Shown: positions 1 through 37,980 of the stretch, in pieces
How the letters are laid out: each line of letters begins with the position of its first letter
How positions within the stretch are numbered: position 1 is the first letter of the stretch
Source of the DNA: Acidimicrobiales bacterium
GTDB taxonomy: Bacteria > Actinomycetota > Acidimicrobiia > Acidimicrobiales > CADCSY01
NCBI GenBank assembly: GCA_035512495.1
Contig: DATKDW010000085.1
Span: 1 to 37,980, forward strand
DNA: 37,980 nt
Direction of reading: 5' to 3'
Made by a program: the position numbers and the translations under genes
The notes under the pieces: generated by a model
The model's input: the letters and a program-made list of their open reading frames with translations, nothing else
Database searches by the model: none
What the model was told of the DNA's origin: nothing

Positions 1-657
1 GCTGAAGAGCGGGCAGCTGGCGATTGCCTCCTCCCAGTCGAGGACGACGAAGCGTTGGTCGGCTGCGACCAGGACGTTGTCGAGATGGAGATCGACATGG
101 TCGAGCGAGAGCGGGACGAGGGAATCCAGCTCGTGACCCCAGGTCGACAGCTGTTCCCGTTCTCCGTCGAGCGCGGCGACAAGCTCGCGGGGTTGATCGT
201 CGAGGTCCGTGAGGAGGCTCGCTACCGCGCCGGCCGGCAGCGACGGAAGGCCGATCGGTAGGTCGTGGGCGAGATGGACCTGGATGGAAGAGACGATGTC
301 GACCACGGCGAACACTGCATCCGCTCCCACGACGCGCGCCGGGAGGCCGTCGATGTTGCGGAAGAGCGACCAGTGCTGGTCGCCGCGGTCCGACCAGGCC
401 AGAAGCTCAGGGACCGCGTGGGGCGCGGCTCGATGCGCAGCGGCGTGTGCGAGGTGCGCCGCCGGGAACAGCGGTGGCGAAGCGACCTTGAGGACCACGG
501 CGTCCTCGTCGGTGGTGAACAGGGCGGTGAAGCCCCAGAGCTTCTCACGGAGGAGTCGGCTGAAGCGGGCGGGGGCCCCGACCACCTGCTCGACCCACTC
601 GGTGGCGGTCGCGATGTCGGTGGCAGCTTCTTGCGGCCAAGGTCCTACTGATGTCAT
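1..657 (-). CDS. APH-family phosphotransferase-like protein, 3' end cut by the window edge
   Basis: The minus-strand reading frame opens with ATG at 655-657 and stays open for 219 codons to the left edge, so the C-terminus is missing. It carries the hallmark catalytic loop of the aminoglycoside phosphotransferase/choline kinase fold, HxDxxxxN, at residues 187-194 (H187, D189, N194). A metal-binding DWE follows at 207-209 and a candidate ATP-contacting lysine (VVLK, K57) lies in the N-lobe. The family phosphorylates small molecules such as aminoglycosides, sugars and amino alcohols; the substrate here cannot be told. A GGAG Shine-Dalgarno sits 5 nt before the ATG, but inside an 11-bp inverted repeat that could mask it. 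No same-strand neighbour is close, so it is probably transcribed alone. Confidence 0.8.
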   Translation of the reverse strand, partial: MTSVGPWPQEAATDIATATEWVEQVVGAPARFSRLLREKLWGFTALFTTDEDAVVLKVASPPLFPAAHLAHAAAHRAAPHAVPELLAWSDRGDQHWSLFRNIDGLPARVVGADAVFAVVDIVSSIQVHLAHDLPIGLPSLPAGAVASLLTDLDDQPRELVAALDGEREQLSTWGHELDSLVPLSLDHVDLHLDNVLVAADQRFVVLDWEEAIASCPLFS

Positions 658-686
658 GCGTGCTCCAAGGGATGCGGAGCACGCAT
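656..686 (-). promoter_or_regulatory. Inverted repeat over the ribosome binding site of the phosphotransferase-like gene
   Basis: Two perfect 11-base arms (ATGCGTGCTCC at 656-666 and its complement at 676-686) are separated by a 9-base loop. On the minus-strand transcript the start-proximal arm contains the GGAG Shine-Dalgarno and the first bases of the start codon. The structure could hide the ribosome binding site in RNA, or act as an operator in DNA. Which of these applies cannot be decided from sequence. Confidence 0.5.
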
Positions 687-889
687 TCAGCGCTTGGTCA
701 GCTCGACCCGCGACGAGGTGCTCCAGGGATGTGACGATCCATCTGCGGGCACCTCCTTCCTCACACGTTTCGGCGGGCGCGCCCACGGTAGACGCACCCC
801 GCCGAGATCCGCCAAGGACTTCCGGACGGCAGTTCGGCCCCTGCTGGGGGGTTTCCCCTGGCGGACCGGCGAGTGCTCGCACGGTCTCA

Positions 890-909
890 GAGTGCCCCGC
901 GGGGCACTC
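890..909. repeat. Palindromic repeat, copy 3 (just after the HNH gene stop)
   Basis: A perfect 20-bp palindrome, GAGTGCCCCGCGGGGCACTC, starts 4 bases beyond the stop codon of the DUF222-HNH gene. The identical sequence lies twice inside that gene, at 1659-1678 and 1725-1744. In this position it could fold as a transcription-terminating hairpin, although no T-run follows. Confidence 0.85.
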
Positions 910-913
910 GGGT

Positions 914-2398
914 TCAGGCGGCCCGGGGTTCGTGGGTGAGGAGCGCCCAGATGGTGTGGTGGAGGTCGAGGGGTTCGCCGTCCCAGCGGGTCTCGATGGT
1001 GTCGGGGCCGATGTCGATGCCGAGCCGCTGGTTGGCCTCGGCGAGATCACCGGTGCCAGGCGTGACCCCGCCGTGGCAGCTCGGCACGAAGGTGCCGTCG
1101 GGACGGAGAAACACCGCAGCGGTGGCAGTGCCGGTGATGCGGTAGCCGCCCTCGTGGACGGCCCGGTGGTGGTGACGGCACAACAACAACAGGTTGCTCA
1201 CGGCATGGCTGCCGCCGTTGGACTGATACGTGATGTGGTGCACATCGACGTGGCGGCTGGTGCAGCCCGGCCACCGGCACCGCCGGTGATCCCGGTTCAC
1301 CACCGCCCGCCGGGTGGCCGCCGGGACACTGGAGGTCTGGGTGGTGCCGACCGGCTCGCCGTCCTCGGTGACCATCGTGACGATGGTCGAGTCACACGCC
1401 AGGCGCCGGATGGTCTCAGCCGACAGGCCGGGCCCGTCCTGGAGGTGACCGGACAACCCGACCCCATCGCCCTGGTCCAGGCCGAGATCGGCGTGGACCA
1501 CCACCTGGTGGCGGTGCACCACCAAGCGCTCCAACGGCTCACCCGCCAACGCCGCCGCCATGATCGCCCCCAACGCATCAGCCCGCCGAGCCCCGACCGG
1601 ATCATCCGGGTTCACGACGCCCTCCACCACAGATCCGCCCTGGTCGTCGACGTCCGGGGAGTGCCCCGCGGGGCACTCCGAACCCTCAACGGCCAGCGCA
1701 GTCTCCGGGCAATCGGTGTCCGGGGAGTGCCCCGCGGGGCACTCGGGCCCGTCATCGCCATCAGCCGCGGCGGCCTCCCGCTCGGCTCGCCGCTCATCGG
1801 CGCGCAACAGCTCCACCGCCGCCTCGACCGCCTGACGCACCAACGCACCCGCCTCCGGCGGCAGACGAGCCGACAACACGAAGGTGCCGTCGTCATCGGT
1901 GTGCCACCGCACGTACCGCTGCGCTTCCCGACGCTCCGCCGCCCCCACATCACCCGCCCGGGCATGCGCCGCCGCAATCGTGTCGAGATGAGCCGCAGTG
2001 GCATGGGTGGCCATCTCCACCACCTCGGACTCCGTCGCCTCAGTGGCGAACCGGGTCACCGCCCGCACCTTCGAATACGACAGCTGCCCCGACGAGAACG
2101 CCTCCGTCACCACCGGCAAACCACCAAGCGCCCTGGCCACCCGCACCCGCTCGTGTGCCGCACGCAAGCTCAGCCCGCACCGCCACGACAACCACTGCGC
2201 GCACGACCGGCACTCCCACGACTCCCACCCCCGCCGACGATCCATCTCCGCCACCAACAACAACCACCGGCACTCCGCCGCCGCCAGCTGGCCTGCCAAC
2301 GACGTGATCTCCGCCTCCAACCGCTCCAACGGCAACCGCCCCACCTCGTCGCCAACCACGCCCTCGACCACCACCACATCGCACACCTGTTCACCCAT
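914..2398 (-). CDS. DUF222 and HNH endonuclease domain protein (13E12-repeat family)
   Basis: A 494-residue protein with the usual two-part layout: an N-terminal helical DUF222 region (about 20-200) and a C-terminal HNH nuclease domain (about 365-420). The nuclease shows a zinc-type pair C374/C379, the HH of the active site at 387-388, N402 and a histidine cluster at 409-415. Such proteins occur in many copies in actinobacterial genomes; their biological role is not settled, though a mobile or selfish nature is often suspected. The two domains are joined by an acidic linker (about 205-265) holding two copies of the heptapeptide ECPAGHS (219-225 and 241-247), each encoded by an identical 20-bp palindrome. 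The frame is intact, so it may be functional. It is a cytoplasmic DNA-acting protein by inference. Confidence 0.9.
   Translation of the reverse strand: MGEQVCDVVVVEGVVGDEVGRLPLERLEAEITSLAGQLAAAECRWLLLVAEMDRRRGWESWECRSCAQWLSWRCGLSLRAAHERVRVARALGGLPVVTEAFSSGQLSYSKVRAVTRFATEATESEVVEMATHATAAHLDTIAAAHARAGDVGAAERREAQRYVRWHTDDDGTFVLSARLPPEAGALVRQAVEAAVELLRADERRAEREAAAADGDDGPECPAGHSPDTDCPETALAVEGSECPAGHSPDVDDQGGSVVEGVVNPDDPVGARRADALGAIMAAALAGEPLERLVVHRHQVVVHADLGLDQGDGVGLSGHLQDGPGLSAETIRRLACDSTIVTMVTEDGEPVGTTQTSSVPAATRRAVVNRDHRRCRWPGCTSRHVDVHHITYQSNGGSHAVSNLLLLCRHHHRAVHEGGYRITGTATAAVFLRPDGTFVPSCHGGVTPGTGDLAEANQRLGIDIGPDTIETRWDGEPLDLHHTIWALLTHEPRAA
1659..1678. repeat. Palindromic repeat, copy 2 (inside the HNH gene)
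   Basis: A perfect copy of GAGTGCCCCGCGGGGCACTC, in frame, encoding ECPAGHS at residues 241-247. It shares 27 bases with the copy at 1725-1744, because both are preceded on the plus strand by GTCCGGG. Being self-complementary, it would encode the same peptide if inserted in either orientation. Confidence 0.9.
1725..1744. repeat. Palindromic repeat, copy 1 (inside the HNH gene)
   Basis: A second perfect in-frame copy, encoding ECPAGHS at residues 219-225, exactly 66 bases (22 codons) from the copy at 1659. Both lie in the low-complexity acidic linker between the DUF222 and HNH domains. Confidence 0.9.
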
Positions 2399-2452
2399 GA
2401 CCCGATCCTACGAACGGCATGTGACACCGAACCCGGGCCGACAGCCCCAACC

Positions 2453-2800
2453 TCAGAGGGCGAGGTGGAGGCGCAACGCTTCGTCGAGTGCTGCCACGAG
2501 CTCGCCGGTGAGATCGCCGAGACGGGGACCGATGCGCTCGACGGCGACCGACCGGACCTGTTCCGCTTGGGCCTTCGAGTCCCGGTCGAGGCCGGTGCTG
2601 GCGGCATCCAAGATCACCTGGAACGGATGAGCGCGGGTCACGTTGGAGGTGACCGGGACGACGGTGATCACACCTCGGCCCAGGCGCTCGGCCGTCGTGT
2701 TCGCACCGTCGTTGCTCACGATGACGGCTGGTCGGCGCTTGTTTGCCTCCGCGCCTCGGGATGGGTCGAGATCGACGAGCCGGATCTCGCCTCGGCGCAT
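2453..2800 (-). CDS. mazF: MazF/PemK-type toxin (endoribonuclease)
   Basis: A 115-residue protein of typical MazF length, starting MRRGEIRLVDL. It shows the family signatures: RRPAVIVSND (22-31, with the conserved arginine), VVPVTSN (48-53, with the conserved threonine T51) and DSKAQAEQVRSV (74-85). MazF toxins cleave single-stranded RNA at short motifs and stop growth when the antitoxin is lost. An in-frame extension upstream to 2866 exists, but I chose ATG at 2798-2800 because homologues begin there and because it overlaps the antitoxin stop by one base (TGATG), which suggests translational coupling. It lies between the antitoxin gene and the HNH endonuclease gene. Confidence 0.9.
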   Translation of the reverse strand: MRRGEIRLVDLDPSRGAEANKRRPAVIVSNDGANTTAERLGRGVITVVPVTSNVTRAHPFQVILDAASTGLDRDSKAQAEQVRSVAVERIGPRLGDLTGELVAALDEALRLHLAL

Positions 2801-3015
2801 CAGGCGAGCCCGTCGCCGACGGACGGCTCCCACACCTCGTCGGAGCCGTCGGCCCAGTCGGCCCACGCGTCCTCGTAGGCGGGTCCGAGCTCCGAGGCGC
2901 GGAGCAGCCGGACGGCCCTCCTCACGGCGGCGGAGCGTGAACCGATCCCCTGGTTCGACGCGTAGCGATCCAGGAAGTCGACGTCCTCGTCGGGAAGGCT
3001 CACGCTCAGCTTCAT
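2800..3015 (-). CDS. mazE: MazE-type ribbon-helix-helix antitoxin
   Basis: A 71-residue protein starting MKLSVSLPDEDVDFLDRYA, a ribbon-helix-helix (CopG/Arc-like) DNA-binding N-terminus of about 45 residues. The acidic, tryptophan-rich tail (AYEDAWADWADGSDEVW) is the kind that normally wraps the toxin. This matches the actinobacterial type of MazE, which carries an RHH rather than an AbrB fold. Its stop overlaps the mazF start by one base. The start codon is followed immediately upstream by phased direct repeats (3015-3051) that look like an autoregulatory operator. No clear Shine-Dalgarno is visible. The pair sits 48 bases downstream of the folate operon, on the same strand. Confidence 0.88.
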   Translation of the reverse strand: MKLSVSLPDEDVDFLDRYASNQGIGSRSAAVRRAVRLLRASELGPAYEDAWADWADGSDEVWEPSVGDGLA

Positions 3016-3051
3016 ACCAGCATGCTACCAGGAGTAGGAATCAAGTAGGAA
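3015..3051 (-). promoter_or_regulatory. Phased direct repeats upstream of mazE (candidate operator)
   Basis: On the plus strand TACCAG occurs at 3015-3020 and 3026-3031, and AGTAGGAA at 3033-3040 and 3044-3051. Each pair is offset by exactly 11 bases, one helical turn. The 8-bp palindrome AGCATGCT lies between at 3019-3026. RHH antitoxins bind short repeats of this kind and repress their own operon, so autoregulation is a reasonable inference. Confidence 0.45.
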
Positions 3052-3063
3052 GAACCCGGTCGG

Positions 3064-3519
3064 TTAGCGGAGCGTGAGGCCCTCGACCTGCTCGACCTCT
3101 CCCTCGCTGCGCGCCAGCACCGCTGCGGGCACCAGCTCGGGGGCGAGGTCGGCGAGGGGGGCGAGGACGAAGCGACGGTCCCACATGCGGGGGTGGGGCA
3201 CCTCGAGGTCGGGCTCGTCGACGGTGAGGTCGCCCACCAGTAGGACGTCGACATCGAGGGTCCGGGGACCCCACCGCTCGAGGCGCACCCGCTTCGCGTC
3301 GGCCTCCAGCCGGGCGCACAGCTCGAGGAGCGCCCGCGGCTCCAGCTCGGTGTCGAGCTCGACCACGGCGTTGAGGTAGCGGCCCTGCTCCGTCCCCCCG
3401 ACCGGGCCCGTCTCGTAGACGGGCGAGACCGCCACGACGTCGGGCATGGCGGCCACCGCCTGCCGCAGGAAGGCGGCGCGGTCGCCCAGGTTCGACCCGA
3501 GGGAGAGGAACGCTCTCAC
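3064..3519 (-). CDS. folK: 2-amino-4-hydroxy-6-hydroxymethyldihydropteridine pyrophosphokinase (HPPK)
   Basis: A 151-residue protein with the HPPK pattern: N-terminal VRAFLSLGSNLGDR (GSNxGD motif), YETGPVGGTEQGRYLNAVVELDT (substrate-binding loop) and the signature RWGPRTLDVDVLLVGD with its Mg-binding DxD (about residues 98-101). It transfers pyrophosphate from ATP to the pterin, the step before dihydropteroate synthase. The frame is open further upstream, but the GTG at 3517-3519 fits the family N-terminus and overlaps the folB stop as GTGA. It is the last gene of the folate operon. Confidence 0.95.
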   Translation of the reverse strand: MRAFLSLGSNLGDRAAFLRQAVAAMPDVVAVSPVYETGPVGGTEQGRYLNAVVELDTELEPRALLELCARLEADAKRVRLERWGPRTLDVDVLLVGDLTVDEPDLEVPHPRMWDRRFVLAPLADLAPELVPAAVLARSEGEVEQVEGLTLR

Positions 3520-3881
3520 CGGTGACGGGTGATGCAGACCCCCGACGTGGCCAGGTCCTGGGGTACCGGGGGCCGCAGCTTGCGGATGCCCACGGTCACC
3601 CCGCTGATGCGGGGGTCGAGGGCGAGGACGACCTCGGCGATGCGCTCGGCGAGGTGCTCGAGGAGCGCCACCCGGCTCCCCGTGACCGTGAGCTCCACAC
3701 GGGTGCACACCGCCCCGTAGTCGATGGTGTCTGCCAGGTCGTCGGAGCGGCCGGCGGCCGTGAGGTCGGCCAGGACGTCGAGGTCGACCTCGAGGGGCTG
3801 GGCCCGGTCCTGCTCCTCGGGCAGGACACCGCAGATGCCGAGGAGGCGAAGCCCCCGCAGCTCGATGCGGTCGTCAGCCAC
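3516..3881 (-). CDS. folB: Dihydroneopterin aldolase
   Basis: A 121-residue protein, normal length for FolB. It starts RIELRGLRLLGICGVLPEEQDRAQPLEVDLDVLAD, matching the family opening (GxxGxxxxEr..QpfxvDl), and has DTIDYGAVCTRV (about 51-62) and the LLEHLAERIAEVVL helix (74-87) with the conserved glutamate. It converts dihydroneopterin to 6-hydroxymethyl-dihydropterin and glycolaldehyde in folate synthesis. The GTG start at 3879-3881 lies 8 bases inside the preceding gene and the stop overlaps folK by 4 bases, so translation of the three genes is probably coupled. Confidence 0.95.
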   Translation of the reverse strand: MADDRIELRGLRLLGICGVLPEEQDRAQPLEVDLDVLADLTAAGRSDDLADTIDYGAVCTRVELTVTGSRVALLEHLAERIAEVVLALDPRISGVTVGIRKLRPPVPQDLATSGVCITRHR

Positions 3882-4383
3882 CGGCGGGGGTGAGTCGGGC
3901 GGCGATGGTCACGAGACGGCGGCCGGTGGGGCCCATCTGGCGGTGCACCAGGTGCTCGAGCATGGCGATCGCCCGGGGCGGCTCCGGCACCATGCCGGCG
4001 TGCACCAGGTACCCGGCCACTGCGCCCTGGAGGGTGTCGCTGACCTCCTCCTGGTGGACCAGGAGCTGCTCCCCGGCCCCGAGCCTGGTGTGCAGCTCGC
4101 CGTAGAGGCTGGTCAGCAGCTCGGCGGATTCCTCGCCGGCGGTGAAGGGGATGTGGACGGCGGGCATCCCCGCCTCCTCGTACGCGTGGAGGTTGTGGGG
4201 CGAAGCCAGCAGGCTCACGATGCAGGTGAACCCCTGCTGCTGGGCCCAGATGATCTCCTCCTGGCGCCGGACGCGGCGGTGGCTCTCGCCGTAGCCGCCG
4301 AGCCGCTCGCTGACCGCGAGTCGATCCTTGAGGACCCAGGCGAAGTTCCGGGGGACGATGCCCTGCGCCCACTTTCCCTTCAC
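3874..4383 (-). CDS. Dual-specificity-phosphatase-like protein with a degenerate active site
   Basis: A 169-residue protein that resembles dual-specificity phosphatases in its scaffold: NFAWVLKDRLAVSERLGGYG near the N-terminus, IIWAQQQGFTCIVSLLASPHNLHAYEEAGMPAVHIPF (about 44-80), then a helix and LLVHQEEVSDTLQG (107-120) where the P-loop should be. The family P-loop HCx5R is replaced: position 111 is Gln instead of Cys, and position 117 is Thr instead of Arg. The usual acid Asp after the HxP strand is also not evident. It is therefore probably a non-catalytic pseudophosphatase, or an enzyme with changed chemistry. I chose GTG 4381-4383, which has an AGGA ribosome site and restores the conserved N-terminus. 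It lies between folP and folB, overlapping folB by 8 bases. Function unknown; a link to folate metabolism is inferred only from position. Confidence 0.75.
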   Translation of the reverse strand: MKGKWAQGIVPRNFAWVLKDRLAVSERLGGYGESHRRVRRQEEIIWAQQQGFTCIVSLLASPHNLHAYEEAGMPAVHIPFTAGEESAELLTSLYGELHTRLGAGEQLLVHQEEVSDTLQGAVAGYLVHAGMVPEPPRAIAMLEHLVHRQMGPTGRRLVTIAARLTPAGG

Positions 4384-4423
4384 CGCACCATCCTCGCGCC
4401 GATCGCGGGTCGACCGGTCACGC

Positions 4424-5218
4424 TCACACCGCCACCTCGTCGCCGAGCAGGCGGGCACCGGCCACGGTGGCCGCCACGTCGTGCACCCGCACCATGGCGA
4501 CCCCGTGCGCCATGGACCACACCGCCACGGCCACCGACGCCTCGAGGCGGTCGTCGACCGGGGCGCCGCCGGTGAGGTCGCCGAGGAACCGCTTCCGGCT
4601 GGCGCCCACCACCACGGGGTGGCCGGCGGCGACCAGCTCGTCGAGGCGGCGAAGCAGCTCCAGGTTGTGGGTCCCGGTCTTGCCGAACCCGATCCCCGGG
4701 TCGACCCAGACCTCGCCGACCCCGCCGGCGAGCGCCTCTTCGGCCCGCGCCACCAGGTGGTCGCGGACCTCGGACACCACGTCGTCGTAGCGGGGGTCGT
4801 CCTGCATGGTCCGGGGCTCACCCTGCATGTGCATGGCCACCCAGCCGACCTGCGCCTCGGCTGCCACCCGCCAGAGCGACGCCGACACGTCGTTGACCAA
4901 GGTGGCCCCGGCACCGATGGCGGCGACGGCGACCTCGGCGCGGCGGGTGTCGACCGACACCCGCACGTGGGGCGCCAGGGCGGCGACCACCGGCTCAACC
5001 CGCCGGCGCTCCTCGCCGGGCGTGACGGGCTCGGCCCCGGGCCGGGTCGACTCACCACCGACGTCGACCACGTCGGCGCCCTCGGCGACCATCGCCAAGC
5101 CGTGGGCGACCGCCGCCTCGGGGTCGACGTAGCGACCACCGTCGGAGAACGAGTCGGGCGTGACGTTCAGCACTCCCATGACCAGAGGCCGACCTCCCGG
5201 GGGCGCCGATGCGCTCAA
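4424..5218 (-). CDS. folP: Dihydropteroate synthase
   Basis: A 264-residue protein containing both DHPS signatures: [15 protein letters not shown] (loop 1, from residue 14) and [14 protein letters not shown] (loop 2), plus [26 protein letters not shown] (SRKRF, pterin/phosphate binding) and a final RVHDV. It joins hydroxymethyl-dihydropterin pyrophosphate to p-aminobenzoate and is the sulfonamide target. The start is uncertain: TTG 5216-5218 overlaps the folE stop as TTGA and gives an N-terminus of normal length. An internal ATG at 5177-5179 would begin directly at the conserved MGVLNV and seems too short. The stop is 40 bases before the phosphatase-like gene. Confidence 0.93.
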
Positions 5219-5861
5219 CGGTGGGAGCGGTGGATGAAGTCCATCGCCTCGCTGCGCGTGGCCGCATTGTCGCGGAACAGCCCCCGCACCGCCGAGGTCA
5301 CCGTCGAGGAGCCCGGCTTGCGCACGCCGCGCATCGACATGCACAGGTGCTCGGCCTCGATCACCACCAGCACGCCCCGCGGCTGCAGGGTGCGTTCGAT
5401 CTCGTCGGCGATCTGGGTGGTGAGCTTCTCCTGCACCTGGGGCCGCTTGGCGTAGGCGTCGACCAGGCGGGCCAGCTTGGAGAGCCCGGTGATGCGCCCG
5501 TCGCGGCCCGGGATGTACGCCACGTGGGCCTGGCCGAAGAACGGGATCAGGTGGTGTTCACAGAGGGAGTAGACGGGGATGTCGCGGACCATGACCATCT
5601 CGTCGTGGTCGGCCTCGAAGGTCACCGCCAGGTGGTGGTCGGCCGACTCGTGCAGGCCGGCGCACACCTCCTCGTACAGGCGGGCGACGCGCGCGGGCGT
5701 GTTGACCAGGCCGTCGCGGTCGGGGTCCTCCCCGATGGCCTCGAGGATCTCGCGCACCGCCCGTTCGATGCGGGGCTTGTCGACCATGGCTGGCGGCAGC
5801 TCGCCGTTGCCCTCGAGGTCGGACTGGCTCCGCGCCACGACCGTGCGGTCGTCCGCAGCGG

Positions 5862-5865
<4 letters not shown>
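5215..5865 (-). CDS. folE: GTP cyclohydrolase I
   Basis: A 216-residue protein with the FolE core: [21 protein letters not shown], the zinc-binding [13 protein letters not shown] segment, [20 protein letters not shown], and [20 protein letters not shown] with the second zinc Cys. It opens the GTP ring to give dihydroneopterin triphosphate, the first step of folate synthesis. The ATG at 5863-5865 overlaps the ftsH stop as ATGA. An N-terminal segment of about 30 residues precedes the conserved part. It heads the folate set folE-folP-(phosphatase-like)-folB-folK. Confidence 0.96.
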
Positions 5866-7844
<1,979 letters not shown>

Positions 7845-7897
7845 GATGCGAGACCCCGGGTGAGCGATGGGTTGGTGGGCGCCAGGCTACCGATCCC

Positions 7898-7914
7898 CCG
7901 AGGCTCCCCCTCGG
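7898..7914 (-). terminator. Small hairpin between hpt and ftsH
   Basis: CCGAGG and CCTCGG form a 6-bp stem with a 5-base loop in the 90-base gap between the hpt stop and the ftsH start. There is no T-run, so it could be a weak attenuator, a processing site or chance in GC-rich DNA. Confidence 0.2.
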
Positions 7915-7917
7915 CGG

Positions 7918-7939
7918 CCCGGGTCAGGCCCGGGTCAGG
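7918..7939. repeat. 11-bp tandem duplication at the hpt stop codon
   Basis: CCCGGGTCAGG is repeated twice without a spacer. The second copy supplies the hpt stop (TCA on the plus strand, TGA on the minus). Confidence 0.8.
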
Positions 7940-8486
7940 CCCGAGGATCGCCCGCGTAGCGGCAGACGAAGGGAAGGTTCCGGTGCCGCTCGGCCACGTC
8001 GAGGCCGTAGCCGACGACGAAGTCGGGCGGGATCTCGAAGCCGACGTAGCGGAGGTCGGCCTCGTCGAGGGCGTGGCCGGCGCGCACGAGCAGGGCGCAC
8101 ACCTCGAGGCTGGCGGGGCTGCGGACCATGAGGTTGCGGCGTAGGTAGGCGAGGGTGAGCCCGCTGTCGACGATGTCCTCGACCAGCAGCACGTGGCGAC
8201 CAGCGAGGTCGATGTCGAGGTCCTTCACGATGCGCACCACCCCGCTCGTGCGGGTGGTGCTGCCGTAGGAGGAGACCGCCATGAAGTCGAGCTCGACGGG
8301 CAGGTCGATCGCCCGGGACAGGTCGGCCATGAACATGATGGCCCCCTTGAGGACGCCGACGAGCAGCGGGGGCCGGCCGGCGTAGTCCTCGGTGATCTGG
8401 GCGCCGAGCTCGGCCACCCGGGCCTGCAGCTGGTCGGCGGCGACGACCACCTCACCCAGATCGCTGGCCCCCTGGTCGTCGCCCAT
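7935..8486 (-). CDS. hpt: Hypoxanthine(-guanine) phosphoribosyltransferase
   Basis: A 183-residue protein with the class I phosphoribosyltransferase fold: LLVGVLKGAIMFMADLSRAI (41-60), the flexible-loop segment SSYGSTTRTSGVVRIVKDL (72-90), the PRPP-binding loop LLVEDIVDSGLTL (100-112) and the base-binding end YVGFEIPPDFVVGYGLD. It salvages hypoxanthine and guanine to IMP and GMP. Length and sequence are ordinary for the family. The ATG is 11 bases downstream of the tilS stop, which supports co-transcription; the tilS-hpt-ftsH order is conserved across many bacteria. Confidence 0.96.
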   Translation of the reverse strand: MGDDQGASDLGEVVVAADQLQARVAELGAQITEDYAGRPPLLVGVLKGAIMFMADLSRAIDLPVELDFMAVSSYGSTTRTSGVVRIVKDLDIDLAGRHVLLVEDIVDSGLTLAYLRRNLMVRSPASLEVCALLVRAGHALDEADLRYVGFEIPPDFVVGYGLDVAERHRNLPFVCRYAGDPRA

Positions 8487-8497
8487 GGCGCTCGACT

Positions 8498-9406
8498 CTA
8501 CGGTGCACGGCCGGCGCCACCGTCCGGTGGCTCGAGGCGGAGGCGTCCCGCGGTTCGGGCCACCCGTCGACCGGCGCCCACCTCGGTGGCCCGGGCCTCG
8601 CCACCGGCGACCGCCAGCACCCGGGCGACGGTGGCGGCGTCGGGCGGGTGCGGCGGCGCCGCCGAGACCAGCCAGCCCCGGACGGCGCGACGGGCGACGG
8701 CCACCGGCGCCGCCGCCAGTGCTCGGGCGTCGGTGGGATCGAGGGCCAGAGCGAGGGCGTCGAGCGCGGCGGCATCGTCGGCCAGCAGGTCGGCGGTGCG
8801 GGCGAGGACAGGTGCCAGGTCGCGCTCGGCCACGTCGTTGGCGAGGGGCAGCAGCTCGTGGCGGACCCGGTTGCGCCGGAAGGCGGGGTCGCGGTTGCTC
8901 GGGTCGTCGACCACCACCAGGCCCGCTGCCTCACACAGGGCGGTGGTCTCGGCGCGTCGCAGGGCGAGGATGGGCTTGGTGGGTCCCGGCCGGATGCCGC
9001 CGAGCCCGTCGAGCCCCGAACCCCGGAGGAGGTTGAGCACCACGGTCTCCGCCCGGTCGTCGAGCGTGTGACCGGTCATGGCGTCGGCCGGCAGCACCGC
9101 CCGGCGGGCCTTGCGGGCACGAGCCTCGAGGTTCGGGCCGGCGCCGACCTCGACCCGGACCGATGACCACGGGACGCCGAGCGACCCGGCTGCCGCAGCG
9201 ACGACCCCGGCCTCGAGATCGGAGCCCGGGCGCAGGCCGTGATCGACGTGCACCGCGGTCACGTCGAGGCCGGCGGCCACCGCGAGGAGCAGGAGGGCGA
9301 GCGAGTCGGCCCCGCCCGACGCGGCCACGGTGGCGGCGGTGCCGGGTGGGGGGAAGGCGCAGCGCGCCAGCAGCTCGTCGGTGACCGCCGGGCGCGCAGC
9401 CGTCAC
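8498..9406 (-). CDS. tilS: tRNA(Ile)-lysidine synthase
   Basis: A 302-residue protein of the N-type ATP pyrophosphatase family. It shows the PP-loop SGGADS (30-35), AVHVDHGLR, GHTLDDRAETVVLNLLRGSGLDGLGG and a C-terminal segment DDPSNRDPAFRRNRVRHELLP characteristic of TilS. The enzyme converts C34 of tRNA-Ile(CAU) to lysidine so that AUA is read correctly. It is shorter than the E. coli protein and lacks the long C-terminal domains, as is usual in actinobacteria. The GTG start overlaps the stop of the preceding regulator gene by 4 bases (GTGA). Confidence 0.95.
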   Translation of the reverse strand: MTAARPAVTDELLARCAFPPPGTAATVAASGGADSLALLLLAVAAGLDVTAVHVDHGLRPGSDLEAGVVAAAAGSLGVPWSSVRVEVGAGPNLEARARKARRAVLPADAMTGHTLDDRAETVVLNLLRGSGLDGLGGIRPGPTKPILALRRAETTALCEAAGLVVVDDPSNRDPAFRRNRVRHELLPLANDVAERDLAPVLARTADLLADDAAALDALALALDPTDARALAAAPVAVARRAVRGWLVSAAPPHPPDAATVARVLAVAGGEARATEVGAGRRVARTAGRLRLEPPDGGAGRAP

Positions 9407-10143
9407 GGCTCCCCGAGCAGGCCGTGGTCGCGGATCAGCGTCCGCAGGTGGTCGACCGAGCCGACCTCCAGCTTGCGGACGATGCGACGCAGGCTGGCGT
9501 AGACGTTGGAGCGGCTGACCCCCAGGTGGACGGCAGCCTCGCTTGCCGATCTCGCGGCCAGCTCCTCGACCAGGGCGCGCTGGGCGTCGGTGAGGGTGCC
9601 GAGGCGCTCCCTGGCCGTCATGAGGGCGGGCAGGGGGCCCGGGGTCCGGTTCCGGTGCTCGAAGCGGGTGAGGCGGGGCACGACGGCCTCCTCACGGGGG
9701 CCGCCGCCGCCCTCCTGGTGGGCGAGCTCGGCCAGGGCCCGGCGCTGGGCGGCACGGCGCTGCTCGAGCTCGGGCCCGCCCTCGAGGGTTCGCTGGACGG
9801 CGACGACCACGTCGCCGTCGCGGTGCGGGGGCCCGAGGTACTCGACGGCACCCTCGATCCCGCTGCGGATCCGCTGCTCGGCGTCGTCGTCGCCCAACAC
9901 CAGCACGGGCACGTCGCTGCCGGGCGACGGCAGTGGTCCCTTGAGGGCGGCCAGGAACCGCCAGGCGGCCCCGCCGGGGAGCGAGAGGGCGAGGAGCACC
10001 ACGTTGACGGCGTCGCCGGCGAGGCGCTCGGGGCCGGCCAAGGCGCTCGGCACCGCCTCGACCGCGTGCCCCTCGGCTGCCAGCGCCGCGGCGAGGCGAG
10101 CGCGGCGGCCACCGACCCCGTCGACGATCAGGACCGTCGCCAT
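9403..10143 (-). CDS. Atypical receiver-HTH regulator lacking the phospho-acceptor Asp
   Basis: A 246-residue protein starting MATVLIVDGVGGRRARLAAAL, a receiver-like domain (about 1-118), then a charged linker and a LuxR/FixJ-type helix-turn-helix (about 178-237: LTDAQRALVEELAARSASEAAVHLGVSRSNVYASLRRIVRKLEVGS). The usual acidic pair is reduced to D8-G9. The expected phosphorylated Asp in the strand VVLLALSLPGG is Ala (about residue 52). It is therefore probably controlled by ligand, partner or abundance rather than by a kinase. It sits between the metalloprotease gene (7-base gap) and tilS (4-base overlap) in an otherwise housekeeping operon, where I know of no such gene in mycobacteria. Target genes unknown. 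Confidence 0.8.
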   Translation of the reverse strand: MATVLIVDGVGGRRARLAAALAAEGHAVEAVPSALAGPERLAGDAVNVVLLALSLPGGAAWRFLAALKGPLPSPGSDVPVLVLGDDDAEQRIRSGIEGAVEYLGPPHRDGDVVVAVQRTLEGGPELEQRRAAQRRALAELAHQEGGGGPREEAVVPRLTRFEHRNRTPGPLPALMTARERLGTLTDAQRALVEELAARSASEAAVHLGVSRSNVYASLRRIVRKLEVGSVDHLRTLIRDHGLLGEP

Positions 10144-10150
10144 GGCCCGC

Positions 10151-11242
10151 TCAGCTCGTGGATGTCCCGGCGTCGGCGCCCGCGAGGGCCTCGACCCGCT
10201 CGATCCACATCGCCGGGGCGCGGATCTCGTCCATCGACGGGAGCCACTCGGGACCCGTCCATGCCCGGTCGAGCAGCCCGGTGCCCCCGGCGGCCTCGAC
10301 CGCCTCGATGAAACGCTCCCCCTGCTCGTACTGGTTGAGCTTGGCCTCGAGGCCGATGAGCTTCTGGAGGACCCGTGCCGGGCCCGAACGCTGCGCGCGC
10401 CGCTGGCGGAGGACTCGACCGAAGCGCTCGGCCGAGGGGATCCGGTCGGCGCCGGCCCGGTCCATGGTGACGTCGCCGTGGCCCTCGAGGAGGCTCATCA
10501 TGCCCCCGATCCGGGACATGACCAGCTGCTGCTCGGGGGTGGCCACCAGCGCCACGATGCCGCCCTCGTCGAGCGGGTTCCGCCCGGCGAGGACCTCGTC
10601 GGCCGCGCGGCGGATGACGTCGAGGAAGCGCTTGGGGTCGACGGAGACGTCGCCGATGCTGCCCTCGACCAGCGAGAGGAAGTGGGGCCGCAACCAGGGG
10701 ATGCCGGTGAACTGCAGCCGGTGGGTGACCTCGTGGAGGGCCAGCCAGAGCCGGAACTCGCGCGGCGGGAAGGCGAAGCGCTTCTCGAGGGCCAAGATGT
10801 TCGGCCCCACGTAGTAGACGAGGTCCTGGTCCTCGGGTGACTCCTCCTCGACGATCAGCAGGTCGTACTGGCCGAGCACCCGGGTCGACATCCAGCCGAG
10901 CAGGGCCCCGAGCTCGGCGCCGGCGACGTTGCGGGTGACGGCGCCCGCCACGGGGTTGGCACCCACCGTCTCGCCGAGCTTCTCGGTCAGGGGTCGGAGC
11001 AGTCGCTGGAACGACGCCACGTTGGCGCGCACCCAACCGACGCGGTCGGTGACCCGGGCCCGGGCGGGACCGGCGAGCGAGACGAGTCCCGTGGCCTCCG
11101 ACACGAGGGTCTCGGCCTCGGCGGTGAGCTCCTCGAAGTCGCCGGCGAGGGAGTCGTGGTGGTACGAGGCGGCGAAGGGCTCACGTCCGGAGACGCGCAC
11201 CGCCACCTTCTCGGCGAGCCCCCAGGCCACCGCATCCCTCAT
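10151..11242 (-). CDS. Zincin-like metalloprotease of the DUF2342 / F420-biosynthesis-associated family
   Basis: A 363-residue protein with a zinc-protease HExxH motif (HEVTH, 170-174) followed by RLQFTGIPWLRPHFLSLVEG. Flanking blocks LGALLGWMSTRVLGQYDLLI (111-130) and YYVGPNILALEKRF (143-156) and a helical C-terminus (MMSLLEGHGDVTMDRAG) are typical of the actinobacterial DUF2342 family. The family has been noted to co-occur with coenzyme F420 biosynthesis, but substrate and role are not established. In mycobacteria the gene stands just upstream of tilS-hpt-ftsH, as here. No signal peptide is visible, so the protein is probably cytoplasmic. Confidence 0.88.
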   Translation of the reverse strand: MRDAVAWGLAEKVAVRVSGREPFAASYHHDSLAGDFEELTAEAETLVSEATGLVSLAGPARARVTDRVGWVRANVASFQRLLRPLTEKLGETVGANPVAGAVTRNVAGAELGALLGWMSTRVLGQYDLLIVEEESPEDQDLVYYVGPNILALEKRFAFPPREFRLWLALHEVTHRLQFTGIPWLRPHFLSLVEGSIGDVSVDPKRFLDVIRRAADEVLAGRNPLDEGGIVALVATPEQQLVMSRIGGMMSLLEGHGDVTMDRAGADRIPSAERFGRVLRQRRAQRSGPARVLQKLIGLEAKLNQYEQGERFIEAVEAAGGTGLLDRAWTGPEWLPSMDEIRAPAMWIERVEALAGADAGTSTS

Positions 11243-11273
11243 CTCGTCGCTTCCGCCGTCGGCCGCATCGCCG

Positions 11274-11420
11274 CTACTGGCGTGGGTACTGCGCCGACTT
11301 GACCTTCTTCAGGTAGCCGATGGCGGTGGCGACCACCGCCAGCACGGCCCCCGCAGTGAGGGGGACGGCGATCCAGTAGTGCCAGACCTGGGAGGCCAGG
11401 GTCGCAGCGGAGAGGTCCAT
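11274..11420 (-). CDS. Small single-span membrane protein
   Basis: A 48-residue product starting MDLSAATLASQVWHYWIAVPLTAGAVLAVVATAIGYLKKVKSAQYPRQ. One hydrophobic span (about 14-34) is followed by a basic tail, so the N-terminus is predicted outside. A GTG at 11454-11456 would add 12 residues; neither start has a good ribosome site. I do not recognise a family. It lies between the rsrA-like gene and the metalloprotease gene on the same strand. Its conservation would need to be shown. Confidence 0.5.
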   Translation of the reverse strand: MDLSAATLASQVWHYWIAVPLTAGAVLAVVATAIGYLKKVKSAQYPRQ

Positions 11421-11474
11421 GGCTCCATCGTACGCCTGACCGAGGGTGGTCCCCACACCGCGGGCGGACCGGCG

Positions 11475-11729
11475 TCAGGTGCCCGGGTCGGGCTGGCCGA
11501 GCGCCCGGGCGATGCGCTCCAGGAGGTGGTCCGGCGGGGTGTCGACGCACTTGCGGGCGATGACCATCTTGAGCTCGGCCTCGAAGTCGAAGACCTCGAG
11601 GCAGTCGTGGCAGTCGTCGAGGTGGCGGCGGATGGTCGCCCGGCGCTCGACGGTGAGCTCGCCGTCGAGGAAGACGTAGAGCTCGCGAAGCGCCTCGCTG
11701 CAATCAGGCTCGGTCACGTGGGGTTCCAC
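11475..11729 (-). CDS. rsrA: RsrA/RshA-type zinc anti-sigma factor
   Basis: An 84-residue protein of the ZAS family. The zinc motif HxxxCxxC is at H36-C40-C43, with further cysteines at C10 and C61, which line up with the redox cysteines of Streptomyces RsrA (C11 and C61/C62 region). Under thiol oxidation RsrA loses zinc, forms a disulfide and releases its sigma factor. It follows the SigR-type gene by 121 bases on the same strand, the standard sigma/anti-sigma arrangement. The N-terminal GELTVERRATIRRHLDDC helix is typical. Length is slightly shorter than the characterised proteins. Confidence 0.88.
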   Translation of the reverse strand: MEPHVTEPDCSEALRELYVFLDGELTVERRATIRRHLDDCHDCLEVFDFEAELKMVIARKCVDTPPDHLLERIARALGQPDPGT

Positions 11730-11850
11730 CCGGGTCGGTGTCGTCGGCGGTCGGTGGCGCCGGCCGTCGGACTGCGTCCGAGACGGTACAACCGGCGCGG
11801 TCGCCGAGTTCTTCCCGGTGTGGCGGAGCGGAGGACGGGCGGGTCCACGA

Positions 11851-12432
11851 TCAGGACCCGGAGGGCTCGCCGCGCTCGGTGAGGCCGCGCGAGGACGCGA
11901 AGTCGTACAGGGCCCGCTGGAGGGCCTTGCGGCCGCGGTGCAGGCGGCTCATCACCGTGCCGATCGGGATGTCGAGGATCTCCGCGATCTCCTTGTAGGC
12001 GAAGCCCTCGACGTCGGCGAGGAGCACGGCGATGCGGAACTGCTCGGGCAGCGCTTCGAGGGCGTCTTTGACCTCGGCCTCGCCGAAGAGGTCCATCAGC
12101 TCGTCCTCGGCGCTGCGGCTGGCCCGGGCCTGCTCGAGGCCGCCGAGGCGACGGTAGAGGTACAGGTCCTCCAGCTCGCCGAGGTCGGACTCGTCGGGCC
12201 GGCGCTGCTGCGCCCGGTACCGGTTGATGTAGGTGTTGGTGAGGATCCGGTAGAGCCAGGCCCGCAGGTTCGTCCCCTCGGTGAAGCCCCCGAAGCCCCG
12301 GTAGGCCTTGAGGTAGGTCTCCTGGACGAGATCCTCGGCATCGGCGGGCCGCCGCGTCATCCGCAGCGCCGCCGTGTAGAGCGACGGCATGTGCTCCATG
12401 GCGAGGTCGGTGAAGCGCGCTTGATCGGCCAT
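11851..12432 (-). CDS. sigR: SigR/SigH-type ECF sigma factor
   Basis: A 193-residue ECF sigma factor. Region 2 includes [44 protein letters not shown] (about 30-74). Region 4 is [47 protein letters not shown] (about 126-172). The wording matches the oxidative-stress group of SigR (Streptomyces) and SigH (Mycobacterium), which direct thioredoxin and mycothiol genes from GGAAY-N18-GTT promoters. The partner rsrA-like gene follows. A GAAAGGG ribosome site precedes the ATG. I find no SigR-type promoter directly upstream, so autoregulation is not supported here. Confidence 0.93.
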
Positions 12433-12507
12433 GGGCAGACCCTTTCTACCGGCGGGCCACCCCGGGAGGCCACCTGGGGCGACGGGAGGTGTGGTGGCGT
12501 GGCGTGG

Positions 12508-12580
12508 AGCCCGAGACGGGAATCGAACCCGTGACCTACGCTTTACGAGAGCGTCGCTCTGCCATCTGAGCTACCCGGGC
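12508..12580 (-). tRNA. tRNA-Thr (anticodon CGT)
   Basis: The 73-nt minus-strand sequence folds as a cloverleaf: acceptor stem GCCCGGG/CTCGGGC (one G-T pair), D-arm GCTC...GAGC, anticodon stem ACGCT/AGCGT with loop CTCGTAA (anticodon CGT, reading ACG), and T-arm ACGGG-TTCGATT-CCCGT. The discriminator base is T and the CCA end is not encoded. It lies between holB and the SigR-type gene, all on the minus strand. Confidence 0.96.
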
Positions 12581-12656
12581 GGGCGTGCACCGAGCGGAGG
12601 CGCGTGGGCCCCGCGGGGCGCCATGGTAGCGGCCTCGCCGGCAGGCTCCGGCCCGG

Positions 12657-13724
12657 CTATCCCCGGCCGCGCAGCGGCGGCAGGCGCAGGAGCAGGGCTT
12701 GGAGCAACAGCGGCTCGTTGACGTTGCGGCCGAGGGCGGCGGCTGCCTCGTGGACGGCATCGACCCCCGCCACCGACCCCTCGGGCGCGGTCCCGGCCGC
12801 CAGGGCGTCGCGGTAGCGCCCGGCGACGGCACGCAGCCCGAAGCGCAGCTCGGCGGCCCGGTGGCGTCGGACCTGCTGCTTGTGCTCGTCCTCGAGCTGC
12901 TTGCGACCGGAGCCGCGCTCGCCGGAGGCGACGAGGCGCTCGTCGAGCAGGGCCGCCTCCTCGGCCTGGGCTCGGCGCAGGGGCTCGGCCGCCTCCTCGA
13001 CGGCGGCGAGGAGCTCGGCCGCCACCACGTGCACCGCGGCACCCGTGCCGTCGAGCCGCTCCGGCACCCTCGCCCACGCCTCCCGCCGGGCGGCCAGGCC
13101 CTCGTCCCCCACGAGCAGGCGGCCTCGGTCGAGGTCACCACCGGCGGCGGTCGCCACCAGGGCCGCCACCTCGCCGTCGACGCCCTCGGCGGCGAGCTGG
13201 CGCGCCACCACGGCGTCGTCGAGCGGAGGAACGTCGATCCGGGCGCATCGGGACGCGATCGTGACCAGCTCGGGCGGGATGTGGTCGGCGAGGATCACGA
13301 ACACGGTGCTGGCCGGCGGCTCCTCGATCGTCTTGAGGAGCATCGGGGCCACCACCTGGACCCGGTGGAGCTCGGTGAGGACCAGGACCTTGCGCCTGCC
13401 CTCGACCGGGCTGCGCATGGCGAGGCGGATGATCTCCTCGGCGTCCTCCTTCCGGAGGAAGGCGCGCGTGGGCGCGAAGGTGAGTGCGTCGGGGTGCTCA
13501 CCGGCGAGGGCGAGGCGGCAGTCACGGCAGTCGCCGCACCCACCCTCCGGGCACAGGAGGGCGGCGCTGAAGGCCACCGCGCCGGCCCGGGACCCGGCGC
13601 CGGCAGGGCCGACGAGGAGGTAGGCGTGCACCGGTGCGGCGGCGGCAGCGCGCAGGTGGGCCACCATCGCCTCCTGGCCGGCGACACCGGCGAAGGCGTC
13701 GCCGGTGGCGTCCACGAGGCTCAT
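12657..13724 (-). CDS. holB: DNA polymerase III delta' subunit
   Basis: A 355-residue clamp-loader AAA+ protein starting MSLVDATGDAFAGVAGQEAMVAHLRAA. It has the delta'/gamma zinc knuckle (C58, C63, C66, C69), LLKTIEEPPASTVFVILAD and the SRC arginine-finger motif (158-160), which fits delta'. The nucleotide loop is GPAGAGSRA (39-47), lacking the Walker lysine, and Walker B is replaced by TELHRVQ; delta' does not need to bind ATP, so this does not argue against function. I chose ATG 13722-13724; an open extension upstream has no support. The gene lies 76 bases upstream of the tRNA-Thr gene. Confidence 0.9.
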   Translation of the reverse strand: MSLVDATGDAFAGVAGQEAMVAHLRAAAAAPVHAYLLVGPAGAGSRAGAVAFSAALLCPEGGCGDCRDCRLALAGEHPDALTFAPTRAFLRKEDAEEIIRLAMRSPVEGRRKVLVLTELHRVQVVAPMLLKTIEEPPASTVFVILADHIPPELVTIASRCARIDVPPLDDAVVARQLAAEGVDGEVAALVATAAGGDLDRGRLLVGDEGLAARREAWARVPERLDGTGAAVHVVAAELLAAVEEAAEPLRRAQAEEAALLDERLVASGERGSGRKQLEDEHKQQVRRHRAAELRFGLRAVAGRYRDALAAGTAPEGSVAGVDAVHEAAAALGRNVNEPLLLQALLLRLPPLRGRG

Positions 13725-13776
13725 GGCCCCATTGTGGCGCTCGGCGCCGGGCACGCCTCGCCGAGCACGAGCACCC

Positions 13777-15108
13777 TCACCGGTGGAGGTGCGGGAGCCG
13801 CTCCCGCCAGCGGCGCCTGGCCTCGGCGGTGCCGGAGGCAACCGACGCCCGGACCCGCGCCGGGGCGCTCAGCTTGCGACCGGTGGCGTAGAGGAAGGCG
13901 GCGACCGCGGTGGTGACGGCCATCCCCGTGTACCCGACCCCGAGAGGGAGGGGGATCACGACCGGCAGGAAGGCGCCGGCGACCCACACCAGCTGGAAGC
14001 GGGTCTCGAAGCGGGCGAAGGACCGGCCCTGGTTGGCGTCGGGAGCGTCGCGCTGGACGATGGAGTCGAAGCTCAGCTTCCCGGCGCTGGCGGCCACGCC
14101 CACCAGGCCGGCAAGGAGCGCCACCGACTCCCGGCCGCTGGTGTTGAGGGCGAGCAGGGCACCGAACGACACCAGGGCGAGCATCGACAGCAGGATGCGC
14201 TCCTCGCGGATGTGACGCCGGACGAAGGGGGCCACGCTGGCTCCCAGCAGCGCACCGACGGCGCTGGCCCCGAGGACCACGCCGAACCACCACGCCGGCG
14301 CGTCGTCACCCCGTAGGTAGAAGGCAGCGAAGAACGCAAGGAAGCCGACCACACCCCGGAGCACCGCCATGGCGCTGGCGGCGAGGAGGATGCCGGCGCT
14401 GCGCAGCTCGGCCCGCTCCTCGGGCCCGGCGACCTCGGGGGCGACGGCCGTGGGCGGGATGCGCGTGGCCGCCACCGTGCCGGCGCAGAAGACCAGCGCG
14501 GCGAGCAGCAGCACCCACGGCGAGCCCAGCTGGAGGAGCACCACGCCGGGGATCGCGGCGATGAAGCCGACGATCCCGCTGATGAGCGTGAGCTTCGAGT
14601 TGGCCTCCACCAGCTCGGACTCGTCGCGGACGAGGCCGGGGACCAGCGAGACCCTGGCCACCTGGTAGCCCTTCCCCAGCACGAGGACGGCGAAGGCGAG
14701 GGGGAAGAGCAGGAGGCTGTCGAGCGAGTCGGCCATCACCAGGCAGAGGACGGCCCGGATGGCAGCCGACAGCACGACCATCGACCGTCGACCGCCCTCC
14801 TTGCGGTCGATCCAGGGCCCGATGAGCGGCGCCACCACCGCGAACGGCGCCATGGTGAGCACCAGGTACAGCGCCACCCGGGTGCGGGCGGCGTCGGGCG
14901 AGATCGAGAAGAACAGCGACCCTGCCAGGGCCATGGCGATGAGCGTGTCGCCCGCCGACGAGAAGGCGTGGGCGCGGGCGAGGCGGGCGAAGGGCGCGGT
15001 GGCGGTGGCCCCCGGCGTCGGGGAGGGGGCGAGCGGGCGCCACCCCTCGGGGGGCGGGGGCCCGCTCGGCCGCCGGCGGCGACCGGGGCTCAGGTCGAAC
15101 GCGTCCAC
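13777..15108 (-). CDS. Major facilitator superfamily transporter
   Basis: A 443-residue integral membrane protein with about 12 hydrophobic spans after a proline-rich cytoplasmic N-terminus of about 45 residues. The loop IGPWIDRKEGGRRSM between the second and third spans matches the MFS loop motif (GxxxDRxGRR). The family of drug-efflux-like MFS proteins (MFS_3 type) is the best guess; the substrate is unknown. The start is GTG at 15106-15108. It ends 52 bases before holB on the same strand and is divergent from the acidic orphan gene at 15194. Confidence 0.82.
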   Translation of the reverse strand: MDAFDLSPGRRRRPSGPPPPEGWRPLAPSPTPGATATAPFARLARAHAFSSAGDTLIAMALAGSLFFSISPDAARTRVALYLVLTMAPFAVVAPLIGPWIDRKEGGRRSMVVLSAAIRAVLCLVMADSLDSLLLFPLAFAVLVLGKGYQVARVSLVPGLVRDESELVEANSKLTLISGIVGFIAAIPGVVLLQLGSPWVLLLAALVFCAGTVAATRIPPTAVAPEVAGPEERAELRSAGILLAASAMAVLRGVVGFLAFFAAFYLRGDDAPAWWFGVVLGASAVGALLGASVAPFVRRHIREERILLSMLALVSFGALLALNTSGRESVALLAGLVGVAASAGKLSFDSIVQRDAPDANQGRSFARFETRFQLVWVAGAFLPVVIPLPLGVGYTGMAVTTAVAAFLYATGRKLSAPARVRASVASGTAEARRRWRERLPHLHR

Positions 15109-15193
15109 CCGACGACCGTACCCCCCTCAACCGAACTCGGACGCGCCGCGATCAGTGCTCAAGGAGAGCGGGCACACCGCCGATGAAACGAGC

Positions 15194-15613
15194 ATGTCAG
15201 ATCTCTCTCGCCTCCTCGGTGACGTCTACCGCTCGGACACCTCTGGTGCCGAGCACGACGCCACGCCGCCCGCCCCCAACAGCGCTGCCGAGGCAACCCT
15301 GCCGACGTGGGCGGAGGAAGAGGCGCTCGACGAGGCCTTTGCCGAGTGGGTCCCCGGTCCGCCCGAGGGGGCGCCCGCTGCCGAGCGCCACGCCCTCGAG
15401 CCCGAGCCCGAGACCGCCGACCACGCCATCCCCGACGAGTGGCTGGTGAGCGCCGAGGCGACCGAGGCCTACGCCGACCTCGCGCCCGCCTCCGAGGCCA
15501 CCGACCACACCGCCGAGGCATCCGCCGCCCCTTCCCGCTGGTGCCGGGGCGACGACGACCTGCTGCCCGCCTCGGCCCGTCGCGGTCGCCGGTCGCTGTC
15601 GCTGCGCCGCTGA
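15194..15613 (+). CDS. Acidic protein of unknown function
   Basis: A 139-residue product starting MSDLSRLLGDVYRSDTSG. It is very rich in Ala, Glu, Asp and Pro, with a tryptophan-punctuated acidic middle (WAEEEALDEAFAEWVPGPPEG) and a strongly basic end (SARRGRRSLSLRR). No domain, signal peptide or membrane span is visible and I do not recognise a family. Most of it is probably disordered. GC-rich third positions, an upstream divergent gap and the strong terminator 8 bases past the stop support it as a real gene. The ribosome site is weak. Confidence 0.6.
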   Translation: MSDLSRLLGDVYRSDTSGAEHDATPPAPNSAAEATLPTWAEEEALDEAFAEWVPGPPEGAPAAERHALEPEPETADHAIPDEWLVSAEATEAYADLAPASEATDHTAEASAAPSRWCRGDDDLLPASARRGRRSLSLRR

Positions 15614-15620
15614 CCAGACG

Positions 15621-15684
15621 GCGCGGCCCAGGGCCCTCTTGACCGGCTCGCCCCCCTGGGTCGGTCAGGAGGGCCCTGCCGCGC
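15621..15684. terminator. Strong bidirectional hairpin between convergent genes
   Basis: A 24-base left arm (15621-15644) and a 22-base right arm (15663-15684) pair almost completely, with a loop of 18 bases. The core pairing is AGGGCCCTC with GAGGGCCCT, extended outwards by GCGCGGC/GCCGCGC and inwards by TGACC/GGTCA. It starts 8 bases after the stop of the acidic orphan gene and faces the 3' end of the minus-strand gene at 15758. It lacks a clear T-run, as is common in actinobacteria. Confidence 0.7.
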
Positions 15685-15757
15685 CCGGCGGGGCTGGGCC
15701 ACCGCCTCGGCGCTGACCTCGACCAGACGGCGGCTCGAGCCGCCGAGCGCGGGACCC

Positions 15758-16393
15758 TCAGGTGATGCGGCTCCAGAGGGTCTGGGTGCTGATCTCGGGC
15801 CGGTAGACATCGGCGGCCGCCTCGTCGAGGTAGGCGATGAAGTCCGGGTTCGAGTTCACGGCGCGCTCGCCGCTGTCGAGCGCGTCGAGCGTCTCCGATG
15901 CGGCGATCCACGCGCAGCCCGCGTACGGACCGGTCGCAGCCACCAGGAACGAGGTGGAGATCCCGCTGAGTCGCGTCGCCCGCTCGGCGATCTCGATGCC
16001 CACCTCGATGCCCTTGCCGAAGCCACCCGCGGCCATGCCGCTCAGCACGATCGACGCGTAGCGGGGGTCGGTCACCGGCTCTCCGGCCGTGTGCACCAGC
16101 TGGGCGACGCTGTCGTCCATGCCGGCCTCGGTGAAGATCTCGCCGCCACGTTCGACCTCGGCCAGGAAGGCCTGGTCGGCCATGAGCTTGCCGTTCGCCT
16201 CGTCCAGGGTCATCAGGTCGGGCACGAAGGTGGACCACGCCATCGTCCCCACGCCCGGTGAGAACATGGTGGTCCACAGGCCGACTCGCAGACCGGTGAC
16301 CTGGTTGACCCGCCCGGTGAGGTCCACCGCCCAACCGGTCGCGTCGGCCATTCGGCCCGGCCGGACCCGGCCCATGCGCGTGTAGAAGTACAT
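15758..16393 (-). CDS. Protein of unknown function with two similar halves
   Basis: A 211-residue product starting MYFYTRMGRVRPGRMADATGWAVDL. It appears to hold two alternating alpha/beta halves: VGLWTTMFSPGVGTMAWSTFVPDLMTLDEANGKL (about 37-70) and ISTSFLVAATGPYAGCAWIAASETLDALDSGERAV (about 143-180). This pattern resembles tandem dimeric alpha-beta barrel (NIPSNAP/ABM-like) domains, but I cannot name a family with confidence. No signal peptide. An ATG 6 bases upstream (16399) is possible, but ATG 16391-16393 is better placed behind AAGGGGG. It is monocistronic, between the hairpin at 15621-15684 and regX3. Confidence 0.7.
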   Translation of the reverse strand: MYFYTRMGRVRPGRMADATGWAVDLTGRVNQVTGLRVGLWTTMFSPGVGTMAWSTFVPDLMTLDEANGKLMADQAFLAEVERGGEIFTEAGMDDSVAQLVHTAGEPVTDPRYASIVLSGMAAGGFGKGIEVGIEIAERATRLSGISTSFLVAATGPYAGCAWIAASETLDALDSGERAVNSNPDFIAYLDEAAADVYRPEISTQTLWSRIT

Positions 16394-16549
16394 CGACATC
16401 CCCCTTGTTCGCGGCGGGGTCCTCGACGTCGGCGAGATGCCGGCGCGGAGGCGTCGATCGCCCCGCTCTGCCCTTCGCCTCCTAGAGACGAGTGTGCGCC
16501 TCCCTCGCGGGCCTTGTCGAGGACGAACGTGGCGTTTTTCGGGCTCGCC

Positions 16550-17248
16550 TCAGCCCTTTGGCCGCTCGTACTTGTAGCCGAGGCCGCGAATGGTCACGAT
16601 CCGGGTCGGGCTCGCGGGGTCCGCCTCCACCTTGGCCCGGAGCCGCTTGACGTGCACGTCGAGGGTCTTGGTGTCGCCCACGTAGTCGGCGCCCCAGACC
16701 TCGCTGATGAGCGTGTCCCTGGTCAGCACTCGGCCGGCGTTGGCCAGGAGCAGCTCCAGCAGCTCGAACTCCTTGAGGGGTAGCGCCACCTGCTGGTCGC
16801 GGATGACCACCTCGTGGCGCCCGGCGTCGAGGCGGACGTCGCCGACCTCGAGCACCTCGCCCCCGTCGTCGAGCACCCCCTCGGGAGGACGGCCCTCGGG
16901 TGCCCGCCGGAGGTTGGCTCGGATGCGGGCGACGAGCTCTCGCAGCCGGTAGGGCTTCGTGACGTAGTCGTCGGCGCCCACCTCCAGGCCGACGACGGTG
17001 TCGATCTCCGACGACTTGGCCGTGACCATGATGATGGGCACCGTCGAGCGGGTGCGGAGCTGGCGGCAGACGTCGATGCCCGACATCCTCGGCAGCATCA
17101 GGTCGAGGAGCACGAGGTCGGGCTCCACCAGGTCGAAGAGCTCGAGGGCCTCCACCCCATCACGGGCGACCCGCACGTCGAAGCCCTCGCGCTGCAGGCC
17201 GACCACGAGGGCGTCGATGAAGGACTCCTCGTCCTCCACGAGCAGCAC
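16550..17248 (-). CDS. regX3: RegX3/PhoB-type response regulator
   Basis: A 232-residue OmpR/PhoB-family regulator. The receiver shows the acidic pocket (ED at 5-6), phospho-acceptor D49 in LLDLMLP, T76 and K98 (TKPY). The C-terminal winged helix ends with the family pattern TKTLDVHVKRLRAKVE...IVTIRGLGYKYE. It pairs with the upstream SenX3-type kinase and is expected to control phosphate genes by binding PHO-box-like repeats such as those before pstS. The GTG 17246-17248 leaves the first strand just complete; no in-frame ATG or GTG exists between the kinase stop and this codon. Confidence 0.94.
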   Translation of the reverse strand: MLLVEDEESFIDALVVGLQREGFDVRVARDGVEALELFDLVEPDLVLLDLMLPRMSGIDVCRQLRTRSTVPIIMVTAKSSEIDTVVGLEVGADDYVTKPYRLRELVARIRANLRRAPEGRPPEGVLDDGGEVLEVGDVRLDAGRHEVVIRDQQVALPLKEFELLELLLANAGRVLTRDTLISEVWGADYVGDTKTLDVHVKRLRAKVEADPASPTRIVTIRGLGYKYERPKG

Positions 17249-17274
17249 GATCGGCGGTTCGCCCGGCGCGGCGG

Positions 17275-18543
17275 TCAGGGCCGGTCCTCCACCGACGTCA
17301 CCACGACCGGCCCCGTGCTCGCCGGCAAGCGGAGGGTGAAGGTGGACCCCTCCCCTTCGCGCGACGTGAGCCGCACCTCGCCGCGGTGGTTGCTGGCCAC
17401 GTGGCGGACGATCGCCAGGCCCAGCCCGGTGCCGCCGGTCTCGCGGCTGCGGGCCCGGTCGACCCGGTAGAAGCGCTCGAAGACCCGCTCGAGGTCGCGG
17501 GAGGGGATCCCGATCCCGTGGTCTCGCACCTCGATCTCGACCCAGGTGCCCCAGGACCGGGAGACGACCTCGACCGAGGCGCCCTTGTCGCTGTACTTGC
17601 AGGCGTTCTCGAGGAGGTTGCCCACCGCCGACGCCAGCTGGCGCCGGTCGCCGCGCAGCGTGTGCGAGGGCTCCACCCCGCTGTCGTCGATGGTGATGGC
17701 CCGGGACTCCGCCAGCGGGCGGGTGCGCTCCACGGCATCGGCCACCACGAGGCCCGCCGACACCGGCTCACGCAGCGGGGCTTCCTCCGCCTCGATGCGG
17801 CTGAGGTCGAGGAGGTCGTCGATGGTGCGGGCCACCCGGAAGGCCTCGTCGGTCATCCGCTCCGCCAGGCGCCGGCTGACCGCGGCGTCGTCCTCGGAGG
17901 CAATGGTCTCGGCGAGGAGGCCGAGAGCCCCCACCGGGGTCTTGAGCTCGTGGCTGATGTTGGCCACGAAGTCACGCCGCACCGCCTCGAGGCGGCGCCG
18001 CTCCGACACGTCGTCGATCACGGCCACGGCCCCGATCGCCCGGATGCCGTCGTCGAGGGCGACCGCCGAGATCACGAGCATCCGGCGGGGCGGGCCGAAC
18101 AGATCGAGGTTGCGCCGCTGCGGGTCGCCCGCCAGGGCGTCCTGCAACACGTCCTCGATCTCCTGCTCGACCAACGAGTCGGCGTGCCGGGCGCTGACAT
18201 AGGCCCGTGCTGCCTCGTTGCGGTGCACCTCACGACCCACCTCATCCCACACCACCACGCCCTGGGGGATCGACTCGAGGACCCTGGTGAGGCGGGCGGC
18301 GGCGGTCCGGGCCGCGTCGGCCGTCTCGGTGGCGACGTCGGCGGCGCGCTCGAGTCGGCCGAGCGACCTCTCGATCCCGCGCCCGCCCTCCTCGACCGAC
18401 GGCCCGCCGAGCCGCAGCGCCACCGAGTCGACGCGACGGCGCAGCGACCGCCGGGAGACACCCGTGGCCACCACCACCAGCACGGCGATCACCAGGGCGG
18501 CCACGCCGAACGCCAGCGCCCCTCCCCCGCTCGGCCCGCCCAC
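17275..18543 (-). CDS. senX3: SenX3-type phosphate sensor histidine kinase
   Basis: A 422-residue kinase with one membrane span near the N-terminus (about 10-28), a PAS-like domain (about 85-180, RVLESIPQGVVVWDEVGREV), HisKA with H198 in SHELKTP, and the HATPase domain with NLLENACKYSD, VRDHGIGIP, FERFYRVDRARSRETGGTGLGLAI. The lack of a large extracellular sensor is typical of SenX3 and PhoR, which read phosphate status through PhoU and the Pst transporter. GTG start with GAGGAG upstream. The stop lies 26 bases before regX3, and the start is 5 bases after the phoU stop. Confidence 0.94.
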   Translation of the reverse strand: MGGPSGGGALAFGVAALVIAVLVVVATGVSRRSLRRRVDSVALRLGGPSVEEGGRGIERSLGRLERAADVATETADAARTAAARLTRVLESIPQGVVVWDEVGREVHRNEAARAYVSARHADSLVEQEIEDVLQDALAGDPQRRNLDLFGPPRRMLVISAVALDDGIRAIGAVAVIDDVSERRRLEAVRRDFVANISHELKTPVGALGLLAETIASEDDAAVSRRLAERMTDEAFRVARTIDDLLDLSRIEAEEAPLREPVSAGLVVADAVERTRPLAESRAITIDDSGVEPSHTLRGDRRQLASAVGNLLENACKYSDKGASVEVVSRSWGTWVEIEVRDHGIGIPSRDLERVFERFYRVDRARSRETGGTGLGLAIVRHVASNHRGEVRLTSREGEGSTFTLRLPASTGPVVVTSVEDRP

Positions 18544-18548
18544 CGCCG

Positions 18549-19235
18549 TCAGCTCTCCTCGAGGGGTGCGTCGTCGGTGTGCTCCGGCAGCTGCCCCGTC
18601 ACCATGTACCGGACACGCTCGCCGATGTTCACGGCGTGGTCGGCGATGCGCTCGTAGAAGCGCCCCACCAGCGCCAGCTGGACCGAGAGCTGCAGGGCGC
18701 TGGCACCCGTCTCGTGGGTCTCGAAGATCGAGGCGATGTAGTCGACGTGAAGGTCGTCGACGGTGTCGTCCATGTCGTCGAGGGCGGCAGCGAGGGCGGC
18801 GTCGCGGTCGACGTAGGCATCGATCGAGAGCCGAAACAGCCGATGGACGCCTTCGCTCATCTGCTCGAGCAGGCCCCGGACCGAGGGATCGAGCTCCGTG
18901 CCGTACATCCGTCGCGACGCCTTCATGATGTTGACGACGAGGTCGCCCGACCGCTCGATCTCGGCGACCATCCGGATGGCGGTCATCAGCGAGCGAAGAT
19001 CCGAGGCCATGGGCTGCTGGAGGGCGAGGAGCTGGTAGCAGCGCTCCTCGACGTCGAGGGCGAGGACGTCGAGCTCGTCGTCGCCGTTGATGATGGCCTC
19101 GGCGGTCGCCAGGTCGCCGTCGAGCAGAGCCTGGGTGGCACTGCTCAGCGACTCGGAGACCATCCCCCCCATCCGGACGATGTCGTCGCGGATGAGGTCG
19201 AGGTCGTGGTGGAAGCTCTTGCGGGTGTCGGTCAT
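18549..19235 (-). CDS. phoU: PhoU phosphate signalling protein
   Basis: A 228-residue all-helical protein with the two PhoU repeats, each carrying the metal-binding/interaction motif: EIERSGDLVVNI (about 92-103) and YERIADHAVNIGERV (about 194-208). PhoU connects the Pst transporter to the SenX3 kinase and represses the phosphate response when phosphate is plentiful. Here it stands between pstB and senX3, which suits that role. The ATG is 75 bases from the pstB stop. Confidence 0.96.
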   Translation of the reverse strand: MTDTRKSFHHDLDLIRDDIVRMGGMVSESLSSATQALLDGDLATAEAIINGDDELDVLALDVEERCYQLLALQQPMASDLRSLMTAIRMVAEIERSGDLVVNIMKASRRMYGTELDPSVRGLLEQMSEGVHRLFRLSIDAYVDRDAALAAALDDMDDTVDDLHVDYIASIFETHETGASALQLSVQLALVGRFYERIADHAVNIGERVRYMVTGQLPEHTDDAPLEES

Positions 19236-19310
19236 CTCGCCCTCCTCGTAGTCGTCGTCCCGGTCACAGCGTCACAGCCGCAGCGTGCGAGCGGTGCCAC
19301 ACCCACGGAG

Positions 19311-20222
19311 TCACCCGAACCGCCCGGTGACGTAGTTCTCGGTGCGGACGTCCCCGGGGTTGGAGAAGATCGTCTCGGTCCGGTCGTACTCGACGAGCAC
19401 CCCGGTGCGGGCGTTGGTCGACTCGTCGGCGAGCACCGTGAAGAAGGCCGTGCGGTCGGCCACCCGAGCCGCCTGCTGCATGTTGTGGGTCACGATCACG
19501 ATCGAGTAACGCTCCTTGAGCTCCTGCATGAGGTCTTCGATGCGAGCGGTCGAGATCGGGTCGAGCGCGGAGCAGGGCTCGTCCATGAGGATGACGTCGG
19601 GCTCGACGGCGATGCAGCGGGCGATGCAGAGGCGTTGCTGCTGGCCACCGGACATGCCGTAGGCGTTGTCCTTCAGGCGATCCTTGACCTCGTCCCAGAG
19701 AGCTGCGTCGCGCAAGGCTCGCTCGACGATCTCGTCCATGTCCCCCTTCATCCCGGTGGTGCGGGGACCGAAGGCGATGTTGTCGTAGATGGACTTCGGG
19801 AACGGGTTGGGCTTCTGGAAGACCATGCCGATCAGCTTCCGGACCTGGACGGGGTCGACCTTGGGGCCGTAGATGTCCTCTCCGTGGTAGAGGAGGCTGC
19901 CGCTGACGCGAGCACTCGGGATGAGGTCGTTCATGCGGTTGAGGCATCGCAGGAGGGTGCTCTTCCCACAGCCCGACGGCCCGATGAGCGCGGTGATGTC
20001 CTTGTGGTAGATCTCCATCGAGACGTCCTCGACCGCCAGGGCACCGCCGTAGCGGACCGAGACCCCGTCGAGGGCGAAGGTGACCTCGCCACGCGCTCCG
20101 TGATCGGCCTGGTGGCCGATGTCGGCCCGCAGTGACACCGAAGGGGTGCTGGTCGCGTCTGGTTGCATCGTTCGACTCGATTCGGGGGTCGTCTCGTCGT
20201 TCACGGTCTCGGTCTCGGTCAC
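19311..20222 (-). CDS. pstB: Phosphate ABC transporter ATP-binding protein
   Basis: A 303-residue ATPase with Walker [10 protein letters not shown] (81-89), Q-loop [21 protein letters not shown] typical of PstB, signature MSGGQQQR, Walker [14 protein letters not shown] and the H-loop [10 protein letters not shown]. It powers PstCA phosphate import. About 45 residues precede the ABC core, longer than the usual PstB. The start is uncertain: I chose GTG 20220-20222, because it overlaps the pstA stop as TAGTG, exactly as pstC and pstA overlap; GTG 20228 and an internal ATG (residue 19 onward) are alternatives. Confidence 0.93.
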
Positions 20223-21166
20223 TACCACTCTCGCTCGTATCGGTTCCGGAGCCAGATGGCCACGGAGTTCATCAGCATCAGGAGCAAGAGCATCACGAGC
20301 ACCCCGGCAGCGGCGAGGACGCGGAAGTCCTCCTGGGGGCGCCCGGCGTACTGGAAGATCTGCACCGGGAGCACCGAGTAGCCGCCCTCCAAGAACGAGG
20401 GAGCGAAGGTCACGAAGGTGACCGCCCCGACCAGCAGCAGGGGCGCCGCCTCACCGATCGCCCGTGCCACCGCCAGGATCACCCCGGTCAGGATGCCCGG
20501 GATGGCGGCGGGGAGCACCTGGCGGCTGATGGTCTGCCACTGCGTCGCGCCGAGGGCCAGCGATCCGTCCCGGATCGAGGGGGGCACCGCCCGGATCGCC
20601 TCCCGGCTGGCGAGGATGACGGTGGGGAGCACCAGGAGAGCCAGGGTGAGCGAGCCGGCAGCTGCGACGAAGCCGAGGCTCACCGGCCCCCGGACGATGA
20701 ACGCCAAGCCGAGGATGCCGAAGACGATGGAGGGGACACCTGCCAGGTTCTGGATGTTGAGCTCGATCAGGCGGTTCCACCACTTGGCCTTGTTCGCATA
20801 CTCCTCGAGGTAGATGGCTGCTCCCACCCCGAGGGGCACGATCAGCAGGATCACACCACCGATCACGTAGGTGGTCCCGAGGATGGCGGGCCGGTAGCCG
20901 GCGCTCGCCGGGCGGACGGTTGAGGGGTCGTTGGTCAGGAGGTCGAGGCTGAGCAGCGGGCGGCCGCGCATGAACGCCCACACGATCACCGAGGTGAGCG
21001 CCACCAGGGCGACGCCCAGACCGAGGAGCAGGGCAGCGATGAACAACAGACTGCCGAGCTTGTCCTTGCCGGTGCGCTCGCCGAAGATGCTCCGCGTGGT
21101 GGCGCGAGCACCTGCGACGGCAAGCCGCGTGCGCTCCGTGCGGGGGAGGTCGTCCTTGGTCGCCAC
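20222..21166 (-). CDS. pstA: Phosphate ABC transporter permease PstA
   Basis: A 314-residue permease with six hydrophobic spans starting at about residue 39. The family loops include [43 protein letters not shown] and the EAA-type coupling loop [28 protein letters not shown]. It forms the membrane channel with PstC. The reading frame extends upstream without similarity; the GTG at 21164-21166 overlaps the pstC stop (TAGTG) and gives a normal N-terminus. Confidence 0.95.
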
Positions 21167-22125
21167 TACTCGTAGACCTCCCGGAACCGGCGCACGAGGC
21201 GGATGGCGAGCATGTTCATGGTCAGGGTCATGAGGAAGAGCAGCGTCCCCACCGCGAAGATCGTGTCGTAGACGACGGTGCCGGTGGCGATGTCGCCGGT
21301 GGCCCGGCCGCCGATGTAGGCCGTCATGGTCTGGATCCCCTTGGTGGGGTCGAAGCTCAGGTTGGGGTTGCCTGCACCGGCGGCGATGAGGACCACCATC
21401 GTCTCGCCGATGGCCCGGGATGCACCGAGCACGACGGCGGCCACGACCCCCGAGATGGCAGCCGGCAGAACGACCCGGACGGTGACCTTGAACTTGCTGG
21501 CCCCGAGGGCGTAGGCGCCCTCCCGGAGCCCGGCCGGCACCGCCCGCATGGCGTCGTCGGAGACCGACGAGACCAGCGGGATGATCAGGAACCCGACGGC
21601 CACGCCTGCGACCCCGATGGAGAACGGCCCCTGCCACGGCAGCATGGGGAGGACGTCCTTGGCCAACGGGGTCAGGAAGAAGAGGGCGAAGATGCCGATT
21701 GCGACCGTGGGGATGCCCTCGAAGACCTCGAGCACCGGCTTGATGACCTTGCGGGTCCGCCGGGAGGCGTACTCCGAGAGGTAGACGGCGCACGCCAAGC
21801 CGATGGGGATGGCCACGATGAGGGCGAAGAAGACCACCATCATCGTGCCCACCACGATGGGCCACACGCCGAAGACCGGGTTGGCGAAGGCAGGAGCCCA
21901 CGTCGTCTCCGTGAAGAACTCCACGATGGAGACGTCCTGGAAGAAGCCGACGGTGGGGCTGAGCAACGAGAAGACGATGGCCGTGGTGACGAGCACCGAC
22001 AGCGCGGCGCAGCCCGCGAGCAACGCCTTGATCACCTTCTCGCCGTAGCGGGGGCTCGCAGCCTCCAGCGTGCGCCGAGCGCCGACGGCGCCGGTGCTGG
22101 AGGCTGCGAGCTCAGGGGTTGCCAT
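21166..22125 (-). CDS. pstC: Phosphate ABC transporter permease PstC
   Basis: A 319-residue permease with six spans. The conserved segments are FGVWPIVVGTMMVVFFALIVAIPIGLACAVYLSEYASRRTRKVIKPVLEVFEGIPTVAIGIFAL and the EAA loop LREGAYALGASKFKVTVRVVLPAAISGV, as expected of PstC. It partners PstA. An ATG start with GGAGAGGGAG upstream is clear. It begins 63 bases after the pstS stop on the same strand. Confidence 0.96.
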   Translation of the reverse strand: MATPELAASSTGAVGARRTLEAASPRYGEKVIKALLAGCAALSVLVTTAIVFSLLSPTVGFFQDVSIVEFFTETTWAPAFANPVFGVWPIVVGTMMVVFFALIVAIPIGLACAVYLSEYASRRTRKVIKPVLEVFEGIPTVAIGIFALFFLTPLAKDVLPMLPWQGPFSIGVAGVAVGFLIIPLVSSVSDDAMRAVPAGLREGAYALGASKFKVTVRVVLPAAISGVVAAVVLGASRAIGETMVVLIAAGAGNPNLSFDPTKGIQTMTAYIGGRATGDIATGTVVYDTIFAVGTLLFLMTLTMNMLAIRLVRRFREVYE

Positions 22126-22188
22126 GGACGGTGACTCCCTCTCCTGCTGCGGGTCGGTGCTGCGAGTCGGTGCTGCGGTCGGACGGGC

Positions 22189-23172
22189 TCAGCCGGTGAG
22201 GGCCGCGACCTTCGCCTCCGCATCGGACACCTGATCGTCGTTCATCGGCACGAAGCCGGCGAGGTCGGCGATCTCCTCCTGGTTCTCGATGTAGAAGTCG
22301 AAGAATGCCTGGACCTCGGCTCGGGCCAGGGCGGTGTCGCTGGCGTAGAGGAACAGCGGCCTGCCGAGCGGCGAGTAGTCGCCGCTCTGGACGTTGTCGA
22401 GGGTGGCGTCGACGCAGCCGTCGCCGTCGTCGATCTGGAGCGGCTTCACTGCGTCACCGGCCTCCTGCACGAAGGAGTAGGGGATGTAGCCCATGGCCCA
22501 CGGGTCGCCCTGCACCGCGGTGACGGCGGCGAAGTCATCCTCGCCGATGTCGGTGTAGTCATTGCGGATCTTGCCCTCCTCGCCGTTGATCGCCTCGGTG
22601 AAGAAGTCGAAGGTGCCGGAGTCGGTGCCGGGACCGTACAGGGTGATCGACTGGCGCTCAGCGGTGCTGTCGAGGTCGAGGCCGTCGATGTCCCCCCAGG
22701 TGCTGACCGAGGAGCCCTCGTCCCAGATCTGGCTCGCCTGGTCGACGGTGAGGCAGTCGAGGGGGTTCTCGAGGTTCACGACGATCGACAGCGCGTCGTT
22801 GGCGACCTGGACGTTGTCGTAGGCGATGCCGTTCTGCTCGCAGAGCTCGATCTCCGACTCCTTGATCGCACGGGAGGCGTCGTTGCCATCGGTCTCACCG
22901 TTGCAGAACTTCTGGAAGCCGCCGCTGGTCCCCGAGACGGCAACGGTGACGCGGACGCCGCTGTTCTGCTCCATGAACAGCTCGGCGGCCACCTCGGTCA
23001 GGGGGGCCACGGTCGAGGAGCCGTCGATGTTCACGGTGCCGGAGAGGTCGCCGTCGGTGCCGTTCCCGCTGCCGGCCGTGGTGGCGTCGTCGCCGCCGCA
23101 GGCCGCCGCCAGCAGGGTCAGCGCGACCAGCGCAGCCGAGAGGCGCACCGATCGGTGGTGGGGGGTTCGCAA
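22189..23172 (-). CDS. pstS: Phosphate-binding lipoprotein PstS
   Basis: A 327-residue periplasmic-type binding protein. The N-terminal lipoprotein signal ends LTLLAAAC, with C25 as the lipidated residue. The mature part has the phosphate-binding motifs [37 protein letters not shown] and [15 protein letters not shown], which match PstS. It captures phosphate for PstCAB. I chose TTG 23170-23172 because a perfect AGGAGG stands 6 bases before it; an in-frame ATG at 23203-23205 has no proper ribosome site. Upstream lies a PHO-box-like array and a -10 element. Confidence 0.94.
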
Positions 23173-23240
23173 GGGTGTCCTCCTGGGGATGGGGCCGAGG
23201 GACATCCCCGGCCGGAGCGTCGCTGCTCGCGACAAGGAGG

Positions 23241-23246
23241 ATCGTA
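23241..23246 (-). promoter_or_regulatory. Candidate -10 element of the pstS promoter
   Basis: TACGAT on the minus strand lies 9 bases downstream of the last PHO-box unit and about 70 bases before the pstS start codon. In activated phosphate promoters the PHO box replaces the -35 region, and this spacing is compatible. Confidence 0.4.
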
Positions 23247-23255
23247 GGAGGCCTC

Positions 23256-23295
23256 GGTGACAGCGAACCGGCCCTGAGGTGAACGGAGGGTGAAG
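23256..23295 (-). promoter_or_regulatory. PHO-box-like direct repeats upstream of pstS
   Basis: On the minus strand CTTCACC (23295-23289) and GTTCACC (23284-23278) are offset by exactly 11 bases. A third unit, TGTCACC (23262-23256), lies a further 22 bases on, in phase. The unit between them (23273-23267) is degenerate. The Streptomyces PhoP PHO box consists of 11-bp units beginning GTTCACC, so this is a plausible binding site for the RegX3-type regulator encoded in the same cluster. Confidence 0.65.
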
Positions 23296-23374
23296 GGCTC
23301 GTGGCCGTTCCGGCAACGATCGCCGACCATCGGTGAACGCGTCCGAGATGGGGTCTGCCGGCCGGTTCGCGCTT

Positions 23375-23797
23375 TCAGCGCGGGTCGGTGAACGAGGCCA
23401 GGACCTGGCGGTCCCGGTCGTAGCTGAGGAGCGCAGACGCCTCCCCCGGTGGGAGCCAGCGGACCTCGTCGACCTCGGCGTTGGGCTCGAAGGCGCCACC
23501 GGCGACCTCCATGGCCCAGTAGCGGACCAGCTTGGCGCGGCCCCGGTGGTCGACGTAAGAGCTCGAGATCAGCTCGTCGCCCAGGCGGCAGCGCAGCCCG
23601 GTCTCCTCCTCGACCTCGCGCCGGGCGCAGTCCTCGTCGGACTCCCCCTTGTCGCGCTTGCCCTTGGGCATCGACCAGTCGTCGTACTTCGGTCGGTGCA
23701 CCACCAGCACCTCGACGCCGTCGGGCGTCGGCCGCCAGACCACCCCACCGGCGGCGAAGACCAGCGTCGGCGGCGCGCCGGCGGCCGAGGTGGTCAC
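23375..23797 (-). CDS. Nudix hydrolase, MutT1-like
   Basis: A 140-residue protein with a full Nudix box, Gx5Ex7REVxEExGL, in GKRDKGESDEDCARREVEEETGL. It opens with the usual AAGGVVWR strand and DWSMPKGK. The family hydrolyses nucleoside diphosphates linked to another group; the mycobacterial neighbour of ppk, MutT1, acts on 8-oxo-GTP and diadenosine polyphosphates. The mycobacterial protein has a second, histidine-phosphatase domain that is absent here. The GTG start overlaps the ppk stop by 4 bases (GTGA), so it is translationally coupled to ppk. Confidence 0.9.
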   Translation of the reverse strand: MTTSAAGAPPTLVFAAGGVVWRPTPDGVEVLVVHRPKYDDWSMPKGKRDKGESDEDCARREVEEETGLRCRLGDELISSSYVDHRGRAKLVRYWAMEVAGGAFEPNAEVDEVRWLPPGEASALLSYDRDRQVLASFTDPR

Positions 23798-25971
23798 GAG
23801 GAGCGCCGGGCTACCGCCGGACCGGGCTCGACGGACCTGGTGCGGTCGCGGGCGAGCTCCTTGAGCACCACGTGGGCGTTGGTGCCGGTGGTGGACGGCA
23901 CCCGCTCCCAGGAGCCGTCGGGGCCGAGCGTCCACGACCGCTCGTCGTCGCCGAGGTTGATGTCGAGGACCTCCTGGAGCCGCTCGCGCAGCCCGGGGTC
24001 CTCGATGGGCAGCACCGCCTCCACCCGGCGGTCGAGGTTGCGGGGCATGAGGTCGGCCGATCCGATGAGGTAGCTCGGCCGGCCAGGCCCGGCGCCGTTG
24101 GCGAAGTAGAAGATCCGGGAGTGCTCGAGGAAGCGGCCGACGATCGAGCGGACCCGGATACGCTCCGACAGGCCGGGCACGCCCGGGCGCAGGCAGCAGA
24201 TCCCCCGCACGATCAGGTCGATCTCGACCCCGGCCTGCGACGCCTCGTAGAGCGACTCGACCATGGCCGTGTCGCCGAGGCTGTTCAACTTCATCACGAT
24301 CTTGCCGGTGCCGGCCGGAGCGGCGGCTTCGTTGGCGATGAGCTCCGCCAGGCGGGGGCGCAGCGGGCCCGGCGCGACCAGCAGCCGGCGGAAGCGCTCC
24401 TGGCGGCCGTAGCCGGTGAGGTAGTTGAACAGCTGGGTGAGGTCGGCCCCGATGTCGGGGTCGCAGGTGAGCAGCCCCAGGTCCTCGTAGAGGCGGGCGG
24501 TGCGCTCGTTGTAGTTGCCGGTGCCGATGTGGCAGTAGCGCCGGATGCCGTCGTCCTCTTGGCGGACCACCAGCGCCGTCTTGGTGTGGGTCTTGAGCCC
24601 CACCAGCCCGTAGACGACGTGGACGCCGGCTTCCTCGAGGGCCCGGGCCCACGTGACGTTGGCCTGCTCGTCGAAGCGCGCCTTGAGCTCCACCAGGGCC
24701 GCCACCTGCTTGCCCTGCTCGGCCGCCCGGATGAGCGCCTTGACGATGGCGCTGTCGGCCGAGGTCCGGTACAGCGTCTGCTTGATGGCGAGCACCTTGG
24801 GGTCGGCGGCCGCCTGGCGGATGAAGGCGACGACCGAGGAGGTGAACGACTCGTAGGGGTGGTGGACGAGGATGTCGCCCTCGCGGATGCGGGCGAAGAT
24901 GTCGGTGGCCTCGTCGTCGACGTGGGCCAGCCGGGCCTGCGCCACCGAGGTGAAGGCCTCGTCCTTGAGGTCGGGGCGGGGGAGGTCCCAGACGTTCCAG
25001 AGGCCGCTGAGGTCGACCGGGCCGTCGAGCACGTAGACGTCGCCGGGGCCGAGGTCGAGCTCGCGCGTCAGCAGGGCGAGGGTCTCGTCGTCGATGCCCG
25101 ACATCACCTCGAGGCGGACGGCCCGCCCGAAGCGCCGGCGCCGCAGCTCCATCTCGACCGCGGCCAGCAGGTCGTCGGCCTCTTCCTCCTCGAGCGTGAG
25201 GTCGGCGTTGCGGGTGACCCGGAAGGGGTGGTGGGCTCCGATCTCCATCCCGGGGAAGAGGGCGCCGAGGTGCTCGGCGATGACCTGCTCGAGCGGCACG
25301 AACCGCTCCCCGTCGGGCATCACCACGAAGCGGGGCACGTTGTTGGGGACCTTCACCCGGGCGAAGCGGCGCTCGCGGGTGTCGGGGTCGCGCACCATGA
25401 CGGCCAGGTTGAGCGACAGGTCGGAGATGTAGGGGAAGGGGTGGCCCGGGTCGACGGCAAGGGGGGTGAGCACCGGGAAGATCTCACGCTCGAACACGTC
25501 GACCAGGTAGGCGCGGTCGTCGTCGTCGAGGTCGTCCCAGTCCGAGAGCCGGATGCCCGCCTCGCTGAGGGCGGGAGCGATGTCGGACACGAACAGCGAC
25601 ACCTGCGTGGCGGTGAGCGCCTCGACGCGGTCGCGGATGAGGGCCAGCTGCCGGGCGGGGCGCAGGCCGTCGGGGCCCACGGTGGTGATGCCGGCGGCCA
25701 CCTGGTCCTTCAGGCCGGCCACCCGAACCTGGAAGAACTCGTCGAGGTTCTGGGCGAAGATGGCGAGGAACTTGGCCCGCTCGAGCAGCGGGACATCGGG
25801 GCGCGCGGCCATTTCCAGCACCCGGGCGTCGAAGTCCAGCCACGACAGCTCGCGGTTGAGCAGGCGGGTGTCGCTGGGCTCGGCGTGGTCGGGAGCGCCA
25901 CCGCCGCCCGCATCCGGGCCCGGACGACCTGCTCGGGGCGCCCCCTCGAGCTGGTCGAGAGGGGCACTCAT
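23794..25971 (-). CDS. ppk: Polyphosphate kinase 1
   Basis: A 725-residue PPK1. The N domain opens RLLNRELSWLDFDARVLEMA (36-55) and AIFAQNLDEFFQVRVAGL. The catalytic histidine is H481 in YCHIGTGNYNERTARLYEDLG, and a second conserved histidine is H617 in FLEHSRIFYF. The segment SADLMPRNLDRRVE is also conserved. It reversibly makes polyphosphate from ATP. The first 30 residues are Gly/Ala/Pro-rich and not conserved in the family. It stands 12 bases after the ROK kinase gene and directly upstream of the Nudix gene and the pst operon. Confidence 0.97.
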   Translation of the reverse strand: MSAPLDQLEGAPRAGRPGPDAGGGGAPDHAEPSDTRLLNRELSWLDFDARVLEMAARPDVPLLERAKFLAIFAQNLDEFFQVRVAGLKDQVAAGITTVGPDGLRPARQLALIRDRVEALTATQVSLFVSDIAPALSEAGIRLSDWDDLDDDDRAYLVDVFEREIFPVLTPLAVDPGHPFPYISDLSLNLAVMVRDPDTRERRFARVKVPNNVPRFVVMPDGERFVPLEQVIAEHLGALFPGMEIGAHHPFRVTRNADLTLEEEEADDLLAAVEMELRRRRFGRAVRLEVMSGIDDETLALLTRELDLGPGDVYVLDGPVDLSGLWNVWDLPRPDLKDEAFTSVAQARLAHVDDEATDIFARIREGDILVHHPYESFTSSVVAFIRQAAADPKVLAIKQTLYRTSADSAIVKALIRAAEQGKQVAALVELKARFDEQANVTWARALEEAGVHVVYGLVGLKTHTKTALVVRQEDDGIRRYCHIGTGNYNERTARLYEDLGLLTCDPDIGADLTQLFNYLTGYGRQERFRRLLVAPGPLRPRLAELIANEAAAPAGTGKIVMKLNSLGDTAMVESLYEASQAGVEIDLIVRGICCLRPGVPGLSERIRVRSIVGRFLEHSRIFYFANGAGPGRPSYLIGSADLMPRNLDRRVEAVLPIEDPGLRERLQEVLDINLGDDERSWTLGPDGSWERVPSTTGTNAHVVLKELARDRTRSVEPGPAVARRSS

Positions 25972-25983
25972 CGTCCCGCCACC

Positions 25984-26943
25984 TTATCCGGCAGCGGCGC
26001 TGGCCACGCCGGGGAGCAGGGCGGCACCGACGACCCCGGAGCTGTCGCCGAGCTCGGCGGGCACCACCCGCAGCGGCGAGCTCGGCACGAGCAGCCTGCT
26101 GCGCACCTCCTGCTCAATCCGCCCGACGAACGGGGGCCCGAGCTTGTCGGCCAGGCCCCCGCCCACCACCACCAGCTCGAGGTCGACGGCGTGCACCACC
26201 GATGCCAGGGCCGCCCCGAGGGCCACCACGGCGTCGTCGACGAGCTCGATCGCCACCGCGTCGCCGGCCTCGATCGCCCCTCGCCAGGTGCCCGACTTCA
26301 TGCGGCCCTCCCCGACCCGCTCGACCAGCCACGTGGGCTCACCGGCGGCGTGGCGACGACGGGCCTCGACCTCCATGGCGGCCCGGCCGGCGTAGGCCTC
26401 GAGGTGCCCAGGCCGCCCGCAGCCGCACCGGCGCCCGTCGCGGTGGGCGACCACCATGTGGCCGATCTCACCGGCGAGGCCGGACGGACCCCGCCGGACC
26501 TTCCCTCCGAGGACCAGCCCCCCACCCACGCCCGTGCCCACGAAGACCACCAGCAGGTCGTCGGTACCGCGCCCGGCGCCGTGGCGGTGCTCGCCCAGGG
26601 CGGCGGCGTTCACGTCGTTGTCGATCGCCACCCGCTCCACGCCGAGCGCCTCGGCCAGGAGGGCGGCCAGCGGCACGGGCCGGTCGAAGCCCGGCACGTT
26701 CGGGGCGGCGAGCACCGTCCCGGAGGTGGGGTCGACGACGCCGGGCGCGCCCACGCCCACGCCACCGACGTCGTCGAGGGAGCAGTCGAGGGCCTCGACC
26801 GCCTTGGTGATCGTCGCAACGACGGCGTCGACGCCACCGGAGCTGGGCGTGGGGATCTTCTCGGACGAGACGACCTCGCCGTCGTCGACGAGGGCGGCGA
26901 GGACCTTGGTGCCGCCGAGGTCGACGCCGATCGTCAGCCCCAC
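25984..26943 (-). CDS. ROK-family sugar kinase (glucokinase-like)
   Basis: A 319-residue ROK protein with GVDLGGTK (6-13, phosphate loop), the catalytic D110 in IDNDVNAAALGE, GTGVGGGLV and the zinc motif GH(161-162)...C173-x-C175-x4-H180-x-E182. The canonical third cysteine (CxCGxxGC) is His, seen in a subset of the family and still able to bind zinc. It lacks any DNA-binding extension, so it is an enzyme rather than a NagC-type repressor. Glucose is the likeliest substrate. Its place directly before ppk is suggestive, but polyphosphate glucokinases that I know lack this zinc motif, so ATP is the more likely donor. Start is GTG 26941-26943. Confidence 0.88.
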   Translation of the reverse strand: MGLTIGVDLGGTKVLAALVDDGEVVSSEKIPTPSSGGVDAVVATITKAVEALDCSLDDVGGVGVGAPGVVDPTSGTVLAAPNVPGFDRPVPLAALLAEALGVERVAIDNDVNAAALGEHRHGAGRGTDDLLVVFVGTGVGGGLVLGGKVRRGPSGLAGEIGHMVVAHRDGRRCGCGRPGHLEAYAGRAAMEVEARRRHAAGEPTWLVERVGEGRMKSGTWRGAIEAGDAVAIELVDDAVVALGAALASVVHAVDLELVVVGGGLADKLGPPFVGRIEQEVRSRLLVPSSPLRVVPAELGDSSGVVGAALLPGVASAAAG

Positions 26944-26953
26944 GGGGGCTCCG

Positions 26954-27256
26954 TCAGGCCCGGTAGGCCGGGTCGGGCGGCGCCTGCTCGTCGGGCAGGC
27001 CGAGGTCCCACTCGAGCAGCAGCGCCTCGCGCTCGGCGTCGCGGGCGACGCGCTCGCGGTTGCGGCGGAACTGCGGGTCGTGCGGTGGCAGCAGATTCAG
27101 CCGGGCCATGACCCGCTGGCGGAAGCCATCGATCATCCGAGGGTCACCGAAGTCGGACTGGAGCTCCCAGTGAGGCGACACCGGGCCGAGGTACACGATG
27201 CGGACGTGGCCCTGCGGCGGCTGTTCCTCGGTCGGCGTCTGGCTCTGCATCGACAT
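26954..27256 (-). CDS. Small protein of unknown function upstream of the ROK kinase gene
   Basis: A 100-residue soluble product with MSMQSQTPTEEQPPQGHVRIVYLGPVSPHWEL at its start and a charged helical remainder (MIDGFRQRVMARLNLLPPHDPQFRRNRERVARDAEREALLLEWDL). I do not recognise a family. The segment VRIVYLGPVSPHWE looks like a conserved strand-turn. It begins the run hypothetical-ROK-ppk-Nudix, 10 bases before the ROK start, so it is probably co-transcribed. Confidence 0.7.
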   Translation of the reverse strand: MSMQSQTPTEEQPPQGHVRIVYLGPVSPHWELQSDFGDPRMIDGFRQRVMARLNLLPPHDPQFRRNRERVARDAEREALLLEWDLGLPDEQAPPDPAYRA

Positions 27257-27306
27257 CCGGGACTCCTGGCTGGGACGGGGACCGGCCGATCCTACCGGCT
27301 CACCCG

Positions 27307-28578
27307 TCAGTCACCGGCCTGCTCGACATCGACCGAGCCGAGCGTCGCGGTGGTGGTGCCCTCCTCGCCGCCGCGCTCGTAGCGGATGGTCACGGCATCC
27401 CCCGGCTCCTTGGCCACGATGGCGGCGACCACCCCCGACGCCGAGGCGACCGTGCGGCCGTCGATGGCGACGATGACATCGCCCTGACGGAGGCCGGCCT
27501 CGGCGGCGGAGGTGCCGGGGACCACACGGGTCACGAAGGCACCCTCGGCTGCGGTGACGCCGAGCTGGTCGAGGATCTGCGGCGAGACGTCGTCGACATC
27601 GGCGGTGCTCACGCCGAGGAAGGCGCCCCCTCGCACCTCGCCGCCCCCGTTGCGCAGCTCCTCGAGCAGGGGCTTGATGAAGTCGATGGCGAGGGCGAAG
27701 CCGATGCCCTCGGCGTTGCCGGCGATGGCGGTGTTGACGCCGATGACCTCACCGAGGGCGTTGACCAGGGGGCCACCCGAGTTGCCGGGGTTGATGGCGG
27801 CATCGGTCTGGATCAGCTGCTCGAGGGTCTGACCGTTCTCGGCGCGGATGCTGCGGGCGAGCGCCGACACGATGCCGGTGGTCACCGTGGGCATGGCGCC
27901 GAGGGCCAAGGCGTTGCCCACCGCCACGACGTCGTCACCGACCTTCATGGACGACGAGTCACCGAGCACCACGGGGGCGAGGCCGCTGACGCCCTGGGCC
28001 TGGATCAGCGCCACGTCGTTGGAGGCGAACCCACCGACGAGGGTGGCCGGGACCTCCCTGCCGTCGGGGAGCATGACCGTGATCGAGGTGGCCCCGGCGA
28101 TGACGTGGTTGTTGGTGAGGATCAGGCCGTCGGCATCGATCACCATGCCGGTGCCGGCACCTTCGACCACCGATGGGGCGGCGCCGAAGCGCCCCGCCCG
28201 CAGCCCTTCGGTGCGCAGGGCGACCACGCCCGGCTGCACGGCGGCCAGCACCCCGCCGACGTCGAGGGGCGCACCCCGGAGCTGGAGGTTGGCCCCAGCG
28301 TCCTCCGTCGTCGCCTCGCGGCCGACCGACACGAGGGCGCCGGCGGTCACGAGGGCGCCCACCAGCGCGCCCACCAGGCCCCCGATCAGTGCCGCAGGGA
28401 GCCAGCCACGGCCTCCGCGCTCGTCGGGCGCCACCGGGGCGGGCGGAGGGTGCTCGTCGCCCGGCAGGGGCGACCAGGCCGGGGACCAGGCGTCGGGCGT
28501 GGGCGGCGCGGTGGGTGGGTTGGCGCTCCACGTCGCGGGATCGGCGGGGGCGGGGTCCCCCGGTGAATCGTGCTGCAT
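27307..28578 (-). CDS. htrA: HtrA/DegP-type membrane serine protease with PDZ domain
   Basis: A 423-residue protein. A proline-rich cytoplasmic N-terminus (1-58) leads to a membrane span (61-83), then a trypsin-like protease domain with H158 (LTNNHVI), D188 (NDVALI) and S267 (GNSGGP), and a PDZ domain (about 300-400: AFLGVSTADVDDV...EAGLRQGDVIVAIDG). It resembles PepD/HtrA2-type proteases that remove damaged envelope proteins. I chose ATG 28576-28578, which has GGGAGG just upstream; in-frame starts as far as 28701 would add a stretch overlapping the promoter region. It is divergent from the small whiB gene, and may share regulation with it. Confidence 0.93.
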   Translation of the reverse strand: MQHDSPGDPAPADPATWSANPPTAPPTPDAWSPAWSPLPGDEHPPPAPVAPDERGGRGWLPAALIGGLVGALVGALVTAGALVSVGREATTEDAGANLQLRGAPLDVGGVLAAVQPGVVALRTEGLRAGRFGAAPSVVEGAGTGMVIDADGLILTNNHVIAGATSITVMLPDGREVPATLVGGFASNDVALIQAQGVSGLAPVVLGDSSSMKVGDDVVAVGNALALGAMPTVTTGIVSALARSIRAENGQTLEQLIQTDAAINPGNSGGPLVNALGEVIGVNTAIAGNAEGIGFALAIDFIKPLLEELRNGGGEVRGGAFLGVSTADVDDVSPQILDQLGVTAAEGAFVTRVVPGTSAAEAGLRQGDVIVAIDGRTVASASGVVAAIVAKEPGDAVTIRYERGGEEGTTTATLGSVDVEQAGD

Positions 28579-28648
28579 GTGGCCTCCCGGGCCGGGATTC
28601 GGTGACGGGCCTCGGATGTCCTCGAGTTCCCACCCATCCTGGCCGATG

Positions 28649-28675
28649 GGTTCCCACGTACAGATGTCGGGAACC
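28649..28675. promoter_or_regulatory. Inverted repeat between htrA and whiB
   Basis: GGTTCCC (28649-28655) and GGGAACC (28669-28675) form a perfect 7-bp inverted repeat, 13 bases apart (20 bp centre to centre, two helical turns). A further GTTCCCA lies at 28626-28632. The right arm coincides with the -35 element of the candidate SigR-type promoter for whiB. Confidence 0.45.
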
Positions 28676-28695
28676 ATTACGGCAGCCGCTTCGTT
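28669..28695 (+). promoter_or_regulatory. Candidate SigR/ECF-type promoter for the small whiB gene
   Basis: GGGAAC at 28669-28674 and GTT at 28693-28695 are separated by 18 bases, the GGGAAY-N18-GTT spacing known for SigR/SigH. The same bases can be read as GGAAC-N17-CGTT, the general ECF form. The GTT lies 27 bases before the whiB start codon, leaving about 15-20 bases for the leader. The cognate sigR/rsrA genes lie about 16 kb to the left. Confidence 0.6.
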
Positions 28696-28721
28696 GTACA
28701 AAGGAGCGATAGAGGAGTTCG

Positions 28722-28964
28722 ATGGACACGAGCTGGATGACGGAGGGGAGCTGCCGGAACGAGCCGCCCGAGCGGTTCTTCCCGAGCGACGGCGTGGGCG
28801 TGGAGGTGGCGCGGCGGATCTGTGCCAGCTGCCCGGTCCAGGAGCCCTGCCTCGAGTATGCCCTCGTCCAGCGCATCGACCACGGTGTGTGGGGCGGCGC
28901 CTCGGAGCGTGAGCGCCGGCGCATCCTCAAGCGGCGCCGCACGGAGGCTGCAGCCACCTCCTGA
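28722..28964 (+). CDS. WhiB-family iron-sulfur transcription regulator (short)
   Basis: An 80-residue WhiB protein with the four cluster-binding cysteines C11, C34, C37 and C43 (CxxC in ICASCPVQEPC), the GVWGG turn and a basic helix SERERRRILKRRR for DNA contact. WhiB proteins bind [4Fe-4S] or act as redox/NO sensors, usually with the principal sigma factor. The subgroup cannot be assigned confidently. A GAGGAG ribosome site precedes ATG 28722. It is divergent from htrA, and its upstream region carries a SigR-type promoter and a small palindrome TTGTACAA (28694-28701). Confidence 0.93.
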   Translation: MDTSWMTEGSCRNEPPERFFPSDGVGVEVARRICASCPVQEPCLEYALVQRIDHGVWGGASERERRRILKRRRTEAAATS

Positions 28965-29012
28965 AGGGGGCGTCCTGGGACGTCGGCGTCCGCCGGCGCC
29001 GCGGGTCGCTCG

Positions 29013-29033
29013 CGGGCCGGTGTCGCCGGCCCG
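29013..29033. terminator. Hairpin between whiB and tatA
   Basis: CGGGCCGG (29013-29020) and CCGGCCCG (29026-29033) form a perfect 8-bp stem with a 5-base loop, in the 73-base gap between the convergent whiB and tatA stops. It could terminate both; no T-run is present. Confidence 0.5.
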
Positions 29034-29037
29034 GTGC

Positions 29038-29214
29038 TCAGGTGACGGGCTTGTCGTCCGTGGTCTCGTCCTCGAGCCCCTCGACGTTGCCCTTGCGGAA
29101 CTCCCGCTGGGCCTGGCCGAGCGATCGGGCGAGGCCCGGGAGCTTGGCGCCACCGAAGAACACCAGGACGATCAGCAGGATGATGACGAGCTCGCCGGTG
29201 CCGATCGCTCCCAT
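29038..29214 (-). CDS. tatA: Sec-independent translocase subunit TatA
   Basis: A 58-residue protein starting MGAIGTGELVIILLIVLVFFGGAKLPGLARSLGQAQREFRKG: one membrane span, the F-G hinge and the amphipathic helix that define TatA/E, then a short acidic tail. TatA forms the pore for export of folded proteins. The start is ATG 29212-29214. It is at the short end of the family. The tatC partner is not in the window. It is divergent from the formiminotransferase-like gene. Confidence 0.93.
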   Translation of the reverse strand: MGAIGTGELVIILLIVLVFFGGAKLPGLARSLGQAQREFRKGNVEGLEDETTDDKPVT

Positions 29215-29277
29215 GGCCTCCACCGTAGCCCCTGACCCCCCTCGCGCGGCAGCGCCGCGGCGTGCCAGGGTGGGCGG

Positions 29278-30069
29278 GTGCTCGAGTGCGTCGTCAACGT
29301 GAGCGAGGGCCGGCGACCCGCCGTCCTCGACGCCCTCACGGCGACGGCGGGCGGCGACCTGCTCGACCGCCACGTCGACGCCCACCACCACCGCAGCGTC
29401 TTCACCCTCCTGGGGGAGGAGGCGCCCCGCCGGCTGGCCACCGCCGCCGTCGAGCTGATCGACCTCCGGCGCCACCAGGGCGTCCACCCCCGCCTCGGTG
29501 CCGTCGACGTGGTGCCGTTCGTGGCGCTCGACGGGACCCCGGAGGCGGAGGCGCTCGCCGCTCGTGACCGCTTCGTGGCATGGGCGGCCGCTGAGCTGGG
29601 GCTGGCGGCCCACGCCTACGGCGGCGACGGCCCCACCCTGCCGGCGGTGCGCCGCGGGGCGCGCCGTGGCCTGCGGCCCACTGCCGGGCCCCTGCTCCCC
29701 CACCCGACCGCGGGCGCGGTGGCGGTCGGTGCCCGTCCGGTGCTGGTGGCCTACAACGTGTGGTTGGCAGCGCCCGACCTCTCCCTGGCCCGCTCGATCG
29801 CCGCCGGGCTGCGGGGGCCGGCGGTACGGGCATTGGGTCTCGCCGTGGGCCGCGAGGTGCAGGTCTCGTGCAACCTCGTCGACCCCACCGTGGTCGGTCC
29901 GGCGGCGGTGGTCGACGCCGTGGCGTCGAGCGCACCCGTGGCCCGGTGCGAGCTCGTGGGGCTGCTGCCTGCCGCCGTCCTCGCCGCCGTCCCCGAGGAC
30001 CGGTGGCAGGAGCTCGACGTGGCCGCCGACCGCACGATCGAGGCCCGTCTCGACAGGCGGGGGGCCTAG
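29278..30069 (+). CDS. Glutamate formiminotransferase-like protein
   Basis: A 263-residue protein with the formiminotransferase N-terminal pattern CVVNVSEGR (4-12), DRHVDAHHHRSVFTLLG (30-46, with the catalytic histidine) and VHPRLGAVDVVPFVAL (69-84). It then has a second alpha/beta subdomain with VAYNVWL and VQVSCNLVDP. The cyclodeaminase domain of vertebrate FTCD is absent. The family transfers formimino or formyl groups between glutamate and tetrahydrofolate, mostly in histidine breakdown; no hut genes are nearby, so its physiological role is open. The start is GTG 29278 with GGGCGG upstream. Its stop lies in the first copy of an 11-bp tandem repeat. Confidence 0.85.
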   Translation: MLECVVNVSEGRRPAVLDALTATAGGDLLDRHVDAHHHRSVFTLLGEEAPRRLATAAVELIDLRRHQGVHPRLGAVDVVPFVALDGTPEAEALAARDRFVAWAAAELGLAAHAYGGDGPTLPAVRRGARRGLRPTAGPLLPHPTAGAVAVGARPVLVAYNVWLAAPDLSLARSIAAGLRGPAVRALGLAVGREVQVSCNLVDPTVVGPAAVVDAVASSAPVARCELVGLLPAAVLAAVPEDRWQELDVAADRTIEARLDRRGA

Positions 30070-30082
30070 GCGGGGCCTAGGC
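30061..30082. repeat. 11-bp tandem duplication holding two opposite stop codons
   Basis: GGGGCCTAGGC is repeated exactly twice. The TAG in the first copy ends the plus-strand formiminotransferase-like gene; the TAG on the minus strand of the second copy (30077-30079) ends the whiB2-like gene. Confidence 0.85.
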
Positions 30083-30352
30083 GGTGGCGATGCCTCGTCG
30101 GGCCTGGGCCCGGGCCCGGCGGACGCGACGCCGCTCGCGCTCGCTCATCCCACCCCAGATCCCGAACTTCTCGCCGTTGGCCAGCGCGTACTCGAGGCAG
30201 TCCTCGCGCACGACACAGCCCCGGCACACCTCCTTGGCCTCGCGCGTGGAGGCACCCCGCTCCGGGAAGAACAGGTCGGGGTCCACCCCCAGGCAGTTCG
30301 CCTCGTCCTGCCAGCTCTTCTCACCGGTCGAGATCGCTGTCACCTGTCGCAC
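30077..30352 (-). CDS. whiB2: WhiB2 (WhmD-like) transcription regulator
   Basis: A 91-residue WhiB protein in which the block WQDEANCLGVDPDLFFPERG, then STREAKEVCRGCVVREDCLEYAL, then FGIWGGMSERERRRVRR closely follows WhiB2/WhmD. The four cysteines are C20, C43, C46 and C52, numbered from GTG 30350-30352. WhiB2 is needed for septation in mycobacteria and streptomycetes (WhiB). I prefer GTG 30352 because a GGAGGGG ribosome site lies before it. An in-frame GTG at 30404-30406 would give 109 residues, but has no ribosome site and starts 4 bases after the palindrome. Confidence 0.92.
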   Translation of the reverse strand: MRQVTAISTGEKSWQDEANCLGVDPDLFFPERGASTREAKEVCRGCVVREDCLEYALANGEKFGIWGGMSERERRRVRRARAQARRGIATA

Positions 30353-30409
30353 GGCTGGCTTCCCCTCCTCCGGTGCGGCGTCCCGGCCGGCTGGCCGCTT
30401 CCTCACACC

Positions 30410-30423
30410 GTTGTAATTACAAC
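30410..30423. promoter_or_regulatory. AT-rich palindrome upstream of whiB2 (candidate operator)
   Basis: GTTGTAATTACAAC is a perfect 14-bp palindrome, markedly AT-rich in this high-GC DNA. It falls about where transcription would start from the -35/-10 pair at 30430-30458, so a bound factor could repress. Confidence 0.5.
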
Positions 30424-30429
30424 ACGGTG

Positions 30430-30458
30430 ATCATCCACCCAATGGGCCCAGGATGCAA
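30430..30458 (-). promoter_or_regulatory. Candidate housekeeping promoter of whiB2
   Basis: On the minus strand TTGCAT (30458-30453) and GATGAT (30435-30430) stand 17 bases apart, near the principal-sigma consensus. Transcription would start near 30423, giving a leader of about 70 bases to GTG 30352. Confidence 0.4.
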
Positions 30459-30546
30459 GGGGGTCCTTGACAAGATCACCGCGATCGGGAAGGCGGAGCC
30501 CGCTGTGCAGGTGCCGGCGGCCACCCGCGGGTGTCCGAGATGAGCG

Positions 30547-32547
30547 CTATGCGCTGCGGCGGAGGTTCCGGCGCTGCTCGATGAAGTCGACCAGCACGTA
30601 GTCCCCCAGCGTGTCGGGGGTGGTGAAGAACGCCCGGCCGCGGTTCAGCTCGGTCATCTTCTCCACGAACGCCTTCAGGTAGCCGGTTGCGTCGAGCATG
30701 AAGGTGTTGATGCGGATCCCCTCACGGGTGCAGCGGTTGACCTCGCGCAAGGTGGCGTCGACCGTCTCGCGCACCGGCGGGTAGCTGAAGAACGGCTCGG
30801 CCATGCCCGGCTCGAAGTGGGCGGTGGGCTCACCATCGGTGATCATGATGATCTGCTTGGTGCCCGACTGGCGCGCCAGCATCCGCCGGCTCAGCAGCAG
30901 GCCGTGCTGCATGTTGGTGCCGTAGTCGAAGTCCCAGCTCACCTCGGGCAGGTGCTCGGGCTTGAACTCCCGGGCCACCTTGGAGAACGTCACCATCCCG
31001 AGGAAGTCGCGCGGGTACTGCGTGGAGATCAGCGAGTGCAGCGCCATCGCCACCTTCTTGGCGGCGAGGAAGTTGTCGCGCATCGGCATCGAGAGCGACA
31101 CGTCGAGCATCAGCACCGTCGACGCCCGGCTGACCACTTCGGTCTGCTCCACCTCGAAGTCGTCCGGGCTGAGCGAGACGGGGGTGCCGCCGCCGGCGCG
31201 GCGGATGGCGTTGCGGATCGTTCGCTGGATGTCGAGGTTGAACGGGTCGCCATACTCGTAGGGCTTCGACTGGTAGGCCCGCTCGTGGCCGATGCCGACC
31301 TGCTCGATCTCGTGGCGGCCGGAGGCGTCCTTCATCAGCTTGGCGAACAGCTCTGAGAGGGCGTTCTGCCCGATCTTGCGGATCCCCTTGGGGGTGAGCT
31401 CGTAGCGGCCCTCCCGCTGCTCGATGACCCCGGCGTCCTCGAGCATCTTGGCCACCTCGGCCATGCGCTCGAGCGACAGGGCGGCGTCGTCGCCGAGGAG
31501 CTGGCGGGCCCGGTCGACGTCGACCTCGGCCAGGGCGCCGGGGTTGGTGGCCGAGCGCATGAGCTGCTCGAGCTGGTCGAGGTCGCCGAGCTCCTGCATC
31601 AGGCCGGTGGCCTCGGCGAAGCCGAGCGGGTCGTTGCCGGAGAACTGGTACTGGCGGTCCCACCCGGCGCCGGGGAAGGCGCTGCGGAGGTTGCCGGCGA
31701 GCTGGTCCATCTGGAAGGCGAGGTCCATGTCCTCCAGCAGCTGGTCGGAGAGCCCCTGGAGCTGGGCCCGCTGCTCGGGGGTCATCGAGCTGAGCATCGC
31801 CTGCATGGCCGCCATGCGCTGGGCCATGGTCTCGAGCAGCTCGTCGAGGTCCTTCGGGTTCTCCGGGAAGAAGTCGCCGTGCTTCTCCATGAAGGCGTCG
31901 AAGTCGGGCTCCTCGCCCCGCTCGCGGGCCTCGAGCATCTGGTTCAGGTCGGCGAGCATGTCCTTCATGGCCGCCATGGCCTCCGGGGTGACGTTGCTCA
32001 TGGCCCCGGCCATCTGGTTGAACATCGACTGCGTGACCTGCTGGCGCAGCTCGTCCATGAGCTCCTCGAAGCGCTCCCGCGCCTCGGACGAGGCAAACTC
32101 GTACTCGCTCAGGGAGCGGACCTGGCCGGCGAGGTCGGGCGGCAGGAGGTCGAGCTGCATGCGCTTCTCGGCCGCCACCTCCCCGGTGACCTCCTGGCGG
32201 CGCTCGTCGCCCGAGGCGGCCGCCTCCTGCTCCAGCTCGTCGATGCCCTCGCGCTCCATGTCGATGACGTCGCGCAGCGACTGGGCGATCTCGTCGTAGA
32301 CGCCGCCGAGGTCGTGGCTCTCGAGGCGCTCACGGCGTTGCCGACGCAGCTTCTCGAGCAGCTCGCGCATCCCCTGCACCCGCTCGCCGTTGCGGTCGTT
32401 GAAGCCCGACTGCATGAGGCGCCGCAGGGCCGAGTTGGGGTCGCCGTTGTAGAGGAGGTCGTCGGTGATCTCGCCGAGGATGGCATCGGCGTCGAGGTCG
32501 AAGCCCCGCTGCGAGCCGTCCCACCGCGAGTACGTGAAGCGCCCCAT
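30547..32547 (-). CDS. Large VWA-domain protein
   Basis: A 666-residue soluble protein. The N-terminal two-thirds is charged and helical, with coiled-coil stretches (for example LLEKLRRQRRERLESHDLGG and a Met/Gln-rich part around residues 170-270). A von Willebrand A domain follows from about 475, with the MIDAS D482-x-S484-x-S486 in LMLDVSLSM and IIMITDGEPT as the second metal region. It resembles mycobacterial Rv0959-type proteins, which are encoded beside a MoxR/magnesium-chelatase-like ATPase; no such ATPase is in this window. Probable role: a metal-dependent adaptor for an AAA+ ATPase. It is divergent from nei with a 56-base gap. Confidence 0.85.
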   Translation of the reverse strand: MGRFTYSRWDGSQRGFDLDADAILGEITDDLLYNGDPNSALRRLMQSGFNDRNGERVQGMRELLEKLRRQRRERLESHDLGGVYDEIAQSLRDVIDMEREGIDELEQEAAASGDERRQEVTGEVAAEKRMQLDLLPPDLAGQVRSLSEYEFASSEARERFEELMDELRQQVTQSMFNQMAGAMSNVTPEAMAAMKDMLADLNQMLEARERGEEPDFDAFMEKHGDFFPENPKDLDELLETMAQRMAAMQAMLSSMTPEQRAQLQGLSDQLLEDMDLAFQMDQLAGNLRSAFPGAGWDRQYQFSGNDPLGFAEATGLMQELGDLDQLEQLMRSATNPGALAEVDVDRARQLLGDDAALSLERMAEVAKMLEDAGVIEQREGRYELTPKGIRKIGQNALSELFAKLMKDASGRHEIEQVGIGHERAYQSKPYEYGDPFNLDIQRTIRNAIRRAGGGTPVSLSPDDFEVEQTEVVSRASTVLMLDVSLSMPMRDNFLAAKKVAMALHSLISTQYPRDFLGMVTFSKVAREFKPEHLPEVSWDFDYGTNMQHGLLLSRRMLARQSGTKQIIMITDGEPTAHFEPGMAEPFFSYPPVRETVDATLREVNRCTREGIRINTFMLDATGYLKAFVEKMTELNRGRAFFTTPDTLGDYVLVDFIEQRRNLRRSA

Positions 32548-32603
32548 GGGGCCACGGTAGGCCGTCGTCCGGCACCTCGCGCCGGAGCGGGCAGGCTGGC
32601 CCC

Positions 32604-33392
32604 ATGCCCGAGGGCCACACCATCCACCTCCTCGCCCGCGACCACGCCCGCGCCCTGGCTGGCCGGCCGGTGGGTGTGTCGTCGCCCCAGGGGCGCTTCC
32701 CCGACGCCGCCGGGATCGACGGAGCCGTGCTCGAGGGGACCGACGCCTGGGGCAAGCACCTCTTCTACGAGCTCGAGGGCGACCGGTTCGTCCACGTCCA
32801 CCTCGGCATCTACGGCGCGTTCACCGAACACGCCCCGCCCGTCCCCGTGCCCCGCCCCACCTGCCGGATGCGCCTCCGGGGTGAGGCCGTGGTGCTCGAC
32901 CTGATCGGGCCGATCACCTGCGAGCTGCTCGACCGCGGGGGGCGCGACGCGGTGGTCGCCCGCCTCGGTCCGGACCCGATTCGTCGCGACGCCGACCCGG
33001 AGCGGGCGTGGCAGGCACTGCAACGGCGATCGACCTCGATCGGCCAGGCCCTGCTCGACCAGCGGGTGGTGGCCGGCGTCGGGAACGTCTTCCGGGCCGA
33101 GGCCCTCTTCGTCCACGGCATCGACCCGGCCCGTCCGGCTCGGGAGGTCACCCGCGACGAGTTCGACGCCCTCTGGGCGACGCTGGTGGCCATGCTCCGC
33201 CAGGGCGTCCGCGACCGGCGCATCATCACCGTCGACCCGGCCGAGCTCGGTGTCGCCCGGTCCCGCATCACCAAGGCCGAGGCCACCCACGTCTACAAGC
33301 GCGACGCCTGCCGGAGGTGCGGGACCCCCATCCGCCGGTGGGACCTCGCCGGGCGTTGGGCCTACGCCTGCCCCACCTGCCAGCCCGTGTGA
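32604..33392 (+). CDS. nei: Fpg/Nei-family DNA glycosylase (endonuclease VIII type)
   Basis: A 262-residue protein with the catalytic N-terminus P2-E3 (MPEGHTIHLLARDH), conserved K51 (WGKHL), the helix-two-turn-helix LLDQRVVAGVGNVFRAEALF (about 150-169) and a C-terminal zinc finger C236-x2-C239...C256-x2-C259. The MPEGHT opening fits the Nei group of actinobacteria more than Fpg/MutM. It removes oxidised pyrimidines and nicks the strand. It ends 13 bases from the convergent diguanylate cyclase gene. Confidence 0.93.
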   Translation: MPEGHTIHLLARDHARALAGRPVGVSSPQGRFPDAAGIDGAVLEGTDAWGKHLFYELEGDRFVHVHLGIYGAFTEHAPPVPVPRPTCRMRLRGEAVVLDLIGPITCELLDRGGRDAVVARLGPDPIRRDADPERAWQALQRRSTSIGQALLDQRVVAGVGNVFRAEALFVHGIDPARPAREVTRDEFDALWATLVAMLRQGVRDRRIITVDPAELGVARSRITKAEATHVYKRDACRRCGTPIRRWDLAGRWAYACPTCQPV

Positions 33393-33405
33393 CAGCGACG
33401 GTGGG

Positions 33406-35658
33406 TCAGGGGGTGGCGGGGGGTCCGTCGGCGTGCAGGAGCGTTCGGTCCCGACCGGCAGCCTTCGCTTGGTACAAGGCCGCGTCAGCGAGGAGCATGA
33501 GCTCTTCCGCGGACCTGGCGTGGTCGGGGAGGCTCGATATGCCGAGGGAGATGGTGATCCTGCCGAGGGCTTGGCCCTTGAAGTCGACGGCGAGATCCCG
33601 CACGAGGTTGCGGAGCTGCTCGGCACGCTGCATGGCCGCGTCGCAGGAGGTGTCCGGGAGGATGACCACGAGCTCCTCGCCGCCCATCCGGCAGGCGATG
33701 TCCTCGCCTCGGAAGCTCTCGAGCAACAGCCGACCGACGGCGGACAGGACAGCATCTCCTGCGCTGTGCCCGAAGGTGTCGTTGAAGACCTTGAAGTGGT
33801 CGATGTCGATGGACACGACGCTCAGCGGCTTGGAGCTGCGTGTAGCGCGGCGCACCTCTCGATCCAGCGACTCCTCGAGGTAGCGCCGGTTGTAGAGGCC
33901 CGTGAGCGGGTCCCGGATCGACTGCGCCCGCAGACTGGCACGCAACCTGTAGTTCGCCATGGCGAGCGCTAGGTGTTCCGCCACCGTGAGCGCCAGCTGG
34001 CGGCGAGCATCGCCGGTTCCCACCGACGTGTCCCCGCGGGCCCGTCGCACGTGCAAGATCCCGATGGCCTCGCTCTGTGCGACCATCGGGATGCAGATGG
34101 TGTCGTGCGCCGCGCCAGTGGTCACGTGCGGGCAGGCAAGACCGCTCGCTGCGTTGGTCTCGTACGGCCGGCCACGGCGGAGTCCCCAACACGCTGATGG
34201 TGCGAACACGGGTTCCTCGTCCGCGAGTGCCTCTCCCCACGCGGCGACAGCCTCCACGACGTTGCGCGAGGCCGAGAGCAGGTACATGGCGCCGCTGTCG
34301 AACGGGAAGAGACGCTCGGCAAAGCGGGTCACGATGCCGTAGGACTCATCGATCGCCTCGCAGCTCTGGAGCAGCTCTCCCATCTCGCTGAGCAGCGTCA
34401 CCTCCCGGTTCCGGAGCTCGAGCGCTTGGACTGCGCCGGCGACGGACTCCGTGGCCCGTCGGCGTTCGACGACCCGGCCGAGCTGGGTGCCGACCTGGTC
34501 CATAAGGCCCTTCAGGTCGTCATCGACGGTGTCGGGACCGTCGGCGAAGAACTCCAACACTCCGGCGACCTCGGCGCCGGCCAGGATCGGGAGTCCGAAC
34601 GAGCTGACCAGAGCGGCATCGGCGGCGGGCCCCTTCCTGTTGAAGGAGGCGTCGGTCGCGAGATCAGCGATCGAGACCGAGTGCCGACGCCGCAAGACGC
34701 GACCACCGACGTCCAGGCCGGAAACGAGCGACGCCTCCTCGGTGGCTCTCTGGAAGGCATCCATCTGCTCCGAGGCCTCGCGATGCCAGATGCCGGTGTC
34801 GATGAGCTCGCCTGACGGGTCATCGACGAGATAGGCATGGCCAGCGACCCAGCCGGTGTAGGAGCACACCGCGCGGAGCGTTCCGGCGATGGCCTCATGC
34901 AGCTCAGAGGCCTCGTTCGCTGCTGAGGCCACGCCCTTGAGCAGCACGAGCGCGGCTGTCCGCTCCTCGAGCTGTGCACGTTCGGCAATCAGATTCCGCG
35001 TCACGCTCTTGGCCTCCAGCTGCGCGGACTCGGAGTGACGCCACGCATAGACTGCGGCGGCGCTCTCAGCGAGGATGAACCCAGCGTGGATGCCGGCCCA
35101 CTTCCAAGGATGGGCGATGGCATCGGGGTGGTTGAACACCGACGTGGGGTCCAGCGCGCCGAGCACCCCATGGTGGACGGCGACGTAGGCGATCGTGCCC
35201 AGGAACGGCAGCCAGTGCTGGTACAGCGACACGACGACCACGACGACGAAGAAGTGGAAGTGCATCTCGATGTAGCCGCCCGAGAAGTGCACCAAGATCG
35301 CAGACGCCGATGCGAGGCCGAAGCTCGCCGCCGCCATCCGGACCGTTGGGGACAGAAGGGCGGAGCCGGCAACGAACGTCGCCACGGCCACCACCGCCAC
35401 CTCCCCCGCGACGTGCAGTAGCGCGAAGCCACGAATCAGTCCGAACGCAGCCAGCGCAGGGACGTGGAGCCAGAGCAGGACGAGGATGGCACGATGACGC
35501 CGCTCCCAGGCGCCGGCCGACAGGGAGCCGCCCCGGGGAAGGTTGTTTCGGACCGCGGTGAGCCACGCCTGGCCGGCGCCGCTCACATCGAGGGCATCGA
35601 GGTTGTCTCCATCGACCGGAGGACCGGCCTGCCGGAACGGTGCGCGCGTCGACCGCAT
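33406..35658 (-). CDS. Membrane diguanylate cyclase with two GAF domains
   Basis: A 750-residue protein. The N-terminal membrane part (about 55-205) has five or six spans and a histidine-rich segment (EMHFHFFVVVVVVSLYQHW...VAVHHG). Two GAF-like sensor domains follow (about 240-385 and 415-570), then a GGDEF domain beginning RDPLTGLYNRR. The active-site loop is GGEEL (659-663), with Leu in place of the usual Phe. The product-inhibition RxxD (RGED, 650-653) stands five residues before it. It should make c-di-GMP; no EAL domain is present. I chose ATG 35656-35658; an open extension to 35745 is possible but lacks domain content. Confidence 0.88.
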   Translation of the reverse strand: MRSTRAPFRQAGPPVDGDNLDALDVSGAGQAWLTAVRNNLPRGGSLSAGAWERRHRAILVLLWLHVPALAAFGLIRGFALLHVAGEVAVVAVATFVAGSALLSPTVRMAAASFGLASASAILVHFSGGYIEMHFHFFVVVVVVSLYQHWLPFLGTIAYVAVHHGVLGALDPTSVFNHPDAIAHPWKWAGIHAGFILAESAAAVYAWRHSESAQLEAKSVTRNLIAERAQLEERTAALVLLKGVASAANEASELHEAIAGTLRAVCSYTGWVAGHAYLVDDPSGELIDTGIWHREASEQMDAFQRATEEASLVSGLDVGGRVLRRRHSVSIADLATDASFNRKGPAADAALVSSFGLPILAGAEVAGVLEFFADGPDTVDDDLKGLMDQVGTQLGRVVERRRATESVAGAVQALELRNREVTLLSEMGELLQSCEAIDESYGIVTRFAERLFPFDSGAMYLLSASRNVVEAVAAWGEALADEEPVFAPSACWGLRRGRPYETNAASGLACPHVTTGAAHDTICIPMVAQSEAIGILHVRRARGDTSVGTGDARRQLALTVAEHLALAMANYRLRASLRAQSIRDPLTGLYNRRYLEESLDREVRRATRSSKPLSVVSIDIDHFKVFNDTFGHSAGDAVLSAVGRLLLESFRGEDIACRMGGEELVVILPDTSCDAAMQRAEQLRNLVRDLAVDFKGQALGRITISLGISSLPDHARSAEELMLLADAALYQAKAAGRDRTLLHADGPPATP

Positions 35659-35781
35659 ATTCAGCTCATCGGCTCGAGCGGTCGGAACTAAAGGACAAAT
35701 CTCCCATTTGCCGATACCTCCGTCCTCCAGGTTCGGTCCCGACACCTGCTACCGGTCGGTCAGCTGCGCACCTCGACCCCG

Positions 35782-37494
35782 TCACTCCGACTGTTGCACC
35801 GCAGCGGCCACCTCGAGCGCCACGTCGAGGACGTGATCGCCGAAGCACCGGTCGAGCATGAAGGTCTCCTCGTACTCCGCGACCTCGGCCTCGGGGACGT
35901 TGGTGAGCGCGCCCCCGACGGGGTCCACCTCGAAGCTCTGGATGATGTAGCCCAGGGAGTCCTGCGTCTGGCCGAACACCATCGTCTGCCCGCCCTCGAA
36001 CGCGGCGTAGCGCGCCTTCGACTTCAGCACCTGGGAGATCGACGAGAAGATCTCGCCGGGCGCGGTCAGCACCGTGAGCTGCCCGAGCCGGAAACCGGAC
36101 ACCTCCGTCTTGATCGTCAGCGGTGACGCGGCCGTGCACTGCCGGGTCGGCGACTTGCCGCCGCTGTACCAACCGGCCACGCCAGCCGCATCACCGGGAG
36201 TGAAGGTGCGGTCCAGCAAGCCCGAGATGCCGAGCGCCGCTTCCGCCCAGTTGGTGACCGGGTGCTCGACGACCGCGCTGACGGTCTGCACCTCGTTGGA
36301 GGTGAGGAACGTGCCACCGCGGGCGATGTCGCTGCCGACGAACGTGGCGAAGTCGCGGCCCATCTCGATGACCTGGTCGTTGCGGTCGTAGACGCCATCG
36401 TCCGTGAGGTCCTCGCCGGCGGATGGCAGGCGCGACGGCGAGACGTTGCCGAGGCCGCCCTCGATCACGACGCCGACGCCTCCGAGGTCGTCACCGAGCG
36501 CCTTGGAAGCCGTCGCGGGCCAGTCACCGTGCATCACGGGCTGCGAACCCAACACGGTCGGATGGGCCGCATAGTTGACGAGGGTGGCGATCACCTTCGC
36601 CTCGTCCTTCTTCTTCCGTGGGACCTCCCGCGCCTGGAGCCACACCGCGCCGTAGTCGGGCGTGGAGTGGTAGGTGCCCCGCCGCTCGTTGTTGAAGGCG
36701 CGAGCGTCGACGGATCCGACGGCGATGGTCGCCGGCCGCATGGCGCCGAGCGCCTCGGCCGCCGAGGTGATCACCGCAACCCGGAGCTGCTCGCGGTACC
36801 AGGAAGGCAGACCACCCCATGCGCCGTAGCCGTCAGCGCCACCGTGGGTGTGGGTGGATCCGATGGCGAGGTTGTCCACGGGGATGTCGTGTTCTTGGCC
36901 GATCGAGCGTCGCATGTCCGCGATGCCGCAGTCGCCGCACAGGTCGTCGCGGTAGCTGGAGAAGTAGCCGACCATGTCGATCATCTGCCAGACGACCGTG
37001 CCCTCGGACGTGCCGTTGGAGAAGGCCAGGGTCCGGACGTTGACACCGGCGTGGGGATCCACGGATGTCGCAGCACGGGCGGGGCCGATCCCGTACCCGC
37101 CGAGGTACACGCAGTCGGGCGAGGCCGGCCAGGATCCGGTCTGGTCGACGATCAGCTTGTCGGCGAGGTGGGTGACCTCCTCGGGGAAGTTCGAGACGTA
37201 CTCCGAGCAACCCTCGGTCTGCCACTGCTTCTCATCGGGCGCGATGCTGCGGACGGAGGCGCCCACCAGCCACTGACCGTCGGGCAGGCGGGCGGCGAGG
37301 GCGGCGGCCCCTTCGGTGGCGACGAGGTCGGCGGCGTCGGTGGCCTCCTCCGATGCCAGCGGCAGCGGAGCGGGCGGGACCGGCTCCTGCCCCGTGCTCA
37401 CCGGCCCGAGCCCGACGCCGGCCCAGGCGGCACCGAGGAAGGTCGTGCCGACGGCCAAGCCGGCGATGGCGGTACGAAAAAGGGTGCGTCGCAT
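35782..37494 (-). CDS. Exported neutral-ceramidase-like hydrolase
   Basis: A 570-residue protein with a Sec-type signal peptide (MRRTLFRTAIAGLAVGTTFLGAAWA, about 1-26). The core shows neutral/alkaline ceramidase features: YLGGYGIGP (early strand), the metal-binding STHTHGG (H215, H217), NYAAHPTVLG (H311) followed by GDWPA, and GLGNVSP. Ceramidases are zinc enzymes that split N-acylsphingosine; actinobacterial relatives are mostly untested and may act on other amides or lipids. Length is a little under the Pseudomonas enzyme and the C-terminal Ig-like domain is short or absent. The next gene upstream, cut by the window edge, may supply a related protein. Confidence 0.8.
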   Translation of the reverse strand: MRRTLFRTAIAGLAVGTTFLGAAWAGVGLGPVSTGQEPVPPAPLPLASEEATDAADLVATEGAAALAARLPDGQWLVGASVRSIAPDEKQWQTEGCSEYVSNFPEEVTHLADKLIVDQTGSWPASPDCVYLGGYGIGPARAATSVDPHAGVNVRTLAFSNGTSEGTVVWQMIDMVGYFSSYRDDLCGDCGIADMRRSIGQEHDIPVDNLAIGSTHTHGGADGYGAWGGLPSWYREQLRVAVITSAAEALGAMRPATIAVGSVDARAFNNERRGTYHSTPDYGAVWLQAREVPRKKKDEAKVIATLVNYAAHPTVLGSQPVMHGDWPATASKALGDDLGGVGVVIEGGLGNVSPSRLPSAGEDLTDDGVYDRNDQVIEMGRDFATFVGSDIARGGTFLTSNEVQTVSAVVEHPVTNWAEAALGISGLLDRTFTPGDAAGVAGWYSGGKSPTRQCTAASPLTIKTEVSGFRLGQLTVLTAPGEIFSSISQVLKSKARYAAFEGGQTMVFGQTQDSLGYIIQSFEVDPVGGALTNVPEAEVAEYEETFMLDRCFGDHVLDVALEVAAAVQQSE

Positions 37495-37570
37495 GGATGG
37501 TTCCTCAGGTATCAGGGGGTGGAGTGGTGGTCGCGCGGCCGGAGGGTCGCACGGTGCGGAGGTGGCGTCG

Positions 37571-37980
37571 TCAGGACCGCCGCCTCCGCAGACCGGTCGC
37601 CGCCGCAGCCGCGAGGGCGATCAGGAGGGCTCCGGCTCCGGCGCCTCTCGCCAGGTCACCAGCGATCGACGCTGCCGTCCGCTCCTGCGCAAGCACGGCC
37701 GGTCCGACCGGGGACGAGACGGAGGCGGATCCGACTGAGGGCGGTACGTCGACGGGCATGGCAAGACCGGTCGTGGCAAGCGCCTCACCGTTGATCTCCC
37801 CCCACGTGTCGACGACGGCACCACGAGCGACGAGCGCCGTCTCGCTCTTCTTGAGCCGCGTCGCAGCAACCCACCGGCCGTCCTGCAGCGTCGCGTCCAC
37901 GGCGCGCCGGACCTTCCCGTTGGGGCCGAGGACGGTGACCGTCGCCGTCGAGACCTCGCCGGTGCGCGCCCAGGGCCGGA
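37571..37980 (-). CDS. C-terminal part of an exported, membrane-anchored protein (5' end outside the window)
   Basis: The frame is open from the right edge to the stop at 37571-37573, giving about 136 residues. A small beta-rich segment (RTGEVSTATVTVLGPNGKVRR, then GRWVAATRLKKSETALVARGAVVDTWGEINGE) is followed by a spacer, a hydrophobic span (about 20 residues, ending ALAAAAATG) and the basic tail LRRRRS. This is a C-terminal membrane anchor without an LPxTG motif. The beta segment could be the C-terminal domain of a second ceramidase-like protein, as the next gene encodes one 76 bases downstream; that is a guess. Internal start codons exist, but the frame continues beyond them. Confidence 0.6.
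   Translation of the reverse strand, partial: RPWARTGEVSTATVTVLGPNGKVRRAVDATLQDGRWVAATRLKKSETALVARGAVVDTWGEINGEALATTGLAMPVDVPPSVGSASVSSPVGPAVLAQERTAASIAGDLARGAGAGALLIALAAAAATGLRRRRS

Follow-up and report, generated by a model that had tools for sequence, protein, structure and literature searches.

Why should a gene for a presumed nuclease carry the same perfect 20-bp palindrome twice within its reading frame and a third time directly behind its stop codon? The palindrome, GAGTGCCCCGCGGGGCACTC, was found exactly where the original prediction had placed it, including the two in-frame copies in the linker and the copy past the stop codon (Table 1), and no further copies with up to three mismatches were present in the window, by which we mean the whole stretch of 37,980 nucleotides that was analysed. 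Shuffled versions of the window contained on average 0.03 matches to the 20-mer, so that a chance occurrence is near nil. The gene that owns the sites is by both of its domains a member of the 13E12 / DUF222-HNH family, with Pfam matches to PF02720 (DUF222, E 1.2e-20) and PF01844 (HNH, E 5.2e-6) that both lie above the cut-off. The 13E12 family known from M. tuberculosis also belongs to the DUF222-HNH genes. A gene for a PemK/MazF-like toxin is located directly upstream (2453-2866, minus strand).

Table 1. The DUF222-HNH gene, its predicted parts and the palindromic sites in and behind it (positions in the window).
Feature	Position	Strand	Description
DUF222-HNH gene, owner of the sites	914..2398	-	494 aa
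DUF222 domain, residues 34-208	1775..2299	-	Pfam; part resembles the ParB/Noc DNA-binding domain (Foldseek, profile comparison)
Predicted recognition helix, residues 78-91	2126..2167	-	AF2 model; covarying residues R79, H82, E83
Interdomain linker, about residues 213-265	1604..1762	-	Residues 229-261 predicted disordered
Palindromic site, in frame	1725..1744		Codes for ECPAGHS, residues 219-225
Palindromic site, in frame	1659..1678		Codes for ECPAGHS, residues 241-247
Palindromic site, non-coding	890..909		4 bp downstream of the DUF222-HNH stop codon
HNH nuclease domain, residues 373-416	1151..1282	-	Pfam; conserved Cys/His residues

Local duplication of a linker repeat had been considered as one possible origin of the copies. 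This explanation suits the in-gene pair, which has 27 bp in common (1652-1678 and 1718-1744) and thus appears to be a duplication of one linker unit, but not the other copies, which share essentially only the 20 bp. Wherever several sites occur within one linker, their common flanks make them look like local duplications. A search of the whole genome, which the original prediction had called for, revealed that the palindrome is not confined to this gene and its paralogues: the 2.8 Mb source genome contains eight exact copies, one copy with a substitution and one 19-bp deletion form, and not a single copy of the reversed 20-mer that was used as control. The homology between dispersed copies ends at or just beyond the 20 bp, apart from a few common flanking bases. 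If the copies within the gene body are set aside, heuristic gene calls place four palindromes 4-22 bp behind a stop codon, another 139 bp behind pilB and a further two in divergent upstream regions; one dispersed copy spans the last codons of a HIT gene and adjoins an apparently truncated luciferase-like gene. Dispersed through the genome and outside the gene family, the palindrome is more than an inherited protein repeat. Five other DUF222-HNH loci of the source genome that were examined, with other helices, lack such a palindrome.

The 20-mer itself was absent from 58 relatives (11 of the same family and 47 of the same order), and the DUF222-HNH genes of other genera bear different CCGCGG-centred palindromes of 16-36 bp in the same linker and near the gene ends. 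The arms in the relatives differ from those in the source genome and yet remain self-complementary, with linker arms such as GACGATC in G020 and G076, GACGTTT and others in G008, GAGTCTT in G010, CGCGT in G053, GAGTCTG in G131 and CTGTGCT in G065, besides a 36-bp form in G008 and G040. Among the 12 matches with E ≤1e-60 listed for 397 genomes of the order, all except L029 have a CCGCGG palindrome in the linker, either perfect or imperfect. DUF222-HNH genes recur within the genomes searched, with up to 27 matches in one of them, and all clear in-frame copies of the palindromes fall in this one gene family. The palindrome CGGTTCCGCGGAACCG has 17 dispersed copies in G034 and 10 in G014, and these match copies that lie within the two genomes' own HNH genes or at their ends; in G020, G076, G194 and G010, no copy of the gene's own palindrome was found outside the HNH gene. 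In public genomes, no exact 20-mer was detected outside Clostridia MAGs, and none in viral contigs. In the Clostridia MAGs (L011-L017), the 20-mer mostly lies inside a longer conserved palindrome of the tccgctc...gagcgga type, often at contig ends, and these copies from gut Clostridia probably represent an unrelated repeat.

CCGCGG-centred perfect palindromes of at least 16 bp were counted 23 times in 6.6 kb of linker, 12 times in 35 kb of flanks (≤300 bp from the gene), 7 times in 73 kb of the rest of the gene and 4 times in 122 kb further away, a count that included a few loci fetched by palindrome pattern, which were left out of the pairing test. Palindromes of at least 16 bp with other centres numbered 0 in the linker, 7 in the flanks, 4 in the rest of the gene and 11 further away. 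In the unbiased test of all 38 CCGCGG sequences in linkers, arm pairing amounted to 0.711 versus 0.380 with re-dealt arms, and at least five contiguous arm pairs were found in 22 of the 38 sequences, whereas CCGCGG sequences from the gene body or from distant regions, serving as controls, stayed near background. The shuffles and the pairing test together rule out chance or codon bias as origin of the palindromes. Overall arm similarity was uninformative when set against whole-protein similarity (r about 0.33), and a comparison of the identities of the N- and C-terminal halves among 53 homologues yielded a weak correlation (r 0.35) and no clear swap indicative of domain shuffling at the linker.

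The decisive information came from the protein side. Listing the helix beside the arms first suggested a code, and in a blind scan, 304 protein columns from 26 genes were then compared with five arm positions. The top pair was DUF222 residue 82 with arm position 4 (z 14.4, compared to a permutation 99% maximum of 7.2; z 12.0 in the 20 genes left after reduction to <50% identity), where the permutation test takes genes as independent, a concern about kinship that dereplication and repeated switches lessen but do not remove. The next-best pairs, residue 82 with position 5 (7.8), residue 83 with position 3 (6.9) and residue 79 with position 3 (6.9), all involve the same predicted helix. At residue 82, Arg is accompanied by G in 20/20 cases, His by T in 5/5 and Tyr by T in 1/1; at residue 79 and arm position 3, Arg goes with G (5/5), Ser with C (9/9), Val with A (2/3) and Gly with T (2/2). 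His82 is present in G000 (the source genome) and G010 (both family f1), G194 (f10), G131 (f44) and G065 (f55), with Arg relatives alongside in f1 and f10.

After the rule had been fixed, 40 more loci were fetched, among which six new genes with applicable CCGCGG palindromes (L205, L228, L229, L230, L232 and L239) allowed eight predictions. All eight were right, an outcome expected from base frequencies alone with an estimated probability of ~0.006. L214 (G016), which had been seen earlier and was not used in the scan, agrees with the rule, as do the genes previously left out for their imperfect arms, namely L114 (Val-A, Arg-G), L082 (His-T; Gly-T on one arm) and L079 (Gly-T). In two genomes, Gln at residue 82 pairs with C (L239 and L214). 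Palindromes in the non-coding flanks at L129, L140 and L159 have the same centre, and their arms obey the same code. Some genes with a similar helix, for example L208 and L217, have no CCGCGG palindrome nearby. The covariation of the arms with the DUF222 recognition helix bears out the suspected connection between the palindrome and the nuclease gene hosting it.

In the AF2 model of the window protein (mean pLDDT 79), helices 66-74 and 78-91 fit a helix-turn-helix, and the predicted disorder of residues 229-261 explains why sites are tolerated in the linker. Foldseek searches of the PDB identified the C-terminal part as McrA-type HNH and repeatedly returned the DNA-binding domains of ParB, Noc and Spo0J (probability 0.85-0.99, with weak E-values of 0.4-1), matches that we assign to the helical N-terminal part of the model. 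An alignment of the DUF222 profile with eight ParB proteins had 77 columns in register and a score of 27.9 (hhalign probability 20.6%, P 0.0011), compared to 9.8-15.5 for column-shuffled and 11.7 for reversed ParB. Because a plain profile search of the PDB with DUF222 did not find ParB, homology of DUF222 to the ParB DNA-binding domain is likely but unproven. An N-terminal, CTP-binding ParB domain was not found in the window gene, for which Pfam gives only the DUF222 and HNH families. ParB binds parS as two domains in 2-fold symmetry, each inserting its recognition helix into the major groove, and the specificity of ParB and Noc depends on a few residues within this helix and beside it (PMC7383237). 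ParB-parS and Noc-NBS resemble the system described here in combining a helix-turn-helix protein, to which DUF222 shows a statistically weak similarity in fold and profile, with scattered exact palindromic sites, and several copies per genome, ten in the source genome, are also a trait of ParB/Noc sites. Unlike ParB and Noc, the window protein has an HNH nuclease attached, and the sites of DUF222-HNH proteins concentrate at their own gene and vary between genera.

We consider it likely that the DUF222-HNH protein recognises the palindrome carried by its own gene, as a cognate site that is specific to the lineage. Binding is strongly supported at the sequence level, where dispersion, architecture, position, arm pairing, covariation and correct out-of-sample predictions were all established by computation. 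Two DUF222 helix-turn-helix copies, similar to those of ParB/Noc, would bind the half-sites of NNNNNNN-CCG|CGG-NNNNNNN, presumably directly and as a dimer, with residues 79, 82 and 83 of the recognition helix reading arm positions 3 and 4 and the CCGCGG centre being common to the sites. A change in the helix would alter both arms together, and because both follow the helix, sites could remain palindromic even as their sequence comes to differ from genome to genome.

It appears improbable to us that the palindrome is a mobile element of the REP type, which some unrelated enzyme (for example a RAYT-type transposase) would spread and for which the linker would merely be a tolerant landing spot. 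REPs are palindromes of 20-40 bp that mostly occur near gene 3' ends or between convergent genes, and in some cases inside genes (PMC3733652). The 20-bp palindromes of the source genome, G034 and G014 are likewise mostly extragenic, and many lie between convergent genes or just 3' of a gene, no more than about 25 bp from its stop codon (heuristic gene calls). However, neither a GTAG/CGTC tag nor a conserved flanking tetramer was found in the copies of these three genomes, the copies are few (about 10-17), and they are tied to an HNH protein instead of a tyrosine transposase. Nor would mobility of this kind predict the covariation with the nuclease's own helix or the use of the same linker across many genera.

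Slightly less probable still is a function as transcription terminator or RNA hairpin, in which the arms would co-vary to preserve the stem in RNA. A stable hairpin is predicted for the palindrome (-15.2 kcal/mol), pyrimidine-rich tails reminiscent of terminators flank each side of the dispersed copies in G014 and G034, and the four source-genome copies shortly behind stop codons would be suitably placed. Pairing in RNA accounts for self-complementarity, but not for an arm base that tracks one amino acid; terminators within a coding linker would be harmful, and the source-genome copies have no T-tracts. A secondary role as terminators is possible for the scattered copies.

That an inherited protein repeat of the linker (an SAE/PAG motif) is palindromic in DNA only through codon choice is very improbable, since the single codon phase of 36/38 linker CCGCGG sequences and the duplication-like common flanks of in-gene multiples are outweighed by identical non-coding copies elsewhere in the genome, by the same centre and code-obeying arms in the non-coding flanks of L129, L140 and L159, and by arm pairing far above that of re-dealt arms. 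The likeness to Rickettsia palindromic elements that had been pointed out, a palindrome translated in frame inside a protein gene, proved to be weak. Those elements measure 105-146 bp and occur in 19 different reading frames (PMC2229807), unlike sites of 16-36 bp that occupy one homologous spot in essentially one gene family, in many genera and with differing arms; an insertion element of the Rickettsia type was rejected on the grounds of size, host range and fixed location.

If the palindrome is the recognition site of the DUF222-HNH protein, we favour a local action of the enzyme at its own gene, which might consist in repression, clamping, or controlled cutting leading to recombination and gene duplication, and some lineages may additionally accumulate scattered REP-like sites near gene 3' ends. 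The clustering of the sites at the own gene (upstream, linker and 3' end) would be in keeping with autoregulation, or with self-directed cutting by which recombination of this repeated gene family is promoted. Cleavage and homing may be further activities of the protein, although a nuclease site inside the nuclease's own gene would be odd unless cutting is controlled, which counts against a cognate site. HNH homing endonucleases similarly combine an HNH domain with a presumably long specific site, but in their case the site is split by the enzyme gene, whereas the sites described here are intact inside or beside the DUF222-HNH gene.

The 13E12 / REP13E12 DUF222-HNH genes of mycobacteria, which have the same domain pair as the window gene and are likewise repeated in genomes, were reported to be under LexA control (PMC4181829). 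Palindromes of the form TCGAACATATGTTCGA or CGAACATATGTTCG near the start of DUF222-HNH genes at L144, L148, L154, L118, L226, L227 and L242 resemble actinobacterial SOS boxes, and these genes may be LexA controlled as well. Together with the LexA control reported for 13E12 genes, the SOS-box-like palindromes found next to several homologues suggest an induction by DNA damage; a LexA box was sought upstream of the window gene, without a convincing match. A 28-bp palindrome with another centre (AAGCGTTCGTCAACGTTGACGAACGCTT) is located right at the start of the DUF222-HNH gene at L114 (G006), the linker of which contains an imperfect CCGCGG site that fits the helix-arm code. It is a tentative and rather doubtful extension that DUF222-HNH proteins are self-targeting, homing-like site-specific nucleases with a ParB-type reader and a readable helix-to-arm code, in which damage-triggered cutting at the palindromic targets in and around their genes would lead to duplication and exchange of the gene and would spread both the gene and its sites.

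In the literature found, no cognate palindrome or DNA target is given for the 13E12 / DUF222-HNH family, and searches for DUF222 together with palindromes or ParB, and for CCGCGG sequences, returned no prior description; the one inspected case of a co-mention of DUF222 and ParB concerned DUF2220. The covariation provides a very common, uncharacterised enzyme family with a candidate DNA target, the residues that would read it and a partial code, which opens binding, specificity switching and cleavage to direct tests. If the assignment is true, it would at the same time account for a class of palindromes scattered through these genomes.

Some palindromes of the source genome have conspicuous neighbours. 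One copy (L018:1059) adjoins a PIN/Phd toxin-antitoxin pair, and a pair of palindromes on contig C61 brackets two genes. On contig C47 (L022:6449-7247), a luciferase-like monooxygenase gene seems to be cut short at a palindrome, and two variant copies with common flanks bracket most of this gene. As the neighbours at C61 and C47 had no counterparts in relatives, we do not claim that palindromes form the borders of inserted cassettes. On contig C70 (L020:6410-8170), ~1.75 kb with two predicted secreted-type ORFs lie between pilB and pilT, which appear nearly adjacent in G006 and G007, and one palindrome is located near the start of this insert.

Follow-up and report, generated by a model that had tools for sequence, protein, structure and literature searches.

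A putative SigE-type ECF promoter is conserved upstream of a whiB-like gene between htrA and tatA in the Acidimicrobiales

In M. tuberculosis, the sigE gene is located in a cluster of the order sigE-rseA-htrA-tatB. Control of WhiB-like genes by ECF sigma factors is already known from other species: the WhiB-like genes whcA and whcE of C. glutamicum are controlled by SigH, a thiol and heat stress ECF sigma factor (PMC3489674), and the sporulation gene whiB of S. coelicolor is a target of the envelope-stress factor sigma-E (PMC6767563). A third study describes SigH-only promoters of C. glutamicum as GGAAt/GTT and promoters shared by SigH and SigE as GGAAC/cGTT, with a model that places SigH M170 and SigE R185 against bases -31/-30 (PMC10012870). 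In M. tuberculosis, the two factors differ in their preference for the sixth base of the -35 element, SigH favouring a purine and SigE a pyrimidine (PMC4803200).

We analyzed a stretch of 37,980 nucleotides from an Acidimicrobiales bacterium (assembly GCA_035512495.1, contig DATKDW010000085.1), here called the window, in which a whiB-like gene is preceded by the site GGGAACCATTACGGCAGCCGCTTCGTT at 28669-28695 on the forward strand, consisting of GGGAAC, an 18-base spacer and GTT. Both elements and their spacing were present as claimed in the initial annotation, which had taken them for a SigR-type promoter. The following features surround the site:

27307-28578, reverse strand: HtrA-like serine protease gene with trypsin-like and PDZ domains, divergent from whiB
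28604-28631, reverse strand: possible ECF promoter of htrA, GGGAAC at 28631-28626, N18, CGTC at 28607-28604 (one match, weak)
28669-28674, forward strand: -35 element of the whiB promoter, GGGAAC (GGAACC if read from 28670), conserved among orthologues
28692-28695, forward strand: -10 element of the whiB promoter, CGTT (GTT alone, 28693-28695)
28722-28964, forward strand: whiB-like gene, 80 amino acids, PF02467 81.4 bits (cut-off 23.6)
28965-29037, no strand: whiB-tatA junction, where many relatives have sigE and a zinc-finger anti-sigma gene and the window has neither
29038-29214, reverse strand: TatA-like twin-arginine translocase gene, PF02416 51.2 bits
30077-30361, reverse strand: second whiB gene, WhiB/WhiB2-like, outside the control of the promoter, 102.8 bits to the WhiB chain 8dy9_H

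The GTT of the site ends 26 bases before the whiB ATG, which is immediately preceded by GAGGAG. As in other members of the Wbl family, the translated product contains four cysteines (11, 34, 37 and 43) and a GVWGG motif; among chains of known structure it is closest to WhiB (64.3 bits) and next to WhiB1 (56.9 bits), and by family membership it is a predicted iron-sulfur regulator. The GGGAACC halves at 28650-28656 and 28669-28675 form an inverted repeat. The whiB site was the single match to GGGAAC-N17..20-GTT in the whole window, for which 0.39 matches are expected by chance and at least one was obtained in 30 of 100 shuffles, and one copy of the motif in the window, taken alone, is within chance. 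A search of the whole genome, as proposed in the initial annotation, recovered 30 matches to GGGAAY-N17..19-GTT as compared to 16 for the reversed pattern, which is a weak enrichment.

We compared the 130 bp before each whiB start in 81 loci, comprising the window and the best 80 of 136 orthologous loci confirmed by a scan of the species-genome collection, with 30 shuffles of these regions. GGAAC-N17-CGT, which has the spacing of the window site, was found in 42/81 loci (shuffles: mean 0.17, maximum 1), and the remaining spacings between GGAAC and CGT in the range 12 to 23 each occurred in only 0-2 loci. The -35 element was extended to GGAACCA in 28 and to GGAACTTT in 15 of the 81 loci, while GGAAT, the SigR form, was depleted (4/81 versus 9.5 in shuffles). 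No GGAAC-N18-GT site was identified within the scanned 130 bp in 36/80 whiB loci. The promoter is judged to be real because one exact spacing is conserved across the loci, not because of the single match in the window, and the comparison of sequences confirms the predicted promoter as genuine and conserved before this paralogue across its order.

The typical gene order in the relatives was htrA(-), whiB(+), anti-sigma(-), sigE(-) and tatA(-), with a glutamate formimidoyltransferase-like gene and a second whiB gene as further genes where present. A SigE-like gene was located within the whiB locus in 24/80 loci and was present in 18/40 relatives (E below 1e-60); the best NCBIfam model for the protein was SigE, PRK09647, with 225.5 bits (under the cut-off of 265), as compared to 123.6 bits for SigM and 112.4 bits for SigH. 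Four proteins encoded between sigE and whiB were inspected, of which three contained a zf-HC2 domain, one of these also with a weak RseA_N match, and the fourth (L064) gave no domain match. As in the M. tuberculosis cluster, sigE, an anti-sigma gene, htrA and a tat gene occur together, but here whiB is inserted on the other strand between the anti-sigma gene and htrA. In the window, whiB and tatA are adjacent with 73 bases between them, and no SigE orthologue was identified in the draft assembly of this genome (96% complete), where the best matches to SigE were SigR (47% identity), SigM (44%) and a third ECF protein (38%). It appears that sigE has been lost from the position between whiB and tatA in the window genome. 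The promoter was also present, and SigE not found, in two other members of the window's family with whiB (G003, G007).

Thioredoxin reductase (trxB) is a SigR/SigH target in other bacteria. GGAAT-N18-GTT was identified upstream of trxB in 19/30 loci (available for 30 genomes, out of 36 whose match exceeded the cut-off), with no preference for C before GT, and in the scored trxB sites the fifth base was T in 20/22 and the base after GT was T in 21/22. At many trxB loci, however, the position of the motif coincides in part with a conserved coding end (GGIFTLAGLF), by which the conservation of the motif may be inflated. The trxB motif was found in 17/27 loci with SigR and in 2/3 without; a SigR reading of trxB would rest on the known consensus, the co-occurrence being no proof. 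The scored whiB sites, in contrast, had C at the fifth base (-31) in 44/44 and C before GT in 41/44, with A (24), C (12), T (6) or G (2) after GT, and base 6 was C in the window and either C (29) or T (15) in the orthologous sites. The predicted promoters of whiB and trxB are thereby of different forms. The regions upstream of sigE contained GGAAC-N18-CGTT, the same form as the whiB promoter of the window, in 20/34 cases, with N19 in 5 more and no site in 8. All 20 sigE sites have CGTT, whereas most whiB sites end with CGTA or CGTC. The anti-sigM sites, which were selected by hand, have GGGAACC with CGTC and are one base longer (N19) in 14/19, and the whiB sites as a group match neither the sigE nor the anti-sigM form exactly.

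The window site has the GGAA core and the GTT at a spacing of 17-19 that characterize SigR/SigH promoters in general, and also the C at -31, the pyrimidine at base 6 and the CGTT of the SigE type. It lacks the T at -31 that is typical of SigH-only promoters and the purine at base 6, the latter being a weak test since 14/22 trxB sites also have C, and it differs from the SigM-type form (GGAACC with N18 to CGTC) in having N17 to CGTT. The log-likelihoods, which are based on small samples, gave a slight preference for SigE (-8.5) over SigR (-10.5). The -35 recognition helix was GTVMSR in 30/30 SigR loci and GTVRSR in 18/18 SigE loci, and the 18 SigM helices recovered from 20 loci, one of which (L261) was without SigM, all had GTVRSR or GTVKSR. 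SigM of the window genome has the Arg-type helix GTVRSRI. Aligned through the helix motif, the Met and Arg residues would correspond to M170 and R185 of the C. glutamicum model.

The promoter resembles the dual SigH/SigE promoters of C. glutamicum with respect to GGAAC, the C at -31 and cGTT, and cg1277 has the same form as the window, GGAACC-N16-CGTT; unlike in the window, the accessible text lists no WhiB-like gene among the dual promoters and does not mention whcA or whcE, and C. glutamicum has a SigE, which was not found in the window genome (PMC10012870). The likeness to S. coelicolor whiB lies in a WhiB-family gene, an envelope-stress sigma factor and a GGAAC-type -35 element, but the gene studied here is another paralogue than the sporulation whiB, adjoins the sigma locus and has a -10 element of CGTT/CGTA rather than CGTC (PMC6767563). 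Unlike the control of whcA and whcE by SigH (PMC3489674), the promoter form in this clade favours sigma factors of the SigE/SigM type.

The SigR/RsrA pair noted in the initial annotation was indeed recovered from the window, although with SigR just under the model cut-off:

11475-11729, reverse strand: RsrA-type anti-sigma gene, TIGR03988 76.2 bits (cut-off 62.5)
11851-12432, reverse strand: SigR/SigH-type ECF sigma gene, TIGR02947 243.9 bits (cut-off 251.55, just below)

The gap between sigR and rsrA contains GGAAGA-N17-GTT at 11815-11790 on the reverse strand, a form shared with the promoter of rshA in C. glutamicum, which is of the SigH-only class (PMC10012870), and this site is a better SigR-promoter candidate in the window than the whiB site. 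Upstream of rsrA in the relatives, GGAAN-N17..19-GTT was found in 11/30 loci, mostly within the coding end of sigR, and is given little weight. For an autopromoter of sigR, inspection by eye of the 170 bp before the gene in 30 loci revealed no GGAA-GTT site, and no convincing self-promoter match was identified just upstream of any ECF gene in the window genome. A tRNA gene (12508-12580, reverse strand) is located directly upstream of sigR in the window, and a tRNA or a TAGGGT-like box is frequent at this position in the relatives. A gene of the SigM type (trxB-linked ECF sigma) was identified in 27/40 genomes (E <= 1e-40), plus one fragment, and the window genome encodes further ECF genes beyond the candidates compared here as readers.

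We also compared the presence of the whiB promoter with that of the sigma genes in 36 of the 40 genomes, leaving out four with no whiB orthologue (G004, G015, G031, G032); these genomes are mostly drafts in which genes can be missed, and the values are exploratory. The promoter was found in 17/18 genomes with SigE and 10/18 without, and in 22/27 with SigM (counting G010 as positive on a fragment) and 5/9 without. Grouping the two factors, which was framed after seeing the data, gave 27/32 with either and 0/4 with neither (Fisher 0.002), or 16/21 versus 0/4 when each family other than that of the window contributed a single genome (Fisher 0.01). For SigR, the corresponding numbers were 25/33 with and 2/3 without. 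Three of the four genomes without SigE and SigM do have SigR. SigR is present and the whiB promoter absent in G019, G025 and G030, and two genomes have the promoter and no SigR match (G034, G036). Five genomes with SigE or SigM were without the promoter. In this exploratory set, the presence of the promoter tracks SigE or SigM, not SigR.

We consider it probable that the whiB promoter is a SigE-type ECF promoter, GGAACC-N16-CGTT with C at -31, of an ancestral envelope-stress locus, and that SigM is its likeliest reader in the window. The ancestral module would have consisted of sigE, a zinc-finger anti-sigma gene, htrA, tatA and, on the opposite strand, whiB. The lineage of the window genome would have lost sigE and the anti-sigma gene from between whiB and tatA and retained whiB and its promoter. 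SigM is the best guess because this genome has lost sigE and because SigM is the sole remaining ECF sigma factor seen there with an Arg-type helix, and some cross-reading by SigR may occur. The inducing signal would be envelope stress, in the response to which the WhiB protein would take part, and htrA may be co-regulated with whiB. The initial annotation was right that the site is an ECF-type promoter, which is moreover conserved, but its choice of SigR, freed from RsrA by thiol oxidation and relaying a redox signal to an iron-sulfur regulator, found no support in the trxB form or the co-occurrence data. We regard this reading as rather unlikely, yet a serious alternative in this genome, given that both elements and the spacing fit GGAAY-N18-GTT with CGTT in the window copy, SigR/RsrA is encoded in a genome where SigE is absent, and SigH of C. 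glutamicum also reads GGAAC/cGTT promoters (PMC10012870). It is opposed by the T at the fifth base of nearly all trxB sites and none of the 44 whiB sites, by the C at base 6, which is disfavoured by SigH of M. tuberculosis (PMC4803200), and by the genomes cited above in which SigR and the promoter occur apart.

That SigM is the general reader of the whiB promoters order-wide, with SigE in a secondary role, is a real possibility, although we lean against it. The wide occurrence of its gene, the Arg-type helix and the GGGAACC with CGTC before the anti-sigM genes agree with it, as does G036, which has SigM, no SigR or SigE match, and GGGAAC-N17-CGTC at both whiB and anti-sigM; however, G036 has five sigma-region-2 matches in total, the anti-sigM sites are hand-picked and mostly of the N19 type, and five genomes (G001, G005, G006, G008, G038) combine the promoter and SigE with no full SigM match. 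SigE by itself is insufficient as an explanation, since the promoter is retained in ten genomes that have no SigE. A chance origin of the motif in the window, with whiB transcribed by the housekeeping sigma factor, is very improbable: the lone match is within expectation, but its exact spacing recurs in the orthologous loci far above the shuffles, and no sigma-70 type site was found at 28560-29060.

If SigE was the original reader and SigM its successor, the WhiB-like regulator could be a built-in output of the SigE locus whose promoter outlives sigE and passes to SigM (or SigR) after repeated loss, a generalization that we put forward as doubtful; if true, a regulator would have come under a different stress signal with the gene staying in place. 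The genomes with and without sigE provide a natural series for such a hand-over of a promoter between sigma factors. Our literature search, mostly outside subscription journals, identified no paper on a WhiB gene with the sigE locus in this group, and the location of whiB within the sigE/htrA locus, with a promoter kept after the apparent loss of sigE, seems not to have been described in print. A WhiB paralogue is thereby linked to a presumed envelope-stress locus. The closely similar promoter forms of SigR, SigE and SigM were here separated by comparison alone in a little-studied actinobacterial order, and the consensus alone is insufficient to assign GGAAY-N18-GTT sites to SigR.

In seven relatives (L009, L013, L018, L020, L026, L031, L032), 10 bases separate the end of the promoter CGT from the start codon of whiB, which would make the transcript nearly leaderless. 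Another nine loci (L012, L017, L019, L041, L046, L052, L054, L058, L070) share a sub-type with CTTTACGGGAACTTTC and GCGTAnTA or a close form, and have no sigE beside whiB. The htrA promoters of the relatives gave weak signals, with N17-CGT in 4/25 and N18-CGT in 2/25. GGTTCC was identified before whiB in 9/26 loci with a divergent htrA, versus 2.7 in shuffles, and in 2/55 loci where htrA is not divergent, versus 3.75; its enrichment only in the former suggests a paired promoter for htrA.

A strict motif search of the 40 relatives recovered 21 matches, as compared to 3 for the reversed pattern, of which 10 were located at whiB, one at sigE (G016), one at an anti-sigM gene (G037) and 9 elsewhere. 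The match in L226 (G027) is positioned a few bases upstream of a gene for a membrane protein, Bax inhibitor-1-like by eye, which is possibly a further member of the regulon.
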